A stretch of 45,963 bases of DNA, from positions 1-45,963 of the forward strand of contig JAFVDZ010000075.1 of the NCBI GenBank assembly GCA_017478205.1, given 5' to 3'. Numbering within the stretch: the first letter of the stretch is position 1; every line of letters begins with the position of its first letter. Below, one piece after another: positions 1-45,963 of this stretch. This stretch comes from Spirochaetales bacterium (GTDB lineage: Bacteria; Spirochaetota; Spirochaetia; Sphaerochaetales; Sphaerochaetaceae). The notes under the pieces were generated by a model. That model was not told the DNA's origin, made no database searches, and was given only the letters and a program-made list of their open reading frames with translations. Position numbers and translations under genes: made by a program.

Positions 1-1725
1 TATCCAAAGGAGTTTTATCATATGGTAGACATTGAGAAGGCTTTGGAGACGTGTTAATTTTGAGCTATCCAAAGGACGCTGTAAGGTCTCGTCATTTGGA
101 GCAGTGCTTTGGAGACGTGTTAATTTTGAGCTATCCAAAGGGATTCGCAGCGCAATCGAAGCATCTAATGAGCTTTGGAGACGTGTTAATTTTGAGCTAT
201 CCAAAGGAGTACGATATTCATCATACATGCCCTGATAGCTTTGGAGACGTGTTAATTTTGAGCTATCCAAAGGACCAGATTTCCGGTTTCCATTGACCTT
301 GTGAGCTTTGGAGACGTGTTAATTTTGAGCTATCCAAAGGATCCTAATAATCCTAACAACAAGTCTTTTGCTTTGGAGACGTGTTAATTTTGAGCTATCC
401 AAAGGGTATCCTTAGTTGCCTCGATAGCATCAGACGCTTTGGAGACGTGTTAATTTTGAGCTATCCAAAGGTATATTGACTATCATAATCTCGGTATCAA
501 GGCTTTGGAGACGTGTTAATTTTGAGCTATCCAAAGGATTCAGAAAGGATTTTTCAATTAAGGAGATGCTTTGGAGACGTGTTAATTTTGAGCTATCCAA
601 AGGAATCGAATTCGGAAAATAGCCCAAAGATTGGCTTTGGAGACGTGTTAATTTTGAGCTATCCAAAGGCCAAGACCAGACAAAATAGACTTATCAGAAG
701 CTTTGGAGACGTGTTAATTTTGAGCTATCCAAAGGTCTCTCAATTGTTTTTACATTTCTCTTCCTGCTTTGGAGACGTGTTAATTTTGAGCTATCCAAAG
801 GAACAAGTATTCGGGGAAAGGGTTCTTTGTAGCTTTGGAGACGTGTTAATTTTGAGCTATCCAAAGGTATTCTTTTATATATTATATAGTGTGTCTCGCT
901 TTGGAGACGTGTTAATTTTGAGCTATCCAAAGGTGTGTGGAGATACCTCACACGCAGAGGACGGCTTTGGAGACGTGTTAATTTTGAGCTATCCAAAGGC
1001 TAACATCTGAGAATAACCCGACTTGTCAGGCTTTGGAGACGTGTTAATTTTGAGCTATCCAAAGGATTCTATTAGAATCGTAGAACCACTCACGAGCTTT
1101 GGAGACGTGTTAATTTTGAGCTATCCAAAGGACCATCACCCAATTCACTTCGCTCATCACAGCTTTGGAGACGTGTTAATTTTGAGCTATCCAAAGGATA
1201 TGCTCCTTTTCGCTCCAGTTTCCCATTGCTTTGGAGACGTGTTAATTTTGAGCTATCCAAAGGTTCATAGTAAGAGTCATAACAAGAGCCAAAGCTTTGG
1301 AGACGTGTTAATTTTGAGCTATCCAAAGGCATTTGTGTAAATTGTCATCTCTTATCTCCGCTTTGGAGACGTGTTAATTTTGAGCTATCCAAAGGTGCCT
1401 TCAATCTGCTTCCATACTTCACCTGGCTTTGGAGACGTGTTAATTTTGAGCTATCCAAAGGTAGTTCCAAGAATTAAACCAATCTTAGATGGCTTTGGAG
1501 ACGTGTTAATTTTGAGCTATCCAAATGTGGAAAACACTTATACCTGGGTGCAGCCCTGCTTTGGAGACGTGTTAATTTTGAGCTGTCCAAAGGATAAGTA
1601 AGCTCCACGCTCGTGGAGATGTTGCTTTGGAGACGTGTTAATTTTGAGCTGTCCAAAGGATTCCCTCTTGTCCGCACTATGTAATTTGAGCTTTGGAGAC
1701 GTGTTGTTTTGAATTCGGTCAAAGC
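1..1725 (+). CRISPR. CRISPR array, type II-like, distal part (left end cut by window)
   Basis: The array has 26 full 36-base repeats beginning at 40, 106, 172 and so on to 1690, plus the last 10 bases of another at 1-10. The unit is almost always 66 bases, with spacers of 29-31 bases, all different. Each repeat starts GCTTTGGAGACGTG and ends GCTATCCAAAGG, so its ends carry a 7-base inverted repeat (CTTTGGA/TCCAAAG). A 36+30 unit with complementary ends is typical of type II (Cas9) arrays, and I recall the Treponema denticola type II repeat as similar in the same orientation. Repeats from 40 to 1426 look uniform. Those at 1492 (position 35 G to T), 1558 and 1624 (position 28 A to G) carry substitutions, and 1690 is strongly diverged. 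Decay on the right marks the trailer end, so the leader and cas genes should lie left of base 1. No cas gene or tracrRNA anti-repeat is seen here. Confidence 0.97.
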
Positions 1726-1755
1726 ACGAAAAGGAGAGAGCATAACTCTCACAAT

Positions 1756-1781
1756 CCTTTGGAGATGTGTTATTTTTCCTG
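1756..1781 (+). repeat. Degenerate half CRISPR repeat beyond the array end
   Basis: One 66-base unit after the last recognisable repeat, the sequence CCTTTGGAGATGTGTTATTT matches the first half of the CRISPR repeat with a few changes, then stops matching. The 30 bases before it (1726-1755) have spacer length and contain a GAGAG/CTCTC inverted repeat. This is a fossil trailer-end unit. Confidence 0.75.
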
Positions 1782-1784
1782 TAT

Positions 1785-1812
1785 TTGTTTTTTATAACTG
1801 AAGATGTATACT
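1785..1812 (+). promoter_or_regulatory. Candidate promoter for the EamA transporter
   Basis: TTGTTT at 1785-1790 and TATACT at 1807-1812 are separated by 16 bases. The transporter start follows 19 bases later with a GGAG ribosome site. The -35 is poor, so this is a moderate prediction. Confidence 0.45.
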
Positions 1813-1831
1813 CTGCTTTGTTGGAGTAATT

Positions 1832-2743
1832 ATGAGTGATTATAAAAAAATGATTAAAAAACCAGTAGCTGCAGCTTTGATTGCAATTGGATGTCAGGCT
1901 CTATGGGGAACTGTTTTCCCTATAATAAAGAGATGTTATAGGTTGTTTTCCATTAATACGATCGGCGAGACTTATTTTTTTGCTGGTATTCGTTTTATTG
2001 TTGCAGGCCTGATCCTGCTTTCAATTGCTACGCTTCGTGATAAGAAGTTTCCTAAAGTAAACATACAGACTTTTTTCAGTCTCTTGATTCTTGGCTCTAT
2101 CCAGACTGGCTTGACGTATCTCCTTCAATTTGCGGCCATGTTAAAGGCATCATCAATAAATTGCTCAATTCTAAATGGAACCTTTGTTATAACGAGTAAT
2201 GTTTTTGCCCACATTTTGTTCAAAGATGACAAGATGACAAGTCGTAAGATGCTCGGCTCTGTCATGGCCTTTTTGGGAGTTGCTTTCTGCTTTCTGTATG
2301 GTGGCAAGCTTGGGAAGTTTTCTCTTGATGGCGAAGGGTTGATGTTTCTTTCAGTTACTTCCTTTGCTTTAGGCAGCGTATTATCTCGAATTCTTGTCAA
2401 GGGGACAGATCCAGTTGTTGCATCAGGTTATAATCTCTTGATAGGCGGTGTGGAGATTTTTATCGCAGCCCTTATGAATAATGGCAGATTGTCAAATGGT
2501 GGTCTTGAGGGTTTTGCTCTCTTTTTCCTCCTGGCTCTAATCTCTAGTGTATGTTTACTTGTGTGGACAGCACTCTTGAAAGAAAACCCTGCTGGTAGAA
2601 TTACAATCTATCAGTGTGTGAATCCTATTTCAGGTGCAATTGCTGCATCTCTATTGCTTGGAGAGGACGTATTCCAGGTGAAATATATTGTAGCGATCGT
2701 CCTGGTTTCTACCGGTATTGTAGTGGTTAATGCAAAGAGGTGA
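1832..2743 (+). CDS. EamA/DMT-family transporter
   Basis: A 303-residue integral membrane protein with about ten hydrophobic segments in two halves, the layout of the EamA (DUF6) drug/metabolite transporter superfamily. The first segment carries the family-typical ALWGTVFPIIK stretch (around residues 23-34), and the second half ends with GEDVFQVKYIVAIVLVSTGI. Members export amino acids, nucleotides or metabolites; the substrate cannot be read from sequence. The ATG at 1832 is preceded by TTGGAG at good spacing. It is the first gene after the CRISPR trailer and converges with the next gene: its stop at 2741-2743 touches that gene's stop at 2744. A second, unrelated EamA protein lies at 26758. 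Confidence 0.88.
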   Translation: MSDYKKMIKKPVAAALIAIGCQALWGTVFPIIKRCYRLFSINTIGETYFFAGIRFIVAGLILLSIATLRDKKFPKVNIQTFFSLLILGSIQTGLTYLLQFAAMLKASSINCSILNGTFVITSNVFAHILFKDDKMTSRKMLGSVMAFLGVAFCFLYGGKLGKFSLDGEGLMFLSVTSFALGSVLSRILVKGTDPVVASGYNLLIGGVEIFIAALMNNGRLSNGGLEGFALFFLLALISSVCLLVWTALLKENPAGRITIYQCVNPISGAIAASLLLGEDVFQVKYIVAIVLVSTGIVVVNAKR

Positions 2744-3220
2744 TTAAAGCCCGAAAAGGAATGCAAAACCAAGTGAACTCAGCACTCCAATTATTATTCC
2801 AGCAAGGATTACTCCACAAAGTACCGCAATAACAGATTTCCTAAAACCTAGAAGAAGAAGACTTGCTCCAAGGGTGCCTGTCCAGGCACCTGTGCCTGGA
2901 AGTGGGATGCCTACGAAGAGTAGGAGAGCAAAAAATGTTCCTTTCTTTCCTGCCTTTTCTGTGAGTTTTTCTCCTGCTTTCTTTCCTTTCTCAAGAAAGA
3001 AATTTGCAAACCCACAAAAATGTTTTGTTTTTGCCAAGATGATGAGGACTTTGTGAGCAAACAAATAAATTATAGGGACAGGCAGCATGTTACCAATAAC
3101 ACAGATCAAGAGGGATTTGAAAAAATCGAGCTGCCAGCCTGCTGCCATGATCATGGCGCCTCTCAACTCGATGATTGGTATCATAGATACTACAAAAATA
3201 GACAGGTACTTAGTTAACAT
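2744..3220 (-). CDS. Small multi-drug export family membrane protein (COG2426-like)
   Basis: A 158-residue protein, mostly hydrophobic. IPIIELRGAM near residues 15-24 and GIPLPGTGAWTGTLGA near residues 105-120 are the two signature loops of the PF06695 'small multi-drug export' family. The glycine/proline-rich loops resemble the re-entrant loops of DedA proteins. A charged stretch (EKGKKAGEKLTEKAGKKG) lies between the halves. Its function is unproven in the family despite the name. The start at 3220 has an AGGAGA site just upstream in the message. The gene faces the preceding transporter tail to tail with no spacer, so a terminator would have to lie within coding sequence. Confidence 0.85.
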   Translation of the reverse strand: MLTKYLSIFVVSMIPIIELRGAMIMAAGWQLDFFKSLLICVIGNMLPVPIIYLFAHKVLIILAKTKHFCGFANFFLEKGKKAGEKLTEKAGKKGTFFALLLFVGIPLPGTGAWTGTLGASLLLLGFRKSVIAVLCGVILAGIIIGVLSSLGFAFLFGL

Positions 3221-3417
3221 GCTTTCTCCTAGGTGTGCACTTTATCCTATATTTCAGATTGCAGGCAAGAGGGGATGTTGCAGTACTTTTCCTTCAGTCA
3301 TAATAAAATAATGTACCCAATAGATGAAATTTCGCTTTTTATGGTATAGAAAAATAACGACATTCACATAAAGGGCATGAAAAAATCTACTATTTATACA
3401 TGATTATTTAGAATGGT

Positions 3418-3446
3418 TTGAAATACTACTAGTCCTTAATTTAAAT
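3418..3446 (+). promoter_or_regulatory. Candidate pckA promoter in a 286-base intergenic region
   Basis: TTGAAA at 3418-3423 and TTAAAT at 3441-3446 are 17 bases apart in an AT-rich leader. The -10 overlaps a near-palindrome of A/T (CTTAATTTAAATTTAAG). Nothing else in 3221-3506 looks coding. The leader to the chosen start is about 55 bases. Confidence 0.4.
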
Positions 3447-3506
3447 TTAAGTTATTTTTTGAATGCACATATATGCAATTTGAGAATTATGTTGCAGGAG
3501 AATAAT

Positions 3507-5111
3507 ATGGCAAATATTGATCTTACAAAGTATGGCATTACTGGAACAACTGAGATTGTCCACAATCCATCCTACGAACTCCTCTTCAACGAGGAAACAA
3601 GAAAGGACCTCACCGGTTATGAAAAGGGTCAGGTCACAGAGCTCGGTGCAGTCAACGTAATGACTGGTATCTACACCGGCAGATCACCAAAGGACAAGTA
3701 CATTGTTATGGACGAGAACTCCAAGGATACTGTCTGGTGGACAACAGAAGACTACAAGAATGATAACCATCCTCTCTCACAGGAGAATTGGAAGAAGCTC
3801 AAGAGTCTTGCTCAGAAGCAGCTTTCTGGTAAGAGACTTTTCGTAGTCGATGCATTCTGTGGTGCTAACAAGGATACCAGAATGGCTATCAGATTCATGA
3901 TGGAAGTTGCTTGGCAGGCTCACTTCGTAAAGAACATGTTCATCGCTCCAACAGAAGAGGAACTTGAGAACTTCGAGCCAGACTTCATCGTCTACACAGC
4001 ATCCAAGGCAAAGGTTGACGACTACAAGGAAATGGGCCTCAATTCTGAGACAGCTGTTGCTTTCAACATCACATCCAGAGAGCAGGTCATCCTCAACACA
4101 TGGTATGGTGGTGAGATGAAGAAGGGTATGTTCTCCATGATGAACTACTACCTCCCTCTCAAGGGCATTGCTGCAATGCACTGTTCTGCCAACACTGATA
4201 TGGATGGCAAGAATACAGCAATCTTCTTCGGGCTTTCCGGTACAGGTAAGACTACACTCTCAACTGATCCAAAGAGACTTCTCATTGGTGATGACGAGCA
4301 CGGTTGGGACGACAATGGTGTCTTCAACTTTGAGGGTGGTTGTTATGCAAAGGTTATCAACCTCGATAAGGAATCTGAACCAGATATCTACAACGCAATC
4401 AAGAGAAATGCTCTTCTTGAGAACGTAACAGTTGATGAGAATGGAAAGATCGATTTCGCTGACAAGTCTGTCACCGAGAATACTCGTGTTTCCTACCCAA
4501 TCAACCACATCCAGAACATCGTAAGACCAGTTTCTTCAGCACCAGAAGCTCAGAACGTAATCTTCCTTTCTGCTGATGCATTCGGTGTTCTCCCACCAGT
4601 ATCCATCCTCACACCAGAGCAAACAAAGTACTACTTCCTCTCTGGCTTCACTGCAAAGCTTGCAGGTACAGAGCGTGGTATCACTGAGCCAACACCAACC
4701 TTCTCAGCTTGTTTTGGCCAGGCATTCCTTGAGTTGCACCCAACCAAGTATGCTGAAGAGCTCGTAAAGAGAATGGAGAAGAGTGGCGCTAAGGCTTACC
4801 TCGTCAACACTGGTTGGAACGGAACCGGAAAGAGAATTTCCATCAAGGATACCAGAGGTATCATCGATGCAATCCTCAACGGTGCTATCAACAAGGCTCC
4901 AACCAAGCAGCTCCCTTACTTCAACTTCGAAATCCCAACTAAGCTCGAAGGTGTTGCAACTGAGATCCTCGATCCAAGAGACACCTACAAGAATGCTTCT
5001 GAATGGGAAGAGAAGGCAAAGGATCTCTCTTCTAGATTCGTCAAGAACTTCAAGAAGTACGAGACCAACGCAGCTGGTAAGGCTCTCGTTGCTGCTGGTC
5101 CTCAGCTCTAA
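3507..5111 (+). CDS. pckA: Phosphoenolpyruvate carboxykinase (ATP)
   Basis: The enzyme interconverts oxaloacetate + ATP and PEP + CO2 + ADP in the cytosol, and in anaerobes often runs toward oxaloacetate. From the chosen start it is 534 residues, close to the 540 of E. coli. It shows GRSPKDKY (substrate Arg about 59), the kinase P-loop [11 protein letters not shown] (about 242-252) and the metal-binding GDDEHGWDD (about 261-269). The frame is open upstream to 3459, but the ATG at 3507 has GCAGGAGAATAAT directly before it and begins [10 protein letters not shown], as expected of the family. Codon use is heavily biased (AAG, CTC, TTC), more than in its neighbours, suggesting high expression. 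It is followed at once by a strong terminator and so is monocistronic. Confidence 0.97.
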
Positions 5112-5135
5112 TTCAAGAATTGTTCGATTCTTACA

Positions 5136-5165
5136 ATGGCTCTCACAAAATGGGAGCCATTTTTC
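5136..5165 (+). terminator. Rho-independent terminator of pckA
   Basis: ATGGCTC and GAGCCAT form the stem, followed by a run of T. It lies 25 bases after the pckA stop codon. Confidence 0.85.
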
Positions 5166-5209
5166 ATATTTCGATAAAGTGATATAATCTCAACGATAGG
5201 AGAGAGTGT

Positions 5210-6322
5210 ATGAGTGATAATAGAGAGCGAGTAATTGTTCGAACCAGTATTGTCGGAATCTTTGCCAATGTTGTATTGGCTTCTTTCAAGGCCTTTGTTG
5301 GTCTTGTTTCTGGATCGATTGCAGTAATCCTTGATGCTGTGAACAATCTTTCTGATGCTCTTTCATCATTTGTAACGATAATTGGCACAAAGCTTGCAGC
5401 AAAATCCCCAGACAAGAAGCATCCACTTGGATATGGAAGAATTGAATATATTTCTGCACTGATAGTTGCAGCTATCGTTCTCTATGCAGGCATAACCTCA
5501 TTTACAGAATCTGTGAAGAAGATATTCTCCCCAGAAGCTGCAGACTACTCCATCGTATCTCTGATTATTATCGCATCTGCTGTATTTGTTAAGATCTTTC
5601 TCGGCCTCTATGTTAGAAAGAAGGGAAAGGAAACTGAATCTGGTGCGTTGGAAGCATCAGGTCAGGATGCTCTTTTTGATGCAGTCCTTTCATTCTCAGT
5701 CTTGGCTTCGGCTCTTGTATACGTCCTTACTGGGCTTTCTCTTGAAGCCTTTGTTGGTCTAGTAATATCAATCTTCATAATCAAATCTGGTTTTGAAATG
5801 GTAGCAGAAACGGTTGATGACATCATTGGCAAGAGAGCAGATGTAGAAGTTGTCAGAAAGATCAAGAAGCTGATTAAGCAAGAGCCTGAAGTCCGTGGGG
5901 CCTATGATCTCATCATAACAAACTACGGCCCAAACAAGGAAATCGCTTCTGTTCATATCGAACTTCCAGATACTATGAGTGTTGATGAAGTTGACAAGAT
6001 AACAAGAAGAATAGAGAACAAAGTATACGAGGAAACAGGAATCATTATCACAGGTATTGGTGTCTATTCCTATAATACAGGTGACAATGAAGCAAAAAGA
6101 CTTGAAGGGGAGATCAGAAGACTTGTCCGTGACCATGAATGGACACTCCAGCTTCATGGCTTCAATCTTGACAGTGAGAACAAGACTATCCGCTTTGATG
6201 TTGTCCTCAGCTTCGACATCGAAAGAAAAGAAGCATATTCAATTCTTTCAAAAGAGCTTGAAGAGCACTTTGGCGATTATAAGTTTGATATCACACTCGA
6301 TTTCGATATCACAGACGTTTGA
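5210..6322 (+). CDS. Cation diffusion facilitator (CDF) family metal exporter
   Basis: A 370-residue CDF transporter: six predicted membrane segments in the first 210 residues, then a soluble C-terminal domain. DAVNNLSDALSS (about residues 42-53) is the TM2 metal-site motif, and KKHPLGYGRIEYI (about 68-80) is the conserved loop that follows. The family exports Zn, Mn, Fe or Cd by proton antiport. The Asn/Asp-rich TM2 motif resembles manganese-type members more than zinc-type, but I would not assign the metal. The C-terminal part is longer than usual (about 160 residues). A clear TATAAT at 5183-5188 and AGGAGA before the ATG support the start. Its stop overlaps the trmD start (TGATG). Confidence 0.92.
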   Translation: MSDNRERVIVRTSIVGIFANVVLASFKAFVGLVSGSIAVILDAVNNLSDALSSFVTIIGTKLAAKSPDKKHPLGYGRIEYISALIVAAIVLYAGITSFTESVKKIFSPEAADYSIVSLIIIASAVFVKIFLGLYVRKKGKETESGALEASGQDALFDAVLSFSVLASALVYVLTGLSLEAFVGLVISIFIIKSGFEMVAETVDDIIGKRADVEVVRKIKKLIKQEPEVRGAYDLIITNYGPNKEIASVHIELPDTMSVDEVDKITRRIENKVYEETGIIITGIGVYSYNTGDNEAKRLEGEIRRLVRDHEWTLQLHGFNLDSENKTIRFDVVLSFDIERKEAYSILSKELEEHFGDYKFDITLDFDITDV

Positions 6323-7029
6323 TGAAAATAACGATACTCACAATGTTCCCATCTCTCTTTGAGAGCTTTCTTCTATCGCCGGTTCTGAAAAGAACTATCG
6401 ATAGAGGCTATATCACTCTTGATATAGTCGATATAAAAGACTATGCAAATGGCTCCTTTCGCCACATAGATGATTCTCCGTGTGGCGGCGGACCTGGAAT
6501 GATCTTGAAAGTTGATGTAGTCATGAGAGCTCTCGAGAGTGTAAAAAACTCATCAAGTCACACTGTTCTTCTCTCACCAAAAGGTAAGACTCTTGATCAG
6601 AAAAGGGTGAGAGAGCTATCGCAGATGGAAGATCTTGTATTCATCTGTGGCCACTATGAAGGAGTGGATGCCAGAGTCGAAAAGCGTGTCGATGAGATGC
6701 TTTCTATCGGTGACTACATCACTACAGGTGGAGAAGTTGCTGTCATGGTAATCATCGATGCAATCTCTCGTCTACAAAAAGGAATCATCAGAGAGGGTGC
6801 AACAGAGGACGAAAGTCATGAAAACGGGCTTCTTGAGTATCCACAATATACAAAACCAATCGATTACAACGGAGACAAAGTTCCAGAGATCCTGCTTTCA
6901 GGAAACCATGGCGCAATTGAACGCTATCGCCACAGAGAGGCTTTGCTCCTTACAAAGGAACTGAGGCCCGATATGTTTGCTCGCTATAACCTGAGTGAGG
7001 AAGAAAGACAGCTTATCGAAGAGACTTGA
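6322..7029 (+). CDS. trmD: tRNA (guanine37-N1)-methyltransferase
   Basis: TrmD methylates G37 of tRNAs with SAM to prevent +1 frameshifting. The 235-residue protein has the family signatures: MKITILTMFPSLFES at the start, CGGGPGMILK (about 54-63), GHYEGVDARV (about 112-121) and the SAM-knot segment SIGDYITTGGEVAV (about 131-144). The ATG at 6322 shares a base with the CDF stop, so translation is probably coupled. A TTG three bases earlier is open but unneeded. trmD usually sits in rpsP-rimM-trmD-rplS; here none of those genes flanks it. The last 17 bases overlap the end of the convergent DUF1836 gene. Confidence 0.97.
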   Translation: MKITILTMFPSLFESFLLSPVLKRTIDRGYITLDIVDIKDYANGSFRHIDDSPCGGGPGMILKVDVVMRALESVKNSSSHTVLLSPKGKTLDQKRVRELSQMEDLVFICGHYEGVDARVEKRVDEMLSIGDYITTGGEVAVMVIIDAISRLQKGIIREGATEDESHENGLLEYPQYTKPIDYNGDKVPEILLSGNHGAIERYRHREALLLTKELRPDMFARYNLSEEERQLIEET

Positions 7030-7504
7030 GATAGGTGTCGAGGTACACTTTGTGTCCTACAGCAATTACCATATTCCGCAAAAGTGTCTTCTTTTCATTC
7101 ATCTCCTTATCTGACTTCATCTCTTTTCCTGAAAAGACATATGCAAGAGTAGAAGAAAACTCCCGTCTGAAGTACTCATATGCATCCTTAGTTGGATAGC
7201 TTTCCTTCTGGAGAGTTAGCATTAACTGGATATCATCAAGAGATAGTACAGTCTTTGCAATAGCAATGAAAATGAGTACAGCAATCTGATCACGGAAGTA
7301 CTGTTTCTTTACAGGACTTTCTATGATCTTCTTCTTTACATAGTTGCTTACCATGGAAATAGTTAGGCTTTCTTCACCTAATTTTTCCATGACCGGAGCA
7401 ATATATCTCACGACCTGCTCAAGATATAATCCGACATCTGGAATCATCTCATACTCTGGCAAAGCAAAGTTCTGCATCTCAATTGCTGTTTCTTTTATAT
7501 CCAT
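7013..7504 (-). CDS. DUF1836 protein, putative MerR-like DNA-binding regulator
   Basis: A 163-residue protein matching the DUF1836 pattern: LPEYEMIPDVGLYLEQVVRY near the start, then ITSMVSNYVKKKII-type and SPVKKQYFRDQIAVLIFIAI segments that look like the helix-turn-helix and wing of MerR-type regulators. No effector domain is visible. Its function is uncharacterised in the family; a DNA-binding role is inferred from the helix pattern. ATG at 7504 is preferred over a TTG two codons upstream. There is no Shine-Dalgarno site, and a promoter-like -10 (7511-7516) lies only six bases upstream, so the message may be leaderless. It is divergent from hemolysin III across a region full of palindromes, which it may bind. 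Its 3' end overlaps trmD tail to tail. Confidence 0.82.
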   Translation of the reverse strand: MDIKETAIEMQNFALPEYEMIPDVGLYLEQVVRYIAPVMEKLGEESLTISMVSNYVKKKIIESPVKKQYFRDQIAVLIFIAIAKTVLSLDDIQLMLTLQKESYPTKDAYEYFRREFSSTLAYVFSGKEMKSDKEMNEKKTLLRNMVIAVGHKVYLDTYLKSLR

Positions 7505-7510
7505 AGACAA

Positions 7511-7539
7511 AGGATACTCTGAATATCGATATTTGTTAA
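7511..7539 (-). promoter_or_regulatory. Promoter of the DUF1836 gene with palindromic spacer
   Basis: On the minus strand, TTAACA (7534-7539) and TATCCT (7511-7516) are 17 bases apart. The spacer contains the perfect 12-base palindrome AATATCGATATT (7522-7533), a plausible operator. The expected transcription start falls at or next to the ATG. Confidence 0.5.
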
Positions 7540-7542
7540 TAA

Positions 7543-7606
7543 GTTTTTAAAAAACTCTTGACAGGTTTTAATTATATTAAAATACTATAATCAGTTTTTT
7601 AAAAAC
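7543..7606. promoter_or_regulatory. hlyIII promoter region with symmetric operator array
   Basis: GTTTTTAAAAAAC (7543-7555) and its exact reverse complement GTTTTTTAAAAAC (7594-7606) flank a central perfect palindrome TTTTAAT-TAT-ATTAAAA (7566-7582). Centres are about 25 and 26 bases apart. TTGACA (7558-7563) and TATAAT (7586-7591) lie inside, but are 22 bases apart, too long for an unaided sigma-70 promoter. MerR-type activators act on over-long spacers, which would suit a MerR-like neighbour. Confidence 0.55.
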
Positions 7607-7630
7607 CGATATAAAGGAGCTATAAACTAG

Positions 7631-8308
7631 ATGATGGCAACTATGACAGTTTCAAGAAGACAAATCTACATCAAGGACCCAGTTTCAGCATTGACCCACT
7701 TCATCGGCTTCGTGGCCGCCCTGACAGCTACTCCTTTCCTTATATTGAAGAAACTAAATCAAGGGTATACTGGGATTACTCTATTTTCCTTCTTTGTGTT
7801 TGCTGCAGGGCTAATGCTGCTCTATCTTGCAAGTACTACCTACCACACAGTCGATGGAAAGAGAGAAGACATCATCCTTTTCAAGAAACTTGACCACATG
7901 ATGATCTTCATCCTGATCGCAGGAACCTATACACCGATCTGTCTGACAACACTGAAAGATAGTGTAGGGCTACCTCTGCTTATCGCAGTCTGGTCAGTTG
8001 GTATAATCGGAATGCTGTTCAAACTTTTCTGGGTAACCTGTCCAAAGCTCGTATCTTCCTTCATGTATATTGCAATGGGCTGGCTCTGTATCTTTGCTTT
8101 CCCGGCAATCTTTCGTGTGATGAGTTTTTCTGAGATTAGATATCTACTCTCAGGTGGAATTGCATATACAATAGGTGGAGTAATCTACGCTCTGAAAAGT
8201 AAGAGCTTCAATGAAAGACATCCATACTTTGGAACTCACGAGATATTCCATTGCTTTGTATTGTTAGGATCACTACTTCACTTTATTTTCGTTTACAGAT
8301 TCCTCTGA
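7631..8308 (+). CDS. Hemolysin III family (PAQR-type) membrane protein
   Basis: A 225-residue, seven-helix membrane protein of the HlyIII/PAQR superfamily. The metal-site motifs are present: STTYHTVDG (about residues 74-82), KKLDHMMIFILIAGTYTP (about 91-108) and the C-terminal GTHEIFHCFVLLGSLLHF (about 203-220), with the expected Ser, Asp and His residues. The family has predicted hydrolase chemistry on lipids. The haemolysin name comes from one Bacillus protein and should not be read as a proven toxin. ATG at 7631 follows AAAGGAG at 11 bases. Likely controlled by the palindromes upstream and the divergent DUF1836 protein. The deaminase gene follows after 26 bases, so they may be co-transcribed. 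Confidence 0.92.
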   Translation: MMATMTVSRRQIYIKDPVSALTHFIGFVAALTATPFLILKKLNQGYTGITLFSFFVFAAGLMLLYLASTTYHTVDGKREDIILFKKLDHMMIFILIAGTYTPICLTTLKDSVGLPLLIAVWSVGIIGMLFKLFWVTCPKLVSSFMYIAMGWLCIFAFPAIFRVMSFSEIRYLLSGGIAYTIGGVIYALKSKSFNERHPYFGTHEIFHCFVLLGSLLHFIFVYRFL

Positions 8309-8334
8309 AAACGAATTGGTGTTAAGCTTTCTTT

Positions 8335-8814
8335 ATGCTTGAACACATGAAATATCTTAGAGCTGCAAATGAAGTAGCAAAGAAGGCAAGAGAGAGTGGA
8401 AACACACCTTTTGGAGCTGTGCTTGTTGATGAGGATGGAAACATTCTGATGGAGCAGGGCAATGCTGAAGCGTTGCTAAAAGACAGAACTGCACATGCAG
8501 AAAGAGTACTTGCAAGCCGTGCAAGCCAGAGCTATGGACCAGAAGTTTTGAAAAAATGCACGCTCTATACAACAGTTGAACCGTGCTGCATGTGTACTGG
8601 AGCAATTTACTGGGCAAATATCGGACACATTGTCTTCGGTCTTACTGAGAGTGATCTTTTGAAGCTGACAGGTTCTGATGAGAAGAATCCAACATTCGAT
8701 ATCAGCTCAAGGACAATTCTTTCGCATGGCCAGAAGGATATCACTGTCGAAGGACCTTTTGAGGAAATCCAGGAAGAAGTGAAAGAAGTCCATAAAGGGT
8801 TCTGGAATAATTAA
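8335..8814 (+). CDS. Zinc-dependent nucleoside/nucleobase deaminase
   Basis: A 159-residue cytidine-deaminase-fold protein with the catalytic set: TAHAE (His ligand and Glu proton shuttle, about residues 52-56) and PCCMC (two Cys ligands, about 83-87), followed by GAIYWANIGHIVFG. TPFGAVLVDEDG near residue 24 fits the TadA/guanine-deaminase branch rather than free cytidine deaminases. The segment after the zinc site matches the guanine deaminase-like 'nucleoside deaminase' proteins, so tRNA A34 editing is possible but not favoured. No good ribosome site precedes either ATG 8335 or ATG 8347, so the start is uncertain by four codons. The stop overlaps the stop of the convergent polyferredoxin gene. 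Confidence 0.85.
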   Translation: MLEHMKYLRAANEVAKKARESGNTPFGAVLVDEDGNILMEQGNAEALLKDRTAHAERVLASRASQSYGPEVLKKCTLYTTVEPCCMCTGAIYWANIGHIVFGLTESDLLKLTGSDEKNPTFDISSRTILSHGQKDITVEGPFEEIQEEVKEVHKGFWNN

Positions 8815-9638
8815 CGCTTTATCTTGATTGCCTTCTCAGGGCAGGCATCGATACAGTCCCCACAGCGGATACAATCCATGCTGTTTGGGTTCCTGAATAC
8901 ATCTATATCGAATTTACAGCACCTCTGGCAGATTCTGCATCCAGTGCACTTTGATTTGTCGATCTCGAATCGATAGATTGCAAATCGGTTGAAAAAACCA
9001 TAGATAGCTCCAAGAGGGCAGATATAGCGGCAGAAAGGCCTGTAGATAATTATCGATCCAAGCAATGTAACTGCCAGTATCAATAGTTTCCAGGTGTATA
9101 GGAAACCAAGTGACTCTCTTAGCATGTTATTCATGAGTACAAGTGGAATACCTGCTTCAAGAGTTCCAACAGGGCAGACGTACTTGCAGAACCAAGGCTT
9201 TCCAAGCCCTGTGATATCAACAACAAATAAAGGTAGCAGAATTACGAATATGACAAGCAGCAGATACTTTATAGTTCTTGCAGCTTTTTCTCTTTTCAGC
9301 TTCCTTATCTTCCATTTGAATGGAATCTTGAAAAGCAGGTCCTGAATCAGACCAAAAGGACAGAGAAAACCACATACAGCACGACCAAAGAAGGTTCCAA
9401 AGAGAACTATGAAGCCAATAGCATATAGCGCGACGTGGAAGTACCTGTCATTCAGTGTTGCCTGCAATGAACCAATTGGACAAGAAAATAGGGCACCTGG
9501 ACACGAGTAGCAATTCATGCCAGGAGTGCAGAGGAATTTTCCATTTCCAGTGTAGATTTGCCCCTTTGCAAAACCTCTAAGGTATCCATTGGAAAAGGCT
9601 GCCACAAGAGCTTGGATCAAAAGTCGTTTCTTAGCCAA
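8811..9638 (-). CDS. NapH-like membrane polyferredoxin (4Fe-4S)
   Basis: A 275-residue membrane iron-sulphur protein. It has an N-terminal CTPGMNCYSCPGALFSCPIG cysteine cluster, four to five membrane segments with FLCPFG, YVCPVG and RYICPLG (the CP signature of NapH/NosR/RdxA proteins), and a C-terminal double 4Fe-4S ferredoxin: CTGCRICQRCC and CIRCGDCIDACP. Such proteins pass electrons across the membrane to or from periplasmic redox partners. The frame is open upstream to 9686, but the family N-terminus (KKRLLIQAL...NGYL) points to the TTG at 9638, which overlaps the end of the preceding small CXXC gene and follows CTGGAG. It is the last gene of the leftward tlpA operon. Confidence 0.9.
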   Translation of the reverse strand: MAKKRLLIQALVAAFSNGYLRGFAKGQIYTGNGKFLCTPGMNCYSCPGALFSCPIGSLQATLNDRYFHVALYAIGFIVLFGTFFGRAVCGFLCPFGLIQDLLFKIPFKWKIRKLKREKAARTIKYLLLVIFVILLPLFVVDITGLGKPWFCKYVCPVGTLEAGIPLVLMNNMLRESLGFLYTWKLLILAVTLLGSIIIYRPFCRYICPLGAIYGFFNRFAIYRFEIDKSKCTGCRICQRCCKFDIDVFRNPNSMDCIRCGDCIDACPEKAIKIKR

Positions 9639-9771
9639 TTCCGATACACTCCAGACAGATTCTTGTCGATTTACCAAGTACGACAAAGGCTTCCTCTCGG
9701 ATCACTCCGAGAGAAATCAAAATGATTGCTATGAGGATAAGAACAAGTTGCAAGCGATACTTTCTTATCAT
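9631..9771 (-). CDS. CD1871A-type small CXXC membrane protein
   Basis: A 46-residue protein that begins MIRKYRLQLVLILIAIILIS (one membrane helix) and ends ICLECIGIG. The Cys-x-x-Cys near the C-terminus followed by IGIG and stop is the signature of the small 'CD1871A family CXXC motif-containing' proteins, known from anaerobes beside thioredoxin-like and 4Fe-4S genes, exactly as here. ATG at 9771 overlaps the tlpA stop (ATGA), and its own stop overlaps the start of the polyferredoxin, so all three genes are translationally coupled. The family function is unknown. The position suggests it carries electrons between the TlpA-like protein and the polyferredoxin, or holds a redox disulphide at the membrane (inference). 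Confidence 0.88.
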   Translation of the reverse strand: MIRKYRLQLVLILIAIILISLGVIREEAFVVLGKSTRICLECIGIG

Positions 9772-10259
9772 ATCAGGCTGTTAATAATCCTCTTCCATTC
9801 GCCATAATCTCTACTTCCGAGATATTCTCCGACGATTTCGCCCTCAGCGTTAACGAAGTATGTCGTTGGAACTGCTTGTACGTTCCTGAATTTACCTTTA
9901 AGTAGATCCTTTGATGGTACAAGGTTTGTATATGCAGCTCCTGTCTTCATTATTATCGATCTTGCTTCATTGACTATCTTTGCACTGGTCTTTCCTGTCC
10001 ATGAAACAACATCCAGTACAAATCCAACAACCTGAAAGTCATCTATATCTTTATTCAGGCGAGCAAGATCTGGCATTTCCGCAATGCAAGGAGGACAGAA
10101 TGTTCCCCAAATATTTACCATCGTAAGTTTGGTTTCCTTGAAAATAGAGTCATCCACCTTCTTGCCCGAAAGGTCCGTAGTAGAGAAGTTAAGCTTTTCA
10201 GCTGCAACATTTGAAAGCATAAGTGTTAGTACTACAAGAATTAGAATAATTTTTTTCAT
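9768..10259 (-). CDS. TlpA/ResA-like exported thiol-disulfide oxidoreductase
   Basis: A 163-residue protein with a cleavable-type signal (MKKIILILVVLTLMLSNVAA) and a thioredoxin fold. The active site is WGTFCPPC (about residues 51-58), with the cis-Pro segment QAVPTTYFVNAEGEIVG near residue 130. CPPC is typical of the TlpA/ResA group, which reduces disulphides of exported proteins. First gene of the operon tlpA - CXXC small protein - polyferredoxin, with ATGA overlap to the second. The polyferredoxin could supply electrons from the cytosol, taking the role DsbD/CcdA plays elsewhere, since no such protein is seen nearby (inference). Confidence 0.92.
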   Translation of the reverse strand: MKKIILILVVLTLMLSNVAAEKLNFSTTDLSGKKVDDSIFKETKLTMVNIWGTFCPPCIAEMPDLARLNKDIDDFQVVGFVLDVVSWTGKTSAKIVNEARSIIMKTGAAYTNLVPSKDLLKGKFRNVQAVPTTYFVNAEGEIVGEYLGSRDYGEWKRIINSLI

Positions 10260-10355
10260 ATCATCATCTTAGAGTAGAGCCTGAATAAAGTTAATAGATG
10301 TAGGTAAACCTTACAAAAACTACACAAATGCTCTGCAATAGTCGAAATGGCAGAT

Positions 10356-10383
10356 TTTACTTTTCCTGATTATTTATTATATT
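10356..10383 (+). promoter_or_regulatory. Promoter of the small conserved protein, leaderless geometry
   Basis: TTTACT (10356-10361) and TATATT (10378-10383) are 16 bases apart, and the ATG begins eight bases after the -10. The predicted transcription start coincides with the start codon, and there is no Shine-Dalgarno sequence. Confidence 0.45.
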
Positions 10384-10390
10384 ACTGTCT

Positions 10391-10627
10391 ATGATTAATC
10401 CCGCAGATCTATTTGCATTGAATAAAGCTAGAACCAAATTCGCTGAGAATCACCCGAAAGTATCCATGTTCCTTCAGTATGTCATGGCAAGACCAATAGG
10501 TGAGGGTACTGTAATCAGGATGGAAATTACACGTCCTGGAGAGAATCCTGTAGCCACAAGTATGCAGGTAACACAGGATGATCTGGAGCTCTTCGAGACA
10601 CTGAAAAAACTTTCAAAGAAGAAATAA
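10391..10627 (+). CDS. Small conserved protein of unknown function
   Basis: A 78-residue soluble protein, MINPADLFALNKARTKFAEN at the start, ending in a lysine-rich LKKLSKKK. I recall similar 75-80-residue proteins with the same MINPADL opening in Firmicutes and spirochaetes, all unnamed. The middle (EGTVIRMEITRPGENPVATS) looks like a short beta sheet, followed by a helix (DDLELFETLKKL). No motif points to a function. It stands alone between the tlpA operon (divergent) and the ABC importer. No ribosome-binding site precedes the ATG. The stop codon is followed immediately by an A/T palindrome. Confidence 0.75.
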   Translation: MINPADLFALNKARTKFAENHPKVSMFLQYVMARPIGEGTVIRMEITRPGENPVATSMQVTQDDLELFETLKKLSKKK

Positions 10628-10675
10628 TATATAATCGTCAATTATATATTGACACATGTTTTCTATAGATATAGT
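10626..10675 (+). promoter_or_regulatory. Promoter and A/T palindrome upstream of the trpXYZ-like importer
   Basis: A perfect 10-base inverted repeat, AATATATAAT (10626-10635) and ATTATATATT (10641-10650), separated by CGTCA, overlaps a consensus TTGACA (10649-10654). A TATAGT lies 15 bases further (10670-10675), a short spacing. A palindrome over a -35 box suggests repressor control. As an all-A/T stem it would be a poor terminator. Confidence 0.5.
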
Positions 10676-10761
10676 CTTCTGCTAGTGATTTATATAACAA
10701 TTACTTATAAATGTTAATAAGATAACAAAAGAGGAGTATAAATCATTTAAAGGAGATTATC

Positions 10762-11721
10762 ATGAAGAGAATAACTGTTGTTCTTCTTGTCCTTCTTCTT
10801 GCCCTTTCTGCAGTATTTGCTCAGGGAGCTAAGGAGAGTAAGGCTGATGGTAAGGTTACCGTTGGCATCGTACAGTTCGTACAGCATCCAGCACTTGATG
10901 CTGCAACACAGGGATTCAAAGATGCACTTGTTGAAGCAATGGGTGACAAGGTCGAATTTGATGACCAGAATGCATCTGGTGAAATCAACAACTGTCCAAC
11001 AATCGTAAACGGTTTCGTATCAAAGAAGGTTGATCTCATCCTCGCAAACGCAACTCCACCACTTCAGGCAGCTGCTTCTACAACAGATACTATCCCAATC
11101 CTCGGTACTTCCGTAACTGATTACGCAACAGCTCTCGAAATTGATAACTGGACCGGTACTGTTGGAAGAAATATCTCCGGTACCTCCGACCTCGCTCCAC
11201 TTGATAAGCAGGCAGATATGATCAAGGAGCTCTTCCCTAATGCAAAGACAGTAGGTCTCTTCTACTGCACAGCAGAAGCTAACTCCGTTTACCAGATCGA
11301 AGTAATGGAGAAGCACCTTGCTAATCTTGGTTACAAGACTGTTCGCTTCTCATTCACTGATACAAACGATGTAGCTGCAGTTGCTCAGAAGGCAACTACA
11401 AGCTGTGATGTTCTCTACATCCCAACCGATAACACAGCTGCAGCAAATACTGAAGCAATTGCAAACGTAGTTGTTCCTGCAAAGCTCCCTGTAATTGTTG
11501 GTGAAGAGGGTCTCTGTTCTGGTTGTGGAGTTGCAACCCTTTCTATCAGCTACTATGACATCGGATTTGCTACTGGTAAGATGGCTGCAAAGATCCTCAA
11601 GGATGGTGCAGATATCAAGACAATGCCAGTTGAGTACGCTCCACAGGTAACAAAGAAGTACAACAAATCTATCTGCGATCAGCTCGGAATCAAGATTCCA
11701 GCTGGCTATGAAGCAATGTAA
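10762..11721 (+). CDS. trpX: ABC importer substrate-binding protein (TrpX-like, PF04392)
   Basis: A 319-residue periplasmic binding protein. The signal peptide (MKRITVVLLVLLLALSAVFA) is followed by QGAKESK, an ending common to spirochaete binding proteins; there is no lipobox cysteine. The mature part has the ABC_sub_bind pattern: VGIVQFVQHPALDAATQGFK, ATPPLQAA, ...PILGTSVTDY and KTVGLFYCTAEANS. Members of this family serve tryptophan, tyrosine or related import, with trpX-trpY-trpZ order as seen here. The symbol reflects family and order; the ligand is inferred. AAAGGAG precedes the ATG. Codon bias is strong, as expected for the most abundant component. Confidence 0.88.
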   Translation: MKRITVVLLVLLLALSAVFAQGAKESKADGKVTVGIVQFVQHPALDAATQGFKDALVEAMGDKVEFDDQNASGEINNCPTIVNGFVSKKVDLILANATPPLQAAASTTDTIPILGTSVTDYATALEIDNWTGTVGRNISGTSDLAPLDKQADMIKELFPNAKTVGLFYCTAEANSVYQIEVMEKHLANLGYKTVRFSFTDTNDVAAVAQKATTSCDVLYIPTDNTAAANTEAIANVVVPAKLPVIVGEEGLCSGCGVATLSISYYDIGFATGKMAAKILKDGADIKTMPVEYAPQVTKKYNKSICDQLGIKIPAGYEAM

Positions 11722-11736
11722 GGCACTGAGGTAGTA

Positions 11737-12648
11737 ATGGACTTCTTCGTTTCGCTCTTATATTCATTACCTGGTGCGATATCTCAGGGTCTTATCTGGG
11801 GTATCATGGCGCTAGGCCTATTCATCACCTTCAGGATCCTCAATGTATCTGACCTTACAGTCGATGGTTCTCTTGCAACTGGTGGCGCTGTCTGTGTAGT
11901 CATGATTCGTTCTGGCTTCAACCCTTGGATCAGCGTACTGTGTGCTTTCCTTGTTGGTGGTGTAGCAGGTCTGGTTACTGCCTCACTGCAGACTAAGTGT
12001 GGAATACCTGCAATCCTGGCAGGTATTCTCACACAGCTTGCACTGTACTCTGTCAACCTCAGAATCATGGGTGGTAAATCCAACCAGCCTGTAAGTGTTG
12101 ACAAGTACAAGCTTCTTGTTTCACAGCGCTATGTCAGAGAACTTACGCTCAGAAACCCAATTCCTCTCGTCATCATATTCATCGCAATCCTCCTAGGTAT
12201 CCTCTATTGGTTCTTCGGAACAGAGAAGGGCTGTTCAATGAGAGCTACCGGTGTCAACAAGCAGATGGCAAGAGCACAGGGAATCAACCCTGACAACGAT
12301 ATCATTCTTGGACTTATCCTCAGCAATGGTCTTGTTGCACTTTCCGGTGCACTGCTTGCTCAGTTCCAGGGTGCTGTCGATGTAAACATGGGTCGTGGTG
12401 CAATCGTTATCGGACTTGCTGCTGTAATTATCGGTGAAGTCTGCTTGAAGAAGATCAAGGGTAACTTTGCCTTCAAGCTCTTTGCTGTTGTATTTGGCGC
12501 AATCATCTACTATCTCGTACTTCAGGTCACACTCCAGCTCGGTCTCAATACAAACGACCTCAAGCTGATCTCTGCCCTGATCGTAGCACTCTTCCTTGCA
12601 GTTCCTTACTGGAAGACTAGAGTACTTCCAAAGAAGGGAGGTGTATGA
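11737..12648 (+). CDS. trpY: ABC importer permease (TrpY-like)
   Basis: A 303-residue permease of the branched-chain/ribose type (BPD_transp_2), with about eight or nine membrane helices. ISQGLIWGIMALGLFITFRI at residues 15-34 and DLTVDGSLATGGAV follow the family pattern. The cytoplasmic coupling loop is GCSMRATGVNKQMARAQGIN (about residues 167-186). It pairs with the binding protein 15 bases upstream and the ATPase downstream, whose start overlaps its stop. GAGGTAGT precedes the ATG. Confidence 0.9.
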   Translation: MDFFVSLLYSLPGAISQGLIWGIMALGLFITFRILNVSDLTVDGSLATGGAVCVVMIRSGFNPWISVLCAFLVGGVAGLVTASLQTKCGIPAILAGILTQLALYSVNLRIMGGKSNQPVSVDKYKLLVSQRYVRELTLRNPIPLVIIFIAILLGILYWFFGTEKGCSMRATGVNKQMARAQGINPDNDIILGLILSNGLVALSGALLAQFQGAVDVNMGRGAIVIGLAAVIIGEVCLKKIKGNFAFKLFAVVFGAIIYYLVLQVTLQLGLNTNDLKLISALIVALFLAVPYWKTRVLPKKGGV

Positions 12649-13439
12649 TGGTAAGACTTGAAAATATCTGCAAGACCTTCAATGCAGGCACTATCAACGC
12701 AAAGATTGCTCTCGATCACTTGAATCTTCAGCTGAATGAAGGTGATTTCGTAACTGTAATTGGTGGTAATGGTGCTGGTAAGTCTACTATGCTCAATGCT
12801 CTTGCAGGCACCTTCCCAGTCGATTCAGGAAGAATATTGATCGACGAGATGGATGTCACAGCAATGCCTGACTACAAGAGAGCAAATGTCCTTGGACGTG
12901 TTTTCCAGGATCCTATGATGGGAACTAACCCAAAGATGATGATCGAGGAAAACCTTGCTCTTGCTGCTAGACGTGGTCAGAAGAGGGGGCTCAAGTGGAG
13001 CATCTCAAACGATGAAAGAGAGATGTACTATGAGGCACTGAAAGGACTCAATCTTGGACTTGAAGATAGAATGAAGACTAAGGTCGGACTTCTCTCTGGT
13101 GGTCAGAGACAGGCCCTCACTCTTTTGATGGCAACCATCAAGAAGCCAAAGGTGCTTCTTCTCGATGAACATACTGCAGCTCTCGATCCAAAGACAGCAG
13201 AAAAGGTTCTTTTCATGTCAGATAAGGTCGTAAGCGAAAATCATCTCACAACAATGATGGTCACACATAACATGAGAGATGCAATCGCACACGGCAACAG
13301 ACTTATCATGATGGATGCAGGACATGTAGTTGTCGATATCTCAGGAGAGGATAAGAAGCATCTTACAGTAACAGATCTTCTCGATCTATTCTCAAAGGCA
13401 AGTGGAAACACAGAAGCAAACGATAAGATGCTTCTCTAG
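12648..13439 (+). CDS. trpZ: ABC importer ATP-binding protein (TrpZ-like)
   Basis: A 263-residue ATPase with Walker A GGNGAGKSTMLNAL (about residues 38-51), Q-loop GRVFQDPMMGTNP, signature LLSGGQRQALTLLMA, Walker B KVLLLDEHTAALDP (Glu following Asp present) and the switch His in MVTHNM. It energises the importer with the two genes upstream. Two ATGs are possible, 12645 and 12648; AAGGGAGG ends at 12642, so the second has more natural spacing. The last gene of the operon, ending in a clear terminator. Confidence 0.93.
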   Translation: MVRLENICKTFNAGTINAKIALDHLNLQLNEGDFVTVIGGNGAGKSTMLNALAGTFPVDSGRILIDEMDVTAMPDYKRANVLGRVFQDPMMGTNPKMMIEENLALAARRGQKRGLKWSISNDEREMYYEALKGLNLGLEDRMKTKVGLLSGGQRQALTLLMATIKKPKVLLLDEHTAALDPKTAEKVLFMSDKVVSENHLTTMMVTHNMRDAIAHGNRLIMMDAGHVVVDISGEDKKHLTVTDLLDLFSKASGNTEANDKMLL

Positions 13440-13460
13440 GTTAAAAGCCTTCAGAGTTCA

Positions 13461-13491
13461 ATCTCCAGTCTTTTCAGGCTGGAGATTTTTT
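13461..13491 (+). terminator. Rho-independent terminator of the trpXYZ-like operon
   Basis: ATCTCCAG (13461-13468) pairs with CTGGAGAT (13479-13486), followed by six T. It lies between convergent operons; the T tract favours the plus strand. Confidence 0.88.
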
Positions 13492-13508
13492 AAACCCTAA
13501 TTAGTAAC

Positions 13509-14189
13509 TTAGAATGCGCGTACAGGGCGGATTCTTCCTTCCGTCTTTCTTTGTTCAGCGCTTTGACTTCCGTTGCTGAAATCTTGAATGTAAGCAGTGC
13601 TGGCACTATCTGCTTCACTAGAAGACCAATAAAGGGAAGAAGTAAAATTTCCCAAACTATTCTTGTGGAGATTAGTGTATAGCAAGTCAAGCTCATCCTT
13701 GCTTGGAAGAAACCAGTCGCTGTATTCTTCTTTGCCTCTTCTATGTGAAAGTATATCGCACAATTTTGCGCCATAATTTTCGGTTACATCATTACTATCC
13801 TCTGTATTGAATGCAACAATGCCCATGGCTTCTACAATTCGTCTGGTGTTCTTCTTTCCAGACCCTATTGCTGTATCTGTTCCATTTATAAAGAGATTTG
13901 AACCTTTTATGGACTTAAAGTAACCGAATGCAAAAGTGTCAGTCCCATGTGTATATCTAGCAATGGAAGAATCGACAGTGGGGTCCTCGTTTATTACTCT
14001 CAGATCATTTGGAGCTGCCTCGAGGTATCTCCAATCATCAGAATATTCGCCTTTATCGTAGAAGATGATTCCGCCTGCTGGACCTGTATCACCAACCTTG
14101 TAGGTTGTGTTATTTGTATTATCATCAACTTTAGTGCATGAAACAAAGAAACATGCTGCAATAAACAACAAAACTATAAATTTTCTCAA
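13509..14189 (-). CDS. DUF1566-like (Fib_succ_major-type) lipoprotein
   Basis: A 226-residue exported protein. FFVSC at residues 15-19 is a lipobox with Cys19 as the lipidation site. The mature part opens with a short Asn/Thr linker, then VGDTGPAGGIIFYDKGEYS and WRYLEAAP. It ends with DWFLPSKDELDLLY, YWSSSEADS and RIRPVRAF. These are the hallmarks of the DUF1566-type surface domain that spirochaetes and Fibrobacter carry in many paralogues. Its role is unknown; probably surface exposed. AGGAGAG precedes the ATG. It stands alone, convergent with the importer operon and divergent from nadE. Confidence 0.85.
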   Translation of the reverse strand: MRKFIVLLFIAACFFVSCTKVDDNTNNTTYKVGDTGPAGGIIFYDKGEYSDDWRYLEAAPNDLRVINEDPTVDSSIARYTHGTDTFAFGYFKSIKGSNLFINGTDTAIGSGKKNTRRIVEAMGIVAFNTEDSNDVTENYGAKLCDILSHRRGKEEYSDWFLPSKDELDLLYTNLHKNSLGNFTSSLYWSSSEADSASTAYIQDFSNGSQSAEQRKTEGRIRPVRAF

Positions 14190-14252
14190 TAAACTCTCCT
14201 AATATTCTCTTGGAGTAAACCTTTCTATATCAAAATGTTAATCCAATCCGCT

Positions 14253-14281
14253 AAGTTAGATTCTCATTACTATTTTGTCAA
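14253..14281 (-). promoter_or_regulatory. Promoter of the lipoprotein gene
   Basis: A consensus TTGACA on the minus strand (14276-14281) is 17 bases from TAACTT (14253-14258). The lipoprotein start follows about 60 bases downstream with its own ribosome site. Confidence 0.5.
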
Positions 14282-14326
14282 GTCACCAAGGTTCCATATC
14301 CATGATGTCTATCCCTTTCCATGAGA

Positions 14327-14355
14327 ATGACAAACCAAGCAAGTGGGTATATACT
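14327..14355 (+). promoter_or_regulatory. nadE promoter, leaderless geometry
   Basis: ATGACA (14327-14332) and TATACT (14350-14355) are exactly 17 bases apart. The ATG at 14366 comes ten bases after the -10, so the message would begin about 3-4 bases before the start codon. No Shine-Dalgarno sequence is present. Confidence 0.5.
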
Positions 14356-14365
14356 GTATCCTATT

Positions 14366-16264
14366 ATGAAAGACGGATTTGTTCGCATTGCAGCAGTAAG
14401 CCCTTTGATCAGAGTCGTAGACTGTGATTTCAACTCAGATAATATAATTGAAAAGGTAAAGGACGCTGACAGAAAAGATATAAAGCTTTTGGTGTTCCCT
14501 GAGCTTTCAATCACATCATATACCGCAAATGATCTTTTCAAGCAGGATGTACTTTTAAAAGCAGCACGCCAATCTCTTGAGCGCATCGCACAAAGCACAA
14601 AGGACTGTGATGTCCTTTTCTATGTAGGTCTTCCTTTGAGAGATTGTGGAAAACTTTATAACACTGCAGCTGCTGTATTCCATGGAAAGGTTCTTGCTTT
14701 CATCCCAAAGACAAACCTGCCAAACTATGATGAATTCTATGAAAGAAGATGGTTCACTCCAGCATTCAAGGGAATTAGGTATGTCAATTTCATGGGAGAA
14801 GATGTCCCATTCGGAACAGATATCATAATCCGCGATCCATCTCTTGAAGGTTTTACTGTTGCCTGTGAAATCTGTGAAGATCTCTGGGTTCCTCAGCCAC
14901 CATCGACAAGACATGCACTTGCTGGAGCAAATATCATCGTAAACCTTTCTGCAAGTGATGAGCTCATAGGTAAAGAGGATTATAGAAGAGACATGGTCAG
15001 GATGATTTCAGGACGCCTGATCGCAAGTTATATCTATGCAAGTGCCGGAGAAGGGGAAAGTACCACTGATATGGTCTTTACTGCCCACAACATGATCGTT
15101 GAAAACGGTTCTATGCTCAAAGAAGAGAACTTTGCAGGAGACGACCTGCTGGTTGCAGAAACAGATCTTTCAAAACTTCTCCACGAGAGAATGAACACTT
15201 CGACCTATCCCGAGGTTTGTGATGAAGGATATTGCAAGATCGATATCTCTCTTAGGAAGGTCGATTATAAACTGACAAGACATTTTGAACGCTATCCATT
15301 CGTTCCTTCAGGAGAAAAAGAGAGAACTGAAAGGTGTGAAAAGATAATTACATTACAGTCCCTAGGTCTTAAGAAACGACTTGCACATACAAATGCAAAG
15401 AGTGCAGTTGTTGGTCTTTCTGGTGGCCTTGATTCCACACTGGCATTGCTTGTCACAGTAAAGGCATTCGACATGCTTGGCCGTGATAGAAAGGATATCA
15501 TTGCAGTGACAATGCCTTGCTTTGGTACCACAAAGAGGACAAGATCCAATGCAGAACTTCTTGCTAGAGCTCTCGGCGTATCATTTAGAGAAGTCAACAT
15601 AACAAAGAGCGTAAGACAGCACTTTGAGGATATAGGCCATGATGAGAGTGTAACAGATGTCACCTATGAAAACTCTCAGGCAAGAGAGAGAACTCAGGTT
15701 TTGATGGATATTGCAAATCAGAGTGGTGGCTTAGTTATCGGAACTGGAGACCTTTCAGAGCTTGCTCTTGGATGGGCAACCTACAATGGGGACCATATGA
15801 GCATGTATGGAGTGAATGCTTCTGTTCCAAAAACATTGGTAAGATACTTAGTAAAGTTTTTTGCTGACAATAATTATTCCTCTTCTGCCGAGGTTCTGAA
15901 TGATATTCTGGCAACACCTGTTTCACCTGAACTCCTTCCTGCAAAGGGGGATGGCACTATAAGCCAGGTAACAGAGGACCTCGTTGGCCCATACGAGCTT
16001 CATGATTTCTTTCTCTATTACATTGTCCGTCTTGGATTTACACCAGAGAAGGTGCTTCGCCTTGCATCTCACAGCTTTGAGGGTGTCTATGAGGAAGATT
16101 TCATAAAGAAATGGCTTTCAGTTTTCATCCGTCGCTTCTTTGCAATGCAATTCAAACGTTCATGCCTACCTGATGGTCCTAAGATCGGAAGTGTAACATT
16201 CAGCCCAAGATCTGACTGGAGAATGCCTTCTGATGCGATGAGGAATCTTTGGGATTTGACCTAA
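14366..16264 (+). CDS. nadE: Glutamine-dependent NAD+ synthetase
   Basis: A 632-residue two-domain enzyme converting deamido-NAD to NAD with glutamine as the nitrogen donor. The N-terminal nitrilase-type glutaminase has its triad in FPELSITSY (Glu), FIPKTNLPNY (Lys) and VACEICEDLW (Cys). The C-terminal synthetase begins near residue 340 with the PP-loop VVGLSGGLDSTLALLV and has GTGDLSELALGWATYNGDH further on. The length is normal for the fused form. The frame is open to an ATG at 14321, but the family N-terminus MKDGFVRIAAVSP and the promoter at 14327-14355 favour 14366. If that promoter is right, the upstream ATG could not be used. Confidence 0.95.
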   Translation: MKDGFVRIAAVSPLIRVVDCDFNSDNIIEKVKDADRKDIKLLVFPELSITSYTANDLFKQDVLLKAARQSLERIAQSTKDCDVLFYVGLPLRDCGKLYNTAAAVFHGKVLAFIPKTNLPNYDEFYERRWFTPAFKGIRYVNFMGEDVPFGTDIIIRDPSLEGFTVACEICEDLWVPQPPSTRHALAGANIIVNLSASDELIGKEDYRRDMVRMISGRLIASYIYASAGEGESTTDMVFTAHNMIVENGSMLKEENFAGDDLLVAETDLSKLLHERMNTSTYPEVCDEGYCKIDISLRKVDYKLTRHFERYPFVPSGEKERTERCEKIITLQSLGLKKRLAHTNAKSAVVGLSGGLDSTLALLVTVKAFDMLGRDRKDIIAVTMPCFGTTKRTRSNAELLARALGVSFREVNITKSVRQHFEDIGHDESVTDVTYENSQARERTQVLMDIANQSGGLVIGTGDLSELALGWATYNGDHMSMYGVNASVPKTLVRYLVKFFADNNYSSSAEVLNDILATPVSPELLPAKGDGTISQVTEDLVGPYELHDFFLYYIVRLGFTPEKVLRLASHSFEGVYEEDFIKKWLSVFIRRFFAMQFKRSCLPDGPKIGSVTFSPRSDWRMPSDAMRNLWDLT

Positions 16265-16322
16265 GTATTGTATTGTAAAGGGAATTGGTTTAATATTTCG
16301 TTTAAGATACAGGAGAAAAAAA

Positions 16323-16901
16323 ATGAGAAAATGTATTTCAATCTTGATACTACTTTGTGCCGTTTCCTCTCTTTTTGCAGTGAGCCATGTTCAGTTTGGC
16401 CCTTCTGCAACTGCAATATATGAACTTAATGGAAACTCAGATATCCAGAAGACACTTGGTGACTTTGATAACTATACTTTTGGTTTCGATGGTCGTTTGA
16501 CTCTAAAAAAATTTCAGCTTTCAGGCCTTGCACAGCTGAAAGTTAATGGTGATGTCTCAACACTCAATACAAACCTTTCTCTGAACTATGTATTTTACTA
16601 TGGAAAGATGGTAAATATCTCAGCAGGTCTTGGTCCTCGCTGTGTATTCCAGACTGAAGACTGGAAAGATTGGAAGACTATCAGCACAAGTGATGAAAAT
16701 AAGGAAGTAAAATTCCTTGATGCTTTGAAGGAATCTAATATCACCTACCGTATCGGTGCTGATTTCTCATTCCTTGGACTTGGAGTTGGTGTGGCATATT
16801 ATGTTCCTGCAGATGCTTCCATCTCTGATATGGGTGCTTCCTGGCTTCCTGATTTCGACAAGGGAAGTGTAAGCTTCTCTCTCCTTTTTGGAATTCTTTG
16901 A
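16323..16901 (+). CDS. Exported beta-barrel-like protein of unknown function
   Basis: A 192-residue protein with a clear signal peptide (MRKCISILILLCAVSSLFA, cleavage near residue 19). The rest alternates short hydrophobic and polar strands with many Tyr/Phe/Gly (NLSLNYVFYYGKMVNISAGL, YRIGADFSFLGLGVGVAYYV) and ends KGSVSFSLLFGIL, an aromatic/hydrophobic terminal strand as in outer-membrane barrels. I do not recognise a family; an eight-stranded barrel is an inference from composition. AGGAGA followed by an A run precedes the ATG. A strong terminator follows at once, so it is monocistronic. Confidence 0.75.
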   Translation: MRKCISILILLCAVSSLFAVSHVQFGPSATAIYELNGNSDIQKTLGDFDNYTFGFDGRLTLKKFQLSGLAQLKVNGDVSTLNTNLSLNYVFYYGKMVNISAGLGPRCVFQTEDWKDWKTISTSDENKEVKFLDALKESNITYRIGADFSFLGLGVGVAYYVPADASISDMGASWLPDFDKGSVSFSLLFGIL

Positions 16902-16920
16902 TTTTTTGAATATAAAATAG

Positions 16921-16947
16921 GGGGAGCACACCGCTCCCCACTTTTTT
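16921..16947 (+). terminator. Rho-independent terminator
   Basis: GGGGAGC (16921-16927) pairs with GCTCCCC (16933-16939) across ACACC, followed by six T at 16942-16947. It ends only 10 bases before the next start codon, so that gene needs a promoter within or before the hairpin, or depends on readthrough. Confidence 0.88.
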
Positions 16948-16956
16948 CGAGGTAAT

Positions 16957-17334
16957 ATGCGACGCAGTCTCTTTTCTTCACTCCTTAGCCTTATAATCAT
17001 GGCTGTTATCTGTTTCTTCTTCCTTTATCTCTTTATCCCAACCGCTGCTGAGAGATACTTTGGTGTAAGTCGCAGAGGATCCGCAGATCAGCAGATATCA
17101 GCTGAAGCAGATAGCCTTTCTGAAATGACAAAGGGTATGAGCGAAGATCAGATATCTGACATGCTTGAAAACATTAACACTGAAGATCTTACAAAGCTAG
17201 GTGTCTTTGCAAAGGATACTGCCGAAAGACTTGGAAAGATGCTAAGCAACCCTGAGTTCAGGAGAGAGGCTGCAAAAGCGATAAAGAAAGGTGGCGACGA
17301 TCTTGGAGAACTCTTGAAGGAGAGCGTCCATTAA
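16957..17334 (+). CDS. Membrane-anchored protein of unknown function
   Basis: A 125-residue protein with one N-terminal helix (LLSLIIMAVICFFFLYLFIP, residues 9-28) and a soluble, helical, charged remainder rich in Glu, Lys and Met (SEMTKGMSEDQISDMLENIN...). No known motif. The ATG has GAGGTAAT before it. Its stop TAA overlaps the ATG of the PhnP-like gene, so the two are coupled. It lies immediately after the terminator of the preceding gene. Confidence 0.7.
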   Translation: MRRSLFSSLLSLIIMAVICFFFLYLFIPTAAERYFGVSRRGSADQQISAEADSLSEMTKGMSEDQISDMLENINTEDLTKLGVFAKDTAERLGKMLSNPEFRREAAKAIKKGGDDLGELLKESVH

Positions 17335-18173
17335 TGAATCTCACAATTCTTGGCAGTGGTACAAGCCATGGAGTTCCTGTTCTTGGCTGTCACTGTGCAG
17401 TGTGTGAGAGTACAGATCCAAGGGACAAGAGAACAAGAGCCTCTGTGCTTCTTGAAAAGAATGGCAAGAAATTGGTAATCGATACAGGATATGAGTTTCG
17501 CCTTCAACTCTTAAGAGAGAAGGTCGACAGTATCGATGCTGTGCTATACACCCACACCCATGCTGACCATATATCTGGTCTTGATGACCTTAGAACCTTC
17601 TCTCAGAACAAGGATCTGAAGATATATGGGAACAGAGAAACTGTCAGATATATAAAGAAAAGATGGCACTATGCCTGCAAAAGTGGAAAGAGTAGCTTCT
17701 TAAGAAGCTTCTCCTCTTCTGTATTGAAATCTCTTGGATTTAAAAGAAAAGCTGCAATTCTGAAGGGCTTTCCTGGCGTTCCCCACTTGATACCAACATC
17801 TCTTGAGCCATATAGAACTGTAGATATCGAAGGCTTTTCTGTAACGCCAATTATCGTAGAGCATGGAAAGGAAACTCATTGGAAGATCTTTGGCTATAGA
17901 GTTGATGATTTTGCATATATAACTGACTGCACATACCTATCTGAGGAGTCATATGCAGCAATTGAAGGTGTGAAGGTTCTAGTTATAGGAGCACTTAGAA
18001 AGCGTCCTCATGGAGCACATTTTTCTTTCGAAGAAGCCTATGAAGTTGCAAAGAGACTCAAGGTCGAGAAATGCTTCTTTACTCATATCAACCATGAATC
18101 ATCAGCGCATGAGATCGATAACCTGTACCCTGGAATCTTATCTTCATATGATGGCATGACTCTTGAGGTGTAA
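17334..18173 (+). CDS. PhnP-like metallo-beta-lactamase-fold hydrolase
   Basis: A 279-residue MBL-fold enzyme. ILGSGTSHGVPVLGCHCAVC (residues 4-23) is the PhnP/RNase Z-like opening with its structural Cys residues. The metal-binding motif is THTHADHISGLDDL (about residues 74-87), with later ligands in VEHGKE, ITDCTYL and THINHES. PhnP cleaves cyclic phosphodiesters in phosphonate breakdown, but no phn genes are present, so this is more likely a general phosphodiesterase of the family. ATG overlaps the stop of the upstream membrane protein (TAATG). Confidence 0.88.
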   Translation: MNLTILGSGTSHGVPVLGCHCAVCESTDPRDKRTRASVLLEKNGKKLVIDTGYEFRLQLLREKVDSIDAVLYTHTHADHISGLDDLRTFSQNKDLKIYGNRETVRYIKKRWHYACKSGKSSFLRSFSSSVLKSLGFKRKAAILKGFPGVPHLIPTSLEPYRTVDIEGFSVTPIIVEHGKETHWKIFGYRVDDFAYITDCTYLSEESYAAIEGVKVLVIGALRKRPHGAHFSFEEAYEVAKRLKVEKCFFTHINHESSAHEIDNLYPGILSSYDGMTLEV

Positions 18174-18215
18174 GAAGTTTCAAAATCCATTATAATAAGA
18201 CCCGAGGAGGCTTTT

Positions 18216-21083
18216 ATGGATTCTCTATTTTCGGAAGCTGATCTTGATCAGGAGCTTTTGGCAATAAACAGCAAGAGCAAGGATAGAAAGAAAGAAAACG
18301 CTATTGAGATAAAGGAAAAGAAGGAAGATAAGGACTTTTCCAAGAGAATATTCATCATCGATGGTTATGGTCTGATCTATCGCTCATATTTTGCATTCAT
18401 AACAAGACCTCTTTTTGATAACAGTGGAAAGAATGTATCAGCCTATTTTGGCTTTTTCAACACGCTTTTCTCCCTTTTCAGAGATTATTCCTTTGACTAC
18501 TTTGTAGTTGCATTGGATGCTCATGGTCCAACCTTCCGCCATGAGATGTATCCTGAGTACAAGGCAAACAGAGATGCAGCTCCAGACGATCTGCATGCTC
18601 AAGTTCCTCTGATCGAGGAAACATTGAAGAAGATGAACATCCCATATATCTCAAAGGTCGGCTTTGAAGCAGATGATTTGATCGCAACTATCTGTGCTGA
18701 GGCAAACCGACATGAGATAGATGCAGTCATGGTGACTGGAGACAAGGACCTTCTACAACTTGTAGGGCGGCATGTACAGGCACTCAGACCTCCAAAGAAG
18801 AACCAGCCAAAGTATGAATTCTTCGGCCCTGAAGAGGTCTTCAAGGAGTATCAGGTACGACCAGACCAGATTGTAGATTATCTTTCGTTGCTCGGAGATA
18901 GCGCAGATAACGTACCAGGTGTAAAGGGAATTGGAGAAAAGGGTGCAGTAAAACTGTTGGAGGAATATGTCTCTCTTGATGGTATATATCGTCACCTCGA
19001 TTCCCTTCCAAAGGGAAACAGGAGCAAGCTTGAGGAGGGAAAGGATAGTGCATATCTTTCAAAGGAGCTTGTCACACTCAAATCAGATGTATTCACAATC
19101 GAAACATTCGACGACCCTGCCTTCCTGGCTTCAAAGATAGATTATGCTTCTGGTATTCCAGAGTTTGAAAAGAACAACTGCAAGAGCCTCGCAAGAAGCG
19201 CTGCTGCTTTAAGTCATGGAGAAGTGAAGGTCGAGGAAAAGCCGGAAGTCAAAGAAGAGGAAAAGGCAGTCAACACTCCTCCTGAGCTTCTTGGGCTTGG
19301 TAGCTACCAGACTGTTTCTGACATAAAAATTCTCCGTGCACTATTTGAAGAAGCCTATAGAAAAGGTGGCATTATCGCATTTGACACAGAGACAACTGAT
19401 GTCGATATGAGAAATGCAGAGCTTGTAGGCTTTTCATTCTCATACCAGATCAAGAAAGCATACTATGCTCCACTTGTAAGTGAAGGAGAGAAACTACTTG
19501 ATAGACAAGATGTGATCAAGTTGTTCGAGGACTACTTTGTTTCAGGAAAGCTTGGAATCATTGGCCAGAATGTCCTTTTCGATCTCGGAGTGCTCTCAAA
19601 GCTGGGAATTGAGAATGTCAGAGTTGTTTTTGACACAATGCTTGCTTCTTGGCTTCTAGATACAGAATCAGAAAGATTCAATCTGGATTTCCTTGCAGGA
19701 AAGTACCTTTCCTACGAGACAATCCACTATGATGATGTTGTAAAGAAGGGTTCTACCTTTGCTGATGTGCCAGTTGATGAAGCAACTCGCTACTCAGGAG
19801 AAGATAGTGATCTTGCCTGGAGACTGAAGCTACTATTTGAGCCAATGCTGGAAGAGAAGGGCTTGATGAGTGTCTATCAGAGCTACGAGCTTCCTTTGAT
19901 AAAGGTATTGCTTGGAATGGAAAGAGAGGGTGTGCTGCTTGATAAGAACTTCATGGAAAGTCTCTCACAGACACTCAATAAGAGAAAGGATGAACTAAAG
20001 AGTGATATCATTGCTCTCTCAGGCCATGATTTCAACCTCAATTCTCCATCGCAGCTTTCTAAAGTCCTATTCGAAGAGAGGAAGCTTGAAACTGGAAAGA
20101 AGACAAGAAATGGCTTCTCTACGGACACTGCAACTCTGGAGGGGTTGAAGAACTCCGGTGACCCGATAATTGAAAAGATTCTTGAGTACAGGGGAGTTGC
20201 AAAACTGCTTTCGACCTATGTGGAGACTCTTCCAACTCTTGCAGATGAAAAAGGAAGGATACACACATCATATCTTCAGACAGGGACTGCAACAGGTCGT
20301 CTCTCAAGTAGGAATCCTAATCTTCAGAATATCCAGATCAGGACAGACGATGGTCGTCTTATCCGTTCTGCATTCATCCCTAAAGAGGGCTGTGTCTTCC
20401 TCTCTGCTGACTACTCTCAGGTCGAACTGGTTGTGCTTTCACATATGAGTGGAGATGAAAACCTGCAGAAGGCTTTCAGAGAGGGTGGAGATGTACACCG
20501 TTATACAGCATCACTCATCTTTGACAAGAAACTTGAAGATATCGATGCTCATGAAAGACGAGTTGCAAAGACGATAAACTTTGGAATCATATATGGAATG
20601 TCTGCATTCCGTCTCGCAGGTGACCTTGGAATTCCAAGAGAAAGGGCAAAGTCCTTCATAGAAACCTATTTTGCACGCTATTCTGGTGTCAGCTCCTTCA
20701 TTGCTGAAACAATAAAGAAGGCTGAAAAGGATGGATATGTAAAGACACTAGGTGGACATGTAAGAAGGATCAACGCAATAAACAGCAGAAACAAGGTTGA
20801 AAAACAGGCAGCTGAACGTGTGGCTGTCAACACTGTCATACAGGGAACCGCTGCTGAGATAATGAAGAAGGCCATGATCGATATCTATGCTGATATGGAA
20901 AATGAAGGCTTGAAGAGCAAGCTACTTTTGCAGGTACACGATGAACTCATATTTGAAGTCTACGAGGATGAGCTTGAGAAGCTTACCAAGATAGTGAGAG
21001 ACAGGATGGAGAATGCTGCAAAGCTTGCTGTTCCACTTCGTGTTGGCATCGAGACTGGCAAGAGATGGGGAGATATGCACTGA
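18216..21083 (+). CDS. polA: DNA polymerase I
   Basis: 955 residues, all three activities visible. A charged N-terminal extension (residues 1-42, Lys/Glu-rich) precedes the 5'-3' exonuclease (RIFIIDGYGLIYRSYFAF from about 44; VTGDKDLLQL; GDSADNVPGVKGIGEKGA). The 3'-5' proofreading domain keeps its acidic residues: IAFDTETTD (about 387), NVLFDLGVL and YSGEDSD. The polymerase has TGRLSSRNPNLQNI, SADYSQVELVVLSHMSGDENL in two parts (motif A, about 728 on), KTINFGIIYGMSA (motif B) and QVHDELIFEV (motif C, about 907). GAGGAGG precedes the ATG, with TATAAT at 18191-18196. Its stop overlaps the coaE start. Confidence 0.97.
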   Translation: MDSLFSEADLDQELLAINSKSKDRKKENAIEIKEKKEDKDFSKRIFIIDGYGLIYRSYFAFITRPLFDNSGKNVSAYFGFFNTLFSLFRDYSFDYFVVALDAHGPTFRHEMYPEYKANRDAAPDDLHAQVPLIEETLKKMNIPYISKVGFEADDLIATICAEANRHEIDAVMVTGDKDLLQLVGRHVQALRPPKKNQPKYEFFGPEEVFKEYQVRPDQIVDYLSLLGDSADNVPGVKGIGEKGAVKLLEEYVSLDGIYRHLDSLPKGNRSKLEEGKDSAYLSKELVTLKSDVFTIETFDDPAFLASKIDYASGIPEFEKNNCKSLARSAAALSHGEVKVEEKPEVKEEEKAVNTPPELLGLGSYQTVSDIKILRALFEEAYRKGGIIAFDTETTDVDMRNAELVGFSFSYQIKKAYYAPLVSEGEKLLDRQDVIKLFEDYFVSGKLGIIGQNVLFDLGVLSKLGIENVRVVFDTMLASWLLDTESERFNLDFLAGKYLSYETIHYDDVVKKGSTFADVPVDEATRYSGEDSDLAWRLKLLFEPMLEEKGLMSVYQSYELPLIKVLLGMEREGVLLDKNFMESLSQTLNKRKDELKSDIIALSGHDFNLNSPSQLSKVLFEERKLETGKKTRNGFSTDTATLEGLKNSGDPIIEKILEYRGVAKLLSTYVETLPTLADEKGRIHTSYLQTGTATGRLSSRNPNLQNIQIRTDDGRLIRSAFIPKEGCVFLSADYSQVELVVLSHMSGDENLQKAFREGGDVHRYTASLIFDKKLEDIDAHERRVAKTINFGIIYGMSAFRLAGDLGIPRERAKSFIETYFARYSGVSSFIAETIKKAEKDGYVKTLGGHVRRINAINSRNKVEKQAAERVAVNTVIQGTAAEIMKKAMIDIYADMENEGLKSKLLLQVHDELIFEVYEDELEKLTKIVRDRMENAAKLAVPLRVGIETGKRWGDMH

Positions 21084-21673
21084 TGATCATAGGGATAATT
21101 GGAAGAAGTTGTTCGGGAAAGGATTGCGTTGCTTCATTTCTTGAAGAAAAGGGGATTCCTTCCTTCAATTGTGATAAAGTCTCTCACGAAATCCTTTCGA
21201 CTCTGTCGGAAAAGGTCAGGGAGACCTTTGGTGAAGATGCATTGAGCGAAGGATATCCAGACAGAAGCAAGCTAGCAAAAATTGTCTTCAATGATGAAGA
21301 GAAACTTTCAAAGCTCGAAAGCTTGATCTACCCAGAGCTTATCGAGAGGATAAAGGCCTTCGATAAGGAGCACAAGGTTGTAACAGTAAATGGAGCAACG
21401 CTTGAAAAGGCAGGTCTCATAAAACTCTGCAAGGAAGTAATCTTTGTATATTCACCTTTTGAGCAACGACTTGAGAGGGCATTAAAGAGGGATGGGATAA
21501 CAAAAGAAGGCTTCATTGAACGCAATTCAAACCAGAAGGATATAGGATTATCTTTGTTTGAACAGGATAAGCCAGTATACACTATATTAAATGACGCAGA
21601 CGAAATGTATCTTTATCGACAAGTTCAATCATATTATGATAGACTTTGCTTTAGGGGTTATTTGAATGAGTAA
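21083..21673 (+). CDS. coaE: Dephospho-CoA kinase
   Basis: A 196-residue kinase for the last step of CoA synthesis. It begins MIIGIIGRSCSGKDCVASFL, with a P-loop where the residue after Lys is Asp instead of Ser/Thr; spirochaete CoaE proteins often vary here (Asn is the form I recall). It keeps FNCDKVSHEIL (substrate Asp region) and the lid-like RLERALKRDGITKEGF. The frame is open to 21065, but the TGATG overlap with polA makes 21083 the natural start. It is coupled to polA upstream and overlaps the next gene by eight bases. Confidence 0.9.
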   Translation: MIIGIIGRSCSGKDCVASFLEEKGIPSFNCDKVSHEILSTLSEKVRETFGEDALSEGYPDRSKLAKIVFNDEEKLSKLESLIYPELIERIKAFDKEHKVVTVNGATLEKAGLIKLCKEVIFVYSPFEQRLERALKRDGITKEGFIERNSNQKDIGLSLFEQDKPVYTILNDADEMYLYRQVQSYYDRLCFRGYLNE

Positions 21674-22574
21674 CAGAGCTTCGAGTATTTTTTTCTTGAT
21701 TTTCACAGTCGTACTGACTGTTGCTGTTTTTGCAGGAATCGTTCTTACAAGTCCTGCTAATACCTCTCCTATCAGTGGAATTGTGAATGAGTTCACTATC
21801 GATCACGATAGCAAGGTGGCAAGTGAGACAGCGAAGGCAGATCATAATCTCATCAAAGAGCTTACTGATAGAATCGTAGGTGCTCTTGAGACAATTTGGA
21901 GTTATGATGCTGATTCAGATAAATTAGAGGTAGAAAAAGAGACCTCCACTTTGATTCCTGTCGTAACTCCTGTAGAGACAGAGAAGAGTGTAGAAGCTGA
22001 AGTTGTCAAGGAAGAAGTACCTGTCAAAGAAGAAGTTCAGCCTGTTGTTACTCCTGTAATTCCTGTAGTTGTTCCAGTTGAAGAAACAAAGCCAGCAGTT
22101 TCCATTGCAAAGGTTGAAGAGAAGAAGATTTCTGATGAAGAAAGAACTGCAGCCATCGTAGATGCTGTAAAGCTTGAACTCTCTGCTATCATTGCAAGTG
22201 AATATGCAAACATGAAGGATAGCCTTGTCGAGACAATTGCTCCTGTCGTTGCTGATAACGTATACGAAAAGGTCGAGAAAGATATGGCTGCCAAGGCTGA
22301 GCCAACTGTCGAGGCTTATCTTAACAAGGAAACAGTTGCTCCTATCATCCAGTCCATCATCGATGACAATAGAGAGCTCTTTATTATGGATACTGTCGAT
22401 CTTGTAATCGAACAGCTTGGACTTGAAAAGGTAAAGAACACCAATCAGGTTATAAGTGCTCCTTCAATAAATTCTGTAAGGACGATTACAAATGAGGCTG
22501 AGTACGAACAGCGAAGAAGTGGCGAAAGAACGCAAGCAATAGATGGTACAGCAAAAGTACTTTTTGATGAATAA
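21666..22574 (+). CDS. Envelope-spanning protein of unknown function
   Basis: A 302-residue protein with one N-terminal helix (SIFFLIFTVVLTVAVFAGIV, residues 7-26), then a region from about residue 85 to 145 dominated by Val, Pro, Glu and Lys (VTPVETEKSVEAEVVKEEVP and similar) that should be extended, as in TonB-like periplasmic spacers. A helical C-terminal half follows (VDAVKLELSAIIASEYANMK, PTVEAYLNKETVAPIIQSII). I find no SPOR or TonB C-terminal motif. It overlaps coaE by eight bases and closes the polA-coaE operon. The function is unknown. Confidence 0.75.
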   Translation: MSNRASSIFFLIFTVVLTVAVFAGIVLTSPANTSPISGIVNEFTIDHDSKVASETAKADHNLIKELTDRIVGALETIWSYDADSDKLEVEKETSTLIPVVTPVETEKSVEAEVVKEEVPVKEEVQPVVTPVIPVVVPVEETKPAVSIAKVEEKKISDEERTAAIVDAVKLELSAIIASEYANMKDSLVETIAPVVADNVYEKVEKDMAAKAEPTVEAYLNKETVAPIIQSIIDDNRELFIMDTVDLVIEQLGLEKVKNTNQVISAPSINSVRTITNEAEYEQRRSGERTQAIDGTAKVLFDE

Positions 22575-22577
22575 AAG

Positions 22578-22603
22578 TTAAGGCACCTTGATCGGTGCCT
22601 TAA
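22578..22603. terminator. Bidirectional terminator between convergent genes
   Basis: TTAAGGCACC pairs perfectly with GGTGCCTTAA around TTGATC. T-rich sequence follows on both strands. It serves the polA operon and epmB. Confidence 0.82.
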
Positions 22604-22606
22604 TTC

Positions 22607-23665
22607 TTATCTAGGGTAGCTTCTTCTTTCCCCATCTGGAGTTTCAAAAACTACATGATCTTCATGTATCTCTTTTAGGTAGTTTTCAGTCAGTATTACC
22701 TTTCCACCACCTTGAGGGAGGTCTGCTGTATATTGTGGCATTGTGAGTCCTGAAAGACGCTTCCTCAATTCCTTCTCTATTTCAAGCCCTTTGACGATAT
22801 CGACTCTCAGATGCTTTGTGCCACACACTTGGTCTCCCTGGAAGAGGTAGTATGGTTTTATCCTGTTGTACATGAGTTTGTTCGAAAGCTCCTCAAGGAT
22901 ATCGACATTATCATTTACACCCTTTAATAGGACACTCTGGTTATAGGCAGGGATGCCAATATCTATAAAACGAGAGACTGCCTTTATTGCCTTGTCTGTT
23001 AGCTCAACTGGGTGGTTGAACTGAGCCATCAGCACAAATGGTGCTCCAAAGTTATACTTCTTTATTATCTCCATAAGAGAATCATCAAAGCGCTCTGGGG
23101 CTGTAGCAACTGCTCTTGTGCACAGACGAAGTATTATATCTTTCCTTGCCTCTCTCAGGCTCTTGAAAAGGTACTCAAGTCTTTCATTTGAAAGTGTGAA
23201 GAGATCTCCACCTGTCAAAAGGAGCTCCTTGACTTCGTTATGTGCTTTTAGATATGTGATTGCATCATCGATCTGCTCTGTTGATATAGCACCACTGCTT
23301 GTTCCTGTGAATCTTCTTCTGAAGCAGTGTCTACAGTATGTAAAGCAGCGATCTGTTGTGAGTAGGGCACAGCGATTATTATAGTGGTGGATAAGGCGCT
23401 CTGTGACTGAATAGTTGACTTCTAGAAGTGGATCGAGGAAATCTTCCCCTCTGTTTTCTTCCGATTGTGGAATTACCTGTCGCCTTATCGGGTCATCTAT
23501 ATTGTTCTTATCGATCAAGGAAAAGAAATAATCTGTTACGAGCAAAGGAAGTGAACTTGGATTTTCAAGCCACTTTCTCTCACTCTCTGTCAGATCTAGC
23601 TTTTCTTCGATGTTGTCTTTTGTAACCACAAAGCAATTGTTAACAGCATTTTCAAATAACTTCAA
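22607..23665 (-). CDS. epmB: EF-P beta-lysylation radical SAM enzyme (lysine 2,3-aminomutase)
   Basis: A 352-residue radical SAM protein. The iron-sulphur motif is CFTYCRHC (about residues 102-109) followed by FRRRFTGTS, and LPQGGGKVILT near the C-terminus holds the PLP lysine typical of lysine 2,3-aminomutases. The length fits EpmB (about 340) rather than fermentation-type KamA (about 416), and efp and epmA lie 5 kb away, so making (R)-beta-lysine for EF-P is the likely role. The start is a TTG at 23665; no ATG is available before the conserved region, and no Shine-Dalgarno site precedes it. A promoter-like -10 sits nine bases upstream. Divergent from the nitroreductase. Confidence 0.88.
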   Translation of the reverse strand: MKLFENAVNNCFVVTKDNIEEKLDLTESERKWLENPSSLPLLVTDYFFSLIDKNNIDDPIRRQVIPQSEENRGEDFLDPLLEVNYSVTERLIHHYNNRCALLTTDRCFTYCRHCFRRRFTGTSSGAISTEQIDDAITYLKAHNEVKELLLTGGDLFTLSNERLEYLFKSLREARKDIILRLCTRAVATAPERFDDSLMEIIKKYNFGAPFVLMAQFNHPVELTDKAIKAVSRFIDIGIPAYNQSVLLKGVNDNVDILEELSNKLMYNRIKPYYLFQGDQVCGTKHLRVDIVKGLEIEKELRKRLSGLTMPQYTADLPQGGGKVILTENYLKEIHEDHVVFETPDGERRSYPR

Positions 23666-23674
23666 GGAAGTTGA

Positions 23675-23702
23675 GTGATAAAGGATAATCTTGATGAGTC
23701 AA
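23675..23702 (-). promoter_or_regulatory. epmB promoter, leaderless geometry
   Basis: On the minus strand TTGACT (23697-23702) and TATCAC (23675-23680) are 16 bases apart. The TTG start follows after nine bases without a ribosome site. Confidence 0.4.
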
Positions 23703-23705
23703 ATT

Positions 23706-23738
23706 CATATTAAAATATGGATTCAGGGATGATATAAT
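23706..23738 (+). promoter_or_regulatory. Nitroreductase promoter with palindromic operator
   Basis: TATAAT at 23733-23738 has a weak -35 (TTAAAA, 23710-23715) at 17 bases. The -35 lies inside the perfect palindrome CATATTAAAATATG (23706-23719), a likely repressor or activator site. It abuts the divergent epmB promoter. Confidence 0.5.
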
Positions 23739-23756
23739 TACATTAAGGAGGCAGGT

Positions 23757-24275
23757 ATGGATGCTATAGATTGTTTGATGACAAGAAGAAGTATCAAGTC
23801 CTATACAGATAGGATGGTTGATGACGAAACTCTTTGGAAGATTCTCGATGCAGGGACAATGGCTCCAACTGCAAAGAATCTGCAGTCCCCAGTTATTCTC
23901 TGCGTGAAGAACAAGAAGATCAGAGACAAGATGTCCAGTCTCAACGCTAAGGTGTTGGGAACTGAATCAGATCCTTTCTATGGTGCACCAATTGTCCTTG
24001 TAGTGCTTGCAGATAGAAATAACCCAAACCATGTATATGATGGCTCCCTTGTTATGGGAAACCTCTTGACTGCAGCCCACGCACTTGGCGTTTCTGCATG
24101 TTGGATCAATAGAGCCAAGGAGGTCTTCGATAGCGAAGAGGGTAAGAAGCTTCTAAAGGACCTCGGTGTCGATGGAGACCTTGAAGGAATTGGAAACTGC
24201 GTTCTTGGCTATAGTGACAAGGATATACCTAAGGCAAAGCCAAGAAAACCCGATTATATCATGCTTGTAGAGTGA
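23757..24275 (+). CDS. Nitroreductase-family FMN oxidoreductase
   Basis: A 172-residue flavoprotein of the small nitroreductase type. MTRRSIKSYTDRMVDDETLW (residues 8-27) carries the Arg-Arg-Ser FMN phosphate contact, APTAKNLQSP the second contact, and ACWINRAKEVFDSEEGKKLL with GNCVLGYSD the C-terminal FMN fold. Substrates of this family range from nitroaromatics to quinones and cannot be assigned. AAGGAGG precedes the ATG. Its own promoter carries a palindrome, so inducible expression is plausible. The MFS operon follows on the same strand after 46 bases. Confidence 0.9.
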   Translation: MDAIDCLMTRRSIKSYTDRMVDDETLWKILDAGTMAPTAKNLQSPVILCVKNKKIRDKMSSLNAKVLGTESDPFYGAPIVLVVLADRNNPNHVYDGSLVMGNLLTAAHALGVSACWINRAKEVFDSEEGKKLLKDLGVDGDLEGIGNCVLGYSDKDIPKAKPRKPDYIMLVE

Positions 24276-24321
24276 TGCTTTTTGCCTTCCTGTGCTAGAA
24301 TTGATAGCTAGGAGCAAAAAT

Positions 24322-25605
24322 ATGAGTGCAAAGAAGAGCCTCAAAGGCTATTATCTCACTACGTTTCTTATAGGATTAGGTTTCTTTACAGTTGGACTTC
24401 TCGATCCACTGTATGATACCTATATCCCTATATTCTTGGGAAAATACATTCAGAGTAAGTCCATAATCGGGATAATCATGACGCTGGACAATATCCTGGC
24501 TATCTTTTTAATCCCAATCTTCTCAGCTCTCTCAGATAGGACAGTAACTCCAATTGGAAGAAGAATGCCTTATATCATCACACTTCTTCCAATAACTGCA
24601 ATACTCTTTGCTCTTGTTCCTTTTGCATCCCTTTCCTCTCTTTTTTTGCTTGTCTCTGTCGTCTTTTTTCTCAACCTTGCAAAGCAGGCAGCTAGAGGAC
24701 CTGTTGTTGCACTCATGCCTGATATGGTCCCTGGAGATTTGAGAAGTGAAGCAAATGGTGTGATCAACACAATGGGAGGACTTGCAGCAATTCTTGGAAC
24801 AGTACTGCTTGCACGATTAATGGATGTAAAGGTTTCTCTTTTCCATTTTGGTCTTGTTGATAACGTACTTGCATTCCCTGTTGCATCTCTTTTCGTGCTT
24901 TTTGCTACAGTCATACTTTTTGTTTTCGTCAAAGAGCGGAAAAGTACTCTTTCAGATAGTGAGAAGGGAGAAAAAGAAAAGAAGGAGCCCATACTTCAAA
25001 GCCTCAAAGCGGTTATAGGAGAAGAGAACAAATCTGCACTCTACATCCTGCTTGCCCTTTTCTTCTGGTTCATTGGTTACCAAGGAGTGCTTCCGTTTGT
25101 TGGAACATATTCAAAGGAAGTGCTTGGAACCTCCTCTGGAAGTGCAGCACTCGCAAGCGGAATGGTTGGCATCTCCTATGCGATATTTGCAATTCCTTCA
25201 GGAAGGATAGCAAAATCAGTTGGACGAAAGAGAATTATAAGAGCATCCCTTCTTGTAATAATTGTCATCATGCTCCTAATTGCATTCCATTCGATGACAA
25301 TTGCAGGAACTGGATCTGTTTCTCTATATATTTTCTGGGCCCTATTGTTTCTCTTTGGAACCTTCTGGGTTTCGGTTGTCACAAACTCTTTCCCGATGCT
25401 CTGGCAACTATCTACTTTTGAGACGATAGGCATCTACACAGGTCTTTATTATTTCTTCAACCAGGCAGCGAGTGTGGTCGCTCCTCCTGTTGCTGGTTTC
25501 ATAATCGATATCTTTGGCTATACAGGACTCTTTGTCTTTGTAGCAGCAACAATGTTTGTCTCCTTCCTTCTTATGGGTAAGGTCGACAGAGGAGAAGCGT
25601 CATGA
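24322..25605 (+). CDS. MFS transporter (sugar/glycoside type)
   Basis: A 427-residue protein with 12 predicted helices. SALSDRTVTPIGRRMPYI in loop 2-3 is the MFS signature, in the form used by GPH and SLC45-like sugar carriers, and NLAKQAARGPVVALMPDMVP also fits that group. The central loop is charged (SEKGEKEKKEP). The substrate is unknown. The frame is open to 24292, but the ATG at 24322 follows AGGAG at proper spacing. Its stop overlaps the ygeY-like start (ATGA). The pairing with a hydrolase suggests uptake of its substrate. Confidence 0.88.
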   Translation: MSAKKSLKGYYLTTFLIGLGFFTVGLLDPLYDTYIPIFLGKYIQSKSIIGIIMTLDNILAIFLIPIFSALSDRTVTPIGRRMPYIITLLPITAILFALVPFASLSSLFLLVSVVFFLNLAKQAARGPVVALMPDMVPGDLRSEANGVINTMGGLAAILGTVLLARLMDVKVSLFHFGLVDNVLAFPVASLFVLFATVILFVFVKERKSTLSDSEKGEKEKKEPILQSLKAVIGEENKSALYILLALFFWFIGYQGVLPFVGTYSKEVLGTSSGSAALASGMVGISYAIFAIPSGRIAKSVGRKRIIRASLLVIIVIMLLIAFHSMTIAGTGSVSLYIFWALLFLFGTFWVSVVTNSFPMLWQLSTFETIGIYTGLYYFFNQAASVVAPPVAGFIIDIFGYTGLFVFVAATMFVSFLLMGKVDRGEAS

Positions 25606-26768
25606 GCGATGTAGTAGAAAGAGCAAAGAGACTTCTTTCGATTCCCTCTCTTTCAGGAGAGGAAGAACAGGTTGCACTCCAGATCAAGAAGGAGATGGAG
25701 GAAGCAGGGTTTGATGAAGTCAGAATCGATAGATATGGCTCTGTAATTGGAATCGTAAATGGAAAGAGGAAGGGTAAGACTGTCCTTATGGATGGCCATA
25801 TCGATACTGTCCCTGTAAAAAATAGAGAAGGCTGGAAACACGATCCATATGGTTGTGAAATCGAGGATGGAAAACTCTATGCACGCGGTGCTTCCGATAT
25901 GAAAGCAAGCGTTGCAGCAATGCTTACAGCCCTGATTTCCCTTTCAAAAGATAGAGATTTTGCAGGTAGGGCAGCTCTTTCATGCACTGTGCATGAAGAG
26001 TGCTTTGAAGGTGTCTCTTCACGAATCGTATCTGAGTATGTCAAACCTGATGCTGTGATAATTGGAGAAGCAACCTCTGGGACTGTGAAAATTGGACAGA
26101 GAGGAAGATCTGAAATCGTTGTCGAGACCTTTGGAAAGAGCTGCCACAGCTCAAACCCAGAGAAGGGTGTCAACGCAGTTTCACAAATGCTGAAGCTTGT
26201 TAAGATGATTGAGGAAAGAAAGACTCCTGTAAGCCCTCTCCTTGGTGAAGGCATAATGGTCTTGACTGATATCATATCAAGCCCATATCCAGGCTCTTCC
26301 GTTGTCCCTGACTATGCCAAGGCAACGTATGATAGACGGTTGCTGGTTGGAGAGAGTGAAGAGAGCGTACTTGGAGAGATCGAAGGGTATATAGAAGTTT
26401 TAAAGAGTAAAGATCCAACATTTGATGCGAAGGTATATATATCAGAAGGCAGTGAAAGGTGCTATACAGGGGAGATGATATCAGCAAAGCGCTTTTTTCC
26501 TGCCTGGGAGACAGATAAGGATAGCCCACTTGTAAAAAAGGCAGTTGAAGCATTAGAGGAGTGTGGTCTTCCACATCGACTCGACCACTATTTCTTCTGC
26601 ACCAACGGTAGCCACTTTTCAGCAGAAGCAAAAATTCCTACAATAGGGTATGGACCAAGCCTTGAAACACTTGCACACGTCAAGGATGAGTACATAGAGC
26701 TAGAGGAGCTCAATAGGTGTACTAGGGGATTCGAAGCCATATTGAGGAAACTTCTTAATGATTACTAA
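25602..26768 (+). CDS. ygeY: YgeY-type M20 metallohydrolase
   Basis: A 388-residue M20 peptidase/deacylase. Zinc ligands and catalytic residues: MDGHIDTVPV (His, Asp; about residues 63-72), GASDMKASVAAM (Asp), VHEECFEG (Glu pair) and a C-terminal AHVKDEY His. GEATSGTVKIGQRGR closely follows the YgeY 'selenium metabolism-linked hydrolase' subfamily. E. coli has ygeY beside ygeX (diaminopropionate ammonia-lyase); here ygeX is 15 kb away on the other strand. The reaction of YgeY is not established to my knowledge. Translation is coupled to the MFS gene upstream by ATGA and to the EamA gene downstream by an 11-base overlap. Confidence 0.85.
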   Translation: MSDVVERAKRLLSIPSLSGEEEQVALQIKKEMEEAGFDEVRIDRYGSVIGIVNGKRKGKTVLMDGHIDTVPVKNREGWKHDPYGCEIEDGKLYARGASDMKASVAAMLTALISLSKDRDFAGRAALSCTVHEECFEGVSSRIVSEYVKPDAVIIGEATSGTVKIGQRGRSEIVVETFGKSCHSSNPEKGVNAVSQMLKLVKMIEERKTPVSPLLGEGIMVLTDIISSPYPGSSVVPDYAKATYDRRLLVGESEESVLGEIEGYIEVLKSKDPTFDAKVYISEGSERCYTGEMISAKRFFPAWETDKDSPLVKKAVEALEECGLPHRLDHYFFCTNGSHFSAEAKIPTIGYGPSLETLAHVKDEYIELEELNRCTRGFEAILRKLLNDY

Positions 26769-27630
26769 AAAGGTATTAGGACATCTTGCTGCCCTATTTT
26801 CAATAGTTGTCTGGGGAACAACTTTTGTAGCAACAAAGATACTTCTGAGAGTCTTTTCTCCAGTAGAAATTCTTATTTTTCGCTTTGCTATCGCATATTT
26901 TCTGCTCTGGATCATTTATCCAAAGCCCTTGATATTGAAAAGGTTAAGAGATGAGGTACCTTTTGCTATAGCAGGACTTTGTGGGATAACTCTTTATTAT
27001 CTGCTTGAGAATGTGAGCCTTGTATACACAAGAGCTTCAAATGTTTCCATCATTGTCTCCACAGCTCCATTTTTTGTTGCAATCGTATATTCGATTTTAG
27101 GTAACAGGAACGAAAAGCCCTCCAAGATGTTCTATCTTGGATTTGTGTTTGCAATTATAGGAATAATCCTTCTCAGCCTCACAGAGGAGGGCTTTGTGTT
27201 CTCTTTCAAAGGTGATGGACTTGCGCTTGCTTCCGCTGCATCCTGGGGCTTTTACTCTTTCTATGTGAAAAAGTGTTCGGATAGGGGATATAACATGTTC
27301 CAGATTACAAGAAGATGCTTCATGTATGGTCTTCTCTTCATGCTCCCTGTCCTTCCTTTCTCGCACATTTCCCTGTCTCTTGATAATTTCACAGATCCAA
27401 CGATACTATTCTGTCTCTTCTTCTTGGGGTTTCTTGCTTCAGCAATCTGCTTCATCACTTGGAACTATGGAGTCAAACTCTTAGGAGCAGTTACTTCAAG
27501 TGTATATATCTACCTGACTCCTGTTTTCACAGTAGTTGCTGCCTACTTTACAATCCATGAAGACTTCTCTCTTCAGAGTATCGTAGGAATGCTCTTGGTA
27601 ATGTCTGGACTCGTCATCTCACAGCTATAG
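26758..27630 (+). CDS. EamA/DMT-family transporter
   Basis: A 290-residue protein with ten predicted helices in two EamA repeats. LAALFSIVVWGTTFVATKIL (residues 10-29) is the standard opening, and YTRASNVSIIVSTAPFFVAI ends the first repeat. It closes the MFS-ygeY operon. An importer, a hydrolase and an exporter in one coupled unit fits uptake, cleavage and export of a product (inference). The start ATG lies inside the ygeY end. Followed by a clear hairpin. Confidence 0.9.
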   Translation: MITKKVLGHLAALFSIVVWGTTFVATKILLRVFSPVEILIFRFAIAYFLLWIIYPKPLILKRLRDEVPFAIAGLCGITLYYLLENVSLVYTRASNVSIIVSTAPFFVAIVYSILGNRNEKPSKMFYLGFVFAIIGIILLSLTEEGFVFSFKGDGLALASAASWGFYSFYVKKCSDRGYNMFQITRRCFMYGLLFMLPVLPFSHISLSLDNFTDPTILFCLFFLGFLASAICFITWNYGVKLLGAVTSSVYIYLTPVFTVVAAYFTIHEDFSLQSIVGMLLVMSGLVISQL

Positions 27631-27638
27631 AATAAAGA

Positions 27639-27671
27639 AGTCTCTCTAGGGTGCAACTAGAGAGACTGTTT
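27639..27671 (+). terminator. Terminator of the MFS-ygeY-EamA operon
   Basis: AGTCTCTCTAG (27639-27649) pairs perfectly with CTAGAGAGACT (27657-27667). The T tract after it is short (GTTTTG). Confidence 0.75.
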
Positions 27672-27969
27672 TGAAGGTACTAGATACTCCCAATCGGGAA
27701 TTCGAAATAAAGGAATCAAATGTTCTAGTACTAACATCCTACAATATACATGTAATAAGTTCAATAGGTATTTTTAATAAAGTATTTTAAAATAACAAGT
27801 TAATAATGTCATAAGTTGTACACGTCGATGAACGATGTTGAATTTCTCTATCTTAAAAATGAACTTGTAACATATCAATTTCCATACAATGGAAAGAATT
27901 AAACTACTCTGATACCAAAACATGGAAGAGCTATGTCAAATCTAGACACATTCCATTAGAGCACAAAAA
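27672..27969. other. Gene-free AT-rich stretch (about 300 bases)
   Basis: Between two terminators I see no open frame of useful length with a ribosome site, no tRNA fold and no long repeat. It is AT-rich, with short runs such as ATTTTTAATAAAGTATTTTAA. It could be a remnant of a lost gene. Confidence 0.5.
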
Positions 27970-28020
27970 AAGAAGGGTATTTTTTCAAGTCCTGGTTGTT
28001 GGACTATCAATACCCTTCTT
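27970..28020 (-). terminator. Terminator of the epmA-efp operon
   Basis: AAGAAGGGTATT (27970-27981) and AATACCCTTCTT (28009-28020) pair over 12 bases, with a second inner stem AGTCC/GGACT. On the minus strand the stem is followed by a long T run. Confidence 0.9.
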
Positions 28021-28038
28021 AAATAGCTTGAAACAAGC

Positions 28039-28602
28039 TTATTTGTTTACTCTTTCGAGATATTCCTTTGTCTCAGTATTTACGCGAATCTTCTCGCCCT
28101 GCTTGATGAAGATAGGAACTCTGACCTTGAGACCTGTCTCTGTTGTGACTGTCTTTGTTGCACCCTGGACGGTATCGCCCTTGATTGCATCCTCAGCCTC
28201 AGCTACGACGAAAACGATCTTCTGTGGGATCTGGACATCGAGAACCTGATCTTCCCAGAAGGTAGCTCTGTAAGTCTCGCCTTCCTTCATGAAATACTGA
28301 TAGTCAGGGAAGGAAGCCATTGGAACCTCGATCTGCTCGAAGTTGGATGTCTCCATGAATGCGAAGTTTGTGCCATCGTTGTAAAGGTACTGGAGATCTC
28401 TGTCCTCAACAGTAATGTCTTCTGCGTTATCCTGGCTCTTCATTGTCTCGGAAAGGACCTGGCCTGTTGCTGGGCTCTTGAGCTTGAGACGAACGAATGC
28501 AGAACCCTTTCCTGGGTTTACGAATTCACGTTCGATACAGACAAATGGCTGACCCTTGATAAGGAGTGCGGTTCCTTTGTCGATCTGACCTGCTTTAATC
28601 AT
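28039..28602 (-). CDS. efp: Translation elongation factor P
   Basis: EF-P rescues ribosomes stalled at proline runs. 187 residues, three beta domains, normal length. The tip loop reads NPGKGSAF, so the residue that is beta-lysylated in E. coli (Lys34) is a lysine here (Lys32), consistent with epmA directly upstream and epmB nearby. GAGGTAAC precedes the ATG. It follows epmA by 63 bases on the same strand and ends in a strong terminator. Confidence 0.97.
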   Translation of the reverse strand: MIKAGQIDKGTALLIKGQPFVCIEREFVNPGKGSAFVRLKLKSPATGQVLSETMKSQDNAEDITVEDRDLQYLYNDGTNFAFMETSNFEQIEVPMASFPDYQYFMKEGETYRATFWEDQVLDVQIPQKIVFVVAEAEDAIKGDTVQGATKTVTTETGLKVRVPIFIKQGEKIRVNTETKEYLERVNK

Positions 28603-28665
28603 TTTGTTACCTCAAATATAAATTCATTAAGTAATTGCTTATTTAGTAAGGAATCAAATTCCGCG

Positions 28666-29637
28666 TCACATCATATCAGAAAGAGGAAATAAAAGTAAAG
28701 GTGCTATCTCTGTTTTCCCAAGCATTACCATAAGAAGTCTATCAAGGCCGATCGCAACACCACTTGATGGTGGTATATCAAGTTCTGGGAATGTAGTTGA
28801 GATATCAGGGATAGGGAGATTGCTTTCGCTCCTTTCCCTTACAAGGCGCTGATATTCCTTTTCATAGTATATCCTTGTCGTTTCCTTATCTGTTTCTTCA
28901 TTGTAGCAGTTGGCAATTTCGACACCTGCAATATACATCTCCCATCTCTGGCGGTAGAAGGTGCCCTTCTTCCGCTTTGCAAGGCAGTCTATCTGATATG
29001 GGTAATCTGTTAGGACAACTGGGTGTTCCTTTGGCAGATTGGTCTCAACAAAGTTGATGAAAATCCTATTGAATGTATCATCCCAATGCTCTTTAGATGG
29101 AACATAGAGACCAAGTCTTTCTGCTTCACTTCTGAGTTTTGCGGGGTCTTGGCACTTTTCAAGATCTACGCCTGCAAACTTTATCATGGCTTCGTTCACA
29201 CTCATTGTGATGAATGGAGGAAGTACATGATCTGGTGTTCCGGGAAGGGCAACTTCCTTGATAAGCTCCTCTGTCAACTTAATAGAATCCTTCTCATCAT
29301 AGCCGACTGAATAGTACTCAAGCATTGTGAACTCTGGATTGTGAACATCACCAAGCTGCTCAGAATTCCTGAAACAGCTAGATATTTCATATATTGAACC
29401 ACTTCCATTTGCAAGGAGCGTCTTCATGAAGATTTCAGGGGAAGGAATCATATAGAATTCCTTGCTGCCGACAAATTCGTTTATGAATTCAGTCTTGAAA
29501 TTCTGAATTGTTGGTTCAGGGATGAGAGTATCGGAAAGAGTGGGAGTGAAGACTTCAAGGTAATTTCTTTTATCAAAGAAGTTACGTATGTTCCTGTAAA
29601 GTAAACTCCTCATTTTCTGTGCATTGAAATCGAACAT
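28666..29637 (-). CDS. epmA: EF-P lysine ligase EpmA (LysRS-like)
   Basis: A 323-residue class II synthetase catalytic core without an anticodon-binding domain, the size of E. coli EpmA (325). Motif 2 is CFRNSEQLGDVHNPEFTMLE (about residues 87-106), and motif 3 is SSGVAIGLDRLLMVMLG near the C-terminus. It activates (R)-beta-lysine and attaches it to EF-P. Its position immediately upstream of efp supports this over a truncated LysS. Divergent from mnmE across only 55 bases. No clear ribosome site is close to the ATG. Confidence 0.93.
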   Translation of the reverse strand: MFDFNAQKMRSLLYRNIRNFFDKRNYLEVFTPTLSDTLIPEPTIQNFKTEFINEFVGSKEFYMIPSPEIFMKTLLANGSGSIYEISSCFRNSEQLGDVHNPEFTMLEYYSVGYDEKDSIKLTEELIKEVALPGTPDHVLPPFITMSVNEAMIKFAGVDLEKCQDPAKLRSEAERLGLYVPSKEHWDDTFNRIFINFVETNLPKEHPVVLTDYPYQIDCLAKRKKGTFYRQRWEMYIAGVEIANCYNEETDKETTRIYYEKEYQRLVRERSESNLPIPDISTTFPELDIPPSSGVAIGLDRLLMVMLGKTEIAPLLLFPLSDMM

Positions 29638-29655
29638 ATTTTTATCTTAGCTTCC

Positions 29656-29684
29656 TTGTAAGGATTGGTTCAACTATCTATACT
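29656..29684 (+). promoter_or_regulatory. mnmE operon promoter, leaderless geometry
   Basis: TTGTAA (29656-29661) and TATACT (29679-29684) are 17 bases apart. The GTG start at 29693 follows eight bases after the -10, and no ribosome site is present. Confidence 0.5.
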
Positions 29685-29692
29685 TTCAAACT

Positions 29693-31009
29693 GTGGAAGC
29701 ATACACAACAGATGAACCTATCTACGCTCTTGCAACAGCCTTTGCGCCATCTGCTCTTTCTGTGATCAGGACGAGTGGAGATGACTGTATCCAGATGATA
29801 AGTAGAATTTTCTCTTCAAAGAAGAGACTAATGGATGCAAAGAGCAAAACACTCGTACATGGATATCTTGAAACTCTTGAAGGAGAGAGGATAGATGAGG
29901 TTGTCCTGTCTGTCTACAGAAAGGGACAGGGATACACTGGAGAAGAGGCTGTAGAGATAAGCGCACACGGCTCTCTTTCTGGCCTGAAGCGAATCTTCAG
30001 AGCCTTGGAAGAGGTGGGATTTAGAAAAGCAAAGAGAGGTGAATTCACTTTCCGTGCCTTCATGCATGGAAGAATGGACCTCACTCAGGCTGAAGCTGTT
30101 GAGGAGATAATCTCAAGTAAAAGTGAGCTTTCTCAGGCAAAGGCCCTCGACAGACTTGAAGGAAGGCTCAGAAGTAGACTAGAGGAGTACAGGGAAAAAC
30201 TTATCTATATCCTATCTTCTCTTGAGGTGCAGCTTGACTATGCAGAGGATGAGATTCCTGAAGATTGGATTTTCCCAGAGGATGATGTGGATGAAATGAT
30301 CTTGGGCCTTGAAAGATTACTCTCATCCTACGACTCCTCAAGGCTCTATAGAGAAGGTGCCAAGATAGTGCTTGCAGGAAGCACCAATGCAGGAAAGAGC
30401 AGTCTATTCAATCTCTTGATGAAGGAAAATAGGGCGATAGTTTCCTCTATCCCTGGAACCACAAGAGATTATATCGAGGCTTGGAGCAATATCAGGGGAA
30501 TCCCTGTAAGACTTTTCGATACAGCAGGCTTGAGAGAGAGTGAAGATGAAGTCGAGAGTGAAGGTATCAAGAGATCTGAAAAGCTCATGGATGAAGCAGA
30601 CCTCATTCTATTCTTGGTAGACCCACTCGATCCTAAGCTTCCTGAAAAGAAGAGAGGCAATATGATTGTCATCTACTCGAAGAGTGATATCGAAAAGAGG
30701 GATGGTCTTTCGATCTCATCAGAGACAGGAGATGGAATTGAAGAGCTTTTTGACAAGATAGAAGACTTCCTTTCCAAGGGTGCAACAGAACTCGATGAGA
30801 TAGTAATTGACTCAGAGCGTCAGAAAGAGGATATTGCCTCTACACTTGAGACGCTCAGGACAGTAAGAGACCTGAGAAGAGACACCAGTGTAGATGTATA
30901 TGCACTGTACTTCCAGAGTGCTCTTGAAACGATTGGAGCTATAACAGGGGAAGTTACAAATGAAGAACTTCTTGATACGCTCTTTTCAAAGTTTTGTGTA
31001 GGGAAATAA
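29693..31009 (+). CDS. mnmE: tRNA uridine-34 modification GTPase MnmE
   Basis: 438 residues. An N-terminal tetrahydrofolate-binding domain opens TDEPIYALATAFAPSALSVI and contains HGRMDLTQAEAVEEII. The GTPase domain is inserted in the helical domain: G1 AGSTNAGKSS (about residue 226), G2 SSIPGTTRDY, G3 DTAGL. The C-terminus FCVGK carries the catalytic Cys of MnmE. With MnmG it makes 5-carboxymethylaminomethyl-type U34. The start is a GTG; nothing downstream could serve before the conserved core. mnmG follows after three bases. Confidence 0.96.
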   Translation: MEAYTTDEPIYALATAFAPSALSVIRTSGDDCIQMISRIFSSKKRLMDAKSKTLVHGYLETLEGERIDEVVLSVYRKGQGYTGEEAVEISAHGSLSGLKRIFRALEEVGFRKAKRGEFTFRAFMHGRMDLTQAEAVEEIISSKSELSQAKALDRLEGRLRSRLEEYREKLIYILSSLEVQLDYAEDEIPEDWIFPEDDVDEMILGLERLLSSYDSSRLYREGAKIVLAGSTNAGKSSLFNLLMKENRAIVSSIPGTTRDYIEAWSNIRGIPVRLFDTAGLRESEDEVESEGIKRSEKLMDEADLILFLVDPLDPKLPEKKRGNMIVIYSKSDIEKRDGLSISSETGDGIEELFDKIEDFLSKGATELDEIVIDSERQKEDIASTLETLRTVRDLRRDTSVDVYALYFQSALETIGAITGEVTNEELLDTLFSKFCVGK

Positions 31010-31012
31010 GAG

Positions 31013-32845
31013 ATGAAGGATTACGATATAATTGTCATTGGTGGTGGACACGCAGGAATCGAGGCAGCTTCTGCTGCAGCTCGCCAGGGCTTTTCCACCT
31101 TGATGATAACACAGAGCATTGATGCAATTGGACGCCTTAGCTGCAATCCAGCTATCGGAGGCCTTGCGAAAGGAAATCTGGTAAGGGAAATAGATGCACT
31201 CGGTGGCGAGATGGGCCGCCTTATAGATATGAGCCAGATCCAATTCAGGATGCTCAACAAGAGCCGTGGACCTGCTGTTCAGGCTCCTCGTGCCCAGGCT
31301 GATAAATTTACATACTCAAGAAATGCCAAGGAGCTCATGGAACATACAAAGAATCTCGAGCTTTTCATGGATACTGTTGTCGACTTACTTACAGAGGATG
31401 GAAAGATCATTGGAGTTGTAACAGAGCGTGGCTGGAAGATATCCTCCCGCGCTGTTGTACTCACAACAGGCACATTCATGGAAGGTAGGATCTTTATCGG
31501 TGAATACGATGCTCCATGTGGCCGACTTGGTGAGATGGCAGCTCAAGGACTTGGAAAGGCCTTGAGAGAGAAAGGTTTCGATGTTGGCAGAATGAAGACA
31601 GGAACACCTGCTCGTGTCGCTGCATCTTCTCTCGATTTTGATGAGATGGAAATCCAGCCAGGTGATGAAGAGATAGTTCCATTCAGTTTCATGAATGATG
31701 AGATAGATCGTCCACAGAGAAACTGCTATATCACATATACAAATGAGGAAACTCATAAGATAATTCGCGAGAATATGCATCGCTCTCCACTCTATGGTGG
31801 AAAGATTGTAGGAAAGGGGCCAAGATATTGTCCATCTATCGAGGATAAGGTAGTCCGATTCCCAGATCGTGAGCGCCACCAGATCTTTGTCGAGCCAGAA
31901 GGTATAAATACTGAAGAGATGTACCTCAATGGACTTTCCTCCTCACTCCCTGAGGAGGTTCAGAGGAAGTTCATGAGAACACTTCCTGGTCTCAGACACT
32001 GTGAGATAATGCGCCCAGCCTATGCAGTCGAGTACGATTATCTGAATCCACAGGAGCTTCTTCCTTCACTTGAATCAAAACATCTTGAGAACCTCTTCAT
32101 CGCAGGACAGACAAATGGAACCAGTGGTTATGAAGAAGCTGCAGCCCAAGGTCTCATGGCCGGCTTGAATGCAGGCTTGAAGCTGAGAGGTGAAAAGCCA
32201 TTGATCCTTTCAAGGACAGAAGCCTATATCGGCGTCCTCATCGATGACCTTGTAACCAAGGGCACCAAGGAACCTTATAGAATGTTCACATCCCGAGCTG
32301 AATATCGCCTTTCTCTTAGACACGATAATGCAGATCAGCGCCTTACCAGAAAGGCATATGAAAAGGGTGCCTGTGACAAGGAAAGGCTTGAAAGACTCGA
32401 AGAGAAGCTCATTGCTATGGAGTGTGTACGCGAGCTTGTAAAGAGCTACAAGGAGAGAGGCAAGAATGGCCTTGCTCTTTTAAAGGAGCCAGAAATTACA
32501 ATGGATTACATCTCTGAGCATGTCGAGAAACTCAAGGAGTATCCAAGTCAAATAAGAAGTGAGGTTGAACTCGATATCAAGTATTCAGGTTATCTCAAGA
32601 GACAGGAAATGGAGGTTGAACGCTTCATGAAGAATGAGAGTATCCTCATTCCTGACGATTTCGATTACGATACTCTTGAAGGGCTTTCAACTGAATCGAG
32701 AGAAAAGCTCAAGAGTATAAGGCCACACTCAGTTGGTCAGGCCCAGAGGATCAGCGGAGTGAGAGTAAGTGACATTGCACTGTTGATGATGGGATTAAAG
32801 AGTAATAGAAGGGCAAAGGAGAGTGAAGATGGATCTCCTGAATGA
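31013..32845 (+). CDS. mnmG: tRNA uridine-34 modification enzyme MnmG (GidA)
   Basis: The FAD-dependent partner of MnmE. 610 residues with the dinucleotide-binding start [19 protein letters not shown], then [20 protein letters not shown] and the C-terminal FAD segment [19 protein letters not shown]. The length is normal. Starts three bases after the mnmE stop and overlaps rsmG by 17 bases, the classical gid order. Confidence 0.97.
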
Positions 32846-33452
32846 AGGATTAGAGAAGCTGAAGCTTACAGCAACAGCTGAGATGAGAGAAAGGCTTGAT
32901 ATCTTCAAGAGCGAGATTGAACTCTTCAATCCTACATACAAGCTTGTAGGCTATGAAGAAGAGGATGATCTGATAATCCGCCATTTTCTAGACTGCCTTG
33001 CAGGTGTTCCTCTGATCGAAAAGGAGCTAGGGGATGGCTGCCTTGCAGATCTTGGCTCTGGTGCTGGCTTTCCTGGAATCATTCTTGCAATAATGCTTGA
33101 TAAGAATGAAGTGGTACTTATTGAAAGGATGAAGAGGAGAGTAGATTTTCTCAGAAATGTTATTCTCCGCTGCAAGCTAACTAATGTTAGGATAATAGAT
33201 AGAGATGTGAAGGAAGTGAATGAACATTTCGATGTCGTCACCTGTAGAGCCTTCCATCCGATATATGACATCATAAAGGATGTCGACCGTATAATGAAGA
33301 AGGACGGAGCCTTCATGGCCTACAAGGGCCAGAGGAGCTACGTCGAAGCAGAGCTTTCTGACCTTGTTGGGTATACAAGAAGGTTCGACGAAATCAAGGT
33401 ACCGTTCCTTGATGAACCTAGAATGATCTGCACATTAAAGAGGGAGAAATGA
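32829..33452 (+). CDS. rsmG: 16S rRNA (guanine527-N7)-methyltransferase RsmG (GidB)
   Basis: A 207-residue SAM methyltransferase for G527 of 16S r[13 protein letters not shown] near residue 35 and the SAM loop [12 protein letters not shown] (about residues 74-85) are diagnostic. A GTG two codons earlier is open, but ATG at 32829 has AGGAGAG well placed. It lies inside the end of mnmG, and its own stop overlaps ftsK (ATGA). Confidence 0.95.
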
Positions 33453-36400
33453 GGGATATAAATAGAAATAGCATTAAAAAGGGCACCTCGTTATCATTAG
33501 TTCTAGGCCTAGCACTCTGTGCTTTTGGCCTTTTCATGATTTCTTCTATCAAGATTATCAATCCACGATTTGACAGGCTGTTTACTTTGTTGAAGAACAA
33601 CCTCTGTCTGATCCACGGCCAGTATGCACTAGTAACTCTTGGAGTTGTAGCAATTGCACTTGGCATTTTCACTCTGTATGCAAGAGGTAAAAGAGCCTTC
33701 TTCCACCTAGTTACATTTGCTGTAGCTTTTTTCTACATTTCACTTGTTGCAGTTGTAAACAACCTCTATGGGCTCGATACTCCTGCTTTCTTTGTATCAA
33801 GAATGAAGAATCTTTCAGATCTCTATCTTGCTGCAATTCTTGTCTGTGAGCTTGTTACTGTCTTTGTCGTCTTCAAGCTTGCTTCCTTCCTGAACCACAC
33901 AGAAAAACATGATCAGGACCAGATGGAAGAGATCAGAAAGGAAAATGTTGTAAACAAGAGCAAGAAGGAACTAAGGAAGGAAAGAAGAGAGATGAGAGCT
34001 GCAAAGAAGGCTCTCAAGAAAGAGAACAAGCGAATGAGAGAGCTTGAAAGACAGCAGAAGGCTGAAGAAAAGCTCAGAAAGAGAGAAGCAAGGCTTGAAG
34101 ACAAGAGGCAGAAAGCCGAAAAGAGAAAAGAAGAAGAGACTATAAGACTTCAGGAAGAAGTAATTAGAGCCAAGAAGGAAGAGAAGCGACTCGAAATTGA
34201 GAACATGAGGCGCGAAAGAGATTCCAAGGCTGAAAGAGAAAAGGAATGGCCAAAGGTGAACAATTCCAGTTCTCTTTGGGTTCCAAGCTATCAGATGCAG
34301 ACACAGCCTTCTGATCTTGAAGTGAAGAAGGATCCTTTTGCTATGCAAAGTAGACCGATAGAAGAAAATCCTGTAGTCACAAATGATTCTTTCTCATCAC
34401 GAAAGCAACCTGAAAAGAGAGCAGGACTTTTCTTCAGTTCGATTGCAGAGTCTGTAGATAAGAGCATGGAGGAAAGTGCAGCACCACGCCCAACCAATGT
34501 AGGTCCTATCAAGGGTTTCTATGAGGAAGAAGAGGCACCAATGCCTAAGAATAATAGCAATGGCATTGCACCATCCAATCTCTCTCCAAATCATCCAAGG
34601 TATAAGATGTTCGAATCTTTGAAGAATTCAAATCCTCGTCCAGTGACCTTGGATGAAAAGAAGAATGAAAAGGAGAATTTCGCACCATCGAATCTTTCTC
34701 CTGACCATCCACGATACAAACTCTTCGAGTCACTCAAGAAAACTCCAGAAGAGAATAGGGCTCTTGATAGAGCGATCAGTGAAAAGCGAGAAGCTGCAAT
34801 ACAGCCTAAACAGGAAGAGAAGGCTTTCGCTCCATCAAATCTTTCACCAGACCATCCTCGATATAAGCTTTTCGAAGCTTTGAAGAAAAAGCCAAGCGAG
34901 AAGGCTCCTGTTAAGGAGGTCTATGGAGAAGAGGAGGTTCTCGATATTGGAGAAACTACCGAGACCTTCGCACCAGAGCCTGAACACAAGAGAAGAGTCG
35001 TATATGAAAGTGTTCGCACAAGCGACAATGTCCTTCCTCGTGATACAGGCTACTATCAGAAGGAAAGCACAGCAAAGGGCATAAATGGCTTTGTCGTAGA
35101 GGATGTAAAACCTAGAGAGGTTCCTCTGACCAAGAGCCAGGAGGTCGAATTCCAGGTTGGAATTGCTGGGCTATCTAGTAACGAAGCTGGACTTGATGCA
35201 ATTAGAAACAGACAGAGAAGAGGTTATAACCCACCTCCTGTATCTCTTCTTTCCGATTACCCATCCTCAAGCTATGATATTGATGAACGCACTCATATGA
35301 TCGGAAAGAGAATTCAGGATACTATGGGAGATTTCAGAGTCGAAGTCTATTACAAGAATGCAGTAAAGGGTCCATCTGTAACCATGTTCTGTTACGATCT
35401 TGCTCCTGGCATCATGGTAAATGCAGTAAAGCGTCTTGAGCAGAACATCAAGTTGGCAATTGGTGGAAAGAATGTCAGAATCCTTGCCCCAATTCCTGGT
35501 AGAAGTGAAATTGGTGTTGAGGTTCCTAATGACAAGGTTGCAACAGTTGGTTTCAAGGAGCTTCTTCCAACACTCAGTCAAAAGAGCGCAGCTGTACCTT
35601 TGCTGCTTGGAAGAAACATCTACGGTGAACCTCAGCTTGTCGATGTCGCAAAGACACCACACCTTCTCATCGCTGGTACTACAGGCTCTGGTAAGTCAGT
35701 TTGTATCAACTCCCTTATCGCATCCATTCTCTATTCAAAGAGCCCTAAGGATGTCAGGTTGATAATGGTAGACCCTAAGGTTGTTGAGCTCACAGTCTAC
35801 AATGGCCTTCCACACCTTCTCACTCCTGTTATCACCGATAACAAGAGAGTGTTGAAGATGCTCTCCTGGCTCTGTGAAGAGATGGAGAGAAGGTATTCAC
35901 TCCTTTCACAGCTCGGACTTAGAAAGATAGATGCATATAACGAAAGAATCCATGAGATGGGATATGCAACTGAAAAGCTTCCATACATTGTCCTTATCAT
36001 GGATGAGTATGCTGACTTGATGCTCACTGTCGGAAAGGAGATGGAGGGTTACCTTCAGAGACTTTTGCAGAAGGCCAGAGCTGCTGGTATCCATGTTGTA
36101 CTTGCAACACAGAGACCATCTGCACAGGTTGTAACTGGTGTCATCAAGGCAAATATCCCAGCAAGAATTGCTTTCAGAGTAGCTAGTGGAATCGACTCTA
36201 GCATCATCCTTGGTGAAGGTGGAGCTGAAAACCTGCTTGGTAGAGGTGATATGCTGATGAATGTTGGCTACGGCACTAACCGTTTGCAGGGCTGTTTCCT
36301 CTCCGATGATGAAGTATTCGAGATCGTGCGCTATGCAAAGACCCAAGGGGAGCCTGACTACCTCGATGAATCCATCTTTGAGGATGATGTCGATGAAGAG

Positions 36401-36628
36401 GGTGACGACTTTTCTGAAGGTAGCAGCAGCGTAGGTGCTGATGGAGACCTCTACGAAAGAGCAAAGGCGATAATCTGGGAGAGAAAGTGTGCTAGTGCAT
36501 CCTACCTTCAAAGAAGGCTTGGAATCGGGTACAACAAGGCTGCTAGAATCGTCGAACAGATGGAAGAGGAGGGCCTAGTTGGGCCTGCTAACGGTAGCAA
36601 GCCTCGTGAGGTCCTCAGATATGAATGA
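33449..36628 (+). CDS. ftsK: DNA translocase FtsK/SpoIIIE
   Basis: 1059 residues. Four membrane helices (about 12-150) precede a highly charged coiled-coil linker (about 155-265, Lys/Glu/Arg). A disordered part (about 270-560) follows with a 20-residue motif repeated three times at residues 374, 412 and 461 (APSNLSP...). The motor comes next: Walker A AGTTGSGKSVCINSL (about 742) and Walker B VLIMDEYADLML. The C-terminal winged helix (ERAKAIIWERKCASASYLQR) reads polar DNA motifs. It pumps the terminal chromosome through the division septum. The last gene of the mnmE operon, followed by a hairpin. Confidence 0.96.
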   Translation: MRDINRNSIKKGTSLSLVLGLALCAFGLFMISSIKIINPRFDRLFTLLKNNLCLIHGQYALVTLGVVAIALGIFTLYARGKRAFFHLVTFAVAFFYISLVAVVNNLYGLDTPAFFVSRMKNLSDLYLAAILVCELVTVFVVFKLASFLNHTEKHDQDQMEEIRKENVVNKSKKELRKERREMRAAKKALKKENKRMRELERQQKAEEKLRKREARLEDKRQKAEKRKEEETIRLQEEVIRAKKEEKRLEIENMRRERDSKAEREKEWPKVNNSSSLWVPSYQMQTQPSDLEVKKDPFAMQSRPIEENPVVTNDSFSSRKQPEKRAGLFFSSIAESVDKSMEESAAPRPTNVGPIKGFYEEEEAPMPKNNSNGIAPSNLSPNHPRYKMFESLKNSNPRPVTLDEKKNEKENFAPSNLSPDHPRYKLFESLKKTPEENRALDRAISEKREAAIQPKQEEKAFAPSNLSPDHPRYKLFEALKKKPSEKAPVKEVYGEEEVLDIGETTETFAPEPEHKRRVVYESVRTSDNVLPRDTGYYQKESTAKGINGFVVEDVKPREVPLTKSQEVEFQVGIAGLSSNEAGLDAIRNRQRRGYNPPPVSLLSDYPSSSYDIDERTHMIGKRIQDTMGDFRVEVYYKNAVKGPSVTMFCYDLAPGIMVNAVKRLEQNIKLAIGGKNVRILAPIPGRSEIGVEVPNDKVATVGFKELLPTLSQKSAAVPLLLGRNIYGEPQLVDVAKTPHLLIAGTTGSGKSVCINSLIASILYSKSPKDVRLIMVDPKVVELTVYNGLPHLLTPVITDNKRVLKMLSWLCEEMERRYSLLSQLGLRKIDAYNERIHEMGYATEKLPYIVLIMDEYADLMLTVGKEMEGYLQRLLQKARAAGIHVVLATQRPSAQVVTGVIKANIPARIAFRVASGIDSSIILGEGGAENLLGRGDMLMNVGYGTNRLQGCFLSDDEVFEIVRYAKTQGEPDYLDESIFEDDVDEEGDDFSEGSSSVGADGDLYERAKAIIWERKCASASYLQRRLGIGYNKAARIVEQMEEEGLVGPANGSKPREVLRYE
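34568..34888 (+). repeat. Three coding copies of a 20-residue linker motif in ftsK
   Basis: Copies begin at 34568, 34682 and 34829. Each encodes APSNLSP[N/D]HPRYK[M/L]FE[S/A]LK. The proteins are nearly identical, while the DNA differs at many third positions, so selection acts on the peptide and recent duplication is unlikely. Confidence 0.85.
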
Positions 36629-36634
36629 TATATG

Positions 36635-36669
36635 GCAGAGCTTTAGTTGCTAAGGCTCTGCTAATTTAT
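36635..36669 (+). terminator. Terminator-like hairpin after ftsK
   Basis: GCAGAGC (36635-36641) and GCTCTGC (36655-36661) form a stem extended by TTAG/CTAA around TTG. The following TAATTTATT is only partly T-rich. Confidence 0.7.
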
Positions 36670-36776
36670 TACCTTGATGAAAAATATAATCCTCAGGCAT
36701 AGACAAAAGAGGGGATAATACTTATTCTGCAAGGGCTAAAATAGAAGAAATACAACTGTTATAACAGGATACATAT

Positions 36777-38285
36777 ATGAAATTTACAGAACTAGGCCTC
36801 CAGGAGGCGACACTTGCCGGTATCAATCAGGCAGGTTTTCAGGAGTGTACCAATGTTCAGAGCATGGTACTTCCTATTTCCCTGACAGGGAAGGACGTCA
36901 TGGTCCAGTCTAAAACTGGATCTGGAAAGACTGCTATCTTTGTTCTTACCATCATCGAAAAATATGTTAAGGCACTCAGTGCAGGACTTGCACTCCCAGT
37001 TGCCCTGATCGTTGCTCCAACAAGAGAGCTGGCAGTACAGATCGAGAAGGATGCAAAACTCCTTTCATCCCAGATCCCAGGCTTCAAGGTGGGTTGTTTC
37101 TATGGTGGAGTTGGCTATGCTCATCAGAGTTCAGAATTATCATCAGGCCTTTCGCTGTATGTTGGAACACCAGGAAGACTCATCGACTTTGCTTCATCTG
37201 GCAAGATTGATTTCAGACAGTTCACAACAGTAGTACTCGATGAAGCTGATAGAATGTTCGACATGGGCTTCTATCCAGATATTCAGAGAATGTTCTCTAT
37301 GATGCTGAATCCTAATGAAAGACAGACAATGCTGCTTTCAGCAACTCTCTCAACAAAGGTAAGAAACCTTGCCTGGACTTACATGAATAACCCTGAGGAG
37401 ATAGAGTCACAGCCAGAAGAGATAACAGTAAAGAAGATCACACAGGAACTTTTCCATGTTACAAAGAGTGAGAAGTTTGGCATTCTCCTAAGACTCCTTA
37501 AACACATAAACCCAGAAAGCTGTCTTATATTCTGTAACACAAAGGGTAGGACAGTCGAAGTTTCAAAGCGCCTTGTTGCAAACGGCTATAAGTGTGCATA
37601 TCTGATGGGCGATATGCCTCAGAGTGAGAGACTCAAGACCTTAGATAAGATGAAAGCAGGACAGCTTAGATTCCTAGTTGCAACTGATGTTGCAGCTAGA
37701 GGTCTCCAGATCGATGATCTTGAGCTGGTCGTGAACTACGACATCCCGGAAGATTTTGAATCCTATGTACACAGAATCGGTAGAACAGCAAGAGCTGGAA
37801 AGAGTGGTAAGGCAATCACTCTGGCCTGTGAAGATTATATCTATGGCCTTGAAGCGATCGAGAACTATATCCAGATGAAGATTCCTGTGCTCTGGATCGA
37901 CGAATTAGACATTCCTGAAGTTGAGGACAAGAGTGCAAGTATGGTCTTTGAAAGCAGAAATAGCAAAAGAAGAACCACAGTATCTCGTAAATCAAGTAAA
38001 GGAAAGAGAGCTCCTTCTTTCCATGTAGAAAGAAGAAAGGAAACAGAAGAGAAGCTTCCAAAGAAGAGAAGCCGATCCGATTACAACAAGCTTTCAAAGA
38101 TGAGCATAGAAGAGAGAATGAAGCTTTACAGGAAGGAGTATGAGAAGGAGAGCGGCAAGAAGAAGGTAGTAAAACCAATGGCCACTGTCTCATCTGCTCC
38201 AAACCAGAAGACTACTACACCAAAGAAGAAGACAAATCTCTGGAGTCGCTTCAAATCACTCTTTGGTAAGAAAGAGGAAAAGTGA
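36777..38285 (+). CDS. DEAD-box RNA helicase
   Basis: A 502-residue RhlE/CsdA-type helicase. The Q motif starts FTELGLQEATLAGI; motif I is SKTGSGKTAIF, Ia PTRELA, II VLDEADRMFDMGF, III SAT, V ATDVAARGLQ and VI HRIGRTARAG. The last 110 residues are basic and disordered (RKSSKGKRAPSF, KKKTNLWSRFKSLFGKKEEK), probably for RNA binding. Members unwind rRNA or mRNA structure, especially in the cold. A weak AGGA site precedes the ATG. First gene of an operon with the ABC exporter and PlsC; the stop overlaps the next start (GTGA). Confidence 0.93.
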   Translation: MKFTELGLQEATLAGINQAGFQECTNVQSMVLPISLTGKDVMVQSKTGSGKTAIFVLTIIEKYVKALSAGLALPVALIVAPTRELAVQIEKDAKLLSSQIPGFKVGCFYGGVGYAHQSSELSSGLSLYVGTPGRLIDFASSGKIDFRQFTTVVLDEADRMFDMGFYPDIQRMFSMMLNPNERQTMLLSATLSTKVRNLAWTYMNNPEEIESQPEEITVKKITQELFHVTKSEKFGILLRLLKHINPESCLIFCNTKGRTVEVSKRLVANGYKCAYLMGDMPQSERLKTLDKMKAGQLRFLVATDVAARGLQIDDLELVVNYDIPEDFESYVHRIGRTARAGKSGKAITLACEDYIYGLEAIENYIQMKIPVLWIDELDIPEVEDKSASMVFESRNSKRRTTVSRKSSKGKRAPSFHVERRKETEEKLPKKRSRSDYNKLSKMSIEERMKLYRKEYEKESGKKKVVKPMATVSSAPNQKTTTPKKKTNLWSRFKSLFGKKEEK

Positions 38286-40012
38286 AATTACTCAAACGCT
38301 TTATAAGTTACTATAGGCCATTTAGGTGGCTCTTTTGGCTTGATATGAGTGCAGCAACTCTATCGAGCCTGCTTTCTGTCATATTCCCATATCTGACACG
38401 ATATCTTATCTATGGTCCATTGAAAGAAGGTGATTTCAGGGCTATGGGAATTATCTTCATCCTGATGCTTCTTATCTACATATTCGAAGCGATCTTTACT
38501 TATATCAGGATTCGTTGGGGTCATATCTTGGGTGTCTGGATGGAGCATGAGATGCGCCAAGAGCTCTTTGACCACCTTGAGACGCTTTCCTTCAGCTACT
38601 TTGATACGAACAAGACAGGAAGTGTAATTTCCAGGATCACAAACGACCTTTTCAACATCACAGAGTGTGCACACCATTGTCCTGAGGATTTCCTGATTTC
38701 CATGGTCACAATCTTGGGTGCCTATATATTGATGGCAATGATGAATATGAAGCTCGCCATAATCTCAGCTATTCCTCTGTTCATCATGCTCTTCTATGGC
38801 ATTGTCTTTGGAGGAAGACTCAAGGCTAGAAACCGTGAGATCAGAAAGAGCATTGCAAATGTGAATGTCCAGGCAGAGAATTCGATTCAGGGAATTCGAG
38901 AAGTAAAGTCCTTTGGTAACGAGAAGAGGCAATCTGAGAAGTTCAGAAGTGAAAATGTAGTTCTTCAGAGAAGCAGAGAGAAGATGTATGCACAGATGGC
39001 AACATATCAGTCTGGCATGACATTTATCCGCCAGCTCTATTACCTTGTAACAGTTGCAGGAGGTGCACTTCTGCTTGCATTGGGAGAAATTCAGTTCCCA
39101 GATCTATTTGCCTTCACACTCTATGTCGGTGTAGTAACTCCACCTCTTGATAGACTTATCAACTTCACAGAGCAACTCCAGGTCGGTATTGCGTCCTTTG
39201 AACGCTTTACTGAAGTTATGGACATTAAGCCAGAGATTCAAGACAGCGAGGATGCTCACGAACTTGAGATAAAGAAAGGGGACATCGAATTTAAGAATGT
39301 CAGCTTCAAATACAAGAATGGAGAGGGAGATGAAGTTGTCGAGAACCTCGATCTCTCAATTCCTGGATCAAGTAAAATTGCTCTTGTCGGAGAATCTGGT
39401 TCAGGAAAGACAACAATTGTTAACCTATTATCTCGCTTCTATGAAAGCCAGAGTGGTGAAATCTGCATCGATGGCCAGAATATAAAATCTGTCACACAGA
39501 ATTCGCTTCATCGCTCGATTGGCTTTGTGCAGCAGAATGTATTCCTCTTCGATTCAACGATAAGGGAGAACCTCCTTTATGGAAACGCTGAAGCAACTGA
39601 TAAGGAGCTTTGGGAAGCCTTGAAGGTCGCAAATCTCTATGATTTCGTCTCCTCACTTCCAAAAGGCCTGGACACTGAGGTTGGAGAGCGGGGTACAAGA
39701 CTTTCTGGTGGTCAGAAGCAGAGGATATCAATTGCACGTGTGTTCTTGAAAAATCCACCGATATTGGTATTCGATGAAGCAACAAGTGCCCTTGATACTG
39801 AGTCAGAGGCCTTGATACAGAAAGCATTCGATAACATTTCAAAGGGCAAGACTTCAATTGTCATTGCCCACCGTCTTTCTACTATCATCAATTCCGATTG
39901 CATTTATGTTATCGAGAAGGGTAAGGTAGTAGAGAAGGGAACACATGCAGAGCTGATGAATAAGAATGGTTCCTATGCAAGACTATATAATATAAAGAGG
40001 GATGAGTTATGA
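38282..40012 (+). CDS. ABC exporter, fused permease-ATPase (MsbA/multidrug type)
   Basis: A 576-residue half-transporter: six membrane helices in the first 300 residues (type IV exporter, with the TNDLFNITECAHHCPEDF coupling region), then an ATPase with Walker A GESGSGKTTIV, signature LSGGQKQRISIARV, Walker B ILVFDEATSALD and the switch His in IAHRLS. It exports lipids or drugs. Coupling to plsC suggests a link to membrane lipids, but Treponema-type cells lack standard LPS, so calling it MsbA would go too far. The start is GTG at 38282, overlapping the helicase stop. Confidence 0.9.
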   Translation: MKLLKRFISYYRPFRWLFWLDMSAATLSSLLSVIFPYLTRYLIYGPLKEGDFRAMGIIFILMLLIYIFEAIFTYIRIRWGHILGVWMEHEMRQELFDHLETLSFSYFDTNKTGSVISRITNDLFNITECAHHCPEDFLISMVTILGAYILMAMMNMKLAIISAIPLFIMLFYGIVFGGRLKARNREIRKSIANVNVQAENSIQGIREVKSFGNEKRQSEKFRSENVVLQRSREKMYAQMATYQSGMTFIRQLYYLVTVAGGALLLALGEIQFPDLFAFTLYVGVVTPPLDRLINFTEQLQVGIASFERFTEVMDIKPEIQDSEDAHELEIKKGDIEFKNVSFKYKNGEGDEVVENLDLSIPGSSKIALVGESGSGKTTIVNLLSRFYESQSGEICIDGQNIKSVTQNSLHRSIGFVQQNVFLFDSTIRENLLYGNAEATDKELWEALKVANLYDFVSSLPKGLDTEVGERGTRLSGGQKQRISIARVFLKNPPILVFDEATSALDTESEALIQKAFDNISKGKTSIVIAHRLSTIINSDCIYVIEKGKVVEKGTHAELMNKNGSYARLYNIKRDEL

Positions 40013-40758
40013 AGAAGTTCTTCAGAGTTCTTTTAGCTGGAATTATCGTATTGCCTTTGATGGCTGTCTCAATTCTATTGACACCACTGTTAGTTCTTCT
40101 TGAAAAACTGAAACTCAAGGCTCTTAGAGATGCTATCTTCTACTTCGGTGTAAGAATATTCGCAAACATGGTGCTCTTCTTCATCGGAGGAAGACTCCAT
40201 GTCAAAGGAAAGGAGCAGCTCGATCTTAAGAAAGGCTGCTACTGCTATATTGGAAACCACCAGAGTATGGTCGATATCGTTGCTCTCATGTGCCCAATTG
40301 GAATTAGGTCTGGCTTCATTGGGAAAAAGGAAGTAAAGAAGATCCCTATCGTAAATGCATTCTTTGTGGGCTTTGGTTCTGTATTCCTTGACAGGAAGAA
40401 TCCAAGAGAATCTATAAAGGCAATCTTGAAGGGAAGTGATTACTTGAAAAATGGTCACAGCATGACAATCTACCCTGAAGGAACAAGAAGTAAGGATGGT
40501 TCTATCCATGAATTCAAGGCAGGATCTTTCAAGATGGCAACTAGAGCAGGAGCTACAATCGTACCTGTCTGTGTAAAGGGTTCGAGAAAGGTCTTCGAGG
40601 CAACTGAAGATTTCAAGAGACACGATGTCTACATCTCATTCCTAAAGCCGATCAAGACAGAAGGAATGAGCGAAGAGGAGCTCAAGGAACTTCCTCTGAT
40701 GGTCGAAAATGCAATAAGAGCAGAGTACGATTCGCTACCAGCGCTTGAGAGTCTTTGA
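40009..40758 (+). CDS. plsC: 1-acyl-sn-glycerol-3-phosphate acyltransferase
   Basis: A 249-residue PlsC-type acyltransferase with an N-terminal membrane helix, the catalytic NHQSMVDI (His-x4-Asp, about residues 84-91) and the substrate motif YPEGTRSKDG. It makes phosphatidic acid from lysophosphatidic acid at the inner membrane. ATG overlaps the exporter stop (ATGA). The last gene of the operon. Confidence 0.93.
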   Translation: MKKFFRVLLAGIIVLPLMAVSILLTPLLVLLEKLKLKALRDAIFYFGVRIFANMVLFFIGGRLHVKGKEQLDLKKGCYCYIGNHQSMVDIVALMCPIGIRSGFIGKKEVKKIPIVNAFFVGFGSVFLDRKNPRESIKAILKGSDYLKNGHSMTIYPEGTRSKDGSIHEFKAGSFKMATRAGATIVPVCVKGSRKVFEATEDFKRHDVYISFLKPIKTEGMSEEELKELPLMVENAIRAEYDSLPALESL

Positions 40759-40763
40759 GATAG

Positions 40764-40816
40764 AAGGGCTGTGATATTAGTCAGTATTGCTGGCTGATGC
40801 ACAACCCTTTCTTTTA
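40764..40816 (+). terminator. Terminator after plsC
   Basis: AAGGGCTGTG (40764-40773) pairs with CACAACCCTT (40800-40809) with one mismatch, and AGTCAG/CTGGCT extends the stem inside. TTCTTTT follows. Confidence 0.75.
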
Positions 40817-40906
40817 TTCTGATGCTTTCAAATGTCAGATCAGTACACTCGGCTCTATTGACCGTTTACAAAACCTTCCAAGGATATTTACGAAATTACT
40901 ATGCAT

Positions 40907-40928
40907 TACCGTCTTTACGGTATATACT
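40907..40928 (+). promoter_or_regulatory. Toxin-antitoxin promoter/operator
   Basis: TACCGT (40907-40912) and ACGGTA (40917-40922) form an inverted repeat touching a TATACT -10 (40923-40928). A partial copy (ACCGTTTAC) lies at 40861. This is where a ribbon-helix-helix antitoxin would be expected to repress its own operon. Confidence 0.6.
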
Positions 40929-40956
40929 TAATTTAAGTGATAAGGAGGTGTTTGTA

Positions 40957-41226
40957 ATGGCAACAAAAGCTATGAACTTTAAAATGGATGAAACAGAGAT
41001 TCTGGATATGAAACAAGTTGCCAGTGTCTTCAACATGTCAGTTACTGATCTCATCAAGAATGCAATAGAAGCGTATATTGATGAGCTGAAGAAAGACCCA
41101 TTTTATCGACTGACTTCCAATGTACAGGATGCCTCTGATGAAGAGTCTGCAGAAATTCTGGATGATATTGAAAGCATGAGTGATGATGATCTGATAATTG
41201 CCTCGACTAGAAAGTTCACTGTTTGA
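40957..41226 (+). CDS. RelB-type antitoxin (ribbon-helix-helix)
   Basis: An 89-residue protein. AMNFKMDETEILDMKQVASV followed by FNMSVTDLIKNAIEAYIDEL is a ribbon-helix-helix DNA-binding domain, and the acidic C-terminal half (DASDEESAEILDDIESMSDD) should wrap and neutralise the toxin. It ends with IASTRKFTV. The frame is open to 40822, but AAGGAGG just before ATG 40957 and the operator/promoter at 40907-40928 fix the start. The toxin gene follows after 14 bases. Confidence 0.87.
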   Translation: MATKAMNFKMDETEILDMKQVASVFNMSVTDLIKNAIEAYIDELKKDPFYRLTSNVQDASDEESAEILDDIESMSDDDLIIASTRKFTV

Positions 41227-41240
41227 GTGGAGGCTGACGG

Positions 41241-41552
41241 ATGGATAGAAAATTAGGATTCACGTATGAAATCCAATACACTAAGGCAGCAAATAAATTT
41301 CTGAAGACTCATGAAGACGTGAGAAATCAGTATGAAGACTCAATCAGAGAATTGCTTGTAGGTGAACATCCAGAGAAAGTAGATGTAAAAAGGATCAAGG
41401 GAAAACGGAATAGTTATTTTCGCATCCAACTTGGTAGCTATCGTGTGATATATGCTGTCATATACGAGAAAATAGTAGTGGTCAATACAATTTAGGCTGG
41501 GCCAAGGAATGATGTGTACAAGAAGATGAGCAATCTGACCGCAATCATTTGA
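41241..41552 (+). pseudogene. RelE/ParE-family toxin interrupted by an in-frame amber codon
   Basis: The open frame runs 84 codons (YEIQYTKAANKFLKTHEDVR, FRIQLGSYRVIYAVIYEK, VVVNTI) and stops at TAG 41493-41495. The same frame then continues AGPRNDVYKKMSNLTAII to TGA at 41550-41552. Related toxins read ...VVNTLLAGxRxDVYKKM without a break, so TAG stands where Leu (TTG) is expected: one base change. The lost end holds the conserved Arg and Tyr that RelE toxins use in mRNA cleavage, so the truncated product is probably inactive. GTGGAGG precedes the ATG. A sequencing error or stop readthrough are the alternatives. Confidence 0.8.
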
Positions 41553-41723
41553 CATTTTGAACACATAGAAAACTACTTCTTAAGAAATCGACTTGAAACT
41601 TGTAGCATTTATGCTTGAAATGAAGTTATCTAGATTCTCTAGTGCGAGTGCATGAATATAGTTTACACAATAAATGGATGAATTTTCTCATTTTGATTGA
41701 ATTTGCATTTCAAAAAGAAGAAA

Positions 41724-41754
41724 GGCTGTAACATGATTGGAATTTGTTACAGCC
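41724..41754 (-). terminator. Terminator of the diaminopropionate ammonia-lyase gene
   Basis: GGCTGTAACA (41724-41733) pairs with TGTTACAGCC (41745-41754). On the minus strand it is followed by TTTCTTCTTTTT. The rest of 41553-41723 shows nothing recognisable. Confidence 0.8.
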
Positions 41755-41765
41755 TCTCTGTTCTC

Positions 41766-43010
41766 CTATACTCTTGTTCTATATTCCTTTGGTACTTGAT
41801 CCTGACCATCCCAGATAATTCTTCTGAAATCTATAGGATCTGTATTTCCTTCAGTGTTTATCATAAAGACAAGAGAGTCCTTGTTGAACTTTAGCTTTTC
41901 AACAATTTCCTTATTATCCATTTCTGCCAGGATCGAGTAGAGGATTCCAAGAGGAACTGCACCGCTTTCACCTGAAATAATGAAAGGATCTCCATTGAGA
42001 GGGCAGGAGAGGATTCTCATACCTCTTGCTGCAACATAGTCACGGCACTTTATGAATGCATCTGTATTTTCCTTGAGGATGTCAAAAGCAATTGGAGATG
42101 GGTCACCACAGGCAAGTCCTGCCATGATTGTTTCAAGATCACCCTTTACAGAGTGTGGCTTTCCATCGCCAGCCTTTATCGATTCATATACACATGCAGC
42201 TCTATCTGGCTCAACCACGATAAAGATTGGTGGGTTCTTTGGGAACAGAGCAGTGTAGAAACCAACTACAGAAGCTGCCAAGGCACCAACACCTGCCTGT
42301 ACAATTACATGTGTTGGTCTTGTAATTCCCATAGCGATGAATTGTTCCTGAGCTTCCAGGAGTATAGAAGTGTAGCCCTGCATGATCCAGGTTGGGATTT
42401 CAGTATAGCCATCCCAAGATGTATCTGAAACTACATACCAACCATTCTTTTTGGCATCATCTGCAGCTCTTCTTACTGCATCGTCATAGTTTCCTTCTAC
42501 GATAGTTATTGTTGCACCATATTGCTTTATTGCTTCGATCCTTGGTTTGCTTGTGTCCTTATGAACATAGATGTGACACTTTAATCCAAGTACCTTACTT
42601 GCCCAAGCAAGACCTCTTCCATGGTTTCCATCAGTTGCAGAACAGAATGTGACATCCTTCAGCTTGTCATGGCACTCTTTGCTTGTGAGATATTCAAAGG
42701 AAAGGTCCTTGTCTTCCATGCCAAGATATTTCTTGATGAAGCGATAGACAGCATAGGAGCCACCCATTACCTTGAAGGAGTTGAGGGTCAGTCGCTGAGC
42801 CTCATCCTTTATGTATATGCCTCCGATACCAAGCATATTGGCAAGTAGAGGGAGAGATGAAAGAGGAGTCATTTTGTAGCCAGGAATCTGGCGATGGAAC
42901 TTTCTTGCATCTCTTGCGTGGTCAATCGAGAATAGCTCTTTCGCCATCCTCTGGTCCTTCTTCTCAACATTTCCATCCTTGTGGATTATGTATTCGTAAT
43001 CGTGATGCAT
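41766..43010 (-). CDS. ygeX: Diaminopropionate ammonia-lyase
   Basis: A 414-residue PLP enzyme (DpaL/YgeX) splitting 2,3-diaminopropionate to pyruvate and two ammonia. The PLP lysine sits in LTLNSFKVMGGSYAVYRF. SATDGNHGRGLAWA binds the cofactor phosphate side, and AGVGALAASVVGFY and SGESGAVPLGIL complete the fold-type II site. The frame is open to 43046, but ATG 43010 has CGGAGG at ideal spacing and gives MHHDYEYIIHK. A strong -10 without a -35, plus two direct repeats, lie upstream, so activation by substrate is plausible. ygeY, its usual neighbour, is at 25602. Confidence 0.93.
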   Translation of the reverse strand: MHHDYEYIIHKDGNVEKKDQRMAKELFSIDHARDARKFHRQIPGYKMTPLSSLPLLANMLGIGGIYIKDEAQRLTLNSFKVMGGSYAVYRFIKKYLGMEDKDLSFEYLTSKECHDKLKDVTFCSATDGNHGRGLAWASKVLGLKCHIYVHKDTSKPRIEAIKQYGATITIVEGNYDDAVRRAADDAKKNGWYVVSDTSWDGYTEIPTWIMQGYTSILLEAQEQFIAMGITRPTHVIVQAGVGALAASVVGFYTALFPKNPPIFIVVEPDRAACVYESIKAGDGKPHSVKGDLETIMAGLACGDPSPIAFDILKENTDAFIKCRDYVAARGMRILSCPLNGDPFIISGESGAVPLGILYSILAEMDNKEIVEKLKFNKDSLVFMINTEGNTDPIDFRRIIWDGQDQVPKEYRTRV

Positions 43011-43027
43011 ATCTGCCTCCGGGTATG

Positions 43028-43056
43028 TTGTTGCAATTTGTTGCACTATGATTATA
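43028..43056 (-). promoter_or_regulatory. ygeX promoter with two direct repeats one helical turn apart
   Basis: TATAAT on the minus strand (43051-43056) has no good -35 at normal spacing; TTGAAC lies 22 bases away. Just downstream, TTGTTGCA (plus-strand reading) occurs at 43028-43035 and 43038-43045, exactly 10 bases apart, a likely regulator site. Confidence 0.5.
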
Positions 43057-43093
43057 TCTAACTACCAAAAGGAATAAAGTTCAAGCTATTTTT

Positions 43094-43942
43094 TCACTTG
43101 TCATACTTTTCCAGGAAGGAATGCTTACCATCTGGAAGGCGGTAGCCTGGGAATGTCGTAATTGATACATTGTGGACACTGTTGAATAGTGATTCTTCAA
43201 GATCTGGATTTGCTTTTCTCAGTTCTTTTATCAGCTGTTTTATCTCTTGTCTTTTACTGTCACTGACGCCAAGGGCTGTGTTTTCAGTAAAGCGACAAGC
43301 GCACTGAAGAAACGAAAGGTTGTTATAGTTCTTCCAGTTGATGATATCATCTTCTCTGACACAGTAAAGTGGCCGAATAAGCTCCATACCTTCAAAATTC
43401 TTGCTATGGAGCTTAGGTGGCATAGTCTGTATCTGTGATGAGTAGAACATTCCCATCAAGACAGTTTCTATTACATCATTCATATGGTGGCCAAGTGCTA
43501 TCTTGTTACAGCCAAGATCCTGTGCGTTCTTGTAAAGATATCCTCTGCGCATCTTTGCACAGAGATAACAAGGGTACTTGCTCTGAATATTTGCAACTTC
43601 GAAGACATTCGTTTCGAAGATGTGGATTGGTATATCCATCAGCTTTGCGTTCTCTTCGATCTTCTTCCTGTTTTCCTCAGTGTATCCTGGGTCCATTACA
43701 AGGTATTTCACTTCGAAAGGGAAATCTGAAAAACGATGGAGCATCTTGAAAAGAAGAGCAAGGAGCATTGAGTCCTTGCCGCCTGAGATGCAGACAGCAA
43801 CTCTATCGTTCTCCTTTACAAGCTCGTACTGCTTCAATGCGTTGATAAATGGAGCCCAGATCCTGCTTCTATATGTTTTGAGGATGCTGTTCTCGATTAT
43901 TCTGTTTGGCTCAAGTATTCTCTTATTTGTTTCTTCACTCAT
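43094..43942 (-). CDS. ttcA: TtcA-type tRNA 2-thiocytidine synthetase
   Basis: A 282-residue PP-loop ATPase. CISGGKDSMLLALL (about residues 49-62) is the PP-loop, CYLC (about 130-133) is the CxxC pair, and CACRF holds the third iron-sulphur cysteine. GHHMNDVIETVLMGMFYSSQ is the conserved TtcA segment. TtcA puts sulphur on C32 of tRNAs. No Shine-Dalgarno site precedes the ATG, and a promoter-like box lies ten bases upstream, so the message may be leaderless. Divergent from guaA. Confidence 0.88.
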   Translation of the reverse strand: MSEETNKRILEPNRIIENSILKTYRSRIWAPFINALKQYELVKENDRVAVCISGGKDSMLLALLFKMLHRFSDFPFEVKYLVMDPGYTEENRKKIEENAKLMDIPIHIFETNVFEVANIQSKYPCYLCAKMRRGYLYKNAQDLGCNKIALGHHMNDVIETVLMGMFYSSQIQTMPPKLHSKNFEGMELIRPLYCVREDDIINWKNYNNLSFLQCACRFTENTALGVSDSKRQEIKQLIKELRKANPDLEESLFNSVHNVSITTFPGYRLPDGKHSFLEKYDK

Positions 43943-43952
43943 GTTGGCTTTG

Positions 43953-43981
43953 ATGTTACAGGTTGAATGAATTGTTTACAA
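43953..43981 (-). promoter_or_regulatory. ttcA promoter, leaderless geometry
   Basis: On the minus strand TTGTAA (43976-43981) and TAACAT (43953-43958) are 17 bases apart. The ATG follows ten bases after the -10. Confidence 0.45.
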
Positions 43982-44019
43982 GGTGAGAAGTTTTTTTCAA
44001 AAAAAAGAGAGCCTAAATA

Positions 44020-44049
44020 TTTACATGGAAAAAAACTCTAAATTATCAT
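44020..44049 (+). promoter_or_regulatory. guaA promoter
   Basis: TTTACA (44020-44025) and TATCAT (44044-44049) are 18 bases apart, each one base from consensus. The leader would be short (about 13 bases) but contains the AGGAGG site. Confidence 0.55.
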
Positions 44050-44068
44050 ATCCGTGTTCTAGGAGGAT

Positions 44069-45625
44069 ATGGTGCAAAAGAGTGACCATGATACTGTTCT
44101 GGTACTAGATTTCGGTGCCCAGTATAGCCAGTTGATCGCCCGCCGTGTGAGAGAGGCAGGTGTATACAGCGTTATCGTTCCTTATACAACTCCTGCAGAG
44201 GAGATAAGGAAGATGAATCCTGTTGGAATCATCTTCTCTGGTGGTCCTTGCTCGGTTGGTGATGAGGGGTCTCCAAGACCAGATATGGGAGTTTTCTCTC
44301 TTGGTGTTCCAATACTTGGTATCTGTTATGGCCTTCAAGTGATGAGCACCTGTCTCGGTGGCCATGTAGATTGTCCAGAGAAGAAGGAATATGGCTTTGC
44401 TCACCTCGATATCGAGGATAGGTCAAGCAAGCTACTTTTCGGAGTTCCTGATAAGAGCCAGATCTGGATGAGCCATGGAGACAGTGTCGATAAACTTGCA
44501 AAAGGATTCAGAAGGACTGCTTCTACTCCAAACTGTCCTTTTACAGTAATTGAGAATGATGAGAAGAAGTTCTATGGTGTACAGTTCCACCCAGAAGTAG
44601 TCCACTCAAAAGATGGCTTTACTATGATCAAGAACTTTGTCCTTGGAATCTGTAAGGCTTCTGCTGACTGGAATATTGGCTCATTCATCCAAGATGAGGT
44701 TGAAAGAATTAGAAATGTTGTAGGGGATAAGCAGGTTCTCTGTGGTCTTTCAGGTGGTGTCGATTCTTCTGTTGCTGCAGTGCTTATCCATAAGGCTATT
44801 GGAGATCAGCTTGTTTGTGTATTTGTAAACAATGGCCTCTTGAGAAAGAATGAAGCTCAGAATGTCCTTGATCTCTTTGGAAAGCACTTCAACATGAGAC
44901 TGCAATATGCAGATGCAGAAGAGGATTTCCTTTCTGCACTCAAAGGTGTTTCTGAACCAGAAGCTAAGAGAAAGATTATCGGAAAACTATTTGTCGATAC
45001 ATTCTACAACGAAGCAAGAAAGTGTGGAAAGATCGATTTCCTTGCACAGGGAACTCTGTATCCAGATGTAATTGAGTCGAGATCTCCATCCGGTGGTCCT
45101 TCTGCTACGATAAAGAGTCACCATAATGTTGGTGGTCTTCCTGAGGATTTGAAGTGGGAGCTTCTTGAACCACTGAAAGAACTCTTCAAGGACGAAGTAA
45201 GAGAGCTTGGCCGTGAACTTGGTCTTCCTGATGAACTTGTCGATCGCCATCCATTCCCAGGCCCTGGCCTTGGAGTCAGATGTATTGGTGAAGTTACCAA
45301 GGAGCGCCTAGATACTCTAAGAGATGTAGATGCAATCTTCATCGAGGAAATAAGAAAGGCTGGACTTTACAAGGAAATCTGGCAAGCTCTTACAGATCTT
45401 TTGCCAGTAAAGAGTGTAGGTGTTCAGGGTGATGGTAGAACATATCGTGAAGTATGTACTCTTCGTGCAGTAACTAGTGAGGATGCTATGACCGCTGACT
45501 GGTATAGGATGCCATATGAGGTCATGCAAAGATGTGCATCCAGAATCTGCAATGAAGTAAGTGGAGTAAACAGAGTCCTTTATGATATAACCAGTAAACC
45601 ACCTGGGACTATCGAGTGGGAATGA
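44069..45625 (+). CDS. guaA: GMP synthase (glutamine-hydrolysing)
   Basis: 518 residues, converting XMP to GMP. The N-terminal class I glutaminase has its nucleophile in GICYGLQ (Cys86) and its His/Glu in VQFHPEVVHS. The ATP pyrophosphatase PP-loop is GLSGGVDSSVAAV (about residue 230). The dimerisation domain ends PPGTIEWE, the standard GuaA C-terminus with RHPFPGPGLGVR-like sequence before it. AGGAGG lies six bases before the ATG. No ncRNA or purine riboswitch fits in the short leader. Confidence 0.97.
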   Translation: MVQKSDHDTVLVLDFGAQYSQLIARRVREAGVYSVIVPYTTPAEEIRKMNPVGIIFSGGPCSVGDEGSPRPDMGVFSLGVPILGICYGLQVMSTCLGGHVDCPEKKEYGFAHLDIEDRSSKLLFGVPDKSQIWMSHGDSVDKLAKGFRRTASTPNCPFTVIENDEKKFYGVQFHPEVVHSKDGFTMIKNFVLGICKASADWNIGSFIQDEVERIRNVVGDKQVLCGLSGGVDSSVAAVLIHKAIGDQLVCVFVNNGLLRKNEAQNVLDLFGKHFNMRLQYADAEEDFLSALKGVSEPEAKRKIIGKLFVDTFYNEARKCGKIDFLAQGTLYPDVIESRSPSGGPSATIKSHHNVGGLPEDLKWELLEPLKELFKDEVRELGRELGLPDELVDRHPFPGPGLGVRCIGEVTKERLDTLRDVDAIFIEEIRKAGLYKEIWQALTDLLPVKSVGVQGDGRTYREVCTLRAVTSEDAMTADWYRMPYEVMQRCASRICNEVSGVNRVLYDITSKPPGTIEWE

Positions 45626-45953
45626 GATACGAAAACCGGAAAACCAAGTAAAATCAAGGCTTTCCGGCTTCACAAAGGTTCCTTTAATAACAGTTGCATG
45701 ATTTCCCTTTATTCTCCGTATCAAGAGAGTTAGCGGTAAAAGAGTCATTCTTGATGGTTTGCGACTGGAAAAATCCATATTATGAAAGCCCTTCGCTGTG
45801 GGTATGCAGAGAAGGGCTTTTTTTGTATCAACGAATACCTCCACATCCTGTGGAGGTTCCGGAAAGCTTTTAGCTATACCCAGAAAAAGGAAACTCCTTA
45901 TAATCCAGGTGTAACCGACCAAAGTTGCACCACTGGAGAATAAGGAGAAATAA
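45626..45953 (+). other. Structured intergenic region between guaA and the next gene
   Basis: This 328-base stretch has no convincing gene. It holds an imperfect hairpin after guaA (CCGGAAAACC/GGCTTTCCGG), an inverted repeat ATCAAGA/TCTTGAT (45720-45726, 45749-45755), the terminator at 45785-45824, and a perfect hairpin ACCTCCACA/TGTGGAGGT (45837-45857). A TATAAT at 45899-45904 precedes the last gene. It could encode a small RNA ending at the terminator. Confidence 0.5.
45785..45824 (+). terminator. Rho-independent terminator
   Basis: AAAGCCCTTC (45785-45794) pairs with GAAGGGCTTT (45811-45820), running into seven T. It ends guaA transcription or a small RNA upstream. Confidence 0.9.
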
Positions 45954-45963
45954 TGGATGAGCA
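45954..45963 (+). CDS. Start of a gene cut by the window edge
   Basis: ATGGATGAGC follows AAGGAG at seven bases, and a TATAAT lies about 50 bases upstream. Only three full codons are present (Met-Asp-Glu), so no function can be given. Confidence 0.6.

What the first reader, a model, noticed from the sequence alone, without database searches (positions are those of the whole stretch)
41241..41552. RelE toxin disabled by one amber codon while the antitoxin stays intact
After TAG (41493-41495) the frame continues AGPRNDVYKKMSNL, the conserved toxin end. A single change from TTG explains it. Either the toxin has been silenced recently, or readthrough makes a small dose of active toxin.
Basis: partly seen in the sequence, partly recalled or inferred. 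Interest (0 to 1): 0.6.

Follow-up and report, generated by a model that had tools for sequence, protein, structure and literature searches.

The report
Toxin-antitoxin pair with truncated toxin
A bacterial RelE-type toxin gene, acquired together with its antitoxin from distantly related gut bacteria, has been cut short by one internal stop codon just before its catalytic end; this is an ordinary case of a toxin-antitoxin pair falling out of use rather than a new mechanism.

Summary
The toxin frame 41241-41552 has one TAG at 41493-41495, and the 18 codons beyond it still encode the family's C-terminus. All 14 close relatives found (50-73% identity) have a sense codon there and continue to the same end, so this is a lesion, not a branch that normally stops there. 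The lost part aligns with R81, Y87 and helix alpha-3 of E. coli RelE. R81 and Y87 are catalytic, so the 84-residue product should not cleave mRNA. The antitoxin (40957-41226) is intact. No amber-suppressor tRNA was found among the 39 tRNAs of the draft genome. Best reading: a horizontally acquired relBE-type module that is decaying. Read-through is unsupported. An assembly error, or a kept truncated toxin that still binds antitoxin, remains possible. Low interest.

The parts
40857..40956 (+). Promoter/leader of the module: -10 TATACT kept, -35 position reads TATGCA (degenerate), Shine-Dalgarno AAGGAGG
   Evidence: Alignment with the leaders of 12 relatives; all 12 have TTG at the -35 position with 17-nt spacing
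40957..41226 (+). Antitoxin gene, 89 aa, intact, RHH-like N-terminus
   Evidence: Same length as 10 relatives, 49-73% identity; weak matches of family members to PSK_trans_fac and ribbon-helix-helix models
41241..41495 (+). Truncated RelE/ParE-superfamily toxin, 84 codons ending in TAG
   Evidence: fold of an intact relative matches RelE structures
41493..41495 (+). In-frame amber codon replacing a sense codon found in all 14 relatives
41496..41552 (+). Untranslated former C-terminus (loop and terminal helix with the conserved R and Y), then TGA
   Evidence: alignment to E. coli RelE R81-Y87
40759..41765 (.). Inserted segment carrying the module between the acyltransferase gene (ends 40758) and the convergent lyase gene (ends 41766); absent from two sister genomes
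   Evidence: Homologous gap in L050 and L051 is about 40 bp with one hairpin

Best explanation
This is a horizontally acquired type II toxin-antitoxin module of the RelE/ParE superfamily, RelE/StbE-like, that is decaying. It entered a convergent intergenic gap. A nonsense mutation then removed the toxin's last 19 codons, the loop and helix holding the RNase residues, while the antitoxin frame has stayed open so far. The 84-residue product should fold into most of the core, up to the end of the last beta strand, but not cleave mRNA. The antitoxin is therefore left without an active cognate toxin in this genome. Shown here: truncation, intact antitoxin, empty sites, relatives with full-length toxins, changed -35 box. 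Inferred: loss of activity, order of events, lack of selection.
For: All 14 relatives continue through the site. The lost segment aligns to RelE K80-Y87; R81A and Y87A lower cleavage and R81A/Y87F almost abolishes it (PMC2807027). The module has no match in 15 genus-mates and empty sites in two of them, while the nearest toxins are in rumen Bacillota and other gut bacteria at 60-72% against about 34% for the best full-length hits in the host phylum. The -35 box is lost in this copy only. Tail divergence relative to body is second highest of 14 sequences compared (1.10; median about 0.74). Decay of chromosomal type II modules by nonsense mutation is documented (PMC7167474).
Against: The tail still carries every invariant residue, so drift is slight and the lesion must be young. 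The antitoxin shows no lesion. The -35 change may be tolerated in this host. One relative (L032) also matches the -35 consensus at only 3 of 6 positions, though it keeps TTG.
Confidence: 0.74

Rival explanations
1. The amber codon is a consensus or assembly error of a draft metagenome-type assembly, and the organism has an intact toxin.
For: The genome is a 98-contig draft with one genome per species and no reads available here; only one base needs to be wrong. A related draft sequence (L064) also has a suspicious C-terminal frame break next to an A-run.
Against: Substitution errors are rare at normal coverage (general knowledge). A second, independent change in the same module (the -35 box) fits biological decay better. 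Large neighbouring genes are intact.
Confidence: 0.12
2. The truncated toxin is kept as a non-toxic antitoxin-binding core that still helps the antitoxin repress the operon, or the pair is kept as an anti-addiction device against related incoming modules.
For: In the E. coli RelB2E2 crystal structure RelE is ordered only for residues 2-80 and helix alpha-3 is disordered (PMC3507626), so the part left here is about the part that antitoxin holds. The predicted last strand of an intact relative ends at the amber position. Related modules are widespread in gut bacteria, and orphan antitoxins are proposed anti-addiction factors (PMC7354431).
Against: The degenerate -35 box argues against maintained expression. 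No sign of selection could be measured because synonymous sites are saturated. No other lineage shares the lesion.
Confidence: 0.11
3. Programmed or leaky read-through of the amber codon makes a small dose of full-length toxin.
For: The tail is still well conserved.
Against: No CTA-anticodon tRNA among the 39 tRNAs of the draft genome; TAG is used as an ordinary stop in window genes; no relative has a stop there; promoter changed. A young mutation explains the conserved tail without read-through.
Confidence: 0.03

Closest known systems
RelBE (E. coli RelE/RelB), TIGR02385 RelE_StbE
   Same: RelE superfamily sequence (phmmer 1.5e-4 to E. coli RelE) and RelE fold for an intact relative; antitoxin gene first, toxin second, 14 bp apart; conserved Arg and Tyr in the C-terminal tail of relatives
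   Different: Toxin truncated before those residues; score below the TIGR02385 cut-off even with the tail (24.7 against 27.9); antitoxin has only weak matches to ribbon-helix-helix models
ccdO157 of E. coli and other decaying chromosomal type II modules (Mine et al. 2009, cited in PMC7167474)
   Same: Chromosomal module degenerating by nonsense mutation or deletion
   Different: Different toxin family; polymorphism among strains cannot be examined here. I could not read the original paper
Shigella flexneri yacA/yacB (described in PMC7354431)
   Same: Non-functional toxin from a premature stop, antitoxin left as an orphan
   Different: Caused by a frameshift; here a nonsense codon in a module inserted between chromosomal genes

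Membership tests
RelE/ParE toxin superfamily (PF05016) | Profile match above curated cut-off | tested here: met
   26.1 bits against a cut-off of 23 for the 84-aa product
RelE_StbE subfamily (TIGR02385) | Profile match above curated cut-off | tested here: not met
   20.4 bits truncated and 24.7 with the tail, cut-off 27.9; six of ten aligned sequences match this model at E <= 0.001
Active RelE-type mRNA interferase | C-terminal Arg and Tyr (R81/Y87 in E. coli RelE) present in the product | tested here: not met
   They lie after the TAG
Active RelE-type mRNA interferase | Toxicity by ribosome-dependent mRNA cleavage | not testable with these tools
   Needs expression in a laboratory strain
Type II toxin-antitoxin operon | Two adjacent co-directional small genes with an antitoxin partner conserved next to the toxin in relatives | tested here: met
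   Homologous antitoxin next to the toxin in 12 of 14 relatives, and recognisable upstream frames in the rest
Amber codon reassignment / suppression | tRNA with CTA anticodon, or TAG not used as stop | tested here: not met
   39 tRNAs, none with CTA; 3 of 39 window genes end in TAG

The most novel reading that the evidence does not exclude
The truncated toxin is selected: the antitoxin-binding core without the catalytic tail acts as a harmless partner that stabilises or co-represses the antitoxin, giving a toxin-free regulator or an anti-addiction pair. A remoter form would be self-limiting read-through, since UAG in the A site is itself a favoured RelE cleavage codon (PMC2807027).
Probability: 0.08. 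Interest if true: 0.5.

Novelty: new member of a known kind. Interest (0 to 1): 0.2.

Why it matters
It is a clean, young example of how an acquired toxin-antitoxin module loses its bite: the catalytic tail and the promoter are altered while the antitoxin survives, and empty sites in sister species mark the insertion. It adds a data point to the selfish-gene-and-decay view of chromosomal modules and gives a natural truncation whose antitoxin binding can be tested. It does not point to a new mechanism.

Tried and rejected
A branch that normally ends at this residue: rejected, 14 of 14 relatives continue. A second intact copy of the same toxin in the genome: none; the only other ParE_toxin hit is an unrelated pair on contig C64. 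An antitoxin homologue suggested by short DNA matches in genus-mates G012/G013: rejected for the one read, L047 (G013), where the match lies in a transposase-like ORF. Selection from dN/dS: uninformative, synonymous sites saturated. Tail drift: only a weak hint, since L032 exceeds it. Relatives in viral contigs, plasmids or phages: no close ones. A repeat of the downstream flank elsewhere in the genome: none. The consensus promoter scan found no promoter above chance in the region, so the promoter statement rests on the comparison with relatives only.

Full report
Observation. The frame from ATG 41241 runs 84 codons to TAG 41493-41495 and then stays open for 18 codons to TGA 41550-41552. The product matches Pfam ParE_toxin above its cut-off and E. 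coli RelE by phmmer (1.5e-4). Adding the tail, with X at the stop, extends the match to TIGR02385 from profile position 76 to its end at 88, though still below that model's cut-off.

Relatives. A scan of 84,980 species genomes returned nine close relatives (49-72% identity), mostly rumen Lachnospiraceae and other Clostridia. A second copy in one of those genomes and a search of 397 genomes of the Oribacterium family gave five more. All 14 have a sense codon at the amber site: Leu in nine, Pro, Met, Thr, Ile and Tyr in one each. All continue to the same region. One relative, L064, carries a different C-terminal lesion: the conserved Arg is His and the frame ends early beside a run of A. The family therefore does not normally end at this residue.

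What is lost. In the alignment to E. coli RelE the missing part corresponds to K80 to the end, including R81, Y87 and helix alpha-3. Neubauer et al. (PMC2807027) report that R61A, R81A and Y87A lower cleavage and R81A/Y87F nearly abolishes it. A predicted model of an intact relative (L034, mean pLDDT 77, weak in the tail) has its last strand at residues 73-81, ending at the amber position, and only a short helix after it. Its best structural matches are RelE chains from Pyrococcus, Methanococcus and Mycobacterium. In the E. coli RelB2E2 crystal RelE is visible for residues 2-80 and helix alpha-3 is disordered (PMC3507626). So the truncated product is about the part that antitoxin binds, minus the catalytic tail. 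That it is inactive and may still bind antitoxin is inference.

Antitoxin and control region. The antitoxin, 40957-41226, is 89 aa, as in its relatives, without lesion. Its leader keeps the -10 (TATACT) and ribosome-binding site. At the -35 position, 17 nt upstream of the -10, all 12 relatives with a readable leader have TTG; the window alone has TATGCA. This is a second change in the same module, of unknown effect in this host.

Origin. None of the 15 other genomes of the genus has either gene. In two of them the acyltransferase gene and the convergent lyase gene are homologous to the window's but separated by about 40 bases with one hairpin, where the window has about 1 kb. Among the hits listed in the host phylum, the best full-length ones are about 34% identical, against 60-72% in rumen bacteria of other phyla. 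The module was therefore acquired by an ancestor of this species after it split from those sisters, or was lost from both sisters; acquisition is simpler.

Read-through. Thirty-nine tRNAs were found in the draft genome and none has a CTA anticodon. Of 39 window genes that I listed by hand, TGA ends 20, TAA 16 and TAG 3, so TAG is a normal rare stop. Nothing supports read-through beyond the conserved tail, which a young mutation explains.

Selection. Synonymous sites are saturated against every relative, so dN/dS cannot be used. The tail of the window copy differs from relatives slightly more than its body does (ratio 1.10), whereas most relatives show 0.6-0.9; one relative reaches 1.35. This is a weak hint of relaxed constraint.

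Judgement. The best reading is a horizontally acquired RelE-type module in early decay, with the toxin truncated before its catalytic residues, a changed promoter and an intact antitoxin. Decay of type II modules by nonsense mutation, and orphan antitoxins left by a toxin with a premature stop, are described (PMC7167474; PMC7354431). An error in the draft assembly cannot be excluded without reads.

Noticed in passing
window 1-1780: CRISPR array of about 27 copies of a 36-bp repeat (GCTTTGGAGACGTGTTAATTTTGAGCTATCCAAAGG) with 30-bp spacers, reaching the contig end; repeats degrade near 1683-1777. No cas gene was recognised by eye in the window's ORF list; not searched with profiles. The ORF at 513-1010 is an artefact of the array.
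   Followed up: partly
L064 (reverse strand, toxin of G709): One of the nearest relatives has an independent C-terminal lesion: the invariant Arg is His and the frame ends early after an A-run, so two of the closest toxins in this branch look disarmed in different ways (or one is an assembly error).
   Followed up: partly
L110 657-1200 (G000 contig C64): An apparently intact second toxin-antitoxin pair, DinJ/YafQ-like by eye, overlapping reading frames, on a 4.6-kb contig of the same genome.
   Followed up: no
window 41766-43046: The downstream neighbour looks like a diaminopropionate ammonia-lyase-type PLP enzyme by eye; the convergent gap between it and the acyltransferase gene holds a different hairpin in the sister genomes than in the window.
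   Followed up: no
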